From assembly GCF_018200035.1 (NCBI RefSeq), contig NZ_CP073581.1:1236501-1300500 (forward strand): DNA of 64,000 bases, read 5' to 3'. Origin of the DNA: Sulfitobacter albidus. GTDB lineage: Bacteria; Pseudomonadota; Alphaproteobacteria; Rhodobacterales; Rhodobacteraceae. Both the position numbers and the translations under genes were made by a program. Shown here one piece after another: positions 1 through 64,000 of this stretch; the first letter of the stretch is position 1; each line of letters starts with the position of its first letter. The notes under the pieces were generated by a model. It was given only the letters and a program-made list of their open reading frames with translations, had not been told where the DNA came from and ran no database searches.

Positions 1-355
1 GACTGTCGAGGTAGCGGCGAAAAAGGTCGTATTGCTCTTCGGTTGCCCAGGGGGAGGTCGCGCGCCGCGCCAGCCCTGCGTTGCGCTTGATCGTGCGCCG
101 CTGGCTTTTGCTGGGGGTGAATTTTGAAACGTCAATGCGCGCCGACAGGCAGGCGGCACATTCGGTGCAAGACGGGCGGTAGAGCACATTCTGGCTGCGG
201 CGAAACCCCTGGCCCGACAGGCTGTCGTTGAGTTGCTCTGCCGCTTCGCCTTGCAGGGCGGTGAACAGCTTACGCTCCATGCGTCCCTCGAGATACGGGC
301 ACGGCTGAGGTGCCGTGACGTAGAACTGCGGGGCGAGGGGGAGCGAATGACGCAT
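1..355 (-). CDS. bpt: Aspartate/glutamate leucyltransferase (Bpt), N-terminal part
   Basis: The gene runs off the left edge, so only about 118 N-terminal residues are visible. The family (ATE/Bpt aminoacyl-tRNA-protein transferases) attaches an amino acid, usually leucine in bacteria, to proteins with an acidic N-terminus. This marks them for the ClpS/ClpAP N-degron pathway in the cytoplasm. Diagnostic pieces are [13 protein letters not shown] near residue 20, the cysteine cluster [11 protein letters not shown] near residue 60, and SQRRTIKRN shortly after. The ATG at 355 gives the usual N-terminus [12 protein letters not shown]. The C-terminal acetyltransferase-like fold lies outside the window. 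Confidence 0.88.
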
Positions 356-428
356 AGACGGAGAACTCGGGTTGCGGACAGCGTGCAGGATAGCGCCCGA
401 ACCGCGCAGGGCAATCCCCCAATTCCAG

Positions 429-854
429 CTAGGCGCGCCGGTTCAGCGCGACCGTGCCCAGCACCATGTCGGTGATGCTTTGGCGCCGTTCCGATCCCAG
501 CATCGTCACGACCGCCGCCAGCTGCACAAGCGGCATCGCCCAGGACAGCGCGTAGCCCAGCGTGTGAAAGAACGCGTGCGGCAGATCGAGCGGACGGTCA
601 TCGTGGCGCCGCAACTCGATCGACATCAGCCGCATCCCCAGGGTGGCTGAGCCGCGCGCGATGCTCACCGTGCGGTAGGCAAAGCTGAGCACAGCATAGA
701 GCACCGGCAGAAAGAAAAGCCCGATGAAGGCCGTGAAGGGGACCACGACGGCCACAAGCAGCGCCACGAGAACGACGTCGACGACCCACGCGACAAAGCG
801 TTTGAGCGGCACACCGTCGTAGAACTGCGGCTGGGTATCGGGATCGGGCAACAT
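429..854 (-). CDS. RDD family membrane protein
   Basis: A 141-residue inner-membrane protein with an RDD-type domain filling nearly its whole length. It starts with a short polar segment, then two hydrophobic segments (about residues 22-60), a conserved polar stretch containing [13 protein letters not shown], and further hydrophobic helices to residue 130. RDD proteins are thought to be small membrane modules, some linked to ion or solute transport, but no specific role is established here. It lies in the same direction as bpt and is separated from it by 73 bases. A purine-rich stretch precedes the ATG. Confidence 0.8.
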
Positions 855-885
855 GGGCGTTTCTTCTCTGATGGGAATGGCAGGA

Positions 886-909
886 CGCCCCGCTCAGGTA
901 AGCGGGGCG
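886..909 (-). terminator. Terminator-like hairpin after the DUF2852 gene
   Basis: A perfect 9-bp inverted repeat (CGCCCCGCT / AGCGGGGCG) with a six-base loop lies 20 bases after the stop of the upstream minus-strand gene. No run of T follows, so it may be a weak or Rho-assisted terminator. Confidence 0.45.
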
Positions 910-928
910 CCGGATCGTGCAAGGGGTG

Positions 929-1348
929 TTACGCCTCGGATGTGCGGTCTTCTGTGCTGCGCTTGGCGCGCTCTTCCATGAAGGCGTCGAATTCGGACTT
1001 GTCCTTGGCCTCGCGCAGACGCTCGAGGAAGGCTTCGAAATTCTCCTGCTCCTCTTCGAGGCGGCGCAGGGTGTCGGATTTGTAGGCGTCAAAGGCCGAA
1101 TTGCCTGTGCTGCGGCTCATTTGAAACGAGGGGCTGCGGCGGCAGCTGCGGGATTTTGAGGAAAACATGCGTTTGCTCCAGATCATATAGGCAAGAAGGG
1201 CGAGGCCCACGGGCCAGAAGAAGATGAAGCCCAGAACCATGGCCGCGATCCACGCGCCCTTGCCGCGCGCGTCGAGCCAGTCTTCGGATTTGCGAAACCA
1301 TCCGCGGGTGTCGGTGGTGGTTGGGTAGCTGTCATAGGTCGTGGCCAT
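929..1348 (-). CDS. DUF2852 membrane protein
   Basis: A 139-residue protein of the DUF2852 type, common in Rhizobiales and Rhodobacterales and of unknown function. One clear transmembrane segment (AAMVLGFIFFWPVGLALLAYMIW, about residues 33-55) follows a polar N-terminus with SEDWLDARGKGAW. The C-terminal half is charged and probably helical or coiled (RRLEEEQENFEAFLERL). The chosen ATG has AAGGGGA eight bases upstream. An in-frame ATG further upstream lacks such a site and would add a poorly conserved 25-residue tail. Confidence 0.75.
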   Translation of the reverse strand: MATTYDSYPTTTDTRGWFRKSEDWLDARGKGAWIAAMVLGFIFFWPVGLALLAYMIWSKRMFSSKSRSCRRSPSFQMSRSTGNSAFDAYKSDTLRRLEEEQENFEAFLERLREAKDKSEFDAFMEERAKRSTEDRTSEA

Positions 1349-1570
1349 TGTGGTCCCCTTTGTGAACATGCGGACCATGCGGGGTCCGTCCGGTGCGAGG
1401 CGGTGTATGTTAATGCCTTTCACATCTCACTATTTGGGGAGGGGCGGCAAAAACGCAAGGATAAATGTGAATGTAATTTACATTTATTTTGGAAATTGTT
1501 TTGCATCAGTATGTTATGGAGCGTGCGGTTTGCCGTTGACCTTGTGCTGCGCAAGGCGTTTCCTGCGGAT

Positions 1571-4351
1571 ATGAACATCGATACCCCCTGAGCACGCTGA
1601 TAACCCGTGTCCCGCGCCTGACCGGCGCGGAGGCGCCCGATCTGGATCTGGGTGGGTTCGACGCCGCTTTGCACCCGCTTTTGCGCGGCGCGGCGGCGCA
1701 GGCGCCGTATCTCGCCGGGCTGATCGCCAAGGAAGGGGGTGGCTGCGCGCGGCTGTCACGACGCCGCAGGCCGCGCTGGCCGGGCTCATGACGCCCGTGA
1801 CGCAAGACGTGGGCAGCGTGCTGAGACAGCGCAAACGCCGGGTGGCGCTGCTGTCCGCGCTGGCGGATCTGGGCGGTGCATGGTCGCTGGAGGACGTCAC
1901 CGGGGCGCTGAGCGATTTTGCGGGCTTTGCCACGCAGACAGCGCTTGAGACGGCCATCGGCGCGCTGATCCGGCGCGGCAAGCTGCCGGGCATGGGCGAA
2001 GACGACATCGCGACGGCCTGCGGCATGACGGTGCTGGCCATGGGCAAAATGGGAGCGGGGGAGCTGAATTATTCCTCCGACATCGATCTGATCTGCCTGT
2101 TCGACGAGACGCGGTTTGATCTGGCCGATTTCCACGAGGCCCGCGCGGGGCTGATCAAGGCGACGCGCCAGATGGCCGCCACGCTGAGCGAGATTACCGC
2201 CGAGGGCTATGTCTTTCGCACGGATCTGCGCCTGCGCCCGGATCCCGGCGTCACGCCCGTCTGCGTCGGGATCGAGGCGGCGGAGCGGTATTACGAAAGC
2301 CTTGGCCGCACGTGGGAGCGCGCGGCCTATATCAAGGCGCGGCCCTGCGCGGGCGATATCGGGGTGGGCGATGGGTTCATCCGCACGCTGCGGCCCTTTG
2401 TCTGGCGGCGCCACCTTGATTACGCCGCCATCGAGGACGCCCACAACATGCGGCTCGCGATCCGCAACCACAAGGGTCTGGGCGGGGCGATCTCGATCCC
2501 CGGCCACAACATGAAGCTGGGGCGGGGGGGCATTCGCGAGATCGAATTCTTTACCCAGACCCGCCAGCTTATCTCGGGCGGGCGCGACGCGGATCTGCGC
2601 CTGCGCGGCACCAAACCCGCGTTGCGCGCGCTGGCCAAAAAGGGCTGGATCGCTGCCGCCGACGCGGACGCGCTGGCGGAACACTATACCTTCCACCGCA
2701 CGGTCGAGCACCGGTTGCAGATGGTACAGGACGCGCAGACCCACAGCATGCCGAACACCCCCGAAGGCATCGCGCGGATCGCGGCCTTGATGGACCGCGA
2801 CGCCGATGCGCTGACTGCCGAGCTGACCGAGCGGCTGACGGCGGTGCATAGCCTCACCGAAGGCTTCTTTGCCGAACGCACGCGCACGGCCCCCACGCCG
2901 AGCCATGCCTTTGATCCGGCGGTCACGGAGGCGTGGCGCGGCTATCCCGCCCTGCGCTCCGACCGCAGTGCCGCAATTTTCGACCGGCTGCGCCCTGAAT
3001 TGCTGGCCCGTTTGGCGCAGGCGGACCGCCCTGACGAGGCCCTGATGGCCTTTGACGGGTTTCTGGCGGGGCTGCCCGCGGGCGTGCAGCTTTTCTCCCT
3101 GCTCAAGGCCAATCCGCAGCTGGCGGATCTTCTGATCGAGATCGTGACCGTCTCGCCGCTGCTGGCGGCGTATCTGTCGCGCAATGCGGGCGTGTTGGAT
3201 GCGGTGATCGGGGGCGATTTCTTCACCGACTGGCCGGGGGAGGACGCACTGCGTCAGGCGTTGGCAGCGCGGGTCCGGGCCACGGGCGACTATGAGGCAC
3301 AACTGGACGCCGCGCGCGCCTGGACACGTGAATGGCGCTTTCGCGTCGGCGTGCACCATCTGCGCGGGCTCATTGACGGGGCAGAGGCGGGGCGGCAATA
3401 CGCGGATCTGGCCCGCGCGGTGCTGGGCGCGCTTTGGCCCGCGGTTCGGGAGAATTTCGCCCGCCGGCACGGGGCGGCACCCGGCGGTGGGGCGGTTCTT
3501 GTGGGGTTCGGCTCGCTGGGCGCGGGCATGCTGACGGCGCAATCGGATCTGGATCTGATCGTAATCTACGATCCGGGCGGCGTGGAGCAATCGGAGGGTC
3601 CGCGCCCCTTGCCCACGCGCCAGTATTACGCGCGGCTCACACAGGCGATGATTACGGCGATGAGCGCGCCCATGGCGCAGGGCGGCTGTACGAAGTCGAT
3701 CTCCGGCTGCGCCCCTCGGGCAATAAGGGGCCGGTCGCAACCAGTGTGCAGTCTTTTGACAGCTACCAGCGGCAGGAGGCCTGGGTGTGGGAGCATCTGG
3801 CGCTCACGCGCGCGCAGGTGGTGGCGGGGCCACCGCCGCTTGCCGAACGGGTCGAGACTCTGCGGGCGCAGATCCTGGCGACTGAGCGCGACGCCGCGCA
3901 CATCCGCGCCGAAACCGCCGCCATGCGCGCCCGCATCCAAAGCGCCAAGGCGCCCGAGGGCGTCCTGGATGCCAAGATCGGGCCGGGCCGCTTGCAGGAT
4001 ATCGAGCTTTTTGCGCAGGCCGCCGCCCTGATCGCGGGCGGCACGGCGCGGGATGTGCCCGGCGGTCTGGCCGCTGCGGTTGCGTGTGGTCTGATAGACG
4101 CGCCGGCGGCTCAGACGCTGCGCGCGGGCTATGTCCGGGCCTGGGCGCTTCAGGCGGCATCGCGCCTTGTGTCGGCCCATGCGCTGCGGGCGTCCGAGTT
4201 GCGCGCGGCGACGGCGGCGTTTCTGGCGCGCGCGGTTCTAGGGGACGCCACGGCGCAACTGGACACGCTCGAGACGCAAATGAGCGCGCATTACGCCGCC
4301 TGCGATGCGATCATCACGGCAGCATTGGCACAGCCGGAGACAGAGGCATGA
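1571..4351 (+). CDS. glnE: Bifunctional glutamine synthetase adenylyltransferase/deadenylase (three frame breaks)
   Basis: GlnE attaches AMP to, and removes it from, glutamine synthetase in response to PII signals, so it controls nitrogen assimilation in the cytoplasm. Two nucleotidyltransferase halves are visible: the first with KMGAGELNYSSDIDLICLFD (near residue 155), the second with GFGSLGAGMLTAQSDLDLIV (near residue 645) and LYEVDLRLRPSGNKGP. Between them lie GRGGIREIEFF and a helical linker. The frame is broken three times: in the C run at 1584-1588, the G run near 1734-1738, and GGGC near 3686-3691. Adding one base at each place gives 928 codons, the usual family size. The N-terminus MNIDTPLSTLITRVPRL depends on the first repair. 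It overlaps the next gene by ATGA. Confidence 0.9.
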
Positions 4352-4620
4352 TCGAAAAAGGCGATATCGACGATCCCAAGGGCCTGATATTCGAGGCCTA
4401 CCGGATCGAGGGCATCACGCCCGCGCAATGCCGGTCGATCTTCCTGGATTGGGCGCTGAGCCTGCCGTCCGAGCGACCGACCACCGCCGCGATCGCGCGG
4501 TTTCTGGACGCCTACGGCGACCGCGCCGACCATCCGATGACGACCGTGCTGCGCGAAGGGCAACACAGCATGCCGACGCCGCGCCGCCGGGGCGGATGGC
4601 GCAGCCGCCCGCGGGACTGA
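4348..4620 (+). CDS. Small conserved protein coupled to glnE
   Basis: A 90-residue soluble protein whose ATG overlaps the glnE stop (ATGA), so the two are probably translationally coupled. It reads as a compact alpha-helical domain (GLIFEAYRIEGITPAQCRSI, PTTAAIARFLDAYGD) with a basic, arginine-rich tail. I do not recognise a characterised family. Its fixed position behind glnE suggests a nitrogen-linked or housekeeping role, but that is inference from position only. Confidence 0.65.
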   Translation: MIEKGDIDDPKGLIFEAYRIEGITPAQCRSIFLDWALSLPSERPTTAAIARFLDAYGDRADHPMTTVLREGQHSMPTPRRRGGWRSRPRD

Positions 4621-4771
4621 CAGCTCAGCGGGCGGTCAGATCCGGCTAACAGACGATTAATTTCTCTGTTTCGCCGCAGTTCATCACAGACCCGCCGCAA
4701 TTCCGCCCCGATAGCGTTGTTAGGTCAACTTGTATTTAGTTGATGGGTCAGAAGACCCGGGAGATCTGACG

Positions 4772-5500
4772 ATGAAACATCTCAAACTTGCCGCAGCCCT
4801 TGGATTGGGCATTGTGCTGAGCGCCTGTGGCGCGCCCGATCTGGTATCGCGCGACGCGCCTTTCGAGGTTAACGCCGCCGCGGGCAACTCCGGCTTCTCC
4901 GAGGCACCACGCGGTCTGGCCGTGGCGGCGCAGACGGGCCATGCCCATGCCTCCGGCACTGAACACCTGCTGCCCGCCGCCCTGCGCGAGAACATCGCCG
5001 TGTCGCAGATCAATGTGCGGGTGCCCGAGCGGCTCAAGGTCTCCGAGGCAAACCGCTACTATCCGCTGGGCGATATCGTCTGGCGCGAGGATCCCATCGG
5101 CGACCGTCACGCGCAGGTCGAAAAGATCTTCCGCGATGCGCTGGCCACCGGCACGGCGGCCTTTCAGGGCGAGGTGCCCGTCATCCTCGACGTCGAGGTG
5201 CAGCGCTTTCACTCGTTGACCGAAAAGGCGCGCTATACCGTGGGCGGCGTACATTCGATCAAGTTCCGCATGGTGCTGCGCGATGCCAAGACGGGCGAAT
5301 TCCTGTCCGAGCCGCATCTGGTTGAGGCCGATCTGGATGCCTTTGGCGGCCAGCAGGCGGTCAACGCCGAGGCGCGCGGGCTGACGCAGAAGGTCCGCAT
5401 CTCGAACCATCTGGCCGAGGTGATCCGGCAGGAGTTGGTCAAGCCCGAAGGCTATACCAACGCACGTCTGGGCTTCTATCAGGCCGTGAACAAGATCTGA
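4772..5500 (+). CDS. Putative lipoprotein (DUF6778-like)
   Basis: A 242-residue exported protein. The N-terminus MKHLKLAAALGLGIVLSAC is a typical lipoprotein signal with the lipobox LSAC, so the mature protein should begin at Cys19 and be anchored in the envelope. The rest looks like a mixed alpha/beta domain with INVRVPERLKVSEANRYYP and a region of alternating strands near VILDVEVQRFHSLTEKARY. It resembles the DUF6778 proteins of Rhodobacteraceae, which have no known function. A GGGAGA motif lies eight bases before the ATG. A strong hairpin follows 30 bases after the stop. Confidence 0.75.
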   Translation: MKHLKLAAALGLGIVLSACGAPDLVSRDAPFEVNAAAGNSGFSEAPRGLAVAAQTGHAHASGTEHLLPAALRENIAVSQINVRVPERLKVSEANRYYPLGDIVWREDPIGDRHAQVEKIFRDALATGTAAFQGEVPVILDVEVQRFHSLTEKARYTVGGVHSIKFRMVLRDAKTGEFLSEPHLVEADLDAFGGQQAVNAEARGLTQKVRISNHLAEVIRQELVKPEGYTNARLGFYQAVNKI

Positions 5501-5530
5501 CCTTTCAACTTCACCACCGAACGACTAGGG

Positions 5531-5555
5531 AAGGGCGCTATGACAGCGCCCTTTT
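5531..5555 (+). terminator. Rho-independent-type hairpin that contains the next start codon
   Basis: A perfect 9-bp stem (AAGGGCGCT / AGCGCCCTT) with loop ATGAC is followed by two more T. It fits a terminator for the upstream lipoprotein gene. The ATG of the following methyltransferase gene lies inside the loop, so the structure may also affect its translation. Confidence 0.6.
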
Positions 5556-6751
5556 CCACATCCCCGCCTTATCCCGTCGTCCGCCTGCAACCCAAGGCCA
5601 ACGCCCGCGCCATCCGTTTTGGCGCGCCGTGGGTCTTTGCCAACGAGCTGGTGCTGGACCGCCGCACCCGCAAGCTTGACCCCGGCAGTTTTGCCGTGCT
5701 GGAGGACAGCGCGCGCACGCCCATGGGCGTGGTGACGGTCAACCCCGAAAGCAAGATCATCGCGCGCATGATGGATCCCGATCCGAATGCCGCGATCGAC
5801 CACGACTGGATCGCCGCACGCCTGCGCCGGGCGCTGGCGTTGCGCACGCGGATCTACGACGCGCCGTTCTACCGGCTGATCCACGCCGAGGGCGACGGGT
5901 TGCCCGGTGTGGTCATCGACCGCTTTGGCGAGGCTTGCGTAATCCAGCCCAACGCCGCGTGGTCTGACGCGCTGATCGAGGTGCTGACGGCGGCGCTGGT
6001 CGAGGTGACGGGGGTCACGACGGTGCTGAAAAACGCCGCCGGGCGTACCCGCAGCCTCGAAGGGCTGGATGATGCCAGCGGCGTGCTGCACGGCGACGCG
6101 CCCACGGAGGCGGTTGCGGTGCAGATGAATGGCGCGGTCTATATGGCCGATCTGATCGAGGGTCAGAAAACCGGTCTCTTCTACGACCAGCGGCCCAACC
6201 ATGCGTTTGCCGCCGGCCTGTCGCGGGGCGGCTCGGTGCTGGATGTGTTCAGCCACGTGGGGGGCTTTGGCCTTGCGGCGCTTGCGGGCGGGGCCACGTC
6301 GGCGCTTTGCGTCGATGGCTCGGCGCCGGCGCTTGCGCTGGCGGAACGGGGGGCGCAGGCCATGGGCCGCGGTGATGCGCTGACCGTGCGCCAGGGCGAT
6401 GCGTTCGAGGTACTGACCGCAATGGCGCAAGAGGGCGTGCAATTTGACACCGTGATCTGCGATCCCCCGGCCTTTGCCCCCGCAAAACCGGCGTTGGAAA
6501 AGGGCCTGCGCGCCTACGAACGTGTGGCGCGGCTCGCGGCGCCCTTGGTGGCCGAGGGCGGCGTGCTGGGGCTGTGCTCGTGCTCCCATGCCGCCGATCT
6601 GGCGCAGTTCCGCACGGCTTGCGTGCGCGGCATCGGGCGCAGTGGGCGGCGCGGTCAGCTGATCCATACGGGGGCGGCCGGGCCGGACCACCCGCAGCTG
6701 CCGCAACTGGCCGAGACGGGGTACCTCAAGGCGTTGTTCTTCCATCTATGA
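5540..6751 (+). CDS. RlmI-like 23S rRNA (cytosine-5) methyltransferase
   Basis: A 403-residue class I SAM-dependent methyltransferase of the RlmI/COG1092 type, which methylates a cytosine of 23S rRNA. Residues 10-80 form a PUA RNA-binding domain (APWVFANELV). A central linker contains the family motif GQKTGLFYDQR, the SAM-binding loop is VLDVFSHVGGFG, and the catalytic motif IV is CDPPAFAP with a cysteine-containing strand GLCSCSH further on. The only plausible start is the ATG in the loop of a terminator-like hairpin. The stop overlaps the next gene by ATGA, so the two are likely coupled. Confidence 0.87.
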   Translation: MTAPFSTSPPYPVVRLQPKANARAIRFGAPWVFANELVLDRRTRKLDPGSFAVLEDSARTPMGVVTVNPESKIIARMMDPDPNAAIDHDWIAARLRRALALRTRIYDAPFYRLIHAEGDGLPGVVIDRFGEACVIQPNAAWSDALIEVLTAALVEVTGVTTVLKNAAGRTRSLEGLDDASGVLHGDAPTEAVAVQMNGAVYMADLIEGQKTGLFYDQRPNHAFAAGLSRGGSVLDVFSHVGGFGLAALAGGATSALCVDGSAPALALAERGAQAMGRGDALTVRQGDAFEVLTAMAQEGVQFDTVICDPPAFAPAKPALEKGLRAYERVARLAAPLVAEGGVLGLCSCSHAADLAQFRTACVRGIGRSGRRGQLIHTGAAGPDHPQLPQLAETGYLKALFFHL

Positions 6752-7290
6752 AGATGCTGCTGGACGCCTGCGTGATCTACCCCACGGTGATGCGCGAGAT
6801 GCTTTTGGGTGCCGCGCGCGCGGGGCTTTACACGCCGGTCTGGTCGCCGCGCATCCTTGAGGAATGGGCGCTCGCCGCGCGCAAACTTGGCCCCGGCGGG
6901 GAGGCGCAGGCGCGCGGGGAGATCGCCCTGGTCGAGGCGGCCTTTCCCAAGGCAAGCGTGTCGGTGCCCGAGGGGCTGGACGCGCGGCTGTGGCTGCCGG
7001 ACGCACACGACATCCACGTGCTGGCCGCCGCCGTGGCCGGTCATGCCGATGGCATCATCACGATGAACGCCAAGGATTTCCCGCGCGGGATCCTGGCCGA
7101 AGAGGGGCTGAGCCGCGCCGACCCCGATGCCTTCCTGCTGCGTCTGTGGCAGGCGCAACCGGAGGTCATGGCAGGCGTTGGCGCGGATACCTTGGCCGAG
7201 GCGCGCAGGCTCTCGGGCGACGATTGGCAGATGCGCGCGCTGATGAAAAAGGCGCGGCTGCCGCGTCTCGGTAAGGCGTTGAGCACGTGA
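6748..7290 (+). CDS. PIN domain protein
   Basis: A 180-residue PIN-fold protein; such proteins are usually Mg-dependent ribonucleases. The N-terminal motif MLLDACVIYP supplies the first acidic residue, EEWALAARK a second, and DAHDIHVLAAA with GIITMNAKDFP the rest of the acidic pocket. No antitoxin-like gene is adjacent. Instead it overlaps the rRNA methyltransferase gene by four bases (ATGA), which argues for a housekeeping RNA role over a toxin, though this is inferred from position. Confidence 0.8.
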   Translation: MKMLLDACVIYPTVMREMLLGAARAGLYTPVWSPRILEEWALAARKLGPGGEAQARGEIALVEAAFPKASVSVPEGLDARLWLPDAHDIHVLAAAVAGHADGIITMNAKDFPRGILAEEGLSRADPDAFLLRLWQAQPEVMAGVGADTLAEARRLSGDDWQMRALMKKARLPRLGKALST

Positions 7291-7300
7291 AGAACGTCGC

Positions 7301-7996
7301 CTAAACCTTTGGCTTTGCGTCCCATTTTGATTGCAGCGTGGTGAGCGCCTTGACGCGATCCTCGGTGCGCGGATGGCTCATCAGCCACGCGGGCGGGCGC
7401 CCGCCGCCGGCGTTCGTCAGCGCGTCAAGTTTCTCAAACAGCGAGATTTGCGGCGCGATGCCGATGCCCGCCTTGGTCAGCAGGGCGGCGGCGTAGGCAT
7501 CGGCCTCGTATTCATCGGCGCGCGACAGTTTCGCCGCCAGCATCGAGGTCAGCATATTCGCGATCCAGACGCCCACACCGGGGATGAAGCGGCTGAGGAT
7601 CATGCCAAGGGCCGCGCGCATGGCGTTTTGCCCCGAAAAATCGATCATCCGGCGGCGTGAATGGCCAAGGGCCACATGGCCCAGCTCGTGGGCGATCACG
7701 CTTGCCAGCTCTTCCGCCGAAACCTCGCCCGCGCGGAATTTGTTGTAGAAGCCGCGCGTGATGAAGATCCGCCCATCGGGGGCGGCGAGGCCATTCACCG
7801 GCTCGATCTCGTAGATATGGACCTTGATGCGCGGCAGATCGAGTGCCTTGGCCATCTGCTTGCTCATCGCGACAAGGCGCGGATCGGCCAGCTCGGTCGA
7901 TTTCTCGTCCAGCTCACGCCCCGTGCGCCAGACCGAAAACCGGTACATGACAAAGCCGTAGAGCACGGCGAGCAGGATGGGCAAAACCTTGAACAT
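7301..7996 (-). CDS. M48 family metalloprotease
   Basis: A 231-residue membrane-anchored zinc protease of the M48 (HtpX/Ste24-like) family. One N-terminal hydrophobic segment (KVLPILLAVLYGFVMY) anchors it. The zinc site is HELGH near residue 110, with the third ligand in SRADEYEADAYA. A second hydrophobic stretch lies just after the active site. The ATG used gives MFKVLPILL; an upstream ATG would add an unlikely arginine-rich tail. It converges on the PIN gene with only 10 bases between the stops. Such proteins degrade damaged envelope proteins; the substrate here is unknown. Confidence 0.85.
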   Translation of the reverse strand: MFKVLPILLAVLYGFVMYRFSVWRTGRELDEKSTELADPRLVAMSKQMAKALDLPRIKVHIYEIEPVNGLAAPDGRIFITRGFYNKFRAGEVSAEELASVIAHELGHVALGHSRRRMIDFSGQNAMRAALGMILSRFIPGVGVWIANMLTSMLAAKLSRADEYEADAYAAALLTKAGIGIAPQISLFEKLDALTNAGGGRPPAWLMSHPRTEDRVKALTTLQSKWDAKPKV

Positions 7997-8139
7997 ACAT
8001 TCAATATGGCGCCTGCGCGGGGGGCGCAAGGGGCGGTTGTCGCAGGCTCACGGCGCGTTGACGCGACTGTGACGGCGCGGCGCTGGTCGGGGCGGCTGCG
8101 CTGCGCTACGTCTTTGGCCAGTCACAGAAGGAAGAGTTC

Positions 8140-8781
8140 ATGCGTATTCCCGTCACCGCCGCCCTGTTGAGCCTCATCGCCGCTGCCGCCACGGCCGGGC
8201 CGGTCAGTTTTTCAAACGGCTGGCAGGAGCAGCGATTGTCGCTGTTCAACTCCAACGATTACAGCTTTGGATCAAGCCTTGGGCTGGTGTCCGAAGGATC
8301 GGTGTCGATCGCGTGGACGCGTGTGGGGCAGGGTGATTGGGGCACTTCCGGGGCCTCGTGGAACTGGCAGGTCGACCAATCCGTGCCCGCGACCAATCTG
8401 GCGAAAAAGGGCGGGGATGATCGCAACATCTCGCTTTATTTCGTGTTCGTGCCAGAAAGCGTGGCGCCCAGCCTTGAGGGCGCGAATATCCGCAGCCTGC
8501 TGGGCAACAAGGACGTGCGCATCATGCAATACGCCTGGGGCGGCAATGCTGCGCGCGGCACGGTGATCCCGTCGCCCTACGGGCCCTCCGGGCAGGGCGT
8601 GACCATCGCGCTGCGCCCTGCGGGGACCGGCGCGCACAGCGAAAGCGTGGATCTGGCGGCAGACTACCGGCGGGCGTTTGGCGGCGAAAAGGGCGCGTTG
8701 ATCGGACTGGCTGTGTCGGGCGACAGCGACGACACGAAAAGCGTCATCCGCGCTTCGATCGGCAATCTGACGTTGAAATAA
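8140..8781 (+). CDS. Exported DUF3047 protein
   Basis: A 213-residue protein with a Sec signal peptide (MRIPVTAALLSLIAAAATAG), probably cleaved after ATA near residue 19, giving a periplasmic or secreted beta-rich domain. The body matches the DUF3047 pattern: SWNWQVDQSVPATNLAKKGG, then ISLYFVFVP and a central GKDxR-like loop. No function is established. AGAAGGAAGAG precedes the ATG as ribosome binding site. The gene stands alone and ends at a hairpin shared with the convergent VWA gene. Confidence 0.78.
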   Translation: MRIPVTAALLSLIAAAATAGPVSFSNGWQEQRLSLFNSNDYSFGSSLGLVSEGSVSIAWTRVGQGDWGTSGASWNWQVDQSVPATNLAKKGGDDRNISLYFVFVPESVAPSLEGANIRSLLGNKDVRIMQYAWGGNAARGTVIPSPYGPSGQGVTIALRPAGTGAHSESVDLAADYRRAFGGEKGALIGLAVSGDSDDTKSVIRASIGNLTLK

Positions 8782-8788
8782 GCGTTTC

Positions 8789-8810
8789 GGGGCGGTCGAG
8801 ATACCGCCCC
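8789..8810. terminator. Hairpin between convergent genes
   Basis: A perfect 8-bp inverted repeat (GGGGCGGT / ACCGCCCC) with a six-base loop sits in the 36-base gap between two converging genes. There is no T run on either side, so it may serve both strands weakly. Confidence 0.45.
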
Positions 8811-8817
8811 GCCGCGA

Positions 8818-10005
8818 CTAACGGGTGAGCGTTTTCATCCCGCGCGACAGCCCGTCGAGGGTCATCGGCACCATCGCGTCGGCGCCAAAGATTTCCTGCA
8901 CCATCGCGATGGATTGGGTGTAGGGCCAGTATTTCTCGGGGATGGGATTGATCCAGAGGTTGGACTGCCACTGGTCGCGCGCGCGGGCGAGCCACGTCGA
9001 TCCGGCCTCGGGGTTCCAATGCTCGTTCGCGCCGCCGGGATAGGCGATCTCGTAAGGCGACATCGACGCATCACCCACAAAGATGCAGCGGTAGTCCGGC
9101 CCGTATGTGCGCAGGATTTCGTGCGTGGGCGTCTGCGCGTCCCAGCGTCGGCGATTGTCGCGCCAAACCCCTTCGTAGAGGCAATTGTGGAAGTAAAAAT
9201 GCTCCATATGCTTGAATTCCGAGCGGGCGGCGGAAAAAAGCTCCTCGACTACCTTCACATGCGGATCCATTGAGCCACCAACGTCGAGAAACAGCAGCAC
9301 CTTCACGGCATTGCGCCGCTCGGGGCGGGTTTTGACGTCCAGATACCCTTGCTCGGCGGTGGAGCGGATGGTGCCGTTCAGGTCCAGCTCCTCCTGCGCG
9401 CCGTCGCGCGCCCAGCGGCGCAGGCGTTTGAGCGCGACCTTGATGTTGCGCGTGCCCAGCTCGACCGTGTCGTCGAGGTTGCGGAATTCGCGCTTGTCCC
9501 AGACCTTGACCGCTTTCTGGTGGCGGGATTCCTTTTGACCGATGCGCACGCCCTCGGGGTTGTAGCCGTAGGCGCCAAAGGGCGAGGTGCCCGCCGTGCC
9601 GATCCATTTGTTGCCGCCCTGGTGGCGCTTTTCCTGCTCCTTGAGCCGCTCTTTGAGCGTCTCCATCAGCTTATCAAAGCCGCCCATGGCGTCGATCTCG
9701 GCCTTTTCCTCGGGGCTCAGGTGCTTTTCGGCCATCTTCTCAAGCCAGTCGCGCGGAATCTCGACCGCTTCAAGAACGTCGTCCAAGGTAATGTTTTCAA
9801 GGCCGGAAAAGGCGGCGGCAAAGGCCCGGTCGAACTTGTCGATGTTGCGCTCGTCCTTCACCATCGAGATGCGCGCGAGGTAGTAGAACGCATCGACGTC
9901 GTAGGTCGCCAGACCCGCCGACATCCCGTCGAGAAACGCCAGAAATTCGCGCATCGACACGGGGACCTTATGGGCGCGCAGCTGCTCGAAGAACGGCAGA
10001 AACAT
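8818..10005 (-). CDS. VWA domain protein (CoxE-like)
   Basis: A 395-residue cytoplasmic protein with an N-terminal helical region and a C-terminal von Willebrand A-like (CoxE/VWA_CoxE) domain. The metal-binding motif is present but altered: LLFLDVGGSMD, with DVGGS in place of the usual DxSGS. RIFVGDASMSPYE-like sequence near residue 310 completes the fold. Such proteins act with MoxR AAA ATPases as metal-insertion or complex-maturation chaperones, and a MoxR gene lies on the same strand upstream with two genes between. The ATG gives MFLPFFEQLRAHKVPVS, typical of the family. Confidence 0.82.
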   Translation of the reverse strand: MFLPFFEQLRAHKVPVSMREFLAFLDGMSAGLATYDVDAFYYLARISMVKDERNIDKFDRAFAAAFSGLENITLDDVLEAVEIPRDWLEKMAEKHLSPEEKAEIDAMGGFDKLMETLKERLKEQEKRHQGGNKWIGTAGTSPFGAYGYNPEGVRIGQKESRHQKAVKVWDKREFRNLDDTVELGTRNIKVALKRLRRWARDGAQEELDLNGTIRSTAEQGYLDVKTRPERRNAVKVLLFLDVGGSMDPHVKVVEELFSAARSEFKHMEHFYFHNCLYEGVWRDNRRRWDAQTPTHEILRTYGPDYRCIFVGDASMSPYEIAYPGGANEHWNPEAGSTWLARARDQWQSNLWINPIPEKYWPYTQSIAMVQEIFGADAMVPMTLDGLSRGMKTLTR

Positions 10006-10172
10006 CAGCGCGCCATCCGGTCGATAAAGATCGTGGCAAAGAGGCCGAGGATCAGGAAGGCAATCATGTAGCCCGCCACGTATTGCGCGATGTCCTTGCG
10101 GTTGCCGCCACGTTTACGCGCGGTCATCCCGCCGATGATGGCCCCCAGTAGCGCCATGCCGATTACGATCAT
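10005..10172 (-). CDS. Small membrane protein
   Basis: A 55-residue protein with two predicted membrane helices (MIVIGMALLGAIIGGMTA and YVAGYMIAFLILGLFATIF) joined by a basic loop RKRGGNRKD. It starts 24 bases after the DUF2927 gene and touches the start of the VWA gene, so it belongs to the same minus-strand transcription unit. Similar small proteins are common in Rhodobacteraceae; no function is known. The chosen ATG gives a clean hairpin topology; longer versions add arginine-rich sequence with no sign of conservation. Confidence 0.65.
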   Translation of the reverse strand: MIVIGMALLGAIIGGMTARKRGGNRKDIAQYVAGYMIAFLILGLFATIFIDRMAR

Positions 10173-10198
10173 CCTGCCCGTTCCTTTGCGTTGGCGGG

Positions 10199-11614
10199 CT
10201 ATCCTTTCAGCGGGTTGAGTGCCGCGATCTCGCGCAGCTTGGCCCGCACAGCCCAGTCGTCGCCGAAGCCGTAGCGCGCCCATCCCAGACTGTCCAGACG
10301 CACGGCCTGTGCCTCGGCGGGGCGGTTTTCAAGATCCAGCGCCTCTGCACGTAGCAGCAGCAGGGTGGAAAGCAATGCGGCGTTCTCATTACGGGTGGCG
10401 GTGTCGATATGCGGGCCGGTCAGCGCCAGCGCCCGCGCGCCGTTGCCTTGCGAAATCGCGTGGGCGGCCAGCTGCGTGGCGACGTAAGCGCGGTGCAGAT
10501 GGGTGCCGGGGGTGGCCTGATAATACTGGTTGGCGCGGCTGTAGTGTTGCTGGGCCAGCGCCGGATCGTCCCGCTGCACCACGCGGGCCATGGCGTAGTG
10601 GGCAAAAGCGCGGCGCTGGTCGGTCCAGCCCATGGATTTTGCGATGCTCAGGGCGTTCTGCGCACCCGCGCGCCGCTCTGTGCGCGATGAGGCAGGGCCA
10701 AGGGCGGATTCGATGGCGCGCTTCCACGCGCCGGGCGTGCGGGTTGCAAAGCGTGAGGCGGCGTAATTGCCCTGCGGATTGATGCGGGTGAGGATACCGG
10801 GCAGCGCGCTTGCCACTTGACCACGGGTCATGCCGTTGCGCAGCTCGGGTGCGTAGTAGGTGCGCAGCATCAGCATGTCGAAACCGGTCAGAACAGTGTG
10901 CACATTGTCGTCGTTGAACACCGAATCCGGCAAGCGGTAGAGATCGTTGAGGGGCCCAAGCGATTGTGCCAGCTCTTCGTGCAGGCAATCGCGCACTTCC
11001 TGCGGGCTCACGTCGTTGGGCAGGAAGATCGCCAGACGCTCGCGCTTGCGCAGACTGCTCCAGCTGCTTTTGTTCTTTTTACGGGCCTTGCGGTATTCAT
11101 CGAGCGTGCTGACGTTGGGGGCGACGAAACACGCCGCCTGCGGCAGCACCTTGCGGATTTCACGCTGGGGCACCGCGTTGATGGTGATGTTGGCGGGGCC
11201 ACTGGCGCGTTGACGGATGTCGATGCGCGCCTCGTTGCGCAGACGGCTCACCAGCCGGGTCAGATCCGGTTGCAGGGTTGGCGGAGCGGCGCCCACCACG
11301 GCCACGGTGATCGGCCCTTCGAAACGGGTGAACACCGGCAGCTCCCGCCCGGATTCCAGCCGGAACGACAGTTCGATAAAATCGAGCGCCAGATCATTGT
11401 TGGCCCGCACGGGGCCCGGGGGCACCTGCGTCGCAAAAAGCCGGACCGGCGGCAGGCCGCTGTCTGCGACATTCATCTGCCGCGAGACATGCCCTTCGGT
11501 CGACGGCGTACATGCGTTCAGTGCCATCGAAAGCACAAGCGCCAGACGCGCCCTCACACTGCACCGCCGGCGGGTGACAGTGTGGATGTCGGAAAGCGAA
11601 CGAAAAAAACGCAT
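10199..11614 (-). CDS. DUF2927 putative lipoprotein with helical repeats
   Basis: A 471-residue protein. Its N-terminus carries a basic stretch, then LALVLSMALNAC, a likely lipobox, so the mature protein would start at Cys35 and be envelope-anchored. Residues about 70-270 fit DUF2927 (ELSFRLESGRELPVFTRFEG, LHEELAQSLGPLNDLYRLPD with a conserved HEE). The C-terminal 170 residues look like TPR-type helical repeats (AHYAMARVVQRDDPALAQQHY). The HEE motif recalls metal-dependent hydrolases, but activity is not established. It lies between the MoxR and VWA genes in one orientation. Confidence 0.72.
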   Translation of the reverse strand: MRFFRSLSDIHTVTRRRCSVRARLALVLSMALNACTPSTEGHVSRQMNVADSGLPPVRLFATQVPPGPVRANNDLALDFIELSFRLESGRELPVFTRFEGPITVAVVGAAPPTLQPDLTRLVSRLRNEARIDIRQRASGPANITINAVPQREIRKVLPQAACFVAPNVSTLDEYRKARKKNKSSWSSLRKRERLAIFLPNDVSPQEVRDCLHEELAQSLGPLNDLYRLPDSVFNDDNVHTVLTGFDMLMLRTYYAPELRNGMTRGQVASALPGILTRINPQGNYAASRFATRTPGAWKRAIESALGPASSRTERRAGAQNALSIAKSMGWTDQRRAFAHYAMARVVQRDDPALAQQHYSRANQYYQATPGTHLHRAYVATQLAAHAISQGNGARALALTGPHIDTATRNENAALLSTLLLLRAEALDLENRPAEAQAVRLDSLGWARYGFGDDWAVRAKLREIAALNPLKG

Positions 11615-11799
11615 GTTTCATGCGCGAAGATACTGGTCATGGTCTGCCTGCCTGCCCTTTTGAGCCTTGTCTGGAGATCTTTTCGCCTCTCAACCCGACT
11701 TGGGTAGGGAGCAATTAAGGCAAAAAAGAGGCAAATTGGGCGGAGTGCGACAACCATATGGCGAAACCACACAAATGCCACACTCCGTTGACGGCACAA

Positions 11800-11824
11800 C
11801 GCAAAACGGGCGCCGAAGCGCCCG
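11800..11824 (-). terminator. Rho-independent terminator of the MoxR gene
   Basis: On the minus strand a 7-bp GC-rich stem (CGGGCGC / GCGCCCG) with a stable TTCG tetraloop is followed by TTTT, 25 bases after the MoxR stop. This is a textbook intrinsic terminator. Confidence 0.8.
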
Positions 11825-11848
11825 CAGCCATAAGGTATTCGGTAAAGG

Positions 11849-12688
11849 TCAGCGCCCGCCGCGCGCCATGAAAGCGAGACGTTCGAACAGATGCACGTCC
11901 TGTTCGTTCTTCAAAAGCGCGCCGTGCAGTTTCGGCAGGGCCGAAGCGCCGTCGGATTTCAGATCGGCGGCGTCCATATCCTCGGCCAGAAGTAGTTTCA
12001 GCCAGTCGATGACCTCGGAGGTCGAAGGCTTTTTCTTCAGCCCCTGCTGATCGCGGATTTCGTAGAATTGGGTAAGGGCGGTCGTCAGCAGATCCTGCTT
12101 GATGCCGGGGTGGTGCACCTCGACGATCTTTTTCAGCGTCTCCATCTCGGGGAATTGGATATAGTGAAAGAAACAGCGGCGCAGGAAGGCGTCGGGCAGT
12201 TCCTTTTCGTTGTTGGAGGTGATGATGACGATGGGCCGGACCTTTGCCTTGACCATCTCGCCGGTCTCGTAGACGTAGAACTCCATCTTATCGAGCTCTT
12301 GCAGCAGGTCGTTGGGGAATTCGATGTCGGCCTTGTCGATCTCGTCAATCAGCAGAACGACCTTCTTCTCGGCCTCGAACGCCTCCCACAGCTTGCCCTT
12401 GCGGATGTAGTTCTTGACGTCATGCACGCGCTCTTCGCCCAGCTGGCTGTCACGCAGGCGCGACACGGCGTCGTATTCGTAAAGGCCCTGCTGGGCGCGG
12501 GTGGTGGATTTGATGTTCCATTCGATCATCGGCAGATCCATCGCCGCCGAGACCTGTCGCGCAAGCTCTGTTTTGCCGGTGCCGGGCTCGCCTTTAACGA
12601 GCAAGGGCCGCTCCAGTTGCACCGCGGCATTCACCGCGATTTTGAGGTCGTCGGTTGCGACATAATCGTCGGTGCCCTGGAATTTCAT
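11849..12688 (-). CDS. MoxR-type AAA ATPase
   Basis: A 279-residue AAA+ ATPase of the MoxR class. The Walker A is GEPGTGKTEL near residue 38, Walker B is VVLLIDEIDKAD near residue 110, sensor 1 is VIITSNNEKELPDAFLRRC, and the C-terminal lid contains STSEVIDWLKLLL. MoxR ATPases work with VWA proteins to remodel or load metals into partner complexes; the CoxE-like VWA gene about 1.8 kb downstream is the likely partner. A strong terminator follows this gene, so the VWA gene may have its own promoter. Divergent from dksA. Confidence 0.87.
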   Translation of the reverse strand: MKFQGTDDYVATDDLKIAVNAAVQLERPLLVKGEPGTGKTELARQVSAAMDLPMIEWNIKSTTRAQQGLYEYDAVSRLRDSQLGEERVHDVKNYIRKGKLWEAFEAEKKVVLLIDEIDKADIEFPNDLLQELDKMEFYVYETGEMVKAKVRPIVIITSNNEKELPDAFLRRCFFHYIQFPEMETLKKIVEVHHPGIKQDLLTTALTQFYEIRDQQGLKKKPSTSEVIDWLKLLLAEDMDAADLKSDGASALPKLHGALLKNEQDVHLFERLAFMARGGR

Positions 12689-12855
12689 GCGATATCAGTT
12701 CCTTGAGTTGCGCCGCCCGCGCGGCTTGCACACAGCATAGCGCAGGATTGTGTAGTGACAACGGGGCAGCCCTGCTATAGACGCTGCGTCAGGGAAATGT
12801 TGCCAGGGAGTGCAGCAAAGTGACAGCCATGACAGCCGTTGAGGGGACAAAACAC

Positions 12856-13278
12856 ATGAAACAAGAGGCGTTCTTGCCAGACGACTACAGGCCCGCAGAA
12901 GACGAGCCGTTCATGAATGACCGTCAGGTCGAATACTTCCGCCGCAAGCTATTGGATTGGAAAGCCGAACTGCTGGCGGGCAGCCGCGATACCATCGAAA
13001 CCCTGCAGGACGGCACCCGCAACATCCCCGACGTGACCGACCGCGCGTCCGAGGAAACCGATCGCGCGCTTGAGCTGCGCACCCGTGACCGCGCCCGCAA
13101 GCTGGTGGGCAAGATCGACGCCGCCCTGCGCCGCATCGACGAGGGTGAATTCGGCTACTGCTCGGTGACCGGCGATCCGATCTCGCTCAAACGTCTCGAC
13201 GCGCGGCCCATCGCGACCATGAGCCTTGAGGCGCAGGAGCGTCACGAGCGCCGCGAGCGCGTGCACCGCGACGATTGA
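12856..13278 (+). CDS. dksA: RNA polymerase-binding protein DksA (one-cysteine type)
   Basis: A 140-residue DksA. DksA binds the RNA polymerase secondary channel and, with ppGpp, tunes rRNA and amino-acid promoters. The coiled-coil arms surround the tip motif DVTDRASEETDRALELRTRDR, which keeps the acidic-Asp/Ala tip residues. The zinc-finger region reads GEFGYCSVTGDPISLKRLDARP and holds a single cysteine instead of four, as in the zinc-independent DksA of Rhodobacter. The ATG giving MKQEAFLPDDYRP is chosen because GAGGGG lies nine bases upstream and the N-terminus matches relatives; an ATG 12 codons earlier is possible. Confidence 0.9.
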   Translation: MKQEAFLPDDYRPAEDEPFMNDRQVEYFRRKLLDWKAELLAGSRDTIETLQDGTRNIPDVTDRASEETDRALELRTRDRARKLVGKIDAALRRIDEGEFGYCSVTGDPISLKRLDARPIATMSLEAQERHERRERVHRDD

Positions 13279-13305
13279 TCCCAACGCCGGATCGTGAGAG
13301 TTCAG

Positions 13306-13337
13306 CGCCGTGGCCCCGTGAGGGCCGCGGCGTTTTT
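13306..13337 (+). terminator. Rho-independent terminator after dksA
   Basis: An 11-bp GC-rich stem (CGCCGTGGCCC / GGGCCGCGGCG, one G-U pair) with a five-base loop is followed directly by TTTTT. It ends dksA and isolates it from the monooxygenase gene. Confidence 0.85.
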
Positions 13338-13351
13338 CGTTCGGAGGGATC

Positions 13352-14494
13352 ATGCGCAATGCACTCGTGATCGGCGCCGGTGTCGGCGGGCTGGCCTGCG
13401 CGCTGGCGCTCGCGCGGCGCGGCGTGGCGGTGACGGTGCTGGAGCGCGCGCAGGCGCTGCGCGAGGTCGGCGCGGGGATCCAGATCAGCCCCAACGGGCT
13501 GGTCGTGCTGCGCGCGCTGGGGCTTGAGCGTGCCTTGCGCGCGCGCCGCGCGGTCGAGGGGCAGGCGGTGATCCTGCGCGATCATGCGCGCGGCGATGAG
13601 GTCGCGCGGCTGGATCTGGGGCTGTTGCCGTCAGGGCAAAGCTATCTCTTTGCCCATCGCGCCGATCTGATCGAGGTACTGGCCCGCGCCGTGCGCGAGG
13701 CGGGGGTGACCCTGCGGCTGGGTGTGGAGGTGACGGACGTGGTGCCGGGCGATCTGCCCTCGGTCCTCTGCGCCGATGAGACGTCGCTGCGCGCTGAACT
13801 GGTGGTGGGCGCTGACGGCATCCATTCGCGCACGCGCCGGGTGCTCAACGGCGAGGATGCGGCGGAATTTACCGGGCAGGTGGCGTGGCGCGCCACGGTG
13901 CGCGGCGTCGATCACCCGGCGGCGGCGGTCGTCAGCATGGGGCCGGGGCGTCATCTGGTCAGCTACCCGATCCGGGGCGGCGATCTGGTGAACCTTGTGG
14001 CGGTTGAGGAACGCGACGCCTGGGCCGCCGAGGGCTGGGCGCTGCCCGATGATCCGGCAAACCTGCGCGCGGGTTTTGCGGCGTTCGGGGGCCCGGCGCG
14101 CGCGCTGATCGACGCGGTCGAGGCGCCGACGCTCTGGGGCCTGCACCGCCATCCGGTCGCCCCCGTCTGGCAGCGCGGCGGTGTGGCTTTGCTGGGCGAT
14201 GCGGCGCATCCGACGCTGCCCTTTCTGGCGCAAGGCGCCAATCAGGCGCTGGAGGATGCCTGGGTGCTGGCCGCCTGCGCCGGTGATCTGCCCCGCTTTG
14301 AGGCGTTGCGCGCCGCGCGGGTGCCGCGCGTCATCCGCGCGGCGGAGCGTAACGCCTGGCGCTACCACCTGCACCCCGGCCCGTTGCGCACGGTGGCGCA
14401 TACGGCGTTGCGCCTGGGCAGTCGCGTAGCACCCGGGCGGATGCTGCGCGGGTTCGACTGGCTCTATGCCCACGACGTGACGCGCGAGGTGTGA
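13352..14494 (+). CDS. FAD-dependent monooxygenase (salicylate hydroxylase-like)
   Basis: A 380-residue flavoprotein of the group A aromatic hydroxylase family. The FAD-binding dinucleotide fold is at the N-terminus (VIGAGVGGLACALALARRG), the DG motif is VVGADGIHSRTRR near residue 155, and the second FAD motif is LLGDAAHPTLPFLAQGANQA near residue 285. These enzymes use NAD(P)H and O2 to hydroxylate aromatic rings such as salicylate. The substrate here cannot be read from the sequence. GGAGG lies six bases before the ATG. It is monocistronic and converges on the ornithine cyclodeaminase gene. Confidence 0.83.
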   Translation: MRNALVIGAGVGGLACALALARRGVAVTVLERAQALREVGAGIQISPNGLVVLRALGLERALRARRAVEGQAVILRDHARGDEVARLDLGLLPSGQSYLFAHRADLIEVLARAVREAGVTLRLGVEVTDVVPGDLPSVLCADETSLRAELVVGADGIHSRTRRVLNGEDAAEFTGQVAWRATVRGVDHPAAAVVSMGPGRHLVSYPIRGGDLVNLVAVEERDAWAAEGWALPDDPANLRAGFAAFGGPARALIDAVEAPTLWGLHRHPVAPVWQRGGVALLGDAAHPTLPFLAQGANQALEDAWVLAACAGDLPRFEALRAARVPRVIRAAERNAWRYHLHPGPLRTVAHTALRLGSRVAPGRMLRGFDWLYAHDVTREV

Positions 14495-14501
14495 AGGGCC
14501 C

Positions 14502-15545
14502 TCAGCCCGCGCGCTGCACCATGCCGAACAGATCGCGCGGATCGTCCGGGTCGGCGAGCATGTCGAGCGGGGTGAAATAGTCGGTCCCCCTGATGGCGTC
14601 GCGCACATAGCACAGTGCCGAGAAATCCTCGATCGCGAAGCCCACACTGTCGAAAAGCGTGATCTGGCGCTCCGATGTGCGCCCCTTGGCGGCGCCGGTC
14701 ACGACCTCCCAAAGCTCGGTCACCTTGTGATCGGGGTCCAGCTGCTGGATCTCGCCCTCGATCCGCGTCTGTTCGGGGTATTCCACAAAGATATCGGCGC
14801 GGTGCAGGATCGCGGGGGCAAGCTCGGTTTTGCCGGGGCAATCGCCGCCGATGGCGTTCAGATGCACGCCCGCGCCGACCATGTTGTCGGTGAGGATGGT
14901 CGCGTATTGCTTGTCGGCGGTGCAGGTGGTGATGATCTGCGCGCCCTCGATCGCCTCTTCGGCGGTCTTGCAGGGCACCACGCGCAGGCCCGATCCGGCG
15001 AGGTTGCGCGCGGCCTTCTCGGTCGCCGCCGGGTCGATATCATACAGGCGCACCTCCTCGATGCCCACGACTTCCTGCATGGCGAGCGACTGGAATTCGG
15101 ACTGCGCGCCGTTGCCGATCATTGCCATCACCTTTGAGCCCGCGGGCGCCAGCACCCGGGCCGCGAAGGCCGAGGTCGCCGCGGTGCGCAGAGCCGTCAG
15201 GATCGTCATCTCGGAGAAGAGCACCGGATAGCCCGTCGCCACATCCGACAGCAGGCCAAAGGCGGTCACGGTCTGCAAACCGCCCTTGGTGTTGCCGGGG
15301 TGGCCGTTCACGTATTTGAAGCCGTAGACATCGCCATCGGAGGTCGGCATCAGCTCGATCACGCCGACGTCGGAATGGGACGCCACGCGCGGCGTCTTGT
15401 CGAAATCGGGCCAGCGGTGGAAATCCGCCTCGATCCGGTCGGCAATGCCGCGCAGCATGGGCTTCAGCCCAACGTGGTGAATGAGCTGCATCATGTGATC
15501 GACGCTGACAAAGGGCACAAAGGCTTTTTCGGAGGGTTGGGTCAT
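14502..15545 (-). CDS. Ornithine cyclodeaminase
   Basis: A 347-residue enzyme of the ornithine cyclodeaminase/mu-crystallin family, which converts ornithine to proline and ammonia with bound NAD. Features include GFKYVNGHPGNTKGGLQTV near residue 75, the NAD-binding loop MIGNGAQSEFQS near residue 140, a conserved TALRTAATSA, and the catalytic-Asp strand LNAIGGDCPGKTEL near residue 232. It lies 11 bases downstream of arginase on the same strand. Together they give arginine to ornithine to proline, an arginine catabolic route. The divergent Lrp-type gene is the likely regulator. Confidence 0.88.
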   Translation of the reverse strand: MTQPSEKAFVPFVSVDHMMQLIHHVGLKPMLRGIADRIEADFHRWPDFDKTPRVASHSDVGVIELMPTSDGDVYGFKYVNGHPGNTKGGLQTVTAFGLLSDVATGYPVLFSEMTILTALRTAATSAFAARVLAPAGSKVMAMIGNGAQSEFQSLAMQEVVGIEEVRLYDIDPAATEKAARNLAGSGLRVVPCKTAEEAIEGAQIITTCTADKQYATILTDNMVGAGVHLNAIGGDCPGKTELAPAILHRADIFVEYPEQTRIEGEIQQLDPDHKVTELWEVVTGAAKGRTSERQITLFDSVGFAIEDFSALCYVRDAIRGTDYFTPLDMLADPDDPRDLFGMVQRAG

Positions 15546-15556
15546 CTCGGGGCCTT

Positions 15557-16473
15557 TCAGTAGGATTGTGTCGGACGGTCGAAGACGTTGCGCCCCAGCG
15601 CCGAGGCGGCAAGATCCACCATCAGCTGGGCGGTGCGTCCGCGTTCGTCGAGGAAGGGGTTGAGCTCAACCAGATCGAGCGCGGTCATGGCGCCGCTGTC
15701 GTGCAGCATCTCCATCACCAGATGCGCCTCGCGCACGGTGGCGCCGCCGGGCACGGTAGTGCCCACGGCAGGCGCATAGGCGGGATCCAGGAAATCCACG
15801 TCGAGCGAGACATGCAGATGCCCGCCCGCTGCCGCGACCCGATCGAGGAAAGCCGCCATGGGCCGCGCGATGCCGCTTTCGTCGATCTGGCGCATGTCGA
15901 TGCGGGTGATGTCGGTCTCCTGCAGGGCCGCGCGTTCCGCCGGATCGACAGAGCGCAGGCCGATCATCGCGATCTGCGCGCCGGGCAGGGGCGCGGGCAG
16001 GGTGGGCCAGCCGTCAAACCCCGCGCGCCCGGTCAGATAGCCCGTGGGCGTGCCGTGCAGATTGCCGCTGTCGGTGCTGTCGAGGGTGTGAAAATCGCTG
16101 TGCGCGTCGAGCCACAGCAGAAACAGCGGCTTGCCCGCCGCCGCCGCGTGGCGCATCGAGCCCAGCACCGTGCCTGCCGCCAGCGCGTGATCGCCGCCCA
16201 GCGTGATGGGCAGCGCGTCGCGCAACGCCGCTTCGGTACTGTCGGCGAGCGCTTCGGTCCAGGCGATGGTTTCCGCCAGCCGGTGCAGCTTGGGGTGGGG
16301 CGCGTCGGTGAAGGGGCGGGGGCCACGTTGCCCGCATCCCGGACCCGGTGGCCCAGATCCTCCAACGCCTCCTGCAACCCGGCGGTGCGGTAGGCGTCGG
16401 GCCCCATCAGGCAGCCGCGGCGGCGTTTGCCGCAATCAACGGGTGCGCCCTGAAGCAGAATGTTTTTGGTCAT
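15557..16473 (-). CDS. rocF: Arginase (one frame break)
   Basis: A 305-residue ureohydrolase that hydrolyses arginine to ornithine and urea with two Mn ions. Metal-binding motifs are LGGDHALAAG (near residue 100), WLDAHSDFH (near 125) and SLDVDFLDPAYAP (near 230); the N-terminus MTKNILLQGAPVDCGKRRRG is typical. The frame breaks once, at the G run 16313-16316; one extra base joins AGNVAPAP to FTDAPHPKLHRL and gives 306 codons. It is followed at 11 bases by ornithine cyclodeaminase and is divergent from an Lrp-type regulator across a 108-base gap that probably holds both promoters. Confidence 0.9.
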
Positions 16474-16581
16474 TGTCGGTTCCTCTGCGTGATTGCCCCC
16501 AGGGATATGCGCAAAACTGGGTGGACAGAAGCGTACAAAGTGACCGATACGGATACTTACTGACCGAAATGGAGCGTCGAT

Positions 16582-17055
16582 ATGGACGAAACGGATGAAC
16601 GGCTGATCGCGGCGCTGCGCCACGACGCGCGCGCCTCGCTGTCGGATCTTGCGGCGGCGCTGGGGCTGGCGCGCACCACGGTGCGGGCCCGGCTGGCGCG
16701 GCTGCGCGCGGGCGGGGAGATCGTGGGATTTACCGTCGTCACCCGCGCGGATGTGGCGCGCGATCCGGTGCGCGGCCTGATGATGATCGGGATCGAGGGG
16801 CGCGGCGCCGCGCGCATCAAGCGCCAGCTGAGCGCCATGGCCGAGTTGCGCGCGGTGCACGCCACGAACGGGCGCTGGGATCTGATCGTCGAGATCGGGA
16901 CCGATACGCTGGCCGCCTTTGATCTGGTGCTGGACCGTATCCGGCGGCTCGACGGGGTGGTCAGCAGCGAAACCAGCCTGCTGCTGAGCACGCAAAAGGC
17001 GGGCTTAGGGGCGGCGGGCGGCGAGGATCCAAAGGGTGGCCAGCGCCAGCGATAA
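16582..17055 (+). CDS. Lrp/AsnC family transcriptional regulator
   Basis: A 157-residue regulator. The N-terminal helix-turn-helix (DERLIAALRHDARASLSDLAAALGLARTTVRARLARL) is followed by a RAM effector-binding domain (DLIVEIGTDTLAAFDLVLDRIR) from about residue 65. Lrp-family proteins respond to amino acids. Its divergent position next to arginase and ornithine cyclodeaminase suggests arginine- or ornithine-responsive control of those genes. The last 17 codons run into the 3' end of the convergent dsbB gene; relatives usually stop a little earlier, so the true end could be shorter if a base is missing here. Confidence 0.85.
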   Translation: MDETDERLIAALRHDARASLSDLAAALGLARTTVRARLARLRAGGEIVGFTVVTRADVARDPVRGLMMIGIEGRGAARIKRQLSAMAELRAVHATNGRWDLIVEIGTDTLAAFDLVLDRIRRLDGVVSSETSLLLSTQKAGLGAAGGEDPKGGQRQR

Positions 17056-17462
17056 CAGCGCGTTCCAGCCCGCCATGCTGATGCCCGCCAGCTGCCACGC
17101 GATTTCATCACAGCGCACCAGCGGCGCGGTCAGGATCTGGTTTAGCAATTCATCCGGGCTGAGCCCCCCGATGGCCCCGAAGAACAGGTCGAGGGGCCTT
17201 CCCACCAGCCTTGCTCGACCCCCACGTGATAGGCGCCGATCCCGGCGGTGGTAAGCGCGGCGGCGGCCCCGGCCCAGGCCAGCGCGCGCAGGCCGGTGAA
17301 CCAGATCAGCACGCCGATGGCGATGGCGGCGGCATGGGGCCAGCGCTGCCACAGGCACATCTTGCACGGCGCCAGCCCGCCCAGATGCTGAAAGCCGTAA
17401 GCGCCCAGCAGAACCGCGAGCGATCCGAGCGCCGCGAGGGCACAGAGATGCCGCGCGCTCAT
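17005..17462 (-). CDS. dsbB: Disulfide bond formation protein B (one frame break)
   Basis: A 152-residue inner-membrane protein that re-oxidises periplasmic DsbA and passes electrons to quinone. Four membrane helices are visible. The first redox pair is PCKMCLWQRWPH near residue 35; the second pair is formed by GPSTCSSG and LVRCDEIAWQL. The end motif GISMAGWNALL is typical. The frame breaks in the run of six C at 17164-17169, where one more base rejoins GPSGG to LSPDELLNQ and yields 153 codons. The start overlaps the stop of the upstream DedA-like gene (ATGA). Confidence 0.88.
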
Positions 17463-18037
17463 AGGAACTTGATCGCGTAAAAGCCGCCGATCAGCAGGGC
17501 GACGGCGAGGGTGAACATCAGCGGCAGGCGACGTTCGATGAAATCGCGTACCGGGGCGCCGAATTTCCACAAAAGGCCCGCCACAAGGAAAAACCGCAGC
17601 CCGCGCGCGAGGATCGAGGTGGCGATGAAAACGCCCATCGGCATCGCCGTCCAGCCTGACATGATCGTGATAACCTTATAGGGAAAAGGTGTAACCCCCG
17701 CCGTGAGGATCGCCCAGAAGCCCATATTGTTGAACCGTTCGGCGAATTCGGCCATGGCGTCACCCTTGCCCAGGGCGGTCAGGATCGGCTCGCCCAGGGT
17801 TTCGAACGCAAGCGCGCCTATGGCGTATCCCAACAGCCCGCCCAAGACCGAGGCCAGCAGCGCCACGCCCGCGATGACAAAGGCGCGGCTGGGGCGGGCA
17901 AGGATCATCGGGATCATAATGACGTCCGGCGGGATCGGAAAGACCGAGCTTTCGATGAAGGCGACAATGGCCAGCACCCACATCGCATGGCGATGCTCTG
18001 CCAGGTGGATCGTCCAGTCGTAGAGGCGTTGGATCAT
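17459..18037 (-). CDS. DedA/YqaA-like membrane protein
   Basis: A 192-residue inner-membrane protein of the DedA/SNARE-associated (YqaA, COG1238) type. Hallmarks are an N-terminal AFIESSVFPIPPDVIMIPMI (proline-rich re-entrant segment) and GWTAMPMGVFIATSILARGLRFF in the second half, with further hydrophobic helices. DedA relatives flip or transport lipids and help maintain the proton gradient; the role here is inferred. Start chosen for GGAG eight bases upstream. It is coupled to dsbB by an ATGA overlap, and both act in the membrane. Confidence 0.82.
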   Translation of the reverse strand: MIQRLYDWTIHLAEHRHAMWVLAIVAFIESSVFPIPPDVIMIPMILARPSRAFVIAGVALLASVLGGLLGYAIGALAFETLGEPILTALGKGDAMAEFAERFNNMGFWAILTAGVTPFPYKVITIMSGWTAMPMGVFIATSILARGLRFFLVAGLLWKFGAPVRDFIERRLPLMFTLAVALLIGGFYAIKFL

Positions 18038-18147
18038 CTTATCGCTCCGCTGTCGCTGTGTGGTCTGACCACGCAGCGCGGCGTGCGTCAAGGGCGGGGT
18101 TTTCCGCTTGCCCCGGTAAAGCGGATTGCGCTATTGCGGGCGCAGAG

Positions 18148-18231
18148 GCCCAAGTGGCGGAATGGTAGACGCAGGGGATTCAAAATCCCCCGCCGCGAGG
18201 CGTGCCGGTTCGAGTCCGGCCTTGGGTACCA
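18148..18231 (+). tRNA. tRNA-Leu, anticodon CAA
   Basis: A class II tRNA with a seven-base acceptor stem (GCCCAAG / CTTGGGT, closing on a G-U pair), D-loop GGAATGGTAGAC, anticodon loop TTCAAAA giving CAA (reads UUG), a long variable arm (CGCCGCGAGGCG) and the T-loop GGTTCGAGTCC. The terminal CCA is encoded. No second tRNA follows. Confidence 0.95.
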
Positions 18232-19188
18232 CGGCCTTTGCGGGATGCGCGCGCGGTGCGGGCCCCGCCAAAAACCTCATGATCCCCGAACAGTATAGGC
18301 GGTGTGGCGGCCTGATTGATGTATTTGCGTGTGCTCTGATGCTCATGTCCTACGGCGTCAGACGGGTGGTTGACGGGTGCCGACAAGGGATCATTGATTC
18401 GACAACGATTGTGGCAGGCGGTGTCGATCCGCGTGGCCAAATCCGCCCGATGGGAGGCATTGGTGCTGTTTCGCGAACACTGCCATGATTTAGACGCACG
18501 GGGGTCTTGGCGGGGTGGGGCCACCGTGGAGCGGTGTCATTGTTCACATGGTGGAAACAGTCAGCCGCGTTTTCGGGGCGCCCGCGGCTGCCCTGATCTG
18601 CGCAAACCCCATGCTGAGCGGGGTCAAACTGGAATTTCCTTGATTTCTCTTTTGGAAACAATGGCGCGCCGCGGGGCGTGTCCGGGGCGCCTGCGTTAAC
18701 CATGCTTGTCCTGAGTGCCCCATTCATGGACATTTTTCAAACTTTTTTCCCTTTGTCGCCCGACGGCGCTTCGCTATCTATGGTGCATGCCCAACTGGGG
18801 GCGAAGAGTCTGGTCTCGGGGGCGGCCGCACATGTGCCATGTCGAAAGACGTGGAGGACGTGCAGGTGCCGCTAGTTTGCGACCGCTGCATGATGTGCCG
18901 TGACGCTATCGCGTCGCGGGCAGAAGTTCGTCGCACGGATGTGTGGCGTGCGGGCTGCCGTGCCTTCCTCCCTCTTTTGCCGCTGACAGATGCGCGTGCC
19001 GTGTCGGGACCGGGTCCTTGCCACTTCACGGGGTGAAACGAAACGACGGAGACGATGATGAAAACGTCCATGACTGCACGACCAAGGCCAACGGCGCCCC
19101 ACCGGGCGATCGCGTTCCCGTCCTTTTGCACCCACACACAGATGACAGATGCCCGCGCGCCCCGCGCCGCCGCTCAGGAGACTTCGAC
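18232..19188. other. 957-base region with no clear gene, upstream of the giant RTX gene
   Basis: No open frame here looks like a protein by composition, start site or family. The first part after the tRNA has no strong hairpin followed by T. The last 135 bases hold one short candidate ORF that overlaps the RTX start. A CxxC-containing frame near 18839 has no ribosome binding site. The length suggests a regulated leader or promoter region for the RTX gene, but no specific site can be named. Confidence 0.6.
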
Positions 19189-19192
19189 ATGA
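19055..19192 (+). CDS. Candidate upstream ORF overlapping the RTX start
   Basis: Forty-five codons beginning with two adjacent ATG and ending TGA inside the ATGA overlap with the RTX start codon. GGAG lies just upstream. The peptide ([12 protein letters not shown]...) is basic, proline- and threonine-rich and matches no family I know. It could be a leader peptide that couples translation to the giant gene, or chance. Confidence 0.25.
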
Positions 19193-22100
19193 TCAGAACC
19201 ATCGATTTCAACGCCCTTACGCAGGGCGAAACCGTGACCAACCAATTCGAAGCCGAAGGTGTGGTGATCTCTGCCGTGGCCAATGGCACGGGCCGCAATC
19301 AGGCGCTGATCTTTGACAGCGCCAACCCGACGGCGGCAGATCCCGATCTGGGTACCACAACACAGGAAAACATCCTGATCATCTCGGAGGATGGATCGAC
19401 GGACGTTCCGAACGACAATGCGTCGGGCGGCACGTTCGTATTTGACTTCACCGGCCTCTCGACCGTGAAATCGCTCTCCTTCATCGATCTGGAAGAGCCC
19501 GCACGGCTGTTTTTCTACGACGCGCAGGGCAACGTCATCAGCGAGCAGTTCGTGCCCGCGGACGGTGGCGACAATCAGGTCAGCGTCGTGCAGCTGTTCG
19601 TCGAGGGTGTCGACCGTTTCGAAGTCGTGCTGAGCGGCTCCGGCGCCGTCGATGATCTGATCTTTGACGACATGCAGCCCGAAGAGCCGCCTGTCGCCGA
19701 AGGTGACGGCATCGTGTCGGGCGACGACACCGGCAACACCATTGATCTGGCCTACGTTGGCGATCCCGAAGGGGACCGGATCGACGCGGGCGACGCGCTG
19801 ATTGCGGGCGAGGCGCCCGATGATGATATCGTCGACGCGCGCGGCGGGGATGACAACATCTCTTCGTTCGAGGGCGACGACGACGTATACGCCGGTGCCG
19901 GTGACGATACCGTTGCGGGTGGGAACGGCAACGATCTGATCTTTGGGGACCGCACGCTTGCCGATGGCGCGGATGCGGGCGAGGCCACGCGCGAAAGCTT
20001 TAACTGGAGCGAGCTGGGCGCCGCCGATGGCGCAGCCGTGTCGTCGTTCACGCAGGATACCGGTACGACCAACGTCACCTTCACCAACGTCGGCTCGACC
20101 CCGAAAACCAGCGTCACCTACAGCACCGACGCGCAGAACACCGACAACATCGACGGGGCGGGCGAAGCCGTCAGCGCGACGAGCTCGCTGGAAAGCGAAA
20201 CCCGCGCCGAAGGGCAGGGCAGCACATTCGAGCTGGCTTTTGACGCCCCCGTGAGCAACGTCGATTTCAACATCAACGACATCGATGGCGACAGCAATGT
20301 GCGCATCACCGCTTTCGATGCCGAGGGCAACCCCGTCGTGGTCACCCTCAACGGCGGCTCCGGCCTTACGCTCAGCGATACCGACGCCGTGCCTGGCGCC
20401 GATACCGCCAACAGCGATGGCAATTACGCCGACGATACCAATCCCGTCTACAGCCTGAATGTGGATATCGCGGGCCCCGTTTCGCGCATCGTGATCGAGC
20501 ACACGCAGGACGGACCAAACGGCACCAACGTCAACATCTCCGACGTGTTCTTTACCGCCGGTGGCGGTGTGATGGTGCCCGGTGGCAATGACGTGCTGAT
20601 GGGCGAAGCCGGCGACGACACGATCTTTGGCGAAGGCGGTGATGACGTCATCACCGGTGGTGTGGGCGCGGACAGCCTGTCGGGCGGCGACGACGCCGAC
20701 CTCTTCATCGGCGGCAACGCCGGCGATGTGGTCGACGGTGGCACCGGCGGCGACGACAACGACACGCTGGATCTGAGCGACAGCGGCCCGCTGCGTCTGG
20801 TCGAGGAAACCGTGGACGCGGATGGCGATTCCACCTCCGGCACGATCGAGTTCCTCAACGGGGACGGCACCAGCGGCGGTTTCATGACCTTTGCCGAAAT
20901 CGAAACGCTGATCCTGCCGCCCGCCGGCAATCAGCCGCCCCTTGCCGTGGACGATACGCTGACCATCGACGAAGACACCACCGGCAGCCTCAACGTGCTG
21001 GCCAACGACAGCGATCCGGATCTTGATCCGCTGACCGTCACGGCAGCCTCCAGCCCCAATGGCGAAGTCACGTTCACGCCCGATGGCACCGTGACCTTCA
21101 CGCCCGCGCCCGATTTCAACGGGCCTGCCGTGATCAACTACACCATCAGCGATGGCAATGGCGGCTTTGACGATGCGGTTGTCAATGTGACCGTGAACCC
21201 GGTCAATGATGCGCCGATCGCCGTGGACGACAATGAGGACGCGGTCGAAGATGAGGCAATCATCATCGACGTGCTCGGCAACGACAGCGATCCCGACGGC
21301 GACGCGATCCGCGTGACAGAGGCGACATCGCCCAACGGCGACGTGGTGATCAACGGTGACGGCACGCTGAGCTTTACCCCGGCGCCGAATTTCACCGGCG
21401 ACACGGTCATTGACTACACAATCACGGACGATAATGGCGGCTTTGACACCGCGCAGGTCAACCTGTTCGTCGATCCGCGTCAGGATCCCCCCGTGGCCGA
21501 GGACGATACCGCGACGACGGACGAGGATACGACCGTCGTAATCCCCGTGCTGGCCAATGACAGCGATCCCGATGGCGATGCGATCCGCGTGACAGAGGCG
21601 ACATCGCCCAACGGTGACGTGGTGATCAACGGCGACGGCACGCTGAGCTTTACCCCGGCGCCTGACTTCTCCGGCGACGCGGTGATCAACTACACGATCA
21701 CCGACGACAATGGCGGTTTTGACGACGCGGTCGTGACCGTGACCGTCGGTGCGGTGAACGATCCGCCCGTGGCGACCGATGACACGGCGACGACGGATGA
21801 GGATACGACCGTCGTGATCCCGGTGCTGGCCAATGATACGGACCCGGATGCAGATCCGCTGACGGTGACGGAAGCGACGTCGGACTTTGGCGATGTGGTC
21901 ATCAACGACGATGGCACGCTGAGCTTCACGCCCAACCCGGATTTCTTCGGCGAGGCGGTGATCAACTACACCATCACCGACGGCAATGGCGGCTTTGACG
22001 ACGCGGTCGTGACCGTGACGGTCAACGACGTGGACGACGCCCTGGCGCCCGTCGCCAACGACGACAGCGACACGACGCCCGAGGACACCCCGGTCACCAT

Positions 22101-25100
22101 CGACGTGCTGGGCAACGACACCGATCCGAACGGCGATCCGCTGACCGTGACCGAGGCCACCAGCCCCAACGGCGACGTGGTGATCAACGACGACGGCACG
22201 CTGACCTTCACCCCCGCGCCCGATTTCAACGGCCCGGCGGAGATCGCCTATACCATCACCGACGGCAACGGCGGCTTTGACGACGCGGTCGTGACCGTGG
22301 ATGTGACGCCGGTGCAGGATCCCCCCGTTGCGGTGGACGATTCTGCCAGCACCGACGAGGATACCGCCGTCACGATCCCCGTGCTGGCCAACGACAGCGA
22401 TCCCGATGGCGATCCGCTGGAGGTGACCGAGGCGACCTCGCCAGACGGCGATGTGGTGATCAACGATGACGGCACGCTGACCTTTACGCCCGCACCGGAC
22501 TTCACCGGCGACGCGGTGATCGACTACACGATCACCGATGGCAACGGTGGCTTTGACACCGCGCAGGTGACTGTGTCGGTGGGCGAGGTGTCCGACGCGC
22601 CCGTGGCCGTGGATGACACCGCCGAGACGGATGAGGACACGCCCGTCACGATCCCCGTGCTGGCCAACGACAGCGATCCCGACGGCGATCCGCTGACCGT
22701 GACCGAGGCGACAAGCCCCGACGGCACCGTCACCATCAACGACGATGGCACGCTCGAGTTCACGCCCAACCCCGATTTCAACGGGCCGACCACGATCAGC
22801 TACACCATCACCGACGGCAACGGCGGTGAGGACACGGCAACCGTCGATGTCACGGTGAACCCGGTCAACGATCCGCCGGTGGCCGAGGACGACGTGGCCG
22901 AGACCGACGAAGGCACGCCCGTGATCATTCCGGTGCTGGCCAACGACAGCGATCCCGAGGGCGATCCGCTTGAGGTGATCGCGGCGTCGAGCCCCGATGG
23001 CGAGGTGGTCATCAACGACGATGGCACGCTGACCTTTACGCCGGACGATGATTTCACCGGCGAGGCGACCATCAACTACACGATCACCGACGGCAACGGC
23101 GGCACCGATCCGGCCATCGTCACGGTCACCGTGAACGACGTGAACGATCCGCCCGTGGCGACCGATGACACGGCGACGACGGATGAGGATACGACCGTCG
23201 TGATCCCGGTGCTGGCCAATGATACGGACCCGGATGCGGATCCGCTGACGGTGACGGAAGCGACGTCGGACTTTGGCGATGTGGTCATCAACGACGATGG
23301 CACGCTGAGCTTCACGCCCAACCCGGATTTCTTCGGCGAGGCGGTGATCAACTACACCATCACCGACGGCAATGGCGGATTTGACGACGCGGTCGTGACC
23401 GTGACGGTCAACGACGTGGACGACGCCCTGGCGCCCGTCGCCAACGACGACAGCGACACGACGCCCGAGGACACCCCTGTCACCATCGACGTGCTGGGCA
23501 ACGACACGGATCCCAATGGCGATCCGCTGACCGTGACCGAGGCCACCAGCCCCAACGGCGACGTGGTAATCAACGACGACGGCACGCTGACCTTCACGCC
23601 CGCGCCCGACTTCAACGGCCCGGCGGAGATCGCCTATACCATCACCGACGGCAATGGCGGCTTTGACGACGCGGTCGTGACCGTGGATGTGACGCCGGTG
23701 CAGGATGCGCCGGTGGCCGAGGATGATTGCGTCTCGACCGATCTTGATACGGCGGTGACCATTCCGGTGCTGGCGAACGACAGTGATCCGGACGGTGATC
23801 CGCTGACCGTGACGGCGGCGACGTCGCCCGATGGCGATGTGGTCATCAACGACGATGGCACGATCACCTTCACCCCGACGCCCGGATTTACCGGTGATGC
23901 TGAGATCGCCTATACCATCGACGATGGTCAGGGCGGCACCGATGATGCGGTGGCGAAAGTCTCCGTCGGGGAGGTTTCCGGTGCGCCGGTGGCCGAGGAC
24001 GATACGGCGGAAACGGATGAAGATACGCCCGTTACCATCGACGTACTGGCCAATGACAGCGACCCGGACGGCGATCCGCTGACGGTTGTGGTGGCGACAT
24101 CGCCCAACGGCGACGTGGTTATCAACGACGACGGTACGCTGACCTTCACGCCCGATCCAGATTTCAACGGTGAGGCGATCATCACCTACGACATCATCGA
24201 CGGCAACGGCGGTCGCGACGTGGGCGAAGTGGTTGTGACGGTCAACCCCGTCAACGATGGCCCTGCGGCCGAGGACGACGTGGCGGACACCAACCTCAAC
24301 ACGCCCGTGATCATTCCGGTGCTGGCCAACGATAGCGATCCCGAAGGCGATCCGCTGACAGTGATCGCGGCATCGAGCCCGAACGGTGACGTGGTCATCA
24401 ACGACGACGGCACCGTGACCTTCACGCCCGATCCCGACTTCTTTGGTGATGCGACCATCAACTACACCATCGGGGACGGTAACGGCGGCACCGATCCGGC
24501 CATCGTGACGGTGACCGTGCGGGACGGTATCGTGACGGGCACCGACGACGGAGAGCTCATTGACGAGAACTTCGACGGCGATCCCGAAGGCGATGTGGTT
24601 GACGGTGGCGACGGCTTCCTGCCCGGCGAGGGCCCGGAGGATGACATCATCGAGGCCGGTGGCGGCGATGACACCATCAACGCAGGTCTTGGCGACGACG
24701 ATGTGTCGGGCGGCGACGGAAACGATCTGATCGACGGCGGCCCGGGCGACGACAGCCTGGCGGGCGACGACGGCGATGACACCATCGGCGGCGGCACCGG
24801 CGAAGACACGCTTGAAGGCGGCGCGGGCGACGACAACCTCAACGGTGGCGACGACAACGACAGCCTCGACGGCGGCGACGGTGGCGATGTGCTCAATGGC
24901 GACGCGGGCGACGATACGCTCGACGGCGGCGCGGGCGACGACACGCTTGTCGGCGGAGAGGGTGACGATAGCCTTGTCGGTGGTCCGGGTGAGGATACGC
25001 TCGATGGCGGTGTCGGCGACGACACGCTCGAAGGCGGCGATGACGACGATCTGCTGATCGGCAACGAAGGCAACGACAGCCTCGATGGCGGTGCGGGCGA

Positions 25101-27569
25101 CGACACGCTCGAAGGCGGCCCCGGCGACGATACCGCAACGGGCGGTGCAGGCGACGATGTGGTCAACGGCGGCGAGGGCGACGACAGCCTCGACGGCGGT
25201 GACGGCAACGACACCGTCAACGGCGGACCCGGCGACGACACCGTCAACGGCAACGCGGGTGAGGACAGCCTGATCGGCGGCGACGGCAACGACAGCCTGG
25301 ACGGTGGCGATGACGCCGATACGCTCGAAGGCGGTCTGGACGACGATACGCTTGACGGCGGTGACGGCGATGACCTGCTCAACGGTGAGGAGGGCGACGA
25401 TAGCCTGATCGGCGGCGAGGGCAACGATAGTCTCGACGGTGGTGACGGGGCGGATACGCTCGACGGCGGACCCGGCGACGACGCGGTGCTTGGCGGCGAC
25501 GGTAACGACAGCCTCGATGGCGGGGACGGCAACGACACCGTCAACGGCAACGTGGGCGACGATACGGTCAACGGCGGCATCGGCGACGACAGCCTGCTGG
25601 GCGAAGAGGGCGACGACCTTCTGGACGGTGGCGACGGCGCTGACACAATCGAAGGCGGTGACGGCTCTGACACCGTGATCGGTGGCGCGGGCGACGATGT
25701 CATCGACACCGACAACGGCGATGTGCTGCCCGATCTTGGTGTGCCGGGTGTGTTCGATCCCGATCCGGATCCGGAGAATGATCGCGACAGCGTCGATGGC
25801 GGGGACGGCAACGACACCATCCGCACCGGCGACGATCGTGACACCATCAACGGCGGCACCGGCGAGGATGTCATCAACGCAGGCATCGACGACGATATCG
25901 TCGACGGCGGGGATGACGACGACCGCATCGTTGGTGGCGAGGGTAATGACAGCATCCTTGGCGGCGAAGGGGACGATCTGATCTTTGCCGGTAACGACCC
26001 CGACGAGATCCCCGACGGGCTCGACATTCCCGACGATGGTTCGGGTGTCGGTGGCATCCCGGATCCACGTCCCGACAACGGGCGCGATACCGTGGACGGC
26101 GGCGCCGGAAACGACACCATCTTTGGGGCCGACGACGACGATCTGCTGATCGGCGGCGAGGGCGATGACCTGCTCGACGGTGAAATCGACGATGACACGC
26201 TTCTGGGCGGCGTCGGCGACGACACCCTGATCGGCGGACAGGGCGACGACAGCCTTGAGGGCGGACGGGGCAACGACAGCCTCGAAGGCTCCGAAGGCAA
26301 CGACACCCTGCGTGGCAACCGTGAGGACGACAGTCTGCACGGCGGCGACGGCGACGATATGCTCGACGGGGGCGGCGAAAACGACAGCCTCTCCGGCGAT
26401 GCGGGCGACGATACGCTGCAGGGCGGCACCGGTGACGACACGCTTGACGGTGGGATCGGTGACGACAGCCTCGATGGCGGTGCCGGTGACGATACCGTCG
26501 AAGGCGGTGACGGCGATGACACGATTACGGGCAACACCGGTGCAGACAGCCTGCACGGTGGCGCCGGTAACGACGACATCGATGGCGGCGCGGACGATGA
26601 TCTGCTGAGCGGTGATGCGGGCGACGACACCATTGCGGGCGGTCTGGGCGATGATACGCTCAACGGCGGTGAGGGTGACGATGTCCTGACGGGCGGCTCC
26701 GGCGACGACATCTTCGACGGTGGTGACGGCAACGACACGATGACGGGGGGCGCGGATCGCGACAACTTTGTCAACGTGAATGCCGGCGATATCGTGGACG
26801 GCTCTGAAACGGGGGATGATTTCGACTGTCTCGACCTGACGGGCTCCGCCCCGAAGGTGGCAGCCTGAACATCCTGCCCGATCCGGCGGATCCCGATAAC
26901 CCGGAGAACGGTATCGTTCAGTACTTCAACGCCGACGGCACTGACGCGGGTCAGCTGATCTTCTCGAACATCGAAAAGGTCATCCCCTGCTTCACCCCCG
27001 GCACGCTGATCGCCACCCCAACGGGCGAGCGTCGTGTCGAGGAGCTGGAGGTCGGTGACCGGGTCATCACCCGCGACAACGGCATGCAGGTGATCCGCTG
27101 GGTCGGCAAGCGTGACATGCCGGGCGAAGAACTGGCAGCAAAGGAACACCTGCGCCCCGTTCTGATCCAGCAAGGCGCGCTCGGCAACGGTCTGCCAGAG
27201 CGGGACATGATGGTCTCTCCCCAGCACCGGGTGCTGGTGGCCAACGACAAGACGGCCCTCTACTTTGAGGAGCGTGAAGTCCTGGTCGCCGCAAAACACC
27301 TGACTGACATGGAAGGGATCGACGTGGTGGAGGTGTCGCAGACGACCTACATCCACATCATGTTCGACCGCCACGAGGTGGTTCTGTCCGACGGCACCTG
27401 GACCGAGAGCTTCCAGCCCGGCGACATGTCGCTGGCCGGTGTGGGCGACGCGTCCCGCGAGGAGATCCTAGAGCTCTTCCCGGAACTGGCCACGCAGGAA
27501 GGGATCGATGCCTACGCCTCCGCGCGCAAGTCGCTGAAAAAGCATGAGGCAAAGCTCATCACCAAGTAA
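19189..27569 (+). CDS. Giant RTX protein: cadherin-like repeats, RTX block and C-terminal Hint domain (one frame break)
   Basis: About 2,793 residues after repair of one missing base in the C run at 26849-26852. Order: an N-terminal beta-sandwich (1-165), a short RTX patch (168-258), a second beta domain (265-461), another RTX patch, 13 cadherin-like repeats of about 92 residues (582-1780; each opens like [17 protein letters not shown]), a long block of GGxGxDxLx calcium-binding repeats (1783-2540), and a Hint domain starting at Cys2601 ([24 protein letters not shown]). No Sec signal is present, which fits type I secretion, but no secretion genes are in the window. AGGAG lies eight bases before the chosen ATG. 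It is probably a cell-surface or secreted adhesin-like protein that may cleave itself at the Hint domain; this is inference. Without the repair, translation would stop before the Hint domain. Confidence 0.85.
21754..22320 (+). repeat. Direct duplication, copy 1 (567 bases)
   Basis: This stretch (cadherin-like units 4-5) recurs 1,386 bases downstream. The encoded residues are the same; the roughly ten base differences I can see are all silent, for example GATGCAGATCCG against GATGCGGATCCG. Confidence 0.9.
23140..23706 (+). repeat. Direct duplication, copy 2 (567 bases)
   Basis: Second copy (units 9-10). Similarity ends abruptly at both edges: upstream the sequences diverge before GTGAACGATCC, downstream after GGTGCAGGAT. 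Confidence 0.9.
24534..26820 (+). repeat. RTX nonapeptide-repeat coding block
   Basis: Dozens of 27-base units encode GGxGxDxLx (for example [11 protein letters not shown]), the beta-roll repeat that binds calcium once outside the cell. Two non-repeat inserts rich in Asp and Pro (around 25710-25790 and 25985-26080) interrupt the array. Confidence 0.92.
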
Positions 27570-27576
27570 TCCAATG

Positions 27577-27598
27577 GCCCCGGTTCGCGCCGGGGCCG
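27577..27598 (+). terminator. Hairpin after the giant RTX gene
   Basis: A perfect 8-bp stem (GGCCCCGG / CCGGGGCC) with loop TTCGCG begins eight bases after the stop. No T run follows, so it may act with the second hairpin further on. Confidence 0.5.
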
Positions 27599-27646
27599 TT
27601 GCACGACATATGCAGCACGGCCCGGGATCACTGCCCGGGCACCCTT

Positions 27647-27683
27647 AAGGGGGCGGCGGGCCACGGGCGCGTCGCCCCTTTTT
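27647..27683 (+). terminator. Candidate second terminator between the two RTX-Hint genes
   Basis: AAGGGGGCG pairs imperfectly across a loop with CGCCCC and is followed by TTTTT at 27679-27683. The stem is less clean than the first hairpin, but it has the T run. If active, the two RTX-Hint genes are separate transcription units. Confidence 0.45.
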
Positions 27684-27871
27684 CAATTGTGGCGCGATTG
27701 TCCACCACCGCGCGTCAATTCCTTGCAGACCCCGCGCATGTTTCCAATACACTGTAAAATATGGTTAAAATGCAGCGTTCATTAGGCGAAACGCTGCCGA
27801 CGCGGTATCACTGTCCCGGGGATGTGACGAGTCGATGCGCCGATTTTGGCGCCGATCAAGGGGATTGGGAC

Positions 27872-28972
27872 ATGGCTGATATTACTGGAACGCCCGGCGC
27901 GGATTCACTGCCCGGTACGGACGAGGACGACCGCATCACCGGTCTGGACGGCAATGACACGCTGAGCGGTGGGGCGGGCAACGATCTGCTCGACGGTGGG
28001 CCGGGGGCGGATCTGTATTTTGGCGGTGCGGGCAACGACACTCTGATCGGCAGCGCCGAGACGGATGATTTCTTTGGCGGGGACGGCGACGACGTGCTGA
28101 TCGGCAACGGCGGTGGCGATCTGTTCAACGGCGGCGCGGGTGCCGACACCATGACCGGGGGCGACGGGCGCGACATCTTCTACAACGTCACGGCGGGCGA
28201 TGTGATTGACGGCGGCGAAGGCGGCGAGGATTTCGACCGTATCAACGCCGAAAGCGCGATCCCTTCCGGCGGCAGCCTGCGCGTCGATCGTGACCCCGAC
28301 AACATCGAGAACGGAACGATCCGCCTGTTTGATGCCGATGGCAACGCCGCAGGGCAGATTGATTTCAAGAACATCGAAAAGGTCGTGCCGTGTTTCACGC
28401 CCGGTACCATGATCGCCACACCGCGCGGGCAGGTCGCGGTCGAGAACTTGCAGGTCGGGGACCGGGTCATCACCCGTGACAACGGGTTGCAGGCGATCCG
28501 CTGGATTGGTCGGCGCGATCTGAGCGCGCGCGATTTTCTTGACGCGCCGCACCTGGCGCCCGTCCGTATCGGCAAGGGCGCGCTTGGCAATGATCTGCCC
28601 GAACGTGCGCTGATGGTCTCGCCCAATCACCGGATGCTGGTGGCCAATGACAAGACCGCGCTTTACTTTGAGGAGCGCGAGGTGCTCGTGGCCGCAAAAC
28701 ACCTGACCGGCGTGCCGGGGATCGACATCGTGGAGGCGGTCGATACGGCCTATATCCACCTGATGTTCGACCAGCACGAGGTTATCCTGTCGGACGGCTG
28801 CTGGAGCGAGAGCTTCCAGCCCGGTCTGCAATCGCTCGCCGGGGTGGGGAACGCGCAGCGGCTTGAATTACTGGAGCTTTTCCCCGAACTCGCCACCCAT
28901 GAGGGTGTGGCCCGCTACGCCCCCGCGCGCACGGTGGCCAAGGCGCATGAGGCGGCGCTGGTGCTCAGGTAG
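27872..28972 (+). CDS. Compact RTX-Hint protein, paralogue of the giant neighbour
   Basis: A 366-residue protein with about seven RTX repeats ([12 protein letters not shown] through [10 protein letters not shown], residues 3-110), a linker, and a Hint domain beginning at Cys174 ([21 protein letters not shown]), with the block-B-like SPNHRMLVA and the same C-terminal [17 protein letters not shown]. By eye the Hint half is roughly two-thirds identical to that of the giant protein, and long segments such as [20 protein letters not shown] are the same. No Sec signal, so type I secretion is likely. The ATG is preceded by AAGGGG. It is intact and so serves as the template that supports repair of the giant gene. 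Confidence 0.85.
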
Positions 28973-29555
28973 CGCGCCAGGCGGCCCAGGCTTCGGGCGT
29001 GTCGAGATCGGTGCGCGCGCGGGTGCCGGGCAAAGGGATCATCCGGGTGACGTGGGCGTGGGCCTGCACCACCGCGCGCCCGCCGGTGTCGCCCGTCAGC
29101 GCGCGCAGGGCGGGCCAGAGATCGCGGTGAAAGGCAATCGGATGCCCCGGTGCGCCGTTCTCTGTGCAGGCCCGCCAGATGCGCGTGGCGCTGTCATCGA
29201 CCGCCGCCAGCACCCGCGCAAAATCCGCCATCTCAAGGTCGGGCATATCGGCGAGCGCGACAAGTGCCGCGCGCGCGTCGGGCAGGGCGACCACCCCCGC
29301 ACTCAGCGAGGCATTCATGCCGAGGCTCGGGTCCGCCACGCGCACGATCTTGACGTCCAGCCCATCCAGCGCCGCATCGCGCGGGTGTGGCGCGGGGGGC
29401 AGGGTGACGATCACCGTCCCGCGCGTCGCCGCACAGAGCCGGGCTGCCTGACGGCGCAGCAGCGGCACGCCGTTCACCTCCTCCAGCAGCTTGTCGGCCC
29501 CGCGCATCCGGGTGGAGCCGCCGGCGGCCAGCAAAATCGCGGGCAGATCGCTCAT
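28965..29555 (-). CDS. MobA-like NTP transferase (molybdenum cofactor cytidylyltransferase-like)
   Basis: A 196-residue nucleotidyltransferase of the MobA/MocA type. The N-terminus [21 protein letters not shown] is the NTP-binding signature, [12 protein letters not shown] is the metal-binding DMP region, and [14 protein letters not shown] is typical of MocA-type enzymes that add CMP to the molybdenum cofactor for xanthine dehydrogenase-like enzymes. No molybdoenzyme gene lies nearby. It overlaps the convergent RTX-Hint gene by eight bases and the stop of the adjoining oxidoreductase gene by ATGA. Confidence 0.82.
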
Positions 29556-31968
29556 CCGCGCATCCGCGCGCCGTCCGCGTCAAACAGCGGTGTCGTGACC
29601 AGCCGCGCGGGCCGCATCTGGCCGAGGATTTCGATCTCGACCGCGAGGCCCTCTGCGGCCAGCGCTGTGGGCACAAACCCCTGTGCCACCGACACGCCCG
29701 CATGGTGCGAAAACCCGCCCGAGGTGCAGAACCCCACGACCGTGCCACCGTGCCAGATCGGCTCATATCCCTGCACATCCGCATCCTCCGCCTCGACGAC
29801 AAAGGCGCAGAGCTTGCGGGCGGGGCCGGTGGCGCGCTCGGCCTCCGCTGCCGCGCGGCCGATGAAATCAGTGTTCTTTTTCCACGCGATGAACCGGTCC
29901 AGCCCGGTCTCGGCCGCCGTGTAATCCGGCCCGAATTCCAACAACCACCCGCCAAAGAACTTGTCCAGTCGCAGCGCCATCATCGCGCGCATCCCGAAAG
30001 GCGTGATCCCGTGTGGCTGCCCCGCCTCCCACAGCGCGCGCCACAGACTGCGCTGGGACATCGCATCGCAATATATCTCAAAACCGAGATCGCCAGTGTA
30101 GCTGACGCGCTGCACGGTGCAAGCCACTTGCCCCACGGTGAGGGGGCGCACGTCAAGGAACGCCATGTCGGACGCATCCTCCAACGTGCAGGCCGCCAGC
30201 ACATCGCGCGCGCGCGGCCCCGCGATCTGGAACCCGGTGAGCCTGTCGGAGATATTCTCGACCCGCACGCCCTCTGGCGCGTGCTGATCGAACCAGCGCA
30301 TGTGAAACGCCTGCGCGCCGTAAGAGGCGGTCAACTGGAACACCTCCTCGCCCAGACAAGAGATCGTAAAATCCCCGATCAGCCGCCCTTGGGCGAAAGC
30401 ATCGGCGTCAGCGACAGACGCCCGACCTTGGGCACGCGCCCCGCCATGATCCGATCAAGCCAGCCGCGCGCGCCCGATCCCGTCACGCGGTACTTGCCAA
30501 AATTCTGCACCTCGTTGATGCCCACGCCGCCGCGCACCGCCGCCACTTCGCGCGCGGTGGCGTCAAACGCGTCGGATCGGCGGAACGACGGCGTCTCGTA
30601 GGTCGGCTCATCCCCTTGGGCAAAGTAGTTGGGCACTTCCAGCCCGTATTGATGCCCCCAGACCGCGCCCATCTCGCTGAATATATCGTACATCGGCGTC
30701 GTATTGTGGGGTCGCGCGGCGGGCAGTTCTTCGTTCGGGTAGCTGACGGAGAACCGTTTTTGGTAGTTTTCGATCACCTTGGGCAGCGTATAGCCGGGCG
30801 AGATCCACTTGCCGAAGCGCGCCACGTCCATGGCAAAGACATCGCGCTCCGGCTCCCCCTCGATCATCCATTGCGCCAGCGTCAGCCCGACGCCACCGCC
30901 CTGCGAAAATCCCGCCATGACGCCACAGGCCGACCAATAGTTGCGCAAGCCCGGCACGGAACCGACCAGCGGATTGCCGTCGGGGGCAAAGGTGAACGGC
31001 CCGTGGATCACGTTCTTCACGCCCGCGCGCTCCAGATCGGGGAAGCGTTTGTAGGCAAAGCTGATGCTGTCCTCGATCTTGTCGAAATCATCGTCGAGCA
31101 GGTCCTGCCCGAAACTCCACGGCGTGCCGCCCACGGCCCAGGGGCGGCAGGTCTGCTCGTAAAACCCGATGCACAATCCGCGCCCTTCCTGCCGCAGATA
31201 GCTTTCCCCGGCGGGGTCCATCACATGCGGATGCTCATGGCCGTCGGCCATCATCTGCTCGATCAGCGGCACGGGTTCGGTCACCAGATACTGATGCTCC
31301 ATCGGGTGGAGCGGCAGGTAGACGCCGGCCATCGCGCCGACCTCACGCGCCCACAACCCGCCCGCGTTGACCACATGCTCCGCGTGCACGGTGCCGCGGT
31401 CGGTGACCACGTCCCAGGTGCCGTCCGCACGCTGGGTCGTCGCGGTGACCATCGTATGCGTGTGGATCTGCGCGCCCCCCATGCGCGCGGCCTTTGCGTA
31501 GGCGTGCGTGGTGCCCGAAGGATCCAGATGCCCGTCGAGCGGATCGTAGAGCGCGCCGAGAATCCCGTCGAGGTTTGTGACAGGCGCGATGCGCGCGATC
31601 TCTTCGGGGCCGACGATCTCGGTCTCAAGGCCCATAAACCGGTGCTTGGCCCGCTCTGCCAGCAGCATGTCGAACCGTTCGGGCGTGTCGGCAAGCGTCA
31701 CACCGCCCACGTGGTGCAACCCGCAGGACATGCCCGTGATCTCCTCCAACTCCTTGTAGAGCTTGATCGTATAGCCCTGAAGCGCGGCCATGTTCGTATC
31801 GCCGTTAAGCGTGTGAAACCCGCCCGCCGCGTGCCACGTGCTGCCCGATGTCAGCTCGGACCGTTCCAGCAGCATCACGTCCGACCAGCCCAGTTTCGTG
31901 AGGTGATAGAGCACAGAGGCGCCGACGACGCCGCCGCCGATGACGCAGACGCGGGTGGTGTTTTGCAT
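29552..31968 (-). CDS. FAD-dependent oxidoreductase with GcvT domain, dimethylglycine/sarcosine dehydrogenase-like (one frame break)
   Basis: An 805-residue enzyme. An N-terminal DAO-type FAD domain (VCVIGGGVVGASVLYHLTKLG; SGSTWHAAGG for covalent or tight FAD binding) is followed by a middle FAO-M domain (PMYDIFSEMGAVWG) and a C-terminal GcvT/aminomethyltransferase domain that binds folate (VSYTGDLGFEIYC; MALRLDKFFGGWLLE). Such enzymes demethylate dimethylglycine or sarcosine, passing the one-carbon unit to tetrahydrofolate. The frame breaks at CCC 30386-30388; one extra base joins LSPKG to RLIGDFTISCLGEE and gives 806 codons. A second enzyme of the same design lies 1.5 kb away on the other strand. 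Confidence 0.87.
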
Positions 31969-32109
31969 GGGGGCGGTCCTTTCGATAGGGGGCTGCTGTG
32001 CGCCTAGGGTTGGGCGAGCGTGCCGCCGGTGGCAAGGGCGTTTGCGACAGGTTTCGTCGTATTTGCACGCCGCGCTTGGAGTGTCGCGGCCGCGCGCTAC
32101 CTGCCGTGC

Positions 32110-33416
32110 ATGACCCTGACCGATCTGCACCCCGCCACGCTCTTGCGCCTCGCGCGCCAATTCGCCCGCAAGCTTTGGGTGCGGGTCGTCGTGATGGGGC
32201 TGATGTCGCTGGTCGCCCTCGGTGTCACCCGCGTGATCGAGCGTTTCGTGCCCGATGAGCTGGCGCAAACCCTCGACGGGGCCGCCGCCGACCGTCTGTT
32301 GCAGTTGATCGCCGACGCGATGCTTGCGGTCACGATCTTCTCGATCACCGTCATGGTCTCGGTGCACCGCGCCACCAGCACGCAATGGACGCCCCGCGTG
32401 CACCGGCTGATCATCGAGGACCGCACCACGCAGAACGTGCTTGCCGTGTTCATTGGCGCCTATGTCTATGCCCTCGTCGGGATCATCCTGCGCGAAACGG
32501 GCGTCTATGAGGACGACCGCGCATTCGTGCTGTTCTGCATGACGGTGGCGGTGCTGGCGGTGATCGTACTCTACCTCATTCGATGGGTGCTGCATCTGCA
32601 AAGCTTTGGCAGCCTCACCGACACCACCCGCGATGTGGAGCAGACGGCACGCCGATCCTTTCGCGAGCGGCTGGAAAATCCCTGCCTTGGCGCGCAACCG
32701 CTGACCGGGGAGATCCCCGAAGGCGCGCGCATCGTCGAGGCACGTGAAAGCGGTTATATCCAGTACATCCACCCGAGGCGCTGAATGCCACCGCGCAGGA
32801 GCACGACCTGACCGTGTACCTCAGCCGCAACATCGGCAGCTTTGTCTTTCTGGGCGCCCCGCTGCTGGCCGTGGACGGGGGCGACGACGCTACCGACTGG
32901 GATGCCGTCGCCGACGATCTGCGCGCCAGCGTCGTGCAGGGCGATGTGCGCACGTTTGAACAGGATCCGCGTTTCGGCCTGATCGTCATGGGGGAGATCG
33001 GGTCAAAGGCGCTGTCGCCCGGCGTCAACGATCCTGGCACCGCCATCGACGTGATTACCCGTGTGGGCCGCATCCTGTCGAATTACAGCGATGAGACGGA
33101 GAACACCCCCGAAGAGCCGTTGGACCATCTTTATGTCCGCCCCCTCGATCCCGCCGATCTGCTGGCTGATGGATTTGGCGCGCTGGCGCGCGACGGCGCA
33201 GGCACGGTCGAGGTGCAGCAACGCCTGCAACAGACCCTCGCGGGGCTGATGCGCCATCCCGACGACGGTTTGGCCAAGGCCGCCCGCGACCGTGCCGTGC
33301 TGGAACTGCGCCGGGCGCTGGCGGCGCTCGATTTCGCGCCGGACCGTGAGCGGTTGTTGGCGGCGGCGGATGACGAGGTGCGCGCGCGGGCCGAGGAAAA
33401 CTCCCAAGGCACATAG
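32110..33416 (+). CDS. DUF2254 membrane protein (one frame break)
   Basis: A 435-residue predicted membrane protein of the DUF2254 family. About four hydrophobic segments fill the first half (VRVVVMGLMSLVALGV; LLQLIADAMLAVTIFSITVMVSV; VLAVFIGAYVYALVGIIL; AVLAVIVLYLIRWVLHL), followed by a soluble domain with KALSPGVNDPGTAIDVI, the family signature. Function is unknown. The frame breaks at CCC 32772-32774, where one base more joins IQYIHP to EALNATAQEHDLTVY and yields 436 codons. It sits between two similar oxidoreductase genes and is transcribed with the second. Confidence 0.8.
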
Positions 33417-33511
33417 GCGCAAAGCGACACGTCCTGTCGCAAAGGGGATAAACCCCGCCGGGCTGCCGGGTCAATCTGCGCGTAACCGCTGCAACCTCTC
33501 GGAGCTTTTTC

Positions 33512-35934
33512 ATGCGCACCCATGCACAGGCCGTCATCATCGGGGCGGCGTGATCGGCTGCTCGATCCTGTATCACCTGACCAAACTGGGCTGGTCCGAC
33601 GTGGTGCTGCTGGAGCGCGATGAGCTGACGTCAGGCTCCACCTGGCACGCGGCGGCGAATATTCACGGCTTGCACGACAATTCCAATATCACGCGCATCC
33701 AGAACTATACGATGGATCTCTACAACCGGCTCGAGGCCGAGACGGGCCAAAGCTGTGGCGTGTTCCAGCCCGGATCGCTCTATCTGGCGCAGACCGAGGC
33801 GCGCGAGCATCAGTTGCGCTTGCAAGCGGCCAAGGCGCGCTATTACGACATGCCGTTCCGCGAAGTCAGCCGCGATGAGGCCGAGACGCTGCATCCGCTG
33901 GTCAACTTCGACGGCATCCGCTGCATCATGTTCGAGGAAAACGGCGGCAATGTTGACCCCTCGGGCGTGACCAACGCCTACGCCGCAGGCGCGCGCCAGA
34001 ACGGGGCCGAGATCATCCGCTTTTGCCCCGTCACCGGCACCGAACAGCAGCCTGATGGTACTTGGATCGTGCGCACGGCCAAGGGTGATATTCACACGCA
34101 ATGGGTGGTCAATGCCGCGGGGCTCTGGGGGCGCGAGGTGGCGGCGCTGGCGGGGATCAAACTGCCCCTGCAACCGACCGAGCATCAATATTTCGTCACC
34201 GAAGCCATCGCCGAAATCGAAGGACTCGATCGCCGCTTGCCCTCGGTCGCGGACCGCGACGGCGAATACTACCTGCGCCAGGAGGGAAAGGGCCTACTGG
34301 TGGGGGCGTATGAAAAAGACATGCGGTTCTGGGCCGAAGAGGGCACGCCGCAGGGGTTCGGCCACGAACTCTTTGCCGATGATCTTGAACGGATCGAGGA
34401 GAACATGCTGCGCGCGATCGACCGCGTCCCCGCCGTGGGGCTGTCGGGGATCAAGCGGGTCATTAACGGGCCGATGATCTGGTCACCGGATTCAAACGTG
34501 CTGTTCGGCCCGGTGCCCGAATTGCAGAACTATTTTTGCTGCAACGGCATCATTCCCGGTTTCAGCCAATCGGGTGGCATGGGGCTGCTTGCCGCCGATT
34601 GGATCGTCACCGGCGAGAGCCGTTATGACATGTTCGCCTGGGACGTTGCGCGGTTTGACGATTGGGCCGATGCGGCCTTTACCAAGGCGCGGGTGGGCGA
34701 CCAATATGCCAACCGGTTCAAGATCCACTTTCCCAACGAGGAACGCAGCGCCGGGCGGCCCGCGCGCATGCGCCCGGCCTACAAGATCCAGCGCGACGCG
34801 GGCGCGGTGTTCGGCCTCAACGCCGGGTGGGAACACCCGCTGTATTACGGGGCAGAGGTGGGCGCCGAGGATCAGACCCACGGCTTCACCCGCCAGCCGT
34901 GGTGGGAGACCGTTGGCGCCGAATGCCGCACCTTGCGCGACGCGGCCGGCATCATCGACATCTCGAATTTTGCCAAATACCGCTGCGCCGGGGCAGGGGC
35001 CGAGGATTGGCTCAACGCCGTGTTCGCCAACACCATGCCGCGCGCGGTGGGCCGGTCGTGCCTGACGCCCCTCATCGGCACGCGCGGCGGCATCGCGGGG
35101 GATTTCACCGTCACCCGCACCGGGGCGGAGGAATTCTGGATCATCGGCTCCGGCATGGCCGAGCGCTATCACAAGCGGTTCTTCAAACAGGTGCCGCTGC
35201 CCGAGGGGACGGTGTTCGAAAGCCTGACCGAGGCCGTCTGCGGCTTCAACGTCGCGGGGCCGCGCGCGCGCGATCTGTTGCAGGGGCTGACCAACAGCGC
35301 GCTGGCCACCGCCGATTTCCCCTTCATGCGCTCCGACTGGATCGAGATCGCGGGCGTGCGTTGCATGGCGCTGCGGGTGTCATTCACCGGTGATCTGGGG
35401 TGGGAGTTGCATTGCGCCGAGGGCGATCAGGCGCGCCTGCTGGAAGCACTCATCGAGGAAGGCGCGCGCCACGGCGCCGCACTGGTGGGTAGCCGCGCGC
35501 TGATGTCGCTGCGGTTGGAGAAGGGCTACGGCTCCTGGGGCCGCGAATACAGCCCCGAATACTGGCCGCAGGAGGTAGGCCTCGCGCGGTTGTGCAAGAT
35601 GGACAAGGATTTCCTCAACAAGGACGCCGCGATCGAGGCGATGGCCCGCCCGGTGCGCGAGCGGCTGATGATGCTGGCGCTGGATGCGGGCGACGTTGCG
35701 GCCTCAAACGCGGATGCGAGCGGCAGCGAGCCCGTATTCAAGGGCGGCGTCGGCGTGGGGCGCGTCACCTCGGGCGGCTACGGCTACAGCGTCGGGCAAT
35801 CGCTGGCGCTGGCCTACCTGCGCGATGTGGCGCCGGGCGAGACGGTCGAGGTCATGGTGCTCGGGACGCCGCACCGCGCCACCGTGCTCGACGCGGCCCC
35901 CTTCGACCCTGAGGGCGCGCGCCTGCGGGCCTAG
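33512..35934 (+). CDS. FAD-dependent oxidoreductase with GcvT domain, second copy (one frame break)
   Basis: An 807-residue relative of the enzyme on the opposite strand, with the same order: DAO FAD domain (VIIGGGVIGCSILYHLTKLG after repair; LTSGSTWHAAANIHG), FAO-M linker (MRPAYKIQRDAGAVFGLNAG) and C-terminal GcvT domain (VSFTGDLGWELHC; LMSLRLEKGYGSWGREYSPE). A dimethylglycine or sarcosine dehydrogenase-like demethylation role with folate is likely. The break is at the G run 33542-33545, right in the FAD-binding glycine loop; restoring one G gives 808 codons. GGAG lies seven bases before the ATG. Its end overlaps the convergent CorC-type gene by four bases. Confidence 0.87.
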
Positions 35935-37244
35935 AGCTTGCGGATCTTCAGCTCGGTAATGCGGTTGCCGGTGCGGTCGGTGACCTCGAACCGGAAGCCG
36001 TGGAACGAAAACACCTGTCCGCGCGTCGGGATCATCTGTGCCTCGTGGATGACCAGACCTGCGACGGTGTTGGCCTCCTCATCGGGCAGGTTCCAGTCAT
36101 TTGCGCGGTTGAGATCCCGGATCGTCATCGCGCCCTCGACCAGATAATGCCCGTCCGCCGAGGGTTTGAGCCCGATATCGCCGTCGGGGTCGAATTCATC
36201 CGTGATCTCGCCCACGATCTCTTCGAGGATGTCCTCGAGCGTGATCAGCCCCTGAAGCGAGCCGTATTCGTCCACGACCAGCGCAAAATGCGTGCGCCGG
36301 TGCAGGAACTGGCGCATCTGCTCGTCCAGCGTCGAGGTTTCCGGCACGAAATACGGCTCCATCGCCACATCGCGGATATCGAAGTTCTTGAGCTTGGCCG
36401 CATCGCCGTCCGGCCCGCCGATCAGCTTGTACATCGCGCGCAAGAGGTCTTTGGCGTGGATGACGCCGATGATGTTCTCCTGCTCGTCGCGGTAGACGGG
36501 CAGGCGGGTGTGGTTCGATTGCAGGCACTGCTCAAGGATATCCGCGGGATCATCCTCGGCGTTGATCATCTCGATGCCGGAGCGGTGCAGCATGATCTCT
36601 TCGACCACGCGCTCCCGCAGATCCAGCGCGCCAAGGATGCGATCACGGTCCTCCTTTTCGACGACGCCCTCGGAATGGCCCAGCGACAGCGCGCCCGCGA
36701 TTTCCTCGCGCACGGCGAGGATGTTGCTATCGGGGTCGACGGCCACGCCCATGACCCGCAGCATGGTCCGCACCAGCAGGCGCACGATGCTCACCACGGG
36801 GGCAAACACGGTGACCACCAGCGAGATTGGCCGCGACACCAGCGAGGCGGCGGTTTCCGCGTTGGTGATCGCGTAGGTCTTGGGCAGCACCTCGGCAAAG
36901 ATCAGCACCAGCAGCGTCATCACCAGCGTGGCCATTGCCACGCCCCCCTCGCCAAACAGCCCGGTAAAGAGCGTGGTGGCCAGCGCGGCGGCAAGGATGT
37001 TCACCAGATTGTTGCCCAGCAGGACCGAGCCGATCAGCCGCTCATTATCCTCGGTGATCTTGAGCGCGCGCTGCGCACCCGCCGATCCCTTGTCGGCCTG
37101 GCTGCGCAGTTTCCCGCGTGAGGCCGCCGTCAGCGCCGTCTCGGACCCCGAAAAGAACCCGCTGAGCACCAGCAGAAACAGGATGATGAGCGCGAGCCCC
37201 AGTATGTTGGGATCTGCGCTTGCCGTTGCCGTGGCCGTGTCCAT
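35931..37244 (-). CDS. CNNM/CorC-type hemolysin family protein
   Basis: A 437-residue inner-membrane protein. The N-terminal DUF21/CNNM domain has about four helices (ILGLALIILFLLVLSGFFSGSETAL is the signature start), then two CBS domains (HRSGIEMINAEDDPADIL; ALVVDEYGSLQGLITLEDILEE) and a C-terminal CorC_HlyC domain. Family members are linked to magnesium or cobalt efflux and tolerance; the old name 'hemolysin' is misleading. The ATG giving MDTATATASADPN has AAAGG upstream and removes an unlikely 20-residue extension. Confidence 0.86.
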   Translation of the reverse strand: MDTATATASADPNILGLALIILFLLVLSGFFSGSETALTAASRGKLRSQADKGSAGAQRALKITEDNERLIGSVLLGNNLVNILAAALATTLFTGLFGEGGVAMATLVMTLLVLIFAEVLPKTYAITNAETAASLVSRPISLVVTVFAPVVSIVRLLVRTMLRVMGVAVDPDSNILAVREEIAGALSLGHSEGVVEKEDRDRILGALDLRERVVEEIMLHRSGIEMINAEDDPADILEQCLQSNHTRLPVYRDEQENIIGVIHAKDLLRAMYKLIGGPDGDAAKLKNFDIRDVAMEPYFVPETSTLDEQMRQFLHRRTHFALVVDEYGSLQGLITLEDILEEIVGEITDEFDPDGDIGLKPSADGHYLVEGAMTIRDLNRANDWNLPDEEANTVAGLVIHEAQMIPTRGQVFSFHGFRFEVTDRTGNRITELKIRKL

Positions 37245-37314
37245 GTGGGAAACCTTTGCTGAAACGATTGCGTTTGTTATGGGATGCAAGGCGCGCACGT
37301 TCAAGGAGAGACAG

Positions 37315-38133
37315 ATGCGACACCGTGATCTTGGCGTGCTGGAGGGGGATGTGCTGGTCTTTGGCGGGCCCTATTCCAATGCGCAGGCCACGCAGGCGCT
37401 GCTGGCGCGCGCGCGGGAACTGGCGATCCCCGGCGATCGCATGATCTGCACCGGCGACACGGTGGCGTATTGCGGCGGTGCGCGGGAGACGGTGGCCGCA
37501 TTGCGCGACAGCGGGTGCGCCGTGCTGGCCGGCAATTGTGAAATCCAGCTGGCGCAGGATGCCGAGGATTGTGGCTGCGGTTTCGCCGACGGCAGCGCCT
37601 GCGATCTGCTCAGCAACGCGTGGTACGCCCACGCCCGCGCCGTGGTGCCCGCCGCAGACAAGGCGTGGATGGCCGATCTGCCCGGCGTCATCACGTTCGA
37701 GCAGGCGGGAAAACGCTTTGGCGTGCTCCACGGCGGGATGCGCGATGTGGCGCAATTCATCTGGGAAACGGATGAGGACGCGCTTTTTGCGCGCGAATGG
37801 GCCGCGCTTGAGAGGGCCGTGGGACCGGTGGACGCAGTGATTGCGGGCCATTGCGGCCTGCCGTTCCTGCGCCTGACCGCGCGCGGGGCGTGGATGAACG
37901 CGGGCGTCATCGGCATGCCCCCGCACGATGGCGACCCGGCGACACGCTACGGTGTGCTCAGCGACGGGCAGATGCGGATCGAGCGGTTGTCATACGATCA
38001 CAAAACGGCAATGGCCGAAATGCGCGCCGCCTTCCTGCCGCCCGCCTACCACGACGCGTTGCAAAGCGGCTATTGGCCGTCCGAGGATGTCTTGCCCGAC
38101 CCCTTGCGCGTGCCGGTCTCGGACAGGGGGTGA
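37315..38133 (+). CDS. Metallophosphoesterase-like protein lacking several metal ligands
   Basis: A 272-residue protein with the calcineurin-like phosphoesterase layout but altered active site. The first motif, normally DxHGN, reads VFGGPYSNAQA; the GD motif is kept (ICTGDTVAYCGG); the GNHE motif is GNCEIQL; an HGG follows; the last GHxH reads AGHCGLPF. Three ligands of one metal site are therefore missing together, so a single-metal or non-catalytic role is likely. AAGGAGAG precedes the ATG. Its last 64 bases overlap the convergent xerD gene. Confidence 0.75.
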   Translation: MRHRDLGVLEGDVLVFGGPYSNAQATQALLARARELAIPGDRMICTGDTVAYCGGARETVAALRDSGCAVLAGNCEIQLAQDAEDCGCGFADGSACDLLSNAWYAHARAVVPAADKAWMADLPGVITFEQAGKRFGVLHGGMRDVAQFIWETDEDALFAREWAALERAVGPVDAVIAGHCGLPFLRLTARGAWMNAGVIGMPPHDGDPATRYGVLSDGQMRIERLSYDHKTAMAEMRAAFLPPAYHDALQSGYWPSEDVLPDPLRVPVSDRG

Positions 38134-39038
38134 TGATCCAGCACCAGCTCTGCAAGGCGCGCGTCGAGCACATGGGTGTAGATCTCGGTCGTGGCCACAT
38201 CGGCGTGGCCCAGCATCGTCTGGATCGCGCGCAGATCGGCACCGCCGGCCAGCAGATGGGTGGCAAAGGCATGGCGCAGCGTGTGCGGTGTCACCTTGTC
38301 GGGGGAGACGCCGGCCGCGACCGCGATTTCCTTGATAAGCAGATAAAAGCGGTGCCGCGTCAGATGCCCCGCGACCCCGCGCGAGGGAAACAGGAACCGC
38401 GATGCAGGCGTAGGTTTGGCGGCCCGTGCGGCGGCCTCATCGCTGTCGCGCTGGATCAGCCAAGCGGCCAGCGCATCGCGCGCGTCGGGTGACAGGGGCA
38501 CCATCCGTTCCTTGCCGCCCTTGCCCAGGATCAGCAGCAGGCGCGGATCGCCGCGCGCGGCAGCGACGGGCAGGCTCACCAATTCGGTCACGCGCATGCC
38601 GGTGGCATAGAGCAGCTCCATCAGGCAGGTGTTGCGCAGCCGGTCGGCGGGGGTGCGGCCCAGCCCGCGCGCGGCGTCCAGCAATCGGTCGACCTCCTCG
38701 ACGCTCAGCACCTTGGGCAGGCGCTTGTCCTGGCCGGGCCCCGCAATCTGGATCGCAGGATTATCGCTGCGCAGCCCTTCCTCAAAGGCAAAACGGTAGA
38801 GCTGCTTGATCGACGACAAACGCCGCGCGCGGGTGGATTTGGCCAGCCCCTGCGCATCGCAGTGGATCAGATAGGCCTCGACCTGCGCGCGGTCGGCGGT
38901 GTCGAAGCCAGCACCCTTGCCCGCCAGCCACGCCTCGAAATCCTTCAGATCGCGCCCGTAGGCCAGCAACGTGTTACGCGCGGCCCCCAGCTCTGCCGCC
39001 TGTGCCTCCAGAAAGGCAGAGATCCACGTGCCGCTCAT
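38070..39038 (-). CDS. xerD: Tyrosine recombinase XerD
   Basis: A 322-residue site-specific recombinase that, with XerC, resolves chromosome dimers at dif. The N-terminal SAM-like core-binding domain spans residues 1-90 (FLEAQAAELGAARNTLLAYGRDL). The catalytic domain carries the arginine in ATGMRVTELVSL, a lysine in LGKGGKERMVPL, HTLRHAFATHLL (H-x-x-R) and the nucleophilic tyrosine in TTEIYTHV. It is complete and not associated with an integrated element. The start overlaps the stop of the upstream gene (ATGA). Confidence 0.88.
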   Translation of the reverse strand: MSGTWISAFLEAQAAELGAARNTLLAYGRDLKDFEAWLAGKGAGFDTADRAQVEAYLIHCDAQGLAKSTRARRLSSIKQLYRFAFEEGLRSDNPAIQIAGPGQDKRLPKVLSVEEVDRLLDAARGLGRTPADRLRNTCLMELLYATGMRVTELVSLPVAAARGDPRLLLILGKGGKERMVPLSPDARDALAAWLIQRDSDEAAARAAKPTPASRFLFPSRGVAGHLTRHRFYLLIKEIAVAAGVSPDKVTPHTLRHAFATHLLAGGADLRAIQTMLGHADVATTEIYTHVLDARLAELVLDHHPLSETGTRKGSGKTSSDGQ

Positions 39039-40585
39039 TCAGGCTCTGTCCGCAAAAGGATCTGGAGTGCGGCGCGCCGGGCGGTGTCCTCAAGCCCCAG
39101 CGCGCGCAGGGTGCTGATCGCCCGGCGCAGTGCGCGGCTGTCGCCGCGCTGCCCGTCGTAAAGCTCGCGCAGCGTCATCAGCAACGCCTCGCCCAGCCGC
39201 CCGTCCTGCGCGAGCGCCATCGCGGCAGGCATCGGCACGGGCGCGCCGAACCCGTCATGGATCGCGCGGGGCAGTGCTTCGTCGGGTGCGCGCGCGGGCA
39301 CCTCGCCCCCGGCAACCGCGCGCGCCAGATCAAGCGGGCCACCGGGCGGAATCGCGCGGGCGACATCCTCATAGGCGGGTGACAACAGCCCCATCAACTG
39401 CTGCACCTCGGCGGCCTTGCCGCTCAGCGCAAGTGGCGCCAGCCGGTCGTGAAACGCGGCGGAAAAACTGACCTCAAGCCCCGCGGCGCGCATCGCCTCC
39501 CACGCCGGTGGCAAGTGACGCGCCACCGCCTGCGCCTCCGCGTCGAGGGCGGCATCAAACCGTTGCACCGCGCGCACGCGGTCCCAAATCCCGCCCGAGG
39601 CTGCAGGCTTGCGATTGGTATAGAGACCCAGCAGACGATTGTCGGGCAGCGCGCCCGCCCGCGTCAGCCGCTCGGCCGCTTCCAGCTGGGATTTCCAGCC
39701 CGAAATATCGCGCAGATCGGCCACCGCATAGGGACGTGGCAAGGGGCGCGTGGGCAGCGGCTCCCCGATCGTCTCGAACAGGCGGAAGGTCAACGGCGTC
39801 ATCTTGCGCGGCGCGGGCAGGGGGGCCGCATCCTCGAACACATCGGGGTTAAGAAAACGGTCAAAAACCTCAAGCGTCTCGCGCGGCATCAAACCCAGCG
39901 CGCGGGCCGAGCCAAAGGTCAGCGCCGCATCGGCCCAGTTCCCGCCGCGCGCGTCGCAGAATATGCGCAGACCGATGTCGCGGCTCAGTTGCGGATTGCG
40001 CGACAGCGCCCCGCAGGCGCGATCCTCGGTCCCGATCAGCAGGGTCAGATCCGCCCAGAGATCAAAAAGCGCCGGATCGCGTGGGCCGCCTGCCTGTTCA
40101 ATCAGCGAAAGCGCGGGATCCACGGCCCCCAGCGCCATCAGCTTGCCCACCCGCGCGCGGGTCAACGGCACCGAAATGTCGGGCGGCGTCGCGGCCTCCG
40201 CCAGCAGCAGCGTATACAAAAGCGCGTTCGCGGCAGGCAGATCGGAGGTCGGCAGATCGCGGATCGCGCGCCCGGCCTCGCGCGGTTTGCTCCCCTGCCA
40301 CAGGTCTGGCCGCATCCCCGTGACGGCGGCGGGCACAAGGCCGACGGTCAGCGGGGCGCTGTCGCTCAGCGGGCGGGTGGTGATGGCGGGGGCGGTGCCG
40401 GTCGCGGCCACGGCAGGCTCGTCCACCGGCGCCGGGGCGGCCACCTGCGGCGCGCGCGGAAGCGAGGCCAACGGCTGCGGCGCGTCCAGCCAGTCGATGA
40501 CCGACAGCGGCGCATCCTGCTCGGCCACGGCCTGCGGCGCCAAACCGCCGATCACCGCGGCAAGGATCCACCCGCGCGCGCGCAC
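39035..40585 (-). CDS. Exported protein of unknown function, coupled to xerD
   Basis: A 516-residue protein. A GTG start gives VRARGWILAAVIGGLAPQAVA, a plausible signal peptide ending in AVA, followed by EQDAPLSVIDWLD. A proline- and alanine-rich linker (about residues 30-90) leads into a long alpha-helical region suggesting TPR-like repeats. Family unknown to me. The GTG lies two bases beyond the stop of a 50-codon membrane peptide gene, and the stop overlaps xerD (ATGA), so the three genes appear coupled. The C-terminal region is rich in arginine and leucine helices. Confidence 0.65.
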   Translation of the reverse strand: MRARGWILAAVIGGLAPQAVAEQDAPLSVIDWLDAPQPLASLPRAPQVAAPAPVDEPAVAATGTAPAITTRPLSDSAPLTVGLVPAAVTGMRPDLWQGSKPREAGRAIRDLPTSDLPAANALLYTLLLAEAATPPDISVPLTRARVGKLMALGAVDPALSLIEQAGGPRDPALFDLWADLTLLIGTEDRACGALSRNPQLSRDIGLRIFCDARGGNWADAALTFGSARALGLMPRETLEVFDRFLNPDVFEDAAPLPAPRKMTPLTFRLFETIGEPLPTRPLPRPYAVADLRDISGWKSQLEAAERLTRAGALPDNRLLGLYTNRKPAASGGIWDRVRAVQRFDAALDAEAQAVARHLPPAWEAMRAAGLEVSFSAAFHDRLAPLALSGKAAEVQQLMGLLSPAYEDVARAIPPGGPLDLARAVAGGEVPARAPDEALPRAIHDGFGAPVPMPAAMALAQDGRLGEALLMTLRELYDGQRGDSRALRRAISTLRALGLEDTARRAALQILLRTEPE

Positions 40586-40586
40586 C

Positions 40587-40739
40587 TCAGGACCCGTCAA
40601 GCGTGACGGGCATCCGGATCTCGGTTTTGGGAGGGGCAAAATCGACGCCCATGAAGGGGCCGACATAGGCAAACCCGACCAGCCCGATGAATCCGAGTAT
40701 CACAAGGATAAACAAGAGCTTGAAGAGTTTCCCTAACAT
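40587..40739 (-). CDS. Small single-span membrane protein
   Basis: Fifty codons: a lysine-containing N-terminus, one hydrophobic span (LLFILVILGFIGLVGFAYV) and a short polar tail ending EIRMPVTLDGS. It begins a minus-strand set that continues into an exported protein and xerD with almost no spacing. The ATG and the close coupling support it being real; it matches no family I can name. Confidence 0.6.
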   Translation of the reverse strand: MLGKLFKLLFILVILGFIGLVGFAYVGPFMGVDFAPPKTEIRMPVTLDGS

Positions 40740-40817
40740 GCCTGACTGCCTTTTCGCCCGCTATTTTCTTGAACTTATATATGGCCTTTTCGGCAAGATC
40801 ACGTCATTCAGGAGCAA

Positions 40818-41414
40818 ATGAGCGAAATTGAGCATACCCCGGCAGATAACCGCCATTCCCCGCCCCGTTTCCGGCTGCGCAAAACCGTGGCGATGGTCGG
40901 CATGATGGGGTCTGGCAAGACGGCCGTGGGTCGCGCGGTGGCCGCCAAACTGGCTGTGCCCTTCCTCGACAGCGATGCGGAGATCGAGCGCGCGGCGAAC
41001 CTGTCGGTGCCCGAAATCTTTACCCGCGACGGAGAGCCGTTTTTCCGCAAGCGCGAAACCGAAGTGATCCGCCGCCTGCTGGAGACGGAGACGGGCATCC
41101 TGTCGACGGGCGGCGGCGCCTATCTTGCGGCGGAAAACCGGGCCAACATCGCGCGCGCGGGCGTGGCGGTCTGGCTTGATGCGGATCTTGATCTGCTGTG
41201 GAACCGCGTGCGCCACAAGGACACGCGCCCGCTGCTGCGCACCCCCGATCCGCGCGCCACGCTGGCGGAGATCTTTGCCGTGCGCACGCCAATCTACCGC
41301 GAGGCGGAATTGCGTGTGCCCTGCGCGCCGGGCCTCAGCATCGACGCCATGGCCGACCGCGTCATTGCGACCCTCGCCACCCGCGCGGATGTTCTGGAGA
41401 GCCTCGATGGTTGA
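40818..41414 (+). CDS. aroK: Shikimate kinase
   Basis: A 198-residue kinase for the fifth step of the shikimate pathway to aromatic amino acids. The P-loop is MVGMMGSGKTAVGRA, the shikimate-binding residues lie in FLDSDAEIER and RDGEPFFRKRE, the Walker B-like LSTGGGAYL follows, and the lid region is RHKDTRPLLRTPDP. About 20 extra N-terminal residues precede the conserved core. The last eight bases overlap the aroB start, so the two shikimate genes are coupled, as in many proteobacteria. Confidence 0.9.
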   Translation: MSEIEHTPADNRHSPPRFRLRKTVAMVGMMGSGKTAVGRAVAAKLAVPFLDSDAEIERAANLSVPEIFTRDGEPFFRKRETEVIRRLLETETGILSTGGGAYLAAENRANIARAGVAVWLDADLDLLWNRVRHKDTRPLLRTPDPRATLAEIFAVRTPIYREAELRVPCAPGLSIDAMADRVIATLATRADVLESLDG

Positions 41415-42509
41415 GACCGTACACGTCGATCTGCCCGGCCGTGCCTATGACGTGGTGATTGGCCCGGATCTGCTGGCGCAGGCGGGCACGCGCATCGCCC
41501 CACTCCTGCGCCGCCCGCGCGTAGCGATCATTACCGACGAAAACGTGGCCGTGCTGCATCTCAAATCCCTCACGGACGCGCTGGATGCCGAGGGCATCAC
41601 CGCCGCCGTGCTGGAACTGCCGCCCGGCGAGGGCACCAAAAGCTGGGCCAACCTGCAAACCTGCGTCGAATGGCTGCTCGACCAGCAGATCGAACGTGGC
41701 GATGTGGTCGTGGCCTTTGGCGGGGGGTGATCGGCGATCTGGTGGGCTTTGCCGCCGCCGTGCTGCGCCGGGGTGTGCGGTTTGTGCAGATCCCCACGTC
41801 GCTGCTGGCGCAGGTCGACAGCTCGGTCGGCGGCAAGACGGGTATCAACACGCGGCACGGCAAAAACCTCGTGGGGGCGTTCCACCAGCCCGCGCTGGTG
41901 CTGGCGGATGTGGCCGTGCTGGGCACGCTCACGCCCCGCGATTTCCTCGCGGGTTACGGTGAGGTCGTCAAATACGGACTGTTGGGGGATGCGGCGTTCT
42001 TTGACTGGCTCGAAGCGGCGGGGCCGGCACTTGCCGCAGGAGATATGGCCGCGCGTGCCCGCGCCGTGCGCCGCTCGGTCGAGATGAAGGCCGAGATCGT
42101 GATCCGCGACGAGACGGAGCAGGGCGACCGCGCGCTCCTGAACCTTGGTCACACGTTCTGCCACGCGCTTGAGGCCGCAACGGGCTATTCCGACCGTCTG
42201 CTGCACGGCGAAGGGGTGGCCATCGGCTGCGCGCTGGCGTTCGAGCTGTCGGCCCGCATGGGTCTGTGCGCGCAGGAAGATCCCAGCCGCGTGCGCGCCC
42301 ATCTGCGCGATATGGGCATGAAAACCGATCTGCGCGACATCGACGGCGATCTGCCGGGTGCCGAGGCGCTGCTGGCGCTGATGGGGCAGGACAAGAAGGT
42401 CGTCGACGGCAAACTGCGCTTTATCCTCGCGCGCGGGATCGGGGAGGCATTTGTGACCTCCGACGTGGCCCCCGACGATGTGCTTCGGGTGCTGCGCGAC
42501 GCGGGTTAA
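41407..42509 (+). CDS. aroB: 3-dehydroquinate synthase (one frame break)
   Basis: A 367-residue NAD- and metal-dependent enzyme that makes 3-dehydroquinate from DAHP, the second shikimate step. The NAD-binding region has [10 protein letters not shown] and, after repair, [19 protein letters not shown]; substrate and metal ligands lie in [29 protein letters not shown] and [12 protein letters not shown]. The break is in the run of six G at 41722-41727; a seventh G restores 368 codons. As the gene is normally essential without aromatic supplements, a real break is unlikely. It overlaps aroK by eight bases. Confidence 0.92.
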
Positions 42510-42817
42510 TCGCGGTCGTCGATGTCGGTGATGTCGATCCCGTGCTTGCGTGTGAACCAGATGAACAGCGGCGTTTCGACCAGCATCGCGATCACGAGCG
42601 TATAGAGCCACCACGGCACATCGAAAAAGATCAGCGAAAATCCGATGCCTTGCCCGGCGTAGACCAATCCGACCACGACCAGCAGCACCGCGCCGATCCC
42701 CAGATCGATCCGCATCATGCGCGTGATCGTCTTTTTCGGCATGCGGGGATAGACGGCGAGATAGGCAAAGCCCATCGCCGCCGCCGTGAAAATCAGGATC
42801 TTGAGTTCAGGGCTCAT
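42506..42817 (-). CDS. Small membrane protein of unknown function
   Basis: A 103-residue protein with about three membrane helices ([62 protein letters not shown]) and an acidic tail ending DITDIDDRD. Function unknown. It lies three bases downstream of ssb on the same strand and overlaps the convergent aroB stop by four bases. Confidence 0.65.
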
Positions 42818-42820
42818 GGA

Positions 42821-43351
42821 TCAGAACGGGATTTCGTCGTCGAGGTCGCGCGCGCCACCGCCGCCACCGCCGGAGCCCTGACCGCCACCAGAGCCACCGC
42901 CGTAGCCGCCGCCCTGATCGTAGCCACCACCGCCGATGGATCCGCGATCATCGTAACCGCCGCCACCGCCGCCGCCCATTCCGCCCCCGCCGCCGCCGTC
43001 ACGCCCGTCGAGCATGGTCAGCGTGCCGCCGTAGTTGCGCAGCACGACCTCGGTCGAATAGCGGTCGGCGCCAGATTGGTCCTGCCACTTGCGCGTTTCC
43101 AGCTGCCCCTCGACATAGATCTTGGAGCCTTTCTTGAGGTACTGCTCGGCAATGCGCACCAGACCCTCGTTGAAGATCGCGACCGTGTGCCATTCGGTCT
43201 TTTCGCGCCGCTCGCCGGTGTTGCGGTCTTTCCAGTTTTCGGACGTGGCAATGCGCAGGTTGCACACCTTGCCGCCATTTTGAAAACTGCGCACTTCGGG
43301 GTCGCGCCCGAGATTGCCGATGAGGATGACCTTGTTGACGGAGCCTGCCAT
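42821..43351 (-). CDS. ssb: Single-stranded DNA-binding protein
   Basis: A 176-residue SSB. The OB-fold ([50 protein letters not shown]) occupies residues 1-110. A long glycine-rich flexible linker of low complexity follows, ending in the acidic tip DLDDEIPF that binds partner proteins of replication and repair. The glycine-rich part is normal for the family. It is divergent from the lytic transglycosylase gene. Confidence 0.95.
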
Positions 43352-43552
43352 GCTGCTGATCCTTTACTGTCGTCTGCGTGTCGGGCGCGGCGGGAATCGC
43401 GCCGCGCTGGCTTGGCGCCGGTTATACCGTGAACCCCTGCGGGGCACAGCCGAATATCCCGCCGCGCGCGAGGTGTGTCGCCTTTTTCGGGGATGGTCAC
43501 GGGCGTCCGGGCTGATATAGTCCGCGCACAAGATGATGCGGGCAGGGGCCTT

Positions 43553-44150
43553 ATGCGCATAGCTGTATTGAGCGTAGTGATCGGCACGCTGGGCCTTGGG
43601 GGCCTGCGGCGGCGGATATCTTTTCGTCCAAGAACCGGGCGAAACTCTTTTCCTCGCAGACCAAACTGCTCGATAACCGCGCGTCCAAGCAATACCACGG
43701 CTCCGCCCGGCTTCAGCCGCCCAAAGTCGTCACGCCGACGAAATGGGATGACGGGGCGGGCACTGTCAAGAAATGGCGCGGTCGCTATCGCGGTCCGTAT
43801 CTGGCGATGGCCAAGAACGCCGCGCGCAAGCACGGCATCCCCGAAGATCTGTTTCTGCGGCTGGTGCAACAGGAAAGCGGCTGGAACGACAAGGCAGTGT
43901 CGAGTGCCGGCGCGCTGGGGCTGGCGCAGCTGATGCCCGGCACCGCGGCGCTGCTGCGGGTCGATCCGCGCAATCCCGCGCAGAACCTCGAAGGGGGCGC
44001 GCGCTATCTCAAGCAACAGTACAAGACTTTCGGCACCTGGCGTCTGGCGCTTGCCGCCTATAACGCAGGTCCCGGCGCGGTGAAAAAATACGGCGGCATC
44101 CCCCATTTCGCGAGACCAAGAACTACGTGCGCATCATCGCGGGCCGCTGA
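43553..44150 (+). CDS. Lytic transglycosylase (two frame breaks)
   Basis: A 199-residue exported enzyme that cleaves peptidoglycan between MurNAc and GlcNAc. After repair the N-terminus is a signal peptide ([21 protein letters not shown]). The SLT domain carries the catalytic glutamate in [20 protein letters not shown], then [12 protein letters not shown] and [15 protein letters not shown], ending [17 protein letters not shown]. Breaks lie at the G run 43598-43602 and the C run 44100-44104; one base at each gives 200 codons. A weak hairpin near 44221-44245 may end the transcript. Confidence 0.85.
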
Positions 44151-44348
44151 TTTTCGGCGGATCTTTGGTTTACGTGAGCGTTACGCAACGTCAACTTTAG
44201 CGCGCTGTTAACCATATCCTGCTGAGAAAAAACAAATTTTCAGCGTTTCGACGGAAAAGTGGCGGCTTTGCCCAATTCCCTCAACGCGTGTGCCCAAATC
44301 TCGCCCCCTTCCGCTTGCATACCCTTCACAAGCAAAGGAGCGACCGCC

Positions 44349-44761
44349 ATGAGCCGTGATATTTTCAACGAACGTATCTCCCGCATCAACAACCGCACCG
44401 GCTATGGCGCGGCCGAGATGAACAGCGGCGACGGCGTTGCGTGCTCGCGGTTCAGCTCACCGGTGATGAACGAGGCGCCGACCGCGCGCCGCAATTTCAA
44501 ACCGATGCTGATGGGTCTGGTGCTGGGCATGATCGTGGGTGCGCTGGCCGCAGGGCTTGAGAACCCGGCGATGCCCTGGGGCCTGCGACCGATTACTACG
44601 GATACGCCACGATTGTTGTCCTCGTTGGCCTTTGTGCAGGGCCGGCCATGGCCATCCTCGGGGCCGTCATGCGTGCGCGCTTCCCGGCGTTTCTCTATTT
44701 TGCAGCCGCGTACTTCCCTGCCTCGATCGGCACCGCATTGGTGGATCTGCCGCTCTTCTAG
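44349..44761 (+). CDS. Small membrane protein of unknown function (one frame break)
   Basis: A 137-residue protein. A polar N-terminus (MSRDIFNERISRINNRTGYG) leads to a hydrophobic span (PMLMGLVLGMIVGALAAGL). After repair of the G run at 44578-44581, two more spans follow (YYGYATIVVLVGLCAGPAMA; FPAFLYFAAAYFPASIGTAL). No family is recognised. AAAGGAG precedes the ATG, and a clear terminator hairpin follows 20 bases after the stop, which supports the reading. It converges on the ABC transporter operon. Confidence 0.65.
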
Positions 44762-44781
44762 ACCGGCACACAGGCGCACGC

Positions 44782-44818
44782 AAAAAGGGCGGCTGCCGGC
44801 ACCCGGCGCCGCCCTTTT
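44782..44818. terminator. Bidirectional terminator
   Basis: A long stem (AAAAGGGCGGC / GCCGCCCTTTT) with A run on the left and T run on the right lies between two converging genes, so it can end transcription from either side. Confidence 0.85.
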
Positions 44819-44829
44819 GCCGTTGTGCG

Positions 44830-46919
44830 TCATTCGGCGGCGACGTTTACCTCGATCACCGGCTCCATCGCGTCCAGCTCCGCATCGGGCAGGTGGCATT
44901 TCACCTGATGCCCCTCGGCCAGACGGCGCACGGGCGGCACTTCGGTCTCGCACAGATTGCCCGCGACCTTGTCCTTCCAGCGGCAGCGCGTCTGGAACGG
45001 GCAGCCGGGGGCGGGTTCATCGCAGAGGGGATATCGCCCTCCAGCACGATGTGCTTTTTCTTGACCTTCGTATCGGCGATTGGCACCGCCGACAAAAGCG
45101 CTTCCGTATAGGGGTGATAGGGCGGGGAGAAGACCTGATCCGTCGTGCCCAGCTCGACCACATGGCCCAGATACATCACCATCACCCGGTCGCTGAGATA
45201 GCGCACGATGCTCAGGTCATGAGAGATGAACAGCAGCGTGGTCTTCTGCTCACGCTGGATTTCCATCAGCAGATCCGTCACCGCCGCCTGCACCGACACG
45301 TCGAGCGCCGAAACGGGCTCATCCGCGACCACGATCCGCGCGTCGCCAGCAAAGGCGCGCGCGATGCCCACGCGCTGCTTTTGTCCGCCCGACAGCTGGC
45401 GCGGCATCCGGTCGGCAAATTCGCGCGGCAGCTTTACCAGATCCAGCAGTTCCAGCATCCGCGTGCGCCGCTCGCCCTCGTTCTTGCCGATCTTGAAGAT
45501 CTCAAGCGCGCGGATAATTTGCCGACCCACGGTCATTGACGGGTTGAGCGTGTCAAAGGGGTTCTGGAACACCATCTGCACGTCGGCCACGTTCTTGGTC
45601 GACCGCTTTTCGATGGGCACGTCACCGATGCTCTGGTTATCCAGCAGGATCTGCCCGTCCGTCGCCGTCTCCAGCCCCATCAGCACCTTGGCAAAGGTGG
45701 ATTTGCCGCAGCCGGATTCGCCCACGATGGCCAGTGTCTCGCTCTCGCGCGCCTCGAAACTCAGCGTCTCGTTGGCCTTGACCACCTTGGTCTCGCCGCC
45801 GCCAAACAGCGCGTTGGCCGCGACCTGATAGTATTTTTTGAGGTTGTCCATCTTCAGGATGACATCCCCGATCTCGCCCTTGGTCTTGGTCTGTGCCAGC
45901 TCCAGCGGCGCCTTCCAGTCGATCTCGTCGAATTTCACGCAGCGGGTGGCGTGGCGCTCGTTTCCGGGCACGTCCTGCATCGCGATATGGCCGGTGTCGC
46001 AACGCCCGGCCTCGAAATAATCGCAGCGCGGGCCAAAGTTGCAGCCCTTGGGCCGCTCGTGCGGCAACGGGAAATTGCCGGGGATCGCCACCAGCGGGCG
46101 CGCGTTCTTATCCGCGCCGGGCAGGGGGATCGAGCGGAAGAGCGCCTGCGTGTAGGGGTGCTGCATCTCGTCGAACACATCCTCGATGGATCCCCGCTCC
46201 ACCGCTTCGCCGGAATACATCACGCAGATGCGGTCGCAGGTCTCCAGCACCAGCCCGAGGTTGTGGCTGATGAACAGCATCGAAGTGCCGTATTTCTTGC
46301 CCAGATCCTTGACCAGCTCGACCACCGCCGCCTCGACCGTCACATCCAGCGCGGTCGTCGGCTCATCGAGAATGAGCAGCGACGGCTCGCTCATCAGCGC
46401 CATGGCGATCACGATACGCTGCTGCTGGCCGCCCGACAGCTGGTGCGGATAGGCTTCGAGGATCCTCTTGGGGTCGGGCAGCTTCACGTCCGTGACCACC
46501 TGAAGCGCGCGCGTGTAGGCGTCTTTTTCATTCATGCCCGCATGGATCATCGGCACTTCCATCAGCTGGCGCCCGATCTTCATCGCGGGGTTCAGCGAGG
46601 CCATCGGCTCCTGATAGATCATCGCGATTTCCGAGCCGCGGATGTCGCGCAGCTCCTCGTCCGACATCTCGCCCAGATCGCGGCCCTTGAACTTGATCGA
46701 GCCGCCGACGATGCGCCCGTTCTTGCCCAGATCCTGCATCACGCCCAGTGCCACGGTGGATTTACCACAGCCCGATTCCCCCACAAGGCCCACGGCCTCG
46801 CCCGGCTTCACCGCGACCGAGAAATCCATGACCGCCGGGATCTCGCGCAGGCGGGTGAAAAACGAAATCGACAGCTTGTCGATCTCCAGGATCGGCCCGT
46901 CGTAGGTCTCTTTTGGCAT
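44830..46919 (-). CDS. Peptide-type ABC transporter, fused twin ATP-binding subunits (one frame break)
   Basis: A 696-residue fusion of the two nucleotide-binding subunits (DppD/DppF-like) of an oligopeptide or dipeptide importer. Each half has a Walker A (GESGCGKSTVAL near residue 52; GESGCGKSTFAK near 400), a signature LSGGQ, and Walker B LLILDEPTTALD or IVVADEPVSALD. Cysteine-containing oligo_HPY segments follow each half (CNFGPRCDYFEAGRC; the last after repair, GCPFQTRCRWKD). The break is at about 45005-45011; one base gives 697 codons and a C-terminus NVAAE. It is the third gene of the operon after two permeases. Confidence 0.88.
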
Positions 46920-47000
46920 ATCCGGTGTCTCCTCGGTTGCCGGGGGCTGCCCGGCGGAAATGGGATGCGGCCGGCGGTGATCCCGCCGACCGGGGGCAGC

Positions 47001-48466
47001 TTAGTCGCGCAGGCTTTCCTCGCGCAGGCCGTCGGCCAGCAGGTTCAGACCCAGCACCAGCGTCAGCAGCGCCAGCGCAGGCGCAATTGCCGCGTGGGGG
47101 TAAATGCTCAGCAACCGGCGCCCGGCGTTGATCGTGGTGCCCCAATCCGGGCTCTCGGATTCCAGCCCGAGGCCGAAAAAGCCCAGCGTGCCTAGAAGGA
47201 TCGTCGTATAGCCGATGCGCAGGCAGAAATCGACGATCAGCGGTCCGCGCGCGTTTGGCAGGATCTCCCACAGCATGATGTACCACGGGCCCTCGCCACG
47301 GGTCTGCGCGGCGGCGACGTAGTCGCGTGTCTTGATGTCCAGTGCCAGGCCCCGCACGATGCGGAACACCGTGGGCGAGTTCACGAACACCACCGACACG
47401 AATACCACCAGCACTTCCGACGGCATCGGGATCCAGTCAAGGAACGTCGGTAGGCCGGGAATGGTGGTATCGGGATTGTCCACGATGGTCCCGTCGTTCG
47501 AGATCATCGCCAGATAGGCCCAGAACATCCCCCCGATTACCACAATCAGCAGGGGCGTGCGCACCGAAGGTTGCGTGTAGAAGCGGGAGTTCAGCAGCAC
47601 CGTGAGGAACACGATGGGAAAGAAGAACAGCACCGCCGCCATATAGTTCGGAATCCCCGTCAGCACGATTTCCGGCGTGACCAGCAAAAAGAACAGCAAG
47701 ATCACCGGGAAGGCGAGGATGAGGTTGGCCAGAAACGACAGGAACGTATCCAGCTTCCCGCCGTAGTAGCCCGCAGGCAGCCCCAGCGTGATCCCCACCA
47801 TGAACGCAAACAGCGTCGCCAGCGGCGCGATCACCACCACGATCCAGGCGCCCGCGAACAGGCGGCTGAAGATGTCGCGTGCCAGGTTGTCACCGCCCAG
47901 CAGGAACCAGGCGTATTCGCCTTCCTCCGCACCGCGCAGGGGCGTGCCGGGCAGTTTGTTCTTCATGCCCGACGACTGGCTCAGCGTGTCGTGGGTGACG
48001 ATCCATTCCAGCACGCCGCCCATGAAACCGGCGTAGACCCAGAACATCACAAGGCCAAAGCCGATCATCCCCACGGTGCTGTCAAAGAGCTTGCCGTAGA
48101 GGCCCAGCTTACGCTTGAACGTGATCGACAGCACGAAGGTCACTACCAGCGCGATCCATACCGGTGTCAGTTGTTGGCTCATCCCGCCGATGATGCCCGC
48201 CGCCGGGCCCATCACCACGCCCGCCAGCAGATACAGCACCAAGAGGCCAAGCGTGACGTAAAAGCTCCACTGCACAATCATGCCAAGGAAGCCTGACAGC
48301 CCCTTGTCAGCCGCCAGCGAGCCATCCGCGTAGACCGCACGTCCCCCGAGGAGGTCGCCATGCTGACGATGATCTGCGCCACCGCCGCGATCAGCAGCAC
48401 CGCCACCGCGAGGGCCAGAAACAGGTTGATCGGGGCAAGTGCGCCGGTCCAGGTCAATTCTTCCAT
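47001..48466 (-). CDS. ABC transporter permease, DppC-like (one frame break)
   Basis: A 488-residue inner-membrane permease, longer than the usual 300 residues because of extra N-terminal membrane segments (APINLFLALAVAVLLIAAVAQ; IVQWSFYVTLGLLVLYLLAGVV; IALVVTFVLSITF). The core BPD_transp domain contains the EAA-type loop DYVAAAQTRGEGPWYIMLWE. The break is in the run of five C at 48343-48347; one extra base joins SMATSSG to GRAVYADGSLAADKGLSGF and yields 489 codons. It follows the DppB-like gene by 12 bases and precedes the ATPase gene. Confidence 0.86.
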
Positions 48467-48478
48467 CTGATCAGCCCC

Positions 48479-49525
48479 TTATGAAATGCGGATGCGCGGG
48501 TTGAGGAACACGTAGCCGATGTCGGAGATCAGCTGCGTCAGCAGCACCACGATCACCGACACGACCGACACCGCCAGCAGCAGCTCGATATCGTTGTTGC
48601 CCGCCGCCTGTACCAGCGTCCAGCCGAAGCCCTTGTAGTTGAACAGCGTCTCGACGATCACCACACCGTTCAAAAGCCACGGGATCTGCAACATGATCAC
48701 CGTGAAAGGCGCGATCAGCGCGTTCCTGAGCGCGTGTTTCAGAACGATATTACCAAAACTCACACCCTTGAGCCGCGCCGTGCGGATGTATTGCGCGGTC
48801 ATCACCTCGGTCATGCTCGCGCGGGTCATCCGCGCGATATAGCCCATCCCATACAGCGAGATCGTCAGCACCGGCAGAAAGAAATTCTCGAACGTGGCGT
48901 TCTCCATCGCGGTGGTGGCGGAGCCCTTGAACCATTTGAGCCCGAAGGCAGACGAGGCAAAGACCGCTATGAAGATCACGCCCGAGACATATTCAGGCGT
49001 CGCCGTGGTCACGATACTCACCGTCGACAGCGACCGGTCCAGCTTGGACCCCTCGCGCATCCCGGCCAGTACGCCGATCAGCAGCGCCATCGGCACCATG
49101 AGCAGCAGCACAAACCCCATCAGCTTGCCTGTGGCGGCCAGGCGGGTTGCCACGATCTCGCCCACGTCCTCCTTGAACACGGTGGAAAAGCCCCAATCGC
49201 CCTGAAGCACGCCGCAGAAGGTGTCGCGCTCTTCCTCGGGCGTGCTGGCGGTAAAGCAGCGGCCAAAGGTGGTGCCGTCCTCCTGTTCGGTGACCCATCC
49301 GGGCGCCACACCCATCCATTGCGCGAATTTCACCGGCAGGGGCTGCAAATAGCCGCGATCGCCGAGATAGGAGGCCACGGCCTCATCGCTCATGCGGAAG
49401 TTACCTTGGGTTTTGGCCAGTTTTTCGAGGTTCGGGTAGAGGTTGGTCAGCCAGAAAACGATAAACGTCAGGCACAGGGCCGTCAGCAGCATCACGCCCA
49501 ACCGTCGCAGAATGAAAAGTCCCAT
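48479..49525 (-). CDS. ABC transporter permease, DppB-like
   Basis: A 348-residue inner-membrane permease and the first gene of the operon. It starts MGLFILRRLGVMLLTALCLTF, the usual DppB N-terminus, has a longer periplasmic loop holding two cysteines (GRCFTASTPEEERDTFC), and carries the EAA-type loop YIRTARLKGVSFGNIVLKHALRN. An upstream in-frame start would add about 40 cysteine-rich residues with no relatives. No solute-binding protein gene is adjacent; the nearest upstream gene is an AraC-type regulator in the same direction. Confidence 0.87.
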   Translation of the reverse strand: MGLFILRRLGVMLLTALCLTFIVFWLTNLYPNLEKLAKTQGNFRMSDEAVASYLGDRGYLQPLPVKFAQWMGVAPGWVTEQEDGTTFGRCFTASTPEEERDTFCGVLQGDWGFSTVFKEDVGEIVATRLAATGKLMGFVLLLMVPMALLIGVLAGMREGSKLDRSLSTVSIVTTATPEYVSGVIFIAVFASSAFGLKWFKGSATTAMENATFENFFLPVLTISLYGMGYIARMTRASMTEVMTAQYIRTARLKGVSFGNIVLKHALRNALIAPFTVIMLQIPWLLNGVVIVETLFNYKGFGWTLVQAAGNNDIELLLAVSVVSVIVVLLTQLISDIGYVFLNPRIRIS

Positions 49526-49692
49526 GTCGTAAAGCCCCCGTGGTGGCCGCGCCGCGCAATCGCAGCCGCTGGCCGGGCATATCTGCCCGTCATTTGTGTT
49601 TGTGGGTAAGGGCGCCTCGCACGCCCACCTTGCACGGGGCATCTGCCCGCGCCGGATCGTCGTCTCCCCTGAAAGGCGGATCGGGCCGCCCT

Positions 49693-50618
49693 TTATTGCG
49701 CAGCCATCGCTTGGCGTGGCTCCTTTCGCTCATCAGGCACAAGAACGGGGGCCGCGTCAATGTCGCGAATGGGATTAAACTTGTCCCTGCGCGACATGTT
49801 CCTTTGATCGCTGCCCATCGCCGCGGGGACGGATGCGCGCGGACCGCGCAGCTGACGCGGGGTCAGCCCGGTATGCTGCTGCATGAAACGGGTGAAATAG
49901 GCGGGGCTGCCAAAGCCCAGATGCCGCGAGATATTGCAGGCGGGGTGGGTCGAGGTCTCAAGCAACACGCGCGCGGCGTGCAGGGTGCGTTCGGTCAAAA
50001 GCTCGGCGGCGGTCTTGCCGGTGGCGGCCTTGACGCATCGCGCCAGATGGGTCGGCGTGACTTCAAGCATTTCGGCGTAGCCGCTCATCGGCGCGCCGGT
50101 GGTGTAGCCGGCACTCAGCAGCGCGCAAAATCGCTGCGACAGCGTCTCTGCCGCGGACAGTTCGGGGGCACATGGGCCGCGTCACCGATCTGCCGGTGCA
50201 GCCAGACCGACATCAGCGCGGCATGGGCCTCCATTGCGTCCTGCGCCAGTGGGCGGGCCAGGGTCTGCTCGCGCAGGGCCGCGTCAATGAGCGCCGACAG
50301 CTCTGCCTGCGCGCCCGCATCGCGCACCCGGATCTGGCAAGGCGTCTGCAGCAGCCGCAACGAGGTTGCCGCCGGGATCAGCACCGCGTGACCTAGGCAT
50401 TGCCGCCCCAGCTCCAGCGCCATCAGCGCGCCCGCGGGCACAAAGATCGCGTTGTGCGGGCCCAGACCCCGGCGGCGGCCGTCCAGCAGCAGCTTGCCCT
50501 GTCCGCGCGTGATCCAGATCAGCGCGTGCACGTCTCGGTCATGCGCCAGCGCCAGCCGCCAGTCGCCGCCTTTGCTCAGCTGTGCGAGGCTTTGCACCTG
50601 CAGGTTGGTGTCGGACAC
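49693..50618 (-). CDS. AraC family transcriptional regulator (one frame break)
   Basis: A 308-residue regulator. The N-terminal part forms a cupin-like sensor (HALIWITRGQGKLLLDGRRRG; GPHNAIFVPAGALMALEL). The C-terminal AraC DNA-binding domain has two helix-turn-helix units (YAEMLEVTPTHLARCVKAATG; NISRHLGFGSPAYFTRFMQQHTG). The break lies in the run of five G at 50164-50168; one base joins AHVPP to ELSAAETLSQRF and gives 309 codons. A GTG start is chosen because AGGAG lies nine bases upstream; a TTG ten codons earlier has no such site. It may control the adjacent ABC operon, 167 bases away. Confidence 0.82.
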
Positions 50619-50627
50619 GGGCGCGCA

Positions 50628-50632
50628 CTCCT
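50628..50632 (-). promoter_or_regulatory. Ribosome binding site that sets a GTG start
   Basis: AGGAG, nine bases before the GTG of the AraC-type gene. No comparable site precedes the upstream TTG alternative, so this decides the start. Confidence 0.6.
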
Positions 50633-50692
50633 GCGTGTGATTCCCCAAAATTCAACCATAGCGGGACATTGCGAGGGCGCACATCCCCAATC

Positions 50693-51577
50693 TCAGGGCG
50701 CAGGGCACCAGCGCCGCCAATCGCCCATTTTCGAGCGTTGCCAGGTGCGCTGTCGCTTGGCGTATTGCCGGGTGGCGATCACAGCCGCCTCGCGGGCGGC
50801 GTCCAGCGGGATGTCGCCCCGGTGATGGGCCATCAATTCGGGCACGCCAATGGCGCGGTGCGCGGGCAGGGCGGGGTCGTAATCCGGCGCCACTGCCGCG
50901 ATCTCGTCAAGCGCGCCACCCGCGATCATCGCGTCGAACCGCCGGGCAATGCGGGCGTTGAGCCAGTCTGCCTCGACCGTAACCGCGATGCGCAGACAGG
51001 CATCGGGTTCCAGCAGCGGGGCGGACGTCTCCGCCTGCCACTGCGAAAGCCCGCGCCCGGTGGCTTGCCAGACTTCCCACGCGCGCTGCACCCGCGCCCG
51101 GTTGGCACAGTCGATGCCCGCCGCTGTAGGGCCATCCAGCTCTGCGAGCAGCGCGTCCAGCGTCATCGCATCGCCGCGCGCGCGCACCTCGGGGGGCGTG
51201 GCCGGGATCTCCGCCAGCCCCTCGGTCAGCGCGCGGAAATAGAGACCCGTACCGCCCACGATGATCGGGCGCGGCCCGCCCGCCAGCAGCGGCGCCACCT
51301 CGCGCAGCCAGTGGCCAGTGGAATAGGTCTCCCGCGCGCCCACATGACCGTACAGACGGTGCGGCGCGCGGGCCTCTTCGTCCGCAGTGGGGCGCGCGGT
51401 GATCACCCGCCAGCAGTCGTAGATCTGGCTGGCATCCGCGTTCACGATCACACCGCCCTGCGCCTCGGCAATCGCCAGCGCCAGCGCCGATTTGCCCGAG
51501 GCCGTCGGCCCCGCGATCAGCACGGGCCGGTCCCGCCCGGCGGCGGCGATCAGCGCCGCGCGATCCTCATCAGACAT
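50693..51577 (-). CDS. miaA: tRNA dimethylallyltransferase
   Basis: A 294-residue enzyme that adds a dimethylallyl group to A37 of tRNAs that read codons starting with U. The P-loop is [18 protein letters not shown], the catalytic Asp region is [19 protein letters not shown], and later family motifs are [13 protein letters not shown] and [14 protein letters not shown]. The end [17 protein letters not shown] is typical. The chosen ATG ([14 protein letters not shown]) gives the normal length. It is divergent from pyrH. Confidence 0.9.
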
Positions 51578-51678
51578 TTCTTGCCACCTTGCGCGCGCCC
51601 CGCATTGAACCTTTCCCCTGTTTGCGACATTTTGCATCCCAGCGAAACCCGCCAGGCTGCTCCCCCGAAAGGACCCCC

Positions 51679-52404
51679 ATGTCAGATCCCGCCAATGCCA
51701 CCTTCAAACGCGTCATGCTCAAGATTTCAGGCGAGGCGCTGATGGGCGACGCAGGCTTTGGCCTGAACCCGCCCACGGTGGAACGCATCGCCCGCGAGGT
51801 GCAATCGGTGCACGAGATGGGGGTCGAGATCTGCATGGTCATCGGCGGCGGCAACATCTTTCGCGGGCTGCAAGGCTCCGCACAGGGGATGGAGCGCACG
51901 ACCGCGGACTACATGGGCATGCTCGCCACGGTGATGAACGCGCTGGCGATGCAATCCGCGCTTGAGGGGCTGGGCATCCACACCCGCGTCATTTCCGCCA
52001 TCACCATGAACGAGGTGGCGGAGCCCTACATCCGCCGCCGCGCCGTGCGCCATCTTGAAAAAAAGCGCGTCTGCATCTTTGCCGCAGGCACCGGCAACCC
52101 CTATTTCACCACCGATACGGCGGCGACGCTGCGCGCCAACGAGATGTCCTGCGAGGCGATCTTCAAGGGCACCAAGGTCGACGGCGTCTATGACAAGGAT
52201 CCGGTCAAACACGCCGATGCCGTGCGCTATGACACGGTCAGCTACGATGATGTGCTGGCAAAGCGCCTCGGCGTCATGGACGCCTCGGCCATCGCACTCG
52301 CGCGCGACAACAACCTGCCGATCATCGTCTTTTCGCTCGATGAGCCGGGCGGCTTTCGCGGCATTCTCGCGGGCGAGGGCACCTATACCCGCGTGCAGGG
52401 CTAA
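51679..52404 (+). CDS. pyrH: Uridylate kinase
   Basis: A 241-residue UMP kinase of the amino-acid kinase fold, needed for UDP and so for all pyrimidine nucleotides. Motifs: [33 protein letters not shown], the UMP-binding [18 protein letters not shown], and [16 protein letters not shown]. It is followed by a hairpin instead of the usual ribosome recycling factor gene. AAAGGAC lies five bases before the ATG. Confidence 0.93.
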
Positions 52405-52406
52405 CG

Positions 52407-52426
52407 GGCGGGGGCGCACCCCCGCC
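52407..52426 (+). terminator. Hairpin after pyrH
   Basis: A perfect 8-bp stem (GGCGGGGG / CCCCCGCC) with a CGCA loop lies two bases after the stop. No T run follows, so it is a moderate candidate. Confidence 0.5.
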
Positions 52427-52440
52427 GCGTCTTTGCGGTT

Positions 52441-53264
52441 TCAGGTATAAAGAGACGGCACGCCCAGCTGCGCGTGGATCTCGTTCACCTCCGCCGGCGC
52501 CATGCCGTAGCCGCTGGCAAGCTGGTGCAGATACTGCGCCTCGTCGCGCGTATCCAGATCGATCGCCAGCAGGCTCATGGTATAGACCTGCGGCCCCATG
52601 CCCTCCGGTGTCTCACGCACCAGCGCCTCCACATCCACGGGCTTGTCCATCTGCGCGCGGATAAAGGCGGCCTCTTCCGCGTCGACTTCTCCGAGATGCT
52701 GAAGCAGCTTTTGCTGCTCTGCCTCGTCAAAGGTGCCGTCGGATTTTGCCGCCTGAATCATCGCGGCCAGCATCAGTGCCGCCATGGCCTCCTGATCCTG
52801 CGAGGGCGTGATTTCGGGCTCGGGCGTCTCGTCGAACTGGCTGTTGAGCACGGCGCCAAAGCTGTGATCGTTCTGCGGCGGTGCCTTTTGCATCGTGCCG
52901 CCCAGACCGCCCAGCAAACCACCGGCGCCCGCAGCCCCCGCCAGACCACCGAGCAAGCCGCCAAGCCCGCCCTGACCACCGGCCTGCGCGCCGCCCAGAT
53001 TGTTGAGCATGCCGCCCAGTCCCCCTGACCGGCGGCACCACCCGCAGCACCGCCCCCCAGAAGGCCCCCCAGCATGCCGTTGAGCCCGCCTGCGGACGCT
53101 CCTGCGCCGCCGCCGCTCAAACCGCCCAGCAAACCGCCAAGGCCGCCACCGGCCTGCGCCGTGCCCGTGCCGCCGCCCTGCTGGTTGCGTTTCATCATGG
53201 CGCTGGCACCCTTGGCCACGGCCACGCCGACGGCCACCTTGGCCAGTGTTTTCATCAAGCTCAT
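52441..53264 (-). CDS. TerB/DUF533-like protein with glycine-rich repeats (one frame break)
   Basis: A 274-residue protein. The N-terminus (MSLMKTLAKVAVGVAVAKGAS) is a membrane-insertion-like segment. Residues 35-130 are a low-complexity run built on GGLGGLLGGL. The C-terminal half is a DUF533/tellurite-resistance TerB-type helical domain (MAALMLAAMIQAAKSDGTFDE; LLAIDLDTRDEAQYLHQLAS), which in TerB binds metals through acidic residues. The break is in the run of five C at 53021-53025; one base gives 275 codons. AAGGAGG precedes the ATG. Function unknown. Confidence 0.78.
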
Positions 53265-53381
53265 CGTCGCTTTCCTCCTTGCAACTGAATCGTTGTCCCC
53301 ATCGTGGCACATCGCGCGCGCGATGGCTTGGGGGAAACTGCATTCCTTGACATCGCCCCGCGCCTGCACCGACAGTGCGCC

Positions 53382-54269
53382 ATGGAACGCAAAACGCATA
53401 TGGACGCCTTTGGGGCGGCCTGCCTGACGGCGTTCGCTCTGCATCTCGCCTTCAATCAGGTGGTGATCAAGGTCACCGCGGGCGGCTTCAGCCCGGTATT
53501 TGCCGCAGGTCTGCGCTCCGCCGGGGCGGTGGTGGTACTGCTCGTCTGGATGCGGGTGCGCGGGGTGAGCTTTCACATGCCACGTGCCGCGCGTCCCTGG
53601 GCGGTGCTGTCGGGGCTGCTGTTCGCGTTCGAGTTCACCTGCCTTTTCACCGCGCTGGACCTCACGACCGTCAGCCGCGCATCGGTCATCTTCTATTCGA
53701 TGCCGCTGTGGCTGGCCCTCGCAAGCGTGGTGTTGATGCCCGACGAGCGGCTGACCCGGCGCAAGGCGCTGGGGTTGGCGCTGGCCATGGGGGGTGTGGC
53801 GCTGGCGATGAGCGATCGCGGCGGTGGCCACGTCAGCTGGACCGGTGATCTGCTCGCCGTCGCCTCGGCGCTCAGCTGGGCGGGGATCGCATTGCTGGTG
53901 CGGGTGACGCCGCTGGCCGATGTGCCGCCCGCGCAACAGCTGATCAGCCAGGTCGCGGTATCCGCACCGATCCTGCTGCTGATCGCGCCGCTGTTCGGCC
54001 CGCTTCTGCGCGAGGTCGAGGTGATCCATATCGCGGGCATGGTGTTTCAGACCGTCGCGGTGGCCTCGCTTGGATTTCTCGCCTGGTTCTGGCTGATGAA
54101 GCAGTATCCGGCCAATTCCGTGGCCTCGTTCAGCTTTATCTCGCCCGTGGCGTCGGTGCTGTTCGGCTGGCTGTTGCTGGGCGAACGGGTGGCGCCGTCG
54201 ATCTGGGTGGCGCTGGCGATGGTGGCGGTGGGGATCACGCTGATCAACAGGCGTCCGCGCGTACGGTGA
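53382..54269 (+). CDS. EamA/DMT family exporter
   Basis: A 295-residue inner-membrane transporter with ten predicted helices in two EamA repeats. The first starts at AFALHLAFNQVVIKVTAGGF with FTALDLTTVSRASVIFYSMPLW; the second contains LLAVASALSWAGIALLV and SVASFSFISPVASVLFGWLLLGE. Such proteins export metabolites such as amino acids; the substrate is not evident. MERKTHMDAFG is taken as start; the second Met, six codons on, is also possible. Confidence 0.82.
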   Translation: MERKTHMDAFGAACLTAFALHLAFNQVVIKVTAGGFSPVFAAGLRSAGAVVVLLVWMRVRGVSFHMPRAARPWAVLSGLLFAFEFTCLFTALDLTTVSRASVIFYSMPLWLALASVVLMPDERLTRRKALGLALAMGGVALAMSDRGGGHVSWTGDLLAVASALSWAGIALLVRVTPLADVPPAQQLISQVAVSAPILLLIAPLFGPLLREVEVIHIAGMVFQTVAVASLGFLAWFWLMKQYPANSVASFSFISPVASVLFGWLLLGERVAPSIWVALAMVAVGITLINRRPRVR

Positions 54270-54326
54270 GTGCGGCTCTTTCAGGTATTTTTGAAAGGGT
54301 GCAGGGGGGCGTTGCGCGCCTTTCCG

Positions 54327-55727
54327 TCACGTGCCGCAGAAGGTGGCGGGCACGATTTCGGACGGGGTTGGTGGCTTTGCGAGATCCGTGTCCGTTTCCG
54401 TGTAGGGGTTTGCGAGAGCGGTTGTCAGCCGCTCGAACGGGGCCATGTCGCCCGCGACGGCGGCGGCGATCATCTGCTCGATGCGGTGATTGCGCGGGAT
54501 GAGGACGGGGTTTGCCGCGCGCATGACCCGTTGCGGATCGGGTTCCCCGGCGATGCGGGCGCGGTGGCGGGTCTGCCAGTCCTGGAAGGCGGCGCGGTCG
54601 GTGATCTGGGCTTCGGCGGCGCCCTCCGCAAGCGCACGGAAGGTATTGGTGAAATCCGCGCCGTCCTGTTGCATCAGGTCCAGCAGGTCCTGGGCCAGCT
54701 CCGCGTCGCCCTCGCGCGGGGTTGTGATGCCGAGTTTGGCGGCGAAGGCTTTGGTCCAGGCGGCCTCGATCTGCGCGGGCATCGCGTGGATGATCTTTGT
54801 CGCACTCTCCACCGCCGCGTCGCGATTCTCCATCTGCTGGATCAGCGCCGTGGCGAATTGGGCCATGTTCCAAACGGCGATGTTGGGCTGGTTGCCAAAG
54901 GCATAGCGGCCCTGCTGGTCGATCGAGGAAAACACCCGGCCCACGTGGAAATCATCCATGAAGGCGCAGGGGCCGTAGTCAATTGTCTCGCCCGAGATCG
55001 TGCAATTGTCGGTGTTCATCACCCCGTGGATAAATCCCACGGACATCCAGCGCGCCACCAGATCGGCCTGCCGCGCGCAGACGCTGCGCAGCAGATCCAG
55101 CGGGCCCTTCGCCTCTGGCGCGTGGCGCGCGATGGCGTAGTCCGTGAGGCGCCTGAGTGCTTCAATCTCGCCGCGATGCGCGTAGATCTGGAAGTGGCCC
55201 ACGCGCAGGTGGCTTGCGGCCACGCGGGTCAGCACGGCGCCGGGCAGGGCGGTCTCGCGAAAGATATCCTCGCCCGTGGTCACGGCGGCCAGCGCGCGGG
55301 TCGTGGGGATGCCCAGCGCGTGCATCGCCTCGCTCACCACATATTCGCGCAGTACCGGCCCCAGCCACGCGCGCCCGTCGCCGCCGCGTGAATAGGGGGT
55401 GCGGCCCGCGCCCTTCAGCTGGATATCGCGCCGGGTGCCCGCGCTGTCGCGCACCTCCCCCAGCAGGATCGCGCGCCCGTCACCCAGCTGCGCGGTGTAG
55501 TTGCCGAACTGGTGCCCGGCGTAGAGCTGCGCCAGCGGCTCCGCCCCCTCGGGCACCGCATTGCCACTGTAGATCTGCGCATCGGGCACACCCACGCCCA
55601 GCTCTGCCGCCAATGGCGCGTTCCATGCCAGCATACGCGGCGCCTTCACCGGTGTGGGGTCCAGACGGGTGTAAAACGTCTCGGGCAGGCGGGCGAAGCT
55701 GTTGTCGAAGGGGATGCGGTTTTCCAT
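54327..55727 (-). CDS. selO: Protein adenylyltransferase SelO (YdiU)
   Basis: A 466-residue pseudokinase that transfers AMP to serine, threonine or tyrosine of proteins, linked to redox stress. Motifs: DGRAILLGEVRDSAGTRRD, LKGAGRTPYSRGGDGRAWLG, the active-site GVMNTDNCTISGETIDYGPC and FSSIDQQGRYAF. The C-terminus ends FCGT: the cysteine near the end takes the place of selenocysteine in animal SelO. The ATG giving MENRIPFDNSF is chosen over an upstream GTG. It converges on the EamA gene. Confidence 0.9.
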   Translation of the reverse strand: MENRIPFDNSFARLPETFYTRLDPTPVKAPRMLAWNAPLAAELGVGVPDAQIYSGNAVPEGAEPLAQLYAGHQFGNYTAQLGDGRAILLGEVRDSAGTRRDIQLKGAGRTPYSRGGDGRAWLGPVLREYVVSEAMHALGIPTTRALAAVTTGEDIFRETALPGAVLTRVAASHLRVGHFQIYAHRGEIEALRRLTDYAIARHAPEAKGPLDLLRSVCARQADLVARWMSVGFIHGVMNTDNCTISGETIDYGPCAFMDDFHVGRVFSSIDQQGRYAFGNQPNIAVWNMAQFATALIQQMENRDAAVESATKIIHAMPAQIEAAWTKAFAAKLGITTPREGDAELAQDLLDLMQQDGADFTNTFRALAEGAAEAQITDRAAFQDWQTRHRARIAGEPDPQRVMRAANPVLIPRNHRIEQMIAAAVAGDMAPFERLTTALANPYTETDTDLAKPPTPSEIVPATFCGT

Positions 55728-55832
55728 CCCCGCGATATAGGCGCGCGCGCGCGCGGACGCCACCACCCTTGTCCTTTGCCCACGCGCCCTACGTCAGATG
55801 AGACAGATAGCCACACCGGAGGAGACACGCAT

Positions 55833-56369
55833 ATGGCCCCCAAGAACCACCCAGGCATGCAGCTCAAGGATCGACCAGAGTTCGCGAATAAACCAAAGCC
55901 GCTGAGCTTTACCGCCGATGCCACCGTGCAGGAAGCGGTGGCGGCCATGTGCAAGAAGAATTTTGGCGCCGTTGTCGTCGTCGACACGGACGACAAGGTG
56001 ATCGGCGTGATGACCGAACGCGATGTGATGCGCAAACTCGTCAACGAGGGCCGCGACGCGGCGACCACCACCGTGGGTGATCTGATGACCGACAATCCAC
56101 GGCTCGCGCGCGAGACCGACGATGTGCTCGACTGGCTGCGCATCATGTCCAACGACCGCTTCCGCCGTCTGCCCGTGGTCGATGCGGAAGGGCGGATCAA
56201 GGCGATCTTCACCCAGGGCGATTTTGTCAGCTACACATGGCCCGACATGGTCTACCACGCGAAAGAGCTGGCAAAGGCCAGCATCGGCAAGAATTGGGGC
56301 CTCGCACTGATTGGCGGGGGCATCATGATCTATTCGCTGCTGATGGTGCTGGTGCTGCGGTCGCTCTAG
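55833..56369 (+). CDS. CBS domain protein with C-terminal membrane segment
   Basis: A 178-residue protein with two CBS domains (KPLSFTADATVQEAVAAMCKK; DNPRLARETDDVLDWLRIM) that may bind adenosyl nucleotides. The tail contains one membrane span (LALIGGGIMIYSLLMVLVL). GGAGGAGA precedes the ATG. An IS element lies exactly at its stop: the stop is now TAG, made from TA of the target site and the first G of the IS; before insertion it was TAA. Confidence 0.82.
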   Translation: MAPKNHPGMQLKDRPEFANKPKPLSFTADATVQEAVAAMCKKNFGAVVVVDTDDKVIGVMTERDVMRKLVNEGRDAATTTVGDLMTDNPRLARETDDVLDWLRIMSNDRFRRLPVVDAEGRIKAIFTQGDFVSYTWPDMVYHAKELAKASIGKNWGLALIGGGIMIYSLLMVLVLRSL

Positions 56370-56386
56370 GCGGTGTCTTCATTTAA
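56369..56386. repeat. IS left inverted repeat
   Basis: GGCGGTGTCTTCATTTAA, an exact inverted match to the right end; preceded by the target TA. Confidence 0.93.
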
Positions 56387-56438
56387 GGGATTCCCAAACT
56401 GATTGAGTTCTGATTCAAGATCGAAAACGGAGGCGATC

Positions 56439-57196
56439 TTGAGCAGACGAACCCTGACTGACACGCAATGGGCACGGATTGAGCCTCTTGTTCCCGGCAA
56501 GAGAGGCGACCGTGGTCGCACGGCGCTGGACAACCGGCTTTTCCTCGATGCGATCCTCTGGCTGGCGCGAACAGCGTCGCCGTGGCGCGATCTTCCGCCT
56601 GAGTTGGGCAATTGGCGAACGGCACATTGCCGGTTCCGGCGTTGGACCTTGGCTGGGGTTTGGGAGAGTCTTTTCAAAGCCTTAAGCGCGGAGCCGGACT
56701 TTGAATACGTCCTAGTGGACGCCACAATCTGCAAGGCCCACGCGGATGCAAGCGGCGCAAAAGGGGGGCTCAGGCTCACGCAATCGGGCGCTCCAAAGGC
56801 GGCCTGACCACGAAAATCCATGCCGCAGTTGATGCGCTCGGCCTACCGATCCGGTTTACCATCACGCCCGGTCAGTGGGGCGACTGCCCGCAGGCGCGCG
56901 GGCTGATCGAAGGCTTGGCGGGCGTCGGACATGTGTTCGCTGACGCGGCGTATGATGCAGATTACTTGCGTCGGTTCATCACGGATGAATTGGGCGCAAC
57001 CGCACAGATCAAGCAGAACCCGACGCGTAGCAGTCGACAGTCGATTGATTGGGCGCTCTACAAAGAGCGACACCTTGTCGAGTGTTTCTTCCGCCGGATC
57101 AAACGCTTCCGCCGGATCGCACTGCGTTGTGAAAAAACAAGCTCGTCCTTCGCTGCTTTCGTCTCACTCGGATGCGCTATGGTTTGGCTCGCTTAA
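56439..57196 (+). CDS. IS5-family transposase (two frames)
   Basis: About 252 residues when the two frames are joined. The first part starts at TTG, with GGAGG six bases upstream (SRRTLTDTQWARIEPLVPGK; the IS5-type DUF4096 region, with the first catalytic Asp in YVLVDATICKAH). The second frame carries GHVFADAAYDADYLRR (second Asp) and KERHLVECFFRRIKRFRRIA (Glu), completing the DDE triad. The switch lies at AAAAGGGGGG, about 56758-56767, and is a minus-one shift. This matches the slippery sites used by IS427-type elements, so the frame change may be programmed rather than an error. Confidence 0.85.
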
Positions 57197-57210
57197 ATGA
57201 AGACACCGCC
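57193..57210. repeat. IS right inverted repeat
   Basis: TTAAATGAAGACACCGCC, the exact reverse complement of the left repeat. It also contains the transposase stop codon TAA and is followed by the target TA. Confidence 0.93.
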
Positions 57211-57659
57211 TAAAGCGGTTTTGACATGAACATGTAGCCGTCGCGCGGGGTAAACCCGGCGCGCCGGTAAAGCGCCAGCGCCGCAGGGTTGTCGCGATCC
57301 ACCTCCAGATGGATCGCGCGCAGCCCGCCACCGGCGAGCGCGCGTGGCACGGCGTGCAGCGCCTCGGACGCGATGCCGCGCCCGCGCACGCCGGGACGCA
57401 CATAAAGCTCGTCAATGATCGCGTCGAGCCCGCCGTATTCCACCGACCAGCCAAAGGTGATCACCACATAGCCGATCGGCGCGCGCGGCGGCCCGATCAA
57501 GTAGGCACAGCCATAGGGCTCTCCGGCCAGCAGCGGGGCGATCCCGGCTTCACGGCTTTCCTCGGTCGAGGCGATACCGGCCTCCGCATGAAACGCCGCC
57601 ACCAGCGGCAACAGCCGCGCGAGATGATCGGGGGTGGCGAGGGTCAGCGCGGCACTCAC
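57210..57659 (-). CDS. GNAT family N-acetyltransferase
   Basis: A 149-residue acetyl-CoA-dependent acetyltransferase. The acetyl-CoA site is VRPGVRGRGIASEALH, preceded by IIDELYVRP and followed by LEVDRDNPAALALYRRAGF. The acceptor is unknown. It starts with GTG, overlapping the stop of the GrpB gene by GTGA. Its stop codon is TAG and uses the TA target duplication with the last base of the IS; before insertion the same TAG was present, so the protein is unchanged. Confidence 0.85.
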   Translation of the reverse strand: MSAALTLATPDHLARLLPLVAAFHAEAGIASTEESREAGIAPLLAGEPYGCAYLIGPPRAPIGYVVITFGWSVEYGGLDAIIDELYVRPGVRGRGIASEALHAVPRALAGGGLRAIHLEVDRDNPAALALYRRAGFTPRDGYMFMSKPL

Positions 57660-58165
57660 GGCGCGGTCTCCAGCGCGCGGGCCTCGGCCTTGGCGATCCA
57701 CTCCGATTTGCACGCTCCGTAGTCCGCGCCGCCGTCGGGGTGGCGCGCCGCACAGGCGCCCTTGATCGCGGCATAGCCCGCGCGCAGGGCCGCGTTGCCC
57801 CGCAGCGCGTCGCGAAAGGCAAGGTGACGGCGGATGTCGGGGTGGCCCTGCACATAGCTGTGCGCATGCACCCGGCGCGCACCGGTGAGCGGATCAAACA
57901 GCCGCGCGTAACGCCGACCGGGCAGGCCAAACGCGCCCATCCATTCGTATCCCATCGCCTCCACCGCGCCCTGTGCCGCGTCGGCGGCGGCGTCATCGGC
58001 AAAGACCGGGATCAGATCGAGGATCGGTTTGGCGGGCAGTCCCGGCACGGACGTGGACCCGATGTGATGCACGGTGACAAGGCCCGGCACCGCCGCGCGC
58101 CAGCGCGCCGCCTCGGTCTCGGCCTGCACGGGCCAGGCAGGGTCGGGGGCGTGGATCAGGCTCAT
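57656..58165 (-). CDS. GrpB family protein
   Basis: A 169-residue UPF0157/GrpB protein with a nucleotidyltransferase-like fold. The signature is VHHIGSTSVPGLPAKPILDL near residue 30; YARLFDPLTGARRVHAHSYV and the C-terminal YGACKSEWIAK complete it. Some relatives link to dephospho-CoA or nucleotide metabolism; the role here is not clear. It overlaps the nucleoside hydrolase stop (ATGA) and the GNAT start (GTGA), so the three form one operon. Confidence 0.83.
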   Translation of the reverse strand: MSLIHAPDPAWPVQAETEAARWRAAVPGLVTVHHIGSTSVPGLPAKPILDLIPVFADDAAADAAQGAVEAMGYEWMGAFGLPGRRYARLFDPLTGARRVHAHSYVQGHPDIRRHLAFRDALRGNAALRAGYAAIKGACAARHPDGGADYGACKSEWIAKAEARALETAP

Positions 58166-59102
58166 AACCGCGCCAATCGTTCGGTCAGCAGGGCAAAGAA
58201 GCCGTCGGCATCCAGATCGCCCATGAAGGTCGCATTGGGCGCGCGGTCGGTCACGCCCCACCAATCGGCAACGGTCATGCCCATGGTCAGCTCCGACACC
58301 GTCTCGATCTCGACATTGATGTGGCGCCCGGTGAAGAGATCGGGGCGCAGCAAATAGGCGGTCACGCAAGGATCGTGCAGCGGCGCGCCGGCGCTGCCGT
58401 ATTTCGCCTTGTCGAAGCGCTCGAAGAAATCGGTCATCTCGGCCACGGCGGTGCCTGCGGCGTTGCCGAGCGCGCGAAAGGCGTCGTTGCGCGGTCGCGT
58501 CACCAGCGCCTTATGCGTCACGTCCAACGGCATCACGGTGATCGGTGCTGCGCATTTAAACACGATATCAGCGGCTTGCGGGTCGACATAGATGTTGAAC
58601 TCTGCCGCCGGGGTGATGTTGCCCACCTCGAAATACGCCCCCCCATCAGCACGATCTCGGCGATCCGGTCGGCGATGTCGGGGGCTTGCTCCAGCGCGCT
58701 GGCGATGTTGGTCAGCGGCCCCAGCGGGCAGAGCGTCACCGTGCCGGGTGCCGCCGCGCGCAGCGTCTCGACGATGAAATCGACCGCGTGCCCCTCGGCC
58801 AGCGGCATCGTCGGCTCGGGCAGGGTCGGCCCGTCAAGGCCGGTCTTGCCGTGCACATGCTCTGCGGTGACCAGATCGCGGCCCAGCGGGCGGTCGCAGC
58901 CTGCGTAGACGGGCATATCCGGGCGGCCGGCCAGCTCGCACACGATGCGCGCGTTGCGCTGGGTCAGGTCCAGCGGCACGTTGCCCGCCACGCAGGTAAT
59001 GCCCAGCACCTCGATCTCCTCAGGGCTGGCGAGCGCCAGCAGGATCGCCACGGCGTCGTCTTGTCCGGGGTCGGTGTCGATGATGATCTGGCGCGGTGGC
59101 AT
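58162..59102 (-). CDS. Nucleoside hydrolase (one frame break)
   Basis: A 313-residue calcium-dependent hydrolase that splits ribonucleosides to base and ribose in nucleoside salvage. The metal-binding motif is IIIDTDPGQDDAVAILLAL at the N-terminus; GPLTNIASALEQ and IVLMGGAYFEVGNITP (after repair) with AEFNIYVDPQAADIVF complete the IUNH fold. The break is in the run of seven C at 58638-58644; one more base gives 314 codons. It leads an operon with GrpB and GNAT genes. Confidence 0.87.
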
Positions 59103-59204
59103 GGTCTCTCCTGTGCGGTTTTGCGCACCATCTCAACGCGCGCCGCCCTTGTCCAGCGCATCAGCACGCTTGCGCGCGCCTCGGCCTATTGCGTAGATGC
59201 GGGG

Positions 59205-60100
59205 ATGAGCGTTCCTTCCCCCTCTACGTGCATCTGGGCGCGCACCGGACCGGCACCTCGTCGTTTCAGATGATGCTGGCGGCCAATGCCGGGACGCTGC
59301 GCGGGGCGGGCTATGATCTGGGCTATCCGGGGCGCGACGACATTCCGGGCGGCACGCTGCGTCTGCGCCTGCCTAGCCCGCGCAACGTGGCCGAAACCGA
59401 CAGCCGGTTCATCCCCGCGTGCCGCGATGCCTTCGCCCAGCTGCGCACCGGTGCCCCCGCGGGCCTGATCCTGAGCGAGGAGAACATCCCCGGCCGCATG
59501 CTGCATTTCCGCAAGGGGCAGTTCTATCCCGCCGCCCCCTACCGGCTGCGCACGCTGTTGCAGGCCGGCGGGCCGGTCACCCGCGCCGTGCTGGTCGTGC
59601 GTGCCTATACCGATCTCTACATCTCCGCCTGGCGCAAACGCGCCGAGGACAACGCCTCGCCTCCGTTTCAGGAGGCGGCTGGGAAGCTTTTGCGCATGGA
59701 CGGCGGCTGGCCCCGGCTGGCGCAGGAGGTGATCGACACGCTGGCGCCGCAGGCGTTCGTGGTGCTCGAATACGGCGCACGCGGGCGCAGCGTGGATCTT
59801 TTGCACCGACTGGTCCCCGAAACCGCACAGCTGCCGCTGGAAGAGCCTGCGCGGGTGATGAATCTGTCAGCCACCGACGCGGCACTCGAAGCGCTGCAAC
59901 GCCTCTACGCCGAAGGCCGGGAGCTGCCGCGCGCCGAGTGGCAGCGCATCGTCACCGCCCACCGCGCCGACACGACCCCGCGCGGTCTGTCAAAATTCAC
60001 CGCCCGCCAGCACCGCATCCTGAGCGCGCACTACCGCGAGGATCTTGACCGTCTGGGCGCCATGCCCGGCCTTACGCTGATCCGCGCGCCTCAGCCTTGA
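59205..60100 (+). CDS. Sulfotransferase-like protein (one frame break)
   Basis: A 298-residue protein. After repair of the C run at 59218-59222 it starts MSVPSPLYVHLGAHRTGTSSFQ, where GAHRTGTSSFQ resembles the PAPS-binding 5' loop of sulfotransferases. A second motif RAVLVVRAYTDLYISAWRKRA fits the 3'-phosphate-binding region. The remainder is helical. The acceptor is unknown; relatives may modify exopolysaccharide or other surface sugars. No strong ribosome binding site is seen, and the 3' end overlaps mazG on the other strand by 29 bases. Confidence 0.65.
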
Positions 60101-60890
60101 CCGCGTCCCACAGGGCGTCCATCTCCTCAAGGGTGCTGCCTTCGGGAGTCTTGCCCATCGCCGCCAGTTTTGCCTCCACCCCGGCGAACCGCGTCGTGAA
60201 TTTCGCGTTGGCCGCGCGCAGGGCGGCTTCGGGCTCCACCCCCAGATGGCGGCCAAGATTGGCCATCACGAACATCAGATCGCCGAATTCCTCGGCCACT
60301 TCTTCGGGGCCAAGGGTATCGCGCGCCTCGACCAGCTCGCCCGCTTCCTCGACGATCTTGGCGATCACATCGCCGGTGTCGGGCCAGTCGAATCCCACGC
60401 GCGCCGCGCGCTTTTGCAGCTTGTAGGCGCGCAGAAGGGCGGGCAGCCCCACGGCTACCCCGTCAAGGGCGCCGCCCTGCGCGCGCCCGGCACGCTCCGC
60501 CGCCTTGATCGCCTCCCAATCGCTCACCTGCTGTTCGGCGGATTTCTCGCGGCTCTCGTCGCCGAACACATGCGGATGCCGCGCGACCATCTTGTCGCAA
60601 ATCGCCGTCACCACCGACTGAAACGTAAAATGCCCATCCTCCGCGCCCATCTGCGCGTGATAGACCGCCTGCAACAGCAAATCGCCCAGCTCGCCCTCCA
60701 GATCGGGCCAGTCGCGCCGGGCGATGGCATCGGCCACCTCATAGGCTTCCTCGATTGTGTAGGGCGCGATGCTGTCGAAATCCTGCTCGATGTCCCAGGG
60801 GCAGCCCGTTTCGGGGTCGCGCAGACGGCGCATGATTTCCAGCAACCGCTCAATCCCTGCGCTTTGGTCGTGGATCAGATCGTCAGCCAT
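60072..60890 (-). CDS. mazG: Nucleoside triphosphate pyrophosphohydrolase
   Basis: A 272-residue MazG, which hydrolyses NTPs to NMPs and pyrophosphate and so limits aberrant nucleotides. Two MazG domains in tandem: the first with CPWDIEQDFDSIAPYTIEEAYE and GELGDLLLQAVYHAQM, the second with KIVEEAGELVEARD and EEFGDLMFVMANLGRH. Both EExxE and ExxD motifs are intact. The ATG is 56 bases from the divergent amidohydrolase start. Confidence 0.92.
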   Translation of the reverse strand: MADDLIHDQSAGIERLLEIMRRLRDPETGCPWDIEQDFDSIAPYTIEEAYEVADAIARRDWPDLEGELGDLLLQAVYHAQMGAEDGHFTFQSVVTAICDKMVARHPHVFGDESREKSAEQQVSDWEAIKAAERAGRAQGGALDGVAVGLPALLRAYKLQKRAARVGFDWPDTGDVIAKIVEEAGELVEARDTLGPEEVAEEFGDLMFVMANLGRHLGVEPEAALRAANAKFTTRFAGVEAKLAAMGKTPEGSTLEEMDALWDAVKAEARGSA

Positions 60891-60946
60891 TGAAGCTCCC
60901 TCCGGTTCGGTGTCAGATAAGGACAGCGCCCATCAGGAGTCCACCC

Positions 60947-62116
60947 ATGCCCATCATCAACCGCATCGCCGATTTCGCCACCGACATGACCGAATGGCGC
61001 CGCCACCTGCACACCATCCCCGAACTGCAATTCGACTGCCACGAGACGGCGGCGTTCGTGGTGGCACGCCTCAAGGAATTCGGCGTCGACGAGATTCACG
61101 AGGGCATCGCGACCACGGGTGTGGTGGCGATCATCAACGGGCAGGGCGATGGCCCCACCATCGGTCTGCGCGCCGATATGGACGCGCTGCCCATGACCGA
61201 GGAAACCGGGCTGCCCTATGCCTCCAAAACACCGGGCAAGATGCACGCCTGCGGCCACGACGGGCACACCACCATGCTGCTGGGCGCCGCGCGCTATCTG
61301 GCCGAGACGCGGAATTTCGCGGGCCGGGTTGCGCTGATCTTCCAACCCGCCGAAGAGGGCGGCGGCGGCGGTGAGGTCATGTGCCAGGAGGGCATCATGG
61401 ACCGATTCGACGTGCGCGAGGTCTATGGCATGCACAACGCGCCCGGCATCCCCGAGGGCACATTTGCTACGCGTCCCGGCCCGATCATGGCAGCCGCCGA
61501 CACCTTTCACATCCACGTCAAAGGGCGCGGCGGCCACGGTGCCCGCCCGCATGAGACCGCCGATCCGGTCGTCGCTGCCTGTGGCATCGTGCAGGCGATC
61601 CAGACGATCAGCTCGCGCAACCTCGACCCCGAACAGCAACTGGTGATCTCGACCACGCAGATCCACACCGGCACCATCGACAACGTCATCCCCGACACCG
61701 CCTATATCAACGGCACCGTGCGCACCTTCTCGAAAGAGGTGCAGGCGATGGTCATGCGCCGGATGCAGCAGATCGCGACCAATGTGGCGGCGGGCTACGA
61801 CCTTGAGGCCGAACTGGTCTATGACATGGGCTATCCGCCCACGGTCAACCACCCCGACCAGACGGATTTCGCCGTCGAGGTTGCACGCGATGTGGTGGGC
61901 GAGGCCGCCGTGATGCCCGACATGCCCGCGATCATGGGGGCCGAGGATTTCGGCTACATGCTCGAAGCGCGCCCCGGCGCCTACCTGATGCTCGGGCAGG
62001 GCGAGGGACCATCGGTGCACAACACCAAATACAATTTCAACGACGATATCGCGCCCATCGGCGCGTCGTTCTTTGTGCGCGCGGTCGAACGCTCCCAGCC
62101 GGTGGCCGGCAAATAG
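60947..62116 (+). CDS. M20 family amidohydrolase (hippurate hydrolase-like)
   Basis: A 389-residue zinc-dependent amidohydrolase (HipO/AbgB/IAA-amino-acid hydrolase group). Motifs: LRADMDALPM, KMHACGHDGHTTMLLGAA and IFQPAEEGGGGGEVM hold the metal ligands, and GRGGHGARPHETADPV lies in the dimerisation domain. It likely releases an amino acid from an acyl or amide conjugate; the substrate is not clear. CAGGAG precedes the ATG. It is followed at one base by an agmatinase-type gene, so it may feed the same nitrogen catabolism. Confidence 0.87.
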   Translation: MPIINRIADFATDMTEWRRHLHTIPELQFDCHETAAFVVARLKEFGVDEIHEGIATTGVVAIINGQGDGPTIGLRADMDALPMTEETGLPYASKTPGKMHACGHDGHTTMLLGAARYLAETRNFAGRVALIFQPAEEGGGGGEVMCQEGIMDRFDVREVYGMHNAPGIPEGTFATRPGPIMAAADTFHIHVKGRGGHGARPHETADPVVAACGIVQAIQTISSRNLDPEQQLVISTTQIHTGTIDNVIPDTAYINGTVRTFSKEVQAMVMRRMQQIATNVAAGYDLEAELVYDMGYPPTVNHPDQTDFAVEVARDVVGEAAVMPDMPAIMGAEDFGYMLEARPGAYLMLGQGEGPSVHNTKYNFNDDIAPIGASFFVRAVERSQPVAGK

Positions 62117-62117
62117 C

Positions 62118-63081
62118 ATGAGCCTTGAGGACGCGAAAACACAGGTCGATCAGGCCTTTACCCGCGACGATCTCAAGGGGCCGTCGTTTGAAAACGCCTT
62201 TGGCGGGGCCACGTCCTTTTTGCGCCGCCGGTACACCAAGGATCTGCGCGGCGTCGATATCGCCGTGACGGGGGTGCCCTTTGACCAGGCCGTGACCAAC
62301 CGCACCGGCACCCGTCTGGGCCCCGCGCGATCCGCGAGGCAAGCGCGCTGCAACCCTTCGATCCGCCCTACGGCTGGGATTTTGACGTGCTGTCCGAGTT
62401 CGCCATCGCCGATTACGGCGATCTGGCGTTCGATTACGCGCAGGTCTCGGCCTTTCCGGCGGCGCTGACGGCGCATATCAAGGGCATCCTCGACGCGGGC
62501 GCGGCCAGTGTCGCGCTGGGGGGCGATCACTACATCACCTTCCCGATCCTCAAGGCCTACGCCGAGAAATACGGCCCCTCAGCCTGCTGCAATTCGATGC
62601 CCATTCCGACACATGGCCCGACGACGACATGGAGCGCATCGACCACGGCACGATGTTCTACAAGGCGATCAAGCTGGGGCTGATCGACCCGGCCACAAGC
62701 GTGCAGGTAGGCATCCGCACCACCAACGCGGATACACTGGGTGTATGCACGATCGGTGCACGCGATGTGCACGAGATGGGTACGCGCGCCGTGGTCGAGA
62801 AAATCCGCGCCGTGATGGGCGACCGCCCGACCTATCTGACCTTCGATATCGACGCGCTCGACCCCGCGTTTGCGCCAGGTACGGGCACGCCGGTGTGGGG
62901 CGGTCTGGCAAGCTGGCAGGTCGCCGCGATCCTGCGCGATCTGGCGGGGCAGAACGTGGTGGGCGGCGACGTGGTTGAGGTTTCCCCCCCGTTCGACACC
63001 ACCGGGGCGACGGCCATCGCGGGCGCCCATGTGGCGACAGAGATCCTGTGTCTGATCGGCGCGAGGATGCGCGCGACATGA
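62118..63081 (+). CDS. Agmatinase-type ureohydrolase (two frame breaks)
   Basis: A 321-residue Mn-dependent ureohydrolase; agmatinase-type enzymes convert agmatine or guanidino acids to urea and an amine. Metal motifs: VALGGDHYITFP, LLQFDAHSDTWPDDD (after repair), LTFDIDALDPAFAPGTGTP and GDVVEVSPPFD. Breaks are at the C runs 62321-62324 (restoring GTRLGPRAIREASALQP) and 62575-62578; one base at each gives 322 codons. The stop overlaps the next ureohydrolase by ATGA. Confidence 0.88.
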
Positions 63082-64000
63082 GCGAGAAAAATCAACCCCT
63101 TGGCGGAAATGAGCTGGCGCGGTTTTCGGGGCCCAACACCTTCATGCGGCTGCCGTCGGTCAATGACCTCAAAGGGCTGGACGTAGCGTTTCTGGGCATC
63201 CCGATGGACATCGGCACCTCTTGGCGCTCGGGCACGCGCATGGGGCCGAAACAGATCCGCGAACAATCCGCGATGCTGCGCCCCTACAACATGGCGACGG
63301 GGGCCGCGCCGTTCGAGCGGTTGCAATGCGCCGACATCGGCGATCTGGCGATCAATACGTTCTCTCTCGCGGATAGTTTGCGCATTATCTCAGAGAGTTA
63401 CGACGAGATCCTCAACTACGATGCGATCCCCATGGCCATGGGCGGCGATCATGCGATGACCCTGCCGATCCTGCGCGCGATGGCGCGGCGGCACGGGCCG
63501 GTGGCGCTGATCCACATCGACGCGCATGCCGACGTCAACGACGAGATGTTCGGAGAGCGTGAGACCCACGGCACCTTCCTGCGTCGCGCCTATGAAGATG
63601 GGGCGGTAAACCCCCAGAAGACATATCAAATCGGAATACGTGGCACCGGCTACGCCGCCAGCGACTTCAGCGAGGCGGCAGGCTGGGGGTTCCAGCAATG
63701 GCCCGCCGAAGAGCTGTGGCACCGCTCGCTCGCCTCGCTGGGCGCCGAGATCCGCCGGGACATCGGCGATACTCCCGCCTACATCACCTACGACATCGAC
63801 AGCCTCGATCCCGCCTACGCGCCCGGCACCGGCACGCCGGAGATAGGCGGGCTGACCACGCCGCAGGCGATGGAGCTGATCCGGGGGCTCAAGGGCATCA
63901 ATGTCGTGGGATGCGATCTGGTGGAAGTCTCGCCGCCCTACGATACATCAGGTAACACGGGTCTGGTGGCGGCGAACCTGCTGTATGAGATGCTGTGTAT
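63078..64000 (+). CDS. Second agmatinase/guanidino-acid ureohydrolase, C-terminus cut by window edge
   Basis: About 307 residues are visible. Features: FLGIPMDIGTSWRSGTRMGP at the N-terminus, MAMGGDHAMTLPIL, LIHIDAHADVNDEMFGE, ITYDIDSLDPAYAPGTGTPEI and GCDLVEVSPPYDTSGNTG: all metal ligands are present. The HADVNDE pattern and longer N-terminus resemble guanidinobutyrase or guanidinopropionase more than arginase. It is translationally coupled (ATGA) to the first ureohydrolase, giving a tandem pair of different specificity. The last residues and stop lie outside the window. Confidence 0.87.
   Translation, partial: MSEKNQPLGGNELARFSGPNTFMRLPSVNDLKGLDVAFLGIPMDIGTSWRSGTRMGPKQIREQSAMLRPYNMATGAAPFERLQCADIGDLAINTFSLADSLRIISESYDEILNYDAIPMAMGGDHAMTLPILRAMARRHGPVALIHIDAHADVNDEMFGERETHGTFLRRAYEDGAVNPQKTYQIGIRGTGYAASDFSEAAGWGFQQWPAEELWHRSLASLGAEIRRDIGDTPAYITYDIDSLDPAYAPGTGTPEIGGLTTPQAMELIRGLKGINVVGCDLVEVSPPYDTSGNTGLVAANLLYEMLC

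Follow-up and report, generated by a model that had tools for sequence, protein, structure and literature searches.

The stretch analysed here, referred to below as the window, comprises 64,000 nt of the Sulfitobacter albidus sequence NZ_CP073581.1, and all positions are given within it, on the + strand. It contains a long frame encoding an adhesin with cadherin/Ig-like and RTX repeats, a Hint domain located downstream in another frame, and the gene of a smaller RTX protein with the Hint_2 motifs PCFTPGT and SPNH (Table 1). The ATG start codon at 19189 was verified, and a Pfam scan confirmed both kinds of repeats described in the original prediction, with 13 stretches each of Big_9 and Cadherin_5, and with 32 of PF00353. 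The Hint domain is real as well: it matches Pfam Hint_2 (PF13403) over model positions 1–147 of 147, scoring 208.3 bits where the cut-off is 28.4, far above chance, and it includes the expected block A ([14 protein letters not shown]), Cys1 preceded by proline and the SPQH motif. The His-Asn pair is absent from the Hint part, as had been noted, and the score for the Hog domain (PF01079) is 18.2 bits, below the cut-off of 29.7.

Table 1. Features of the adhesin and Hint_2 locus (positions within the window)
Feature	Positions	Strand	Remarks
RTX/cadherin-repeat frame	19189..26868	+	2,559 residues; stop reached past the frame break
Cadherin/Ig-like repeat block	20929..24528	+	about residues 581–1780; borders approximate, by eye
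RTX nonapeptide block	24529..26790	+	borders approximate, by eye
C-run, frame change relative to intact relatives	26849..26852	+	
Linker from RTX block to Hint domain	26865..26984	+	in the Hint frame
Hint_2 domain (PF13403)	26985..27425	+	147/147 model positions
Pro at position -1 of Hint_2	26985-26987	+	
Cys1	26988-26990	+	
Block B, SPQH	27216..27227	+	His kept in all Cys1 clusters
Block F-like, TYIH...DRHEV	27345..27380	+	
TESF	27402..27413	+	Glu-Ser where inteins have His-Asn
C-terminal tail, LFPEL...ARxxLxxHEAxL	27429..27566	+	46 residues; without Pfam match
Next gene, RTX protein	27761..28972	+	403 residues; own Hint_2 (196 bits), one frame

The original prediction treated the adhesin and the Hint domain as a single reading frame; it missed the break between them and did not see how large the Hint_2 family is. 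Frame 1 ends with ...[12 protein letters not shown], and the linker and the Hint part are open solely in another frame, so that the numbering "Cys2601" presupposes a frame shift. The shift was mapped to the C-run, where close relatives (L016 and others) have an in-frame Ala-Pro-Glu. In all 80 named related loci, orthologues and paralogues included, the Hint is preceded by an open frame of at least 141 residues; two other genes of the window (one DUF2254 gene and one DAO-GCV_T gene) are split, as is a second Hint_2 gene of the same genome, also at a C-run (L009/L013), and the frame break in the window copy is therefore likely an assembly error. Alternatively, the gene may be truly broken in this strain, as a pseudogene or a phase-variable gene, and no Hint-bearing adhesin would then be made. 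The loss of the frame at a C-run, a break at the same kind of run in one of the 29 same-genus loci listed (L014–L042; the locus is L032 of genome G039) and a run count over the window, which revealed no general shortage of C/G runs of the sort expected from systematic run shortening, are consistent with a true break. However, the uninterrupted related loci, the additional split genes and a genome completeness of 96.19%, lower than that of most of the 39 genus mates, make it rather unlikely.

Hint_2 is a large, already known family. Among solved structures, a search with its profile placed the BIL domain 2lwy first (E 9.8e-6, 31 profile positions), with inteins next, including PI-SceI 1gpp (E 7.2e-4 over 44 profile positions); the matches to 2lwy and 1gpp cover the block A region only. 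Hint_2 was found in all 27 same-family genomes of one sample, with 2 to at least 9 matches each, and in 40 of 40 genomes of the genus, two of which encode an exosortase. Plasmid records with a Hint_2 match number 244, and a protein search found none in phage records. Relatives bear the module on unrelated surface proteins; the named surface-type domains of the hosts include RTX (38 of 101 pieces), choice_anch_L (4) and others that are less frequent. The domain typically lies close to the C-terminus: among 220 Cys1 domains whose end is complete, 207 are no more than 100 residues away from the stop (median 47), and the region 3' of Hint_2 varies by bacterial family, being about 47 or about 200 residues long.

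A Sec-like N-terminus was found in none of the 70 Hint_2 hosts at a threshold of 2.2, which would miss one of four control signals (1.99), and in two of the 70 at 1.8. The window protein has the features of a type I secretion system (T1SS) substrate, with its 32 RTX stretches and an N-terminus that is, by eye, not Sec-like; two PrtD-type T1SS ABC proteins over the cut-off are encoded in the genome, neither of them in the window. The C-terminal tail, inspected by eye, is unlike the classical RTX secretion signal.

The active-site pattern was compared across 114 cluster representatives, three truncated ones having been set aside from an initial 117. Cys1 together with the block-B His occurs in 93 of them and Cys1 without the His in none; 15 have neither residue and six have the His alone, two of these with Ser at position 1. 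The block-B His is thus present in all Cys1 clusters (93 to 94), while a tree test of this coupling found only two supported independent pairs and was not significant. Domains without Cys1 form nine groups on the tree and still match Hint_2. Kinship being ignored, the median cargo is 351 residues in the 94 Cys1 clusters versus 70 in the 20 clusters without Cys1, and cargo shorter than 90 residues was found in 7/94 versus 13/20. Where inteins have His-Asn, the Cys1 clusters with letters there have Glu (93/93) followed by Ser or Thr (92/93); this Glu may be structural, since all 18 Cys1-less representatives that have letters at that place retain it as well. Pro, Val and Ile ahead of the thioester are slow in intein chemistry, and the original prediction had doubted whether the acyl shift could occur after a proline. 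Its observation of the residue is correct, but the proline is a family habit rather than a fault of the window protein, since Pro is the commonest residue ahead of Cys1 (39 of 94 clusters, Val and Ile accounting for 37 more) and Gly occurs in 0/94. Three comparisons favour cleavage on the N-side without splicing as the probable activity, which agrees with the original proposal: the replacement of His-Asn by Glu and Ser/Thr, the lack of any Cys1 cluster without the block-B His, and the lack of cargo in most domains devoid of Cys1.

Comparison with known systems places the domain itself within Pfam Hint_2 without difference, with the same full-length match (208 bits) and the same C-terminal place as in the RTX proteins of relatives, except that the window copy is out of frame with its cargo. 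It also has the defining features of a type B bacterial intein-like (BIL) domain, namely HINT similarity by profile, Cys1, block B and no intein block G, as defined in PMC4031507 and PMC7765530; here, however, the domain is near-terminal and much expanded, and the tested BIL-B proteins may or may not be Hint_2 members. The type B BILs that were tested were reportedly those of Rhodobacter sphaeroides and R. capsulatus. Type B domains lack block G and, according to three papers, catalyse cleavage uncoupled from splicing (PMC4031507, PMC7765530, PMC5874633), so the earlier statement that the function of the family in Rhodobacteraceae is not described was too strong. Regarding Hint_2 in RTX and surface proteins, no paper on its function was found among the best matches in the open literature, a corpus outside which most subscription journals lie. 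Excerpts of a 2025 study report that Hint and RTX domains are over-represented in fast-responding Rhodobacteraceae (PMC12487129), those of another paper list a mutation that affects a Hint protein described as "of unknown function" (PMC11999647), and those of a Phaeobacter exoproteome study presume maturation of one hemolysin-type protein, which may or may not bear Hint_2 and is left out of account here (PMC3933643); no mention of Hint domains was found in the available portion of PMC3305630. The Hog domain is likewise a C-terminal HINT domain followed by a variable region, and Hint_2 would, like it, be cut on the N-side, but Hint_2 scores below the PF01079 cut-off, lacks Gly ahead of Cys1 and has no known acceptor. 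A T1SS RTX protein, FrpC of Neisseria, cuts itself after secretion, and a covalent link is possible (PMC5472700 and PMC7846742, in part); the self-cutting proposed here would resemble this, although FrpC uses calcium-dependent Asp-Pro chemistry through an anhydride in an unrelated module.

We consider it fairly probable, judging from these comparisons, that Hint_2 acts as a domain of the type B BIL sort on a Sec-independent protein, its Cys1 thioester being resolved without splicing and the adhesin cut off. The adhesin, which has no Sec signal, would leave the cell probably through a T1SS. Once it is outside and folded, Cys1, helped by the block-B His, would attack the bond that joins it to the final residue of the cargo (Pro in this protein, Pro, Val or Ile in most relatives), and a thioester would probably form. 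Its resolution without splicing would free the adhesin from the Hint domain and the tail. The sequences themselves establish the domain family, the active-site pattern, the position near the C-terminus and the lack of a Sec-like N-terminus, and from these the export route, the thioester and the cleavage are inferred.

A folded, non-cleaving tag for export or stability, with Cys1 and the His kept for some other reason, might explain why the nine Cys1-less groups still match the family, and an export role for the module and its tail is plausible because the hosts have no Sec-like N-termini. Nevertheless, the His is missing beside Cys1 in 0/93, the Cys1-less domains mostly have little cargo and cleavage has been reported for related type B BILs, so that such a tag appears improbable. 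Splicing that joins the cargo to the tail is a far weaker candidate, despite the presence of blocks A, B and F. In the split-intein register, which we take to apply here, Glu occupies the position of the penultimate His, Ser/Thr that of the terminal Asn, and Phe, Leu or Tyr that of the +1 nucleophile, and in the window the corresponding motif is TESF; a near-end His-Asn occurs in 3/94 clusters, but 3' of the Glu-Ser motif, and the Glu is retained without Cys1. Some inteins do use a C-terminal Glu, as the consulted part of PMC4031507 states, and yet a true intein-like element remains very improbable. Release of a C-terminal toxin, as in polymorphic toxins, is scarcely credible: in some MafB proteins a HINT domain stands ahead of the toxic one (PMC5472700, in part), but 77 of the 89 complete tails are at most 100 residues long, 62 of these 77 share a common short motif (a loose pattern), and a scan of eight tails gave one weak Pfam match under the cut-off and none in the others.

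As to the fate of the acyl group, choice-of-anchor L proteins offer a suggestion. A new observation is that choice_anch_L proteins end in Hint_2 within the family: all 24 complete loci examined there, from 11 genera, show this, versus 0 of 13 outside it. Outside the family, nine of the 13 proteins carry a hydrophobic stretch within their final 35 residues, with basic residues behind it; by eye, these tails are PEP-CTERM-like or Cys-bearing, and six of the nine come from one genus (g287). Since Hint_2 holds the C-terminal place that such sorting-type tails take elsewhere, it may be a self-acting sorting module. PEP-CTERM/exosortase-type tails work with a separate membrane enzyme and accompany a Sec-like N-terminus, whereas Hint_2 would bring its own catalytic Cys.

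A variant of the preferred reading that fixes the acyl fate is that the thioester is passed to a defined surface acceptor (an amine, sugar or lipid) on which the cargo is anchored, as with sortase or hedgehog proteins but in cis. This variant, which we hold tentatively, is in line with the ends of the choice_anch_L proteins and the hydrophobic tails elsewhere, with the rarity of exosortase (2/40 versus 40/40 for Hint_2 in the genus) and with a hindered residue, never Gly, ahead of Cys1. The adduct-recognition regions of Hog proteins vary, and the family-dependent region past Hint_2 is similar in this respect. On the other hand, the analysis found neither an acceptor nor a partner gene or adduct, hydrolytic release would leave the same pattern, most of the hydrophobic tails come from the single genus g287, and in genome G609 the choice_anch_L protein does not end in Hint_2, although Hint_2 is present elsewhere.

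It is possible, though still doubtful, that Rhodobacteraceae use Hint_2 as a Sec-independent device for surface sorting that is all in one piece: with its own Cys, it would keep the cargo as a hindered thioester at Pro, Val or Ile and transfer it to a surface acceptor, the variable tail recognising the acceptor or the secretion channel. If so, Hint_2 would combine in cis the tasks that elsewhere fall to a sorting tail and a sortase or exosortase, and it would replace such tails on choice_anch_L proteins. The question matters because all 27 sampled same-family genomes have Hint_2, attached to surface proteins and RTX proteins. If the module sorts or releases its cargo by itself, it would help to explain how adhesins are placed in a genus that mostly lacks exosortase, and would represent a hedgehog-like acyl-transfer domain in bacteria, testable by one Cys change.

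The frame starting at 19189 encodes cadherin/Ig-like repeats and RTX nonapeptides (Pfam scan), and the Hint part, which lies in another frame of the translated window, matches Pfam Hint_2 over the whole model with 208.3 bits; the search was run separately on the adhesin frame and the Hint piece. The original prediction of a giant adhesin with a terminal Hint domain holds for the repeats, the RTX block and the domain, and fails for the single frame, which is closed by a stop before the domain. By eye, the type of linker preceding Hint apparently also occurs inside the same protein (20767–20928), there before cadherin repeats and with no Hint. The product of the following gene (27761–28972), a small RTX protein, also carries a Hint_2, here in a single frame; closely spaced Hint_2 matches, one to a few kb from each other, are a repeated feature of several genomes in the genus.

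Features of the adhesin/Hint gene and of two split genes, in window coordinates
Feature	Position	Strand	Basis
RTX/cadherin frame	ATG 19189 to stop 26868	+	Translation
Frame break	C-run 26849–26852	+	Comparison with relatives
Pro before Cys1	26985	+	Hint frame
Cys1	26988–26990	+	Hint frame
SPQH (block B)	27216–27227	+	Hint frame
TESF	27402–27413	+	Hint frame
Tail after Hint	up to 27566	+	Hint frame
DAO-GCV_T gene, split over two frames	29555–32772, split near 30343/30382	-	Translation in window
DUF2254 gene, split over two frames	32020–33416, split 32784/32814	+	Translation in window

The nearest relatives (loci L016, L014 and others) carry Ala-Pro-Glu-Gly-Gly in frame at the break site, and 80/80 named loci, both orthologues and paralogues, keep an open frame over at least 141 residues upstream of Hint (median 1,071). 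A second Hint_2 gene of the S. albidus genome is also split at a C-run, and one of the 29 same-genus loci L014–L042, L032, has its break at a run of this kind. The split DUF2254 and DAO-GCV_T genes suggest sequence errors in the assembly, and such an error is the likely cause of the adhesin/Hint break, although the count of C/G-runs over the window is ordinary, which counts against it.

The closest named relatives belong to Sulfitobacter, among them S. undariae with 92% across the Hint domain plus tail. The S. albidus genome gives 13 Hint_2 match rows but 12 domains, one split gene accounting for two of the rows. Hint_2 was found in 40/40 genomes of the genus sample (own genome counted; 6–19 matches each), in 14/289 of the class sample and in 54/398 of the phylum sample, the latter comprising 27 Rhodobacteraceae and 27 others, some with weak matches. 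The same-family total comes from the choice_anch_L search listing (16 genomes with and 11 without choice_anch_L); because this listing gives 27 same-family genomes before the rows of lower kinship, Hint_2 is read as present in 27/27 same-family and 27/371 outside genomes; the listing of the Hint_2 search itself leaves out 324 non-matching rows. Matches occur in 244 plasmid records; a search of phage records found none.

The domain set comprised 260 distinct Hint_2 domains (at least 90 model columns) from 234 loci, forming 117 clusters at 70% identity. Cys1, the first residue and presumed nucleophile, is present in 94/117 clusters, and the block-B His in all 94. In the tree set, from which three truncated rows were removed, 93 rows have both residues, none has Cys1 without His, 15 have neither and six have His alone; two of these six have Ser at position 1, L226 is probably truncated by its frame, and L091 has a nearby Cys unplaced by the alignment (raw ends). 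The tree requires at least eight changes for Cys1, seven for His and two for Glu; the independent-pairs test of Cys1/His had only two supported pairs and did not reach significance. Rows without Cys1 form nine tree groups, in six of which His is missing in most or all rows. His and Glu are invariant in alignment A1 (105 sequences), which was picked for Cys1 presence. At L004 and L010, and at L145 and L191, a choice_anch_L–Hint_2 gene adjoins a Hint_2 protein without Cys1 and block-B His, a live domain beside a dead one.

As predicted for a cargo-cutting domain, Cys1 accompanies cargo: the median number of residues before Hint_2 is 351 in the 94 Cys1 clusters (a lower bound, as many loci are cut at 500) vs 70 in 20 Cys1-less ones, with L226, L224 and L009 left out. 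Cargo shorter than 90 residues was found in 7/94 vs 13/20 (Fisher p = 8.6e-8, uncorrected for kinship); one of the seven is the gene of this window, which the locus edge truncates, and the exceptions are 7/20 Cys1-less representatives with 130–255 residues. The residue before Cys1 is Pro in 39 of the 94 clusters, Val in 19, Ile in 18, Ala in six, Thr in four, Ser, Phe and Lys in two each, and Met and Cys in one each; Gly was found in 0/94. Residues such as Pro, Val or Ile before a thioester make hydrolysis slow. This preference could reflect a thioester that is held until an acceptor takes it over, or just a β-strand leading in.

At the position of the intein His-Asn, Hint_2 carries Glu in 93/93 and Ser/Thr in 92/93 Cys1 clusters with letters, mostly followed by Phe, Leu or Tyr; splicing by Asn cyclisation is therefore disfavoured, and the absence of a final His-Asn noted earlier is borne out by TESF in the window. 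Glu is also kept in 18/18 Cys1-less domains with letters there, suggesting that it may be structural. One review reports an atypical C-side cut in B-type bacterial intein-like domains (BILs; PMC7765530), and such a cut might also occur in Hint_2. The stop lies within 100 residues in 207/220 Cys1 domains with a complete end (median 47); tails of 143–214 residues occur in 12/89 clusters, none of which comes from the family of the window. Five such tails, at L128, L146, L147, L203 and L173, share on alignment a conserved stretch of some 200 residues, with one weak Pfam match and otherwise none.

The domain choice_anch_L (NF038133), named for its occurrence with differing C-terminal anchors, was found in 27/40 genus-sample and 31/398 phylum-sample genomes; the loci examined are a subset of all matches. 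Within the family, 24/24 loci with a complete C-terminus, from 11 genera, end in Hint_2 (of 26 in total, one is cut within Hint_2 and one is a contig-end fragment), vs 0/13 outside it (14 loci, 13 complete). Nine of these 13, six from one genus, have a hydrophobic segment within the last 35 residues (12-residue mean 2.14–2.93), L270 has by eye an end like a type I secretion (T1SS) signal, and three have neither, one being borderline (1.91). N-terminal 12-residue means are 0.01–1.86 within the family (25 loci, L258 left out) and 1.88–3.06 outside (12 loci with a start), L270 being among the two lowest (1.88), with no evident signal. Exosortase was found in 2/40 genus genomes.

Among 101 N-side host pieces from the 117 clusters (60 residues or longer, trimmed to 420), RTX was matched in 38, choice_anch_L in four and Big_9 in four; AIDA/Ag43 types, LTD, NIDO, PA14, haem peroxidase and others account for one to three each. 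Sec-like N-terminal stretches were found in 0/70 Cys1 hosts with a usable start at 2.2 and in 2/70 at 1.8; the threshold of 2.2 is strict, since four control E. coli signals score 1.99–2.52. Two PrtD-type T1SS ABC proteins exceed the cut-off in the S. albidus genome, both outside the window.

The best-supported activity of Hint_2 would be N-side cleavage without splicing. Three papers describe type B BILs as cleaving domains that have no block G (PMC4031507, PMC7765530, PMC5874633), and FrpC is a T1SS RTX protein reported to cut itself after secretion (PMC5472700, PMC7846742). In fast-responding Rhodobacteraceae, both Hint and RTX domains are reported to be over-represented (PMC12487129). The sequence fits release of the cargo and its transfer to a surface acceptor alike; since Hint_2 and sorting tails exchange on choice_anch_L, transfer to a surface acceptor is worth testing.
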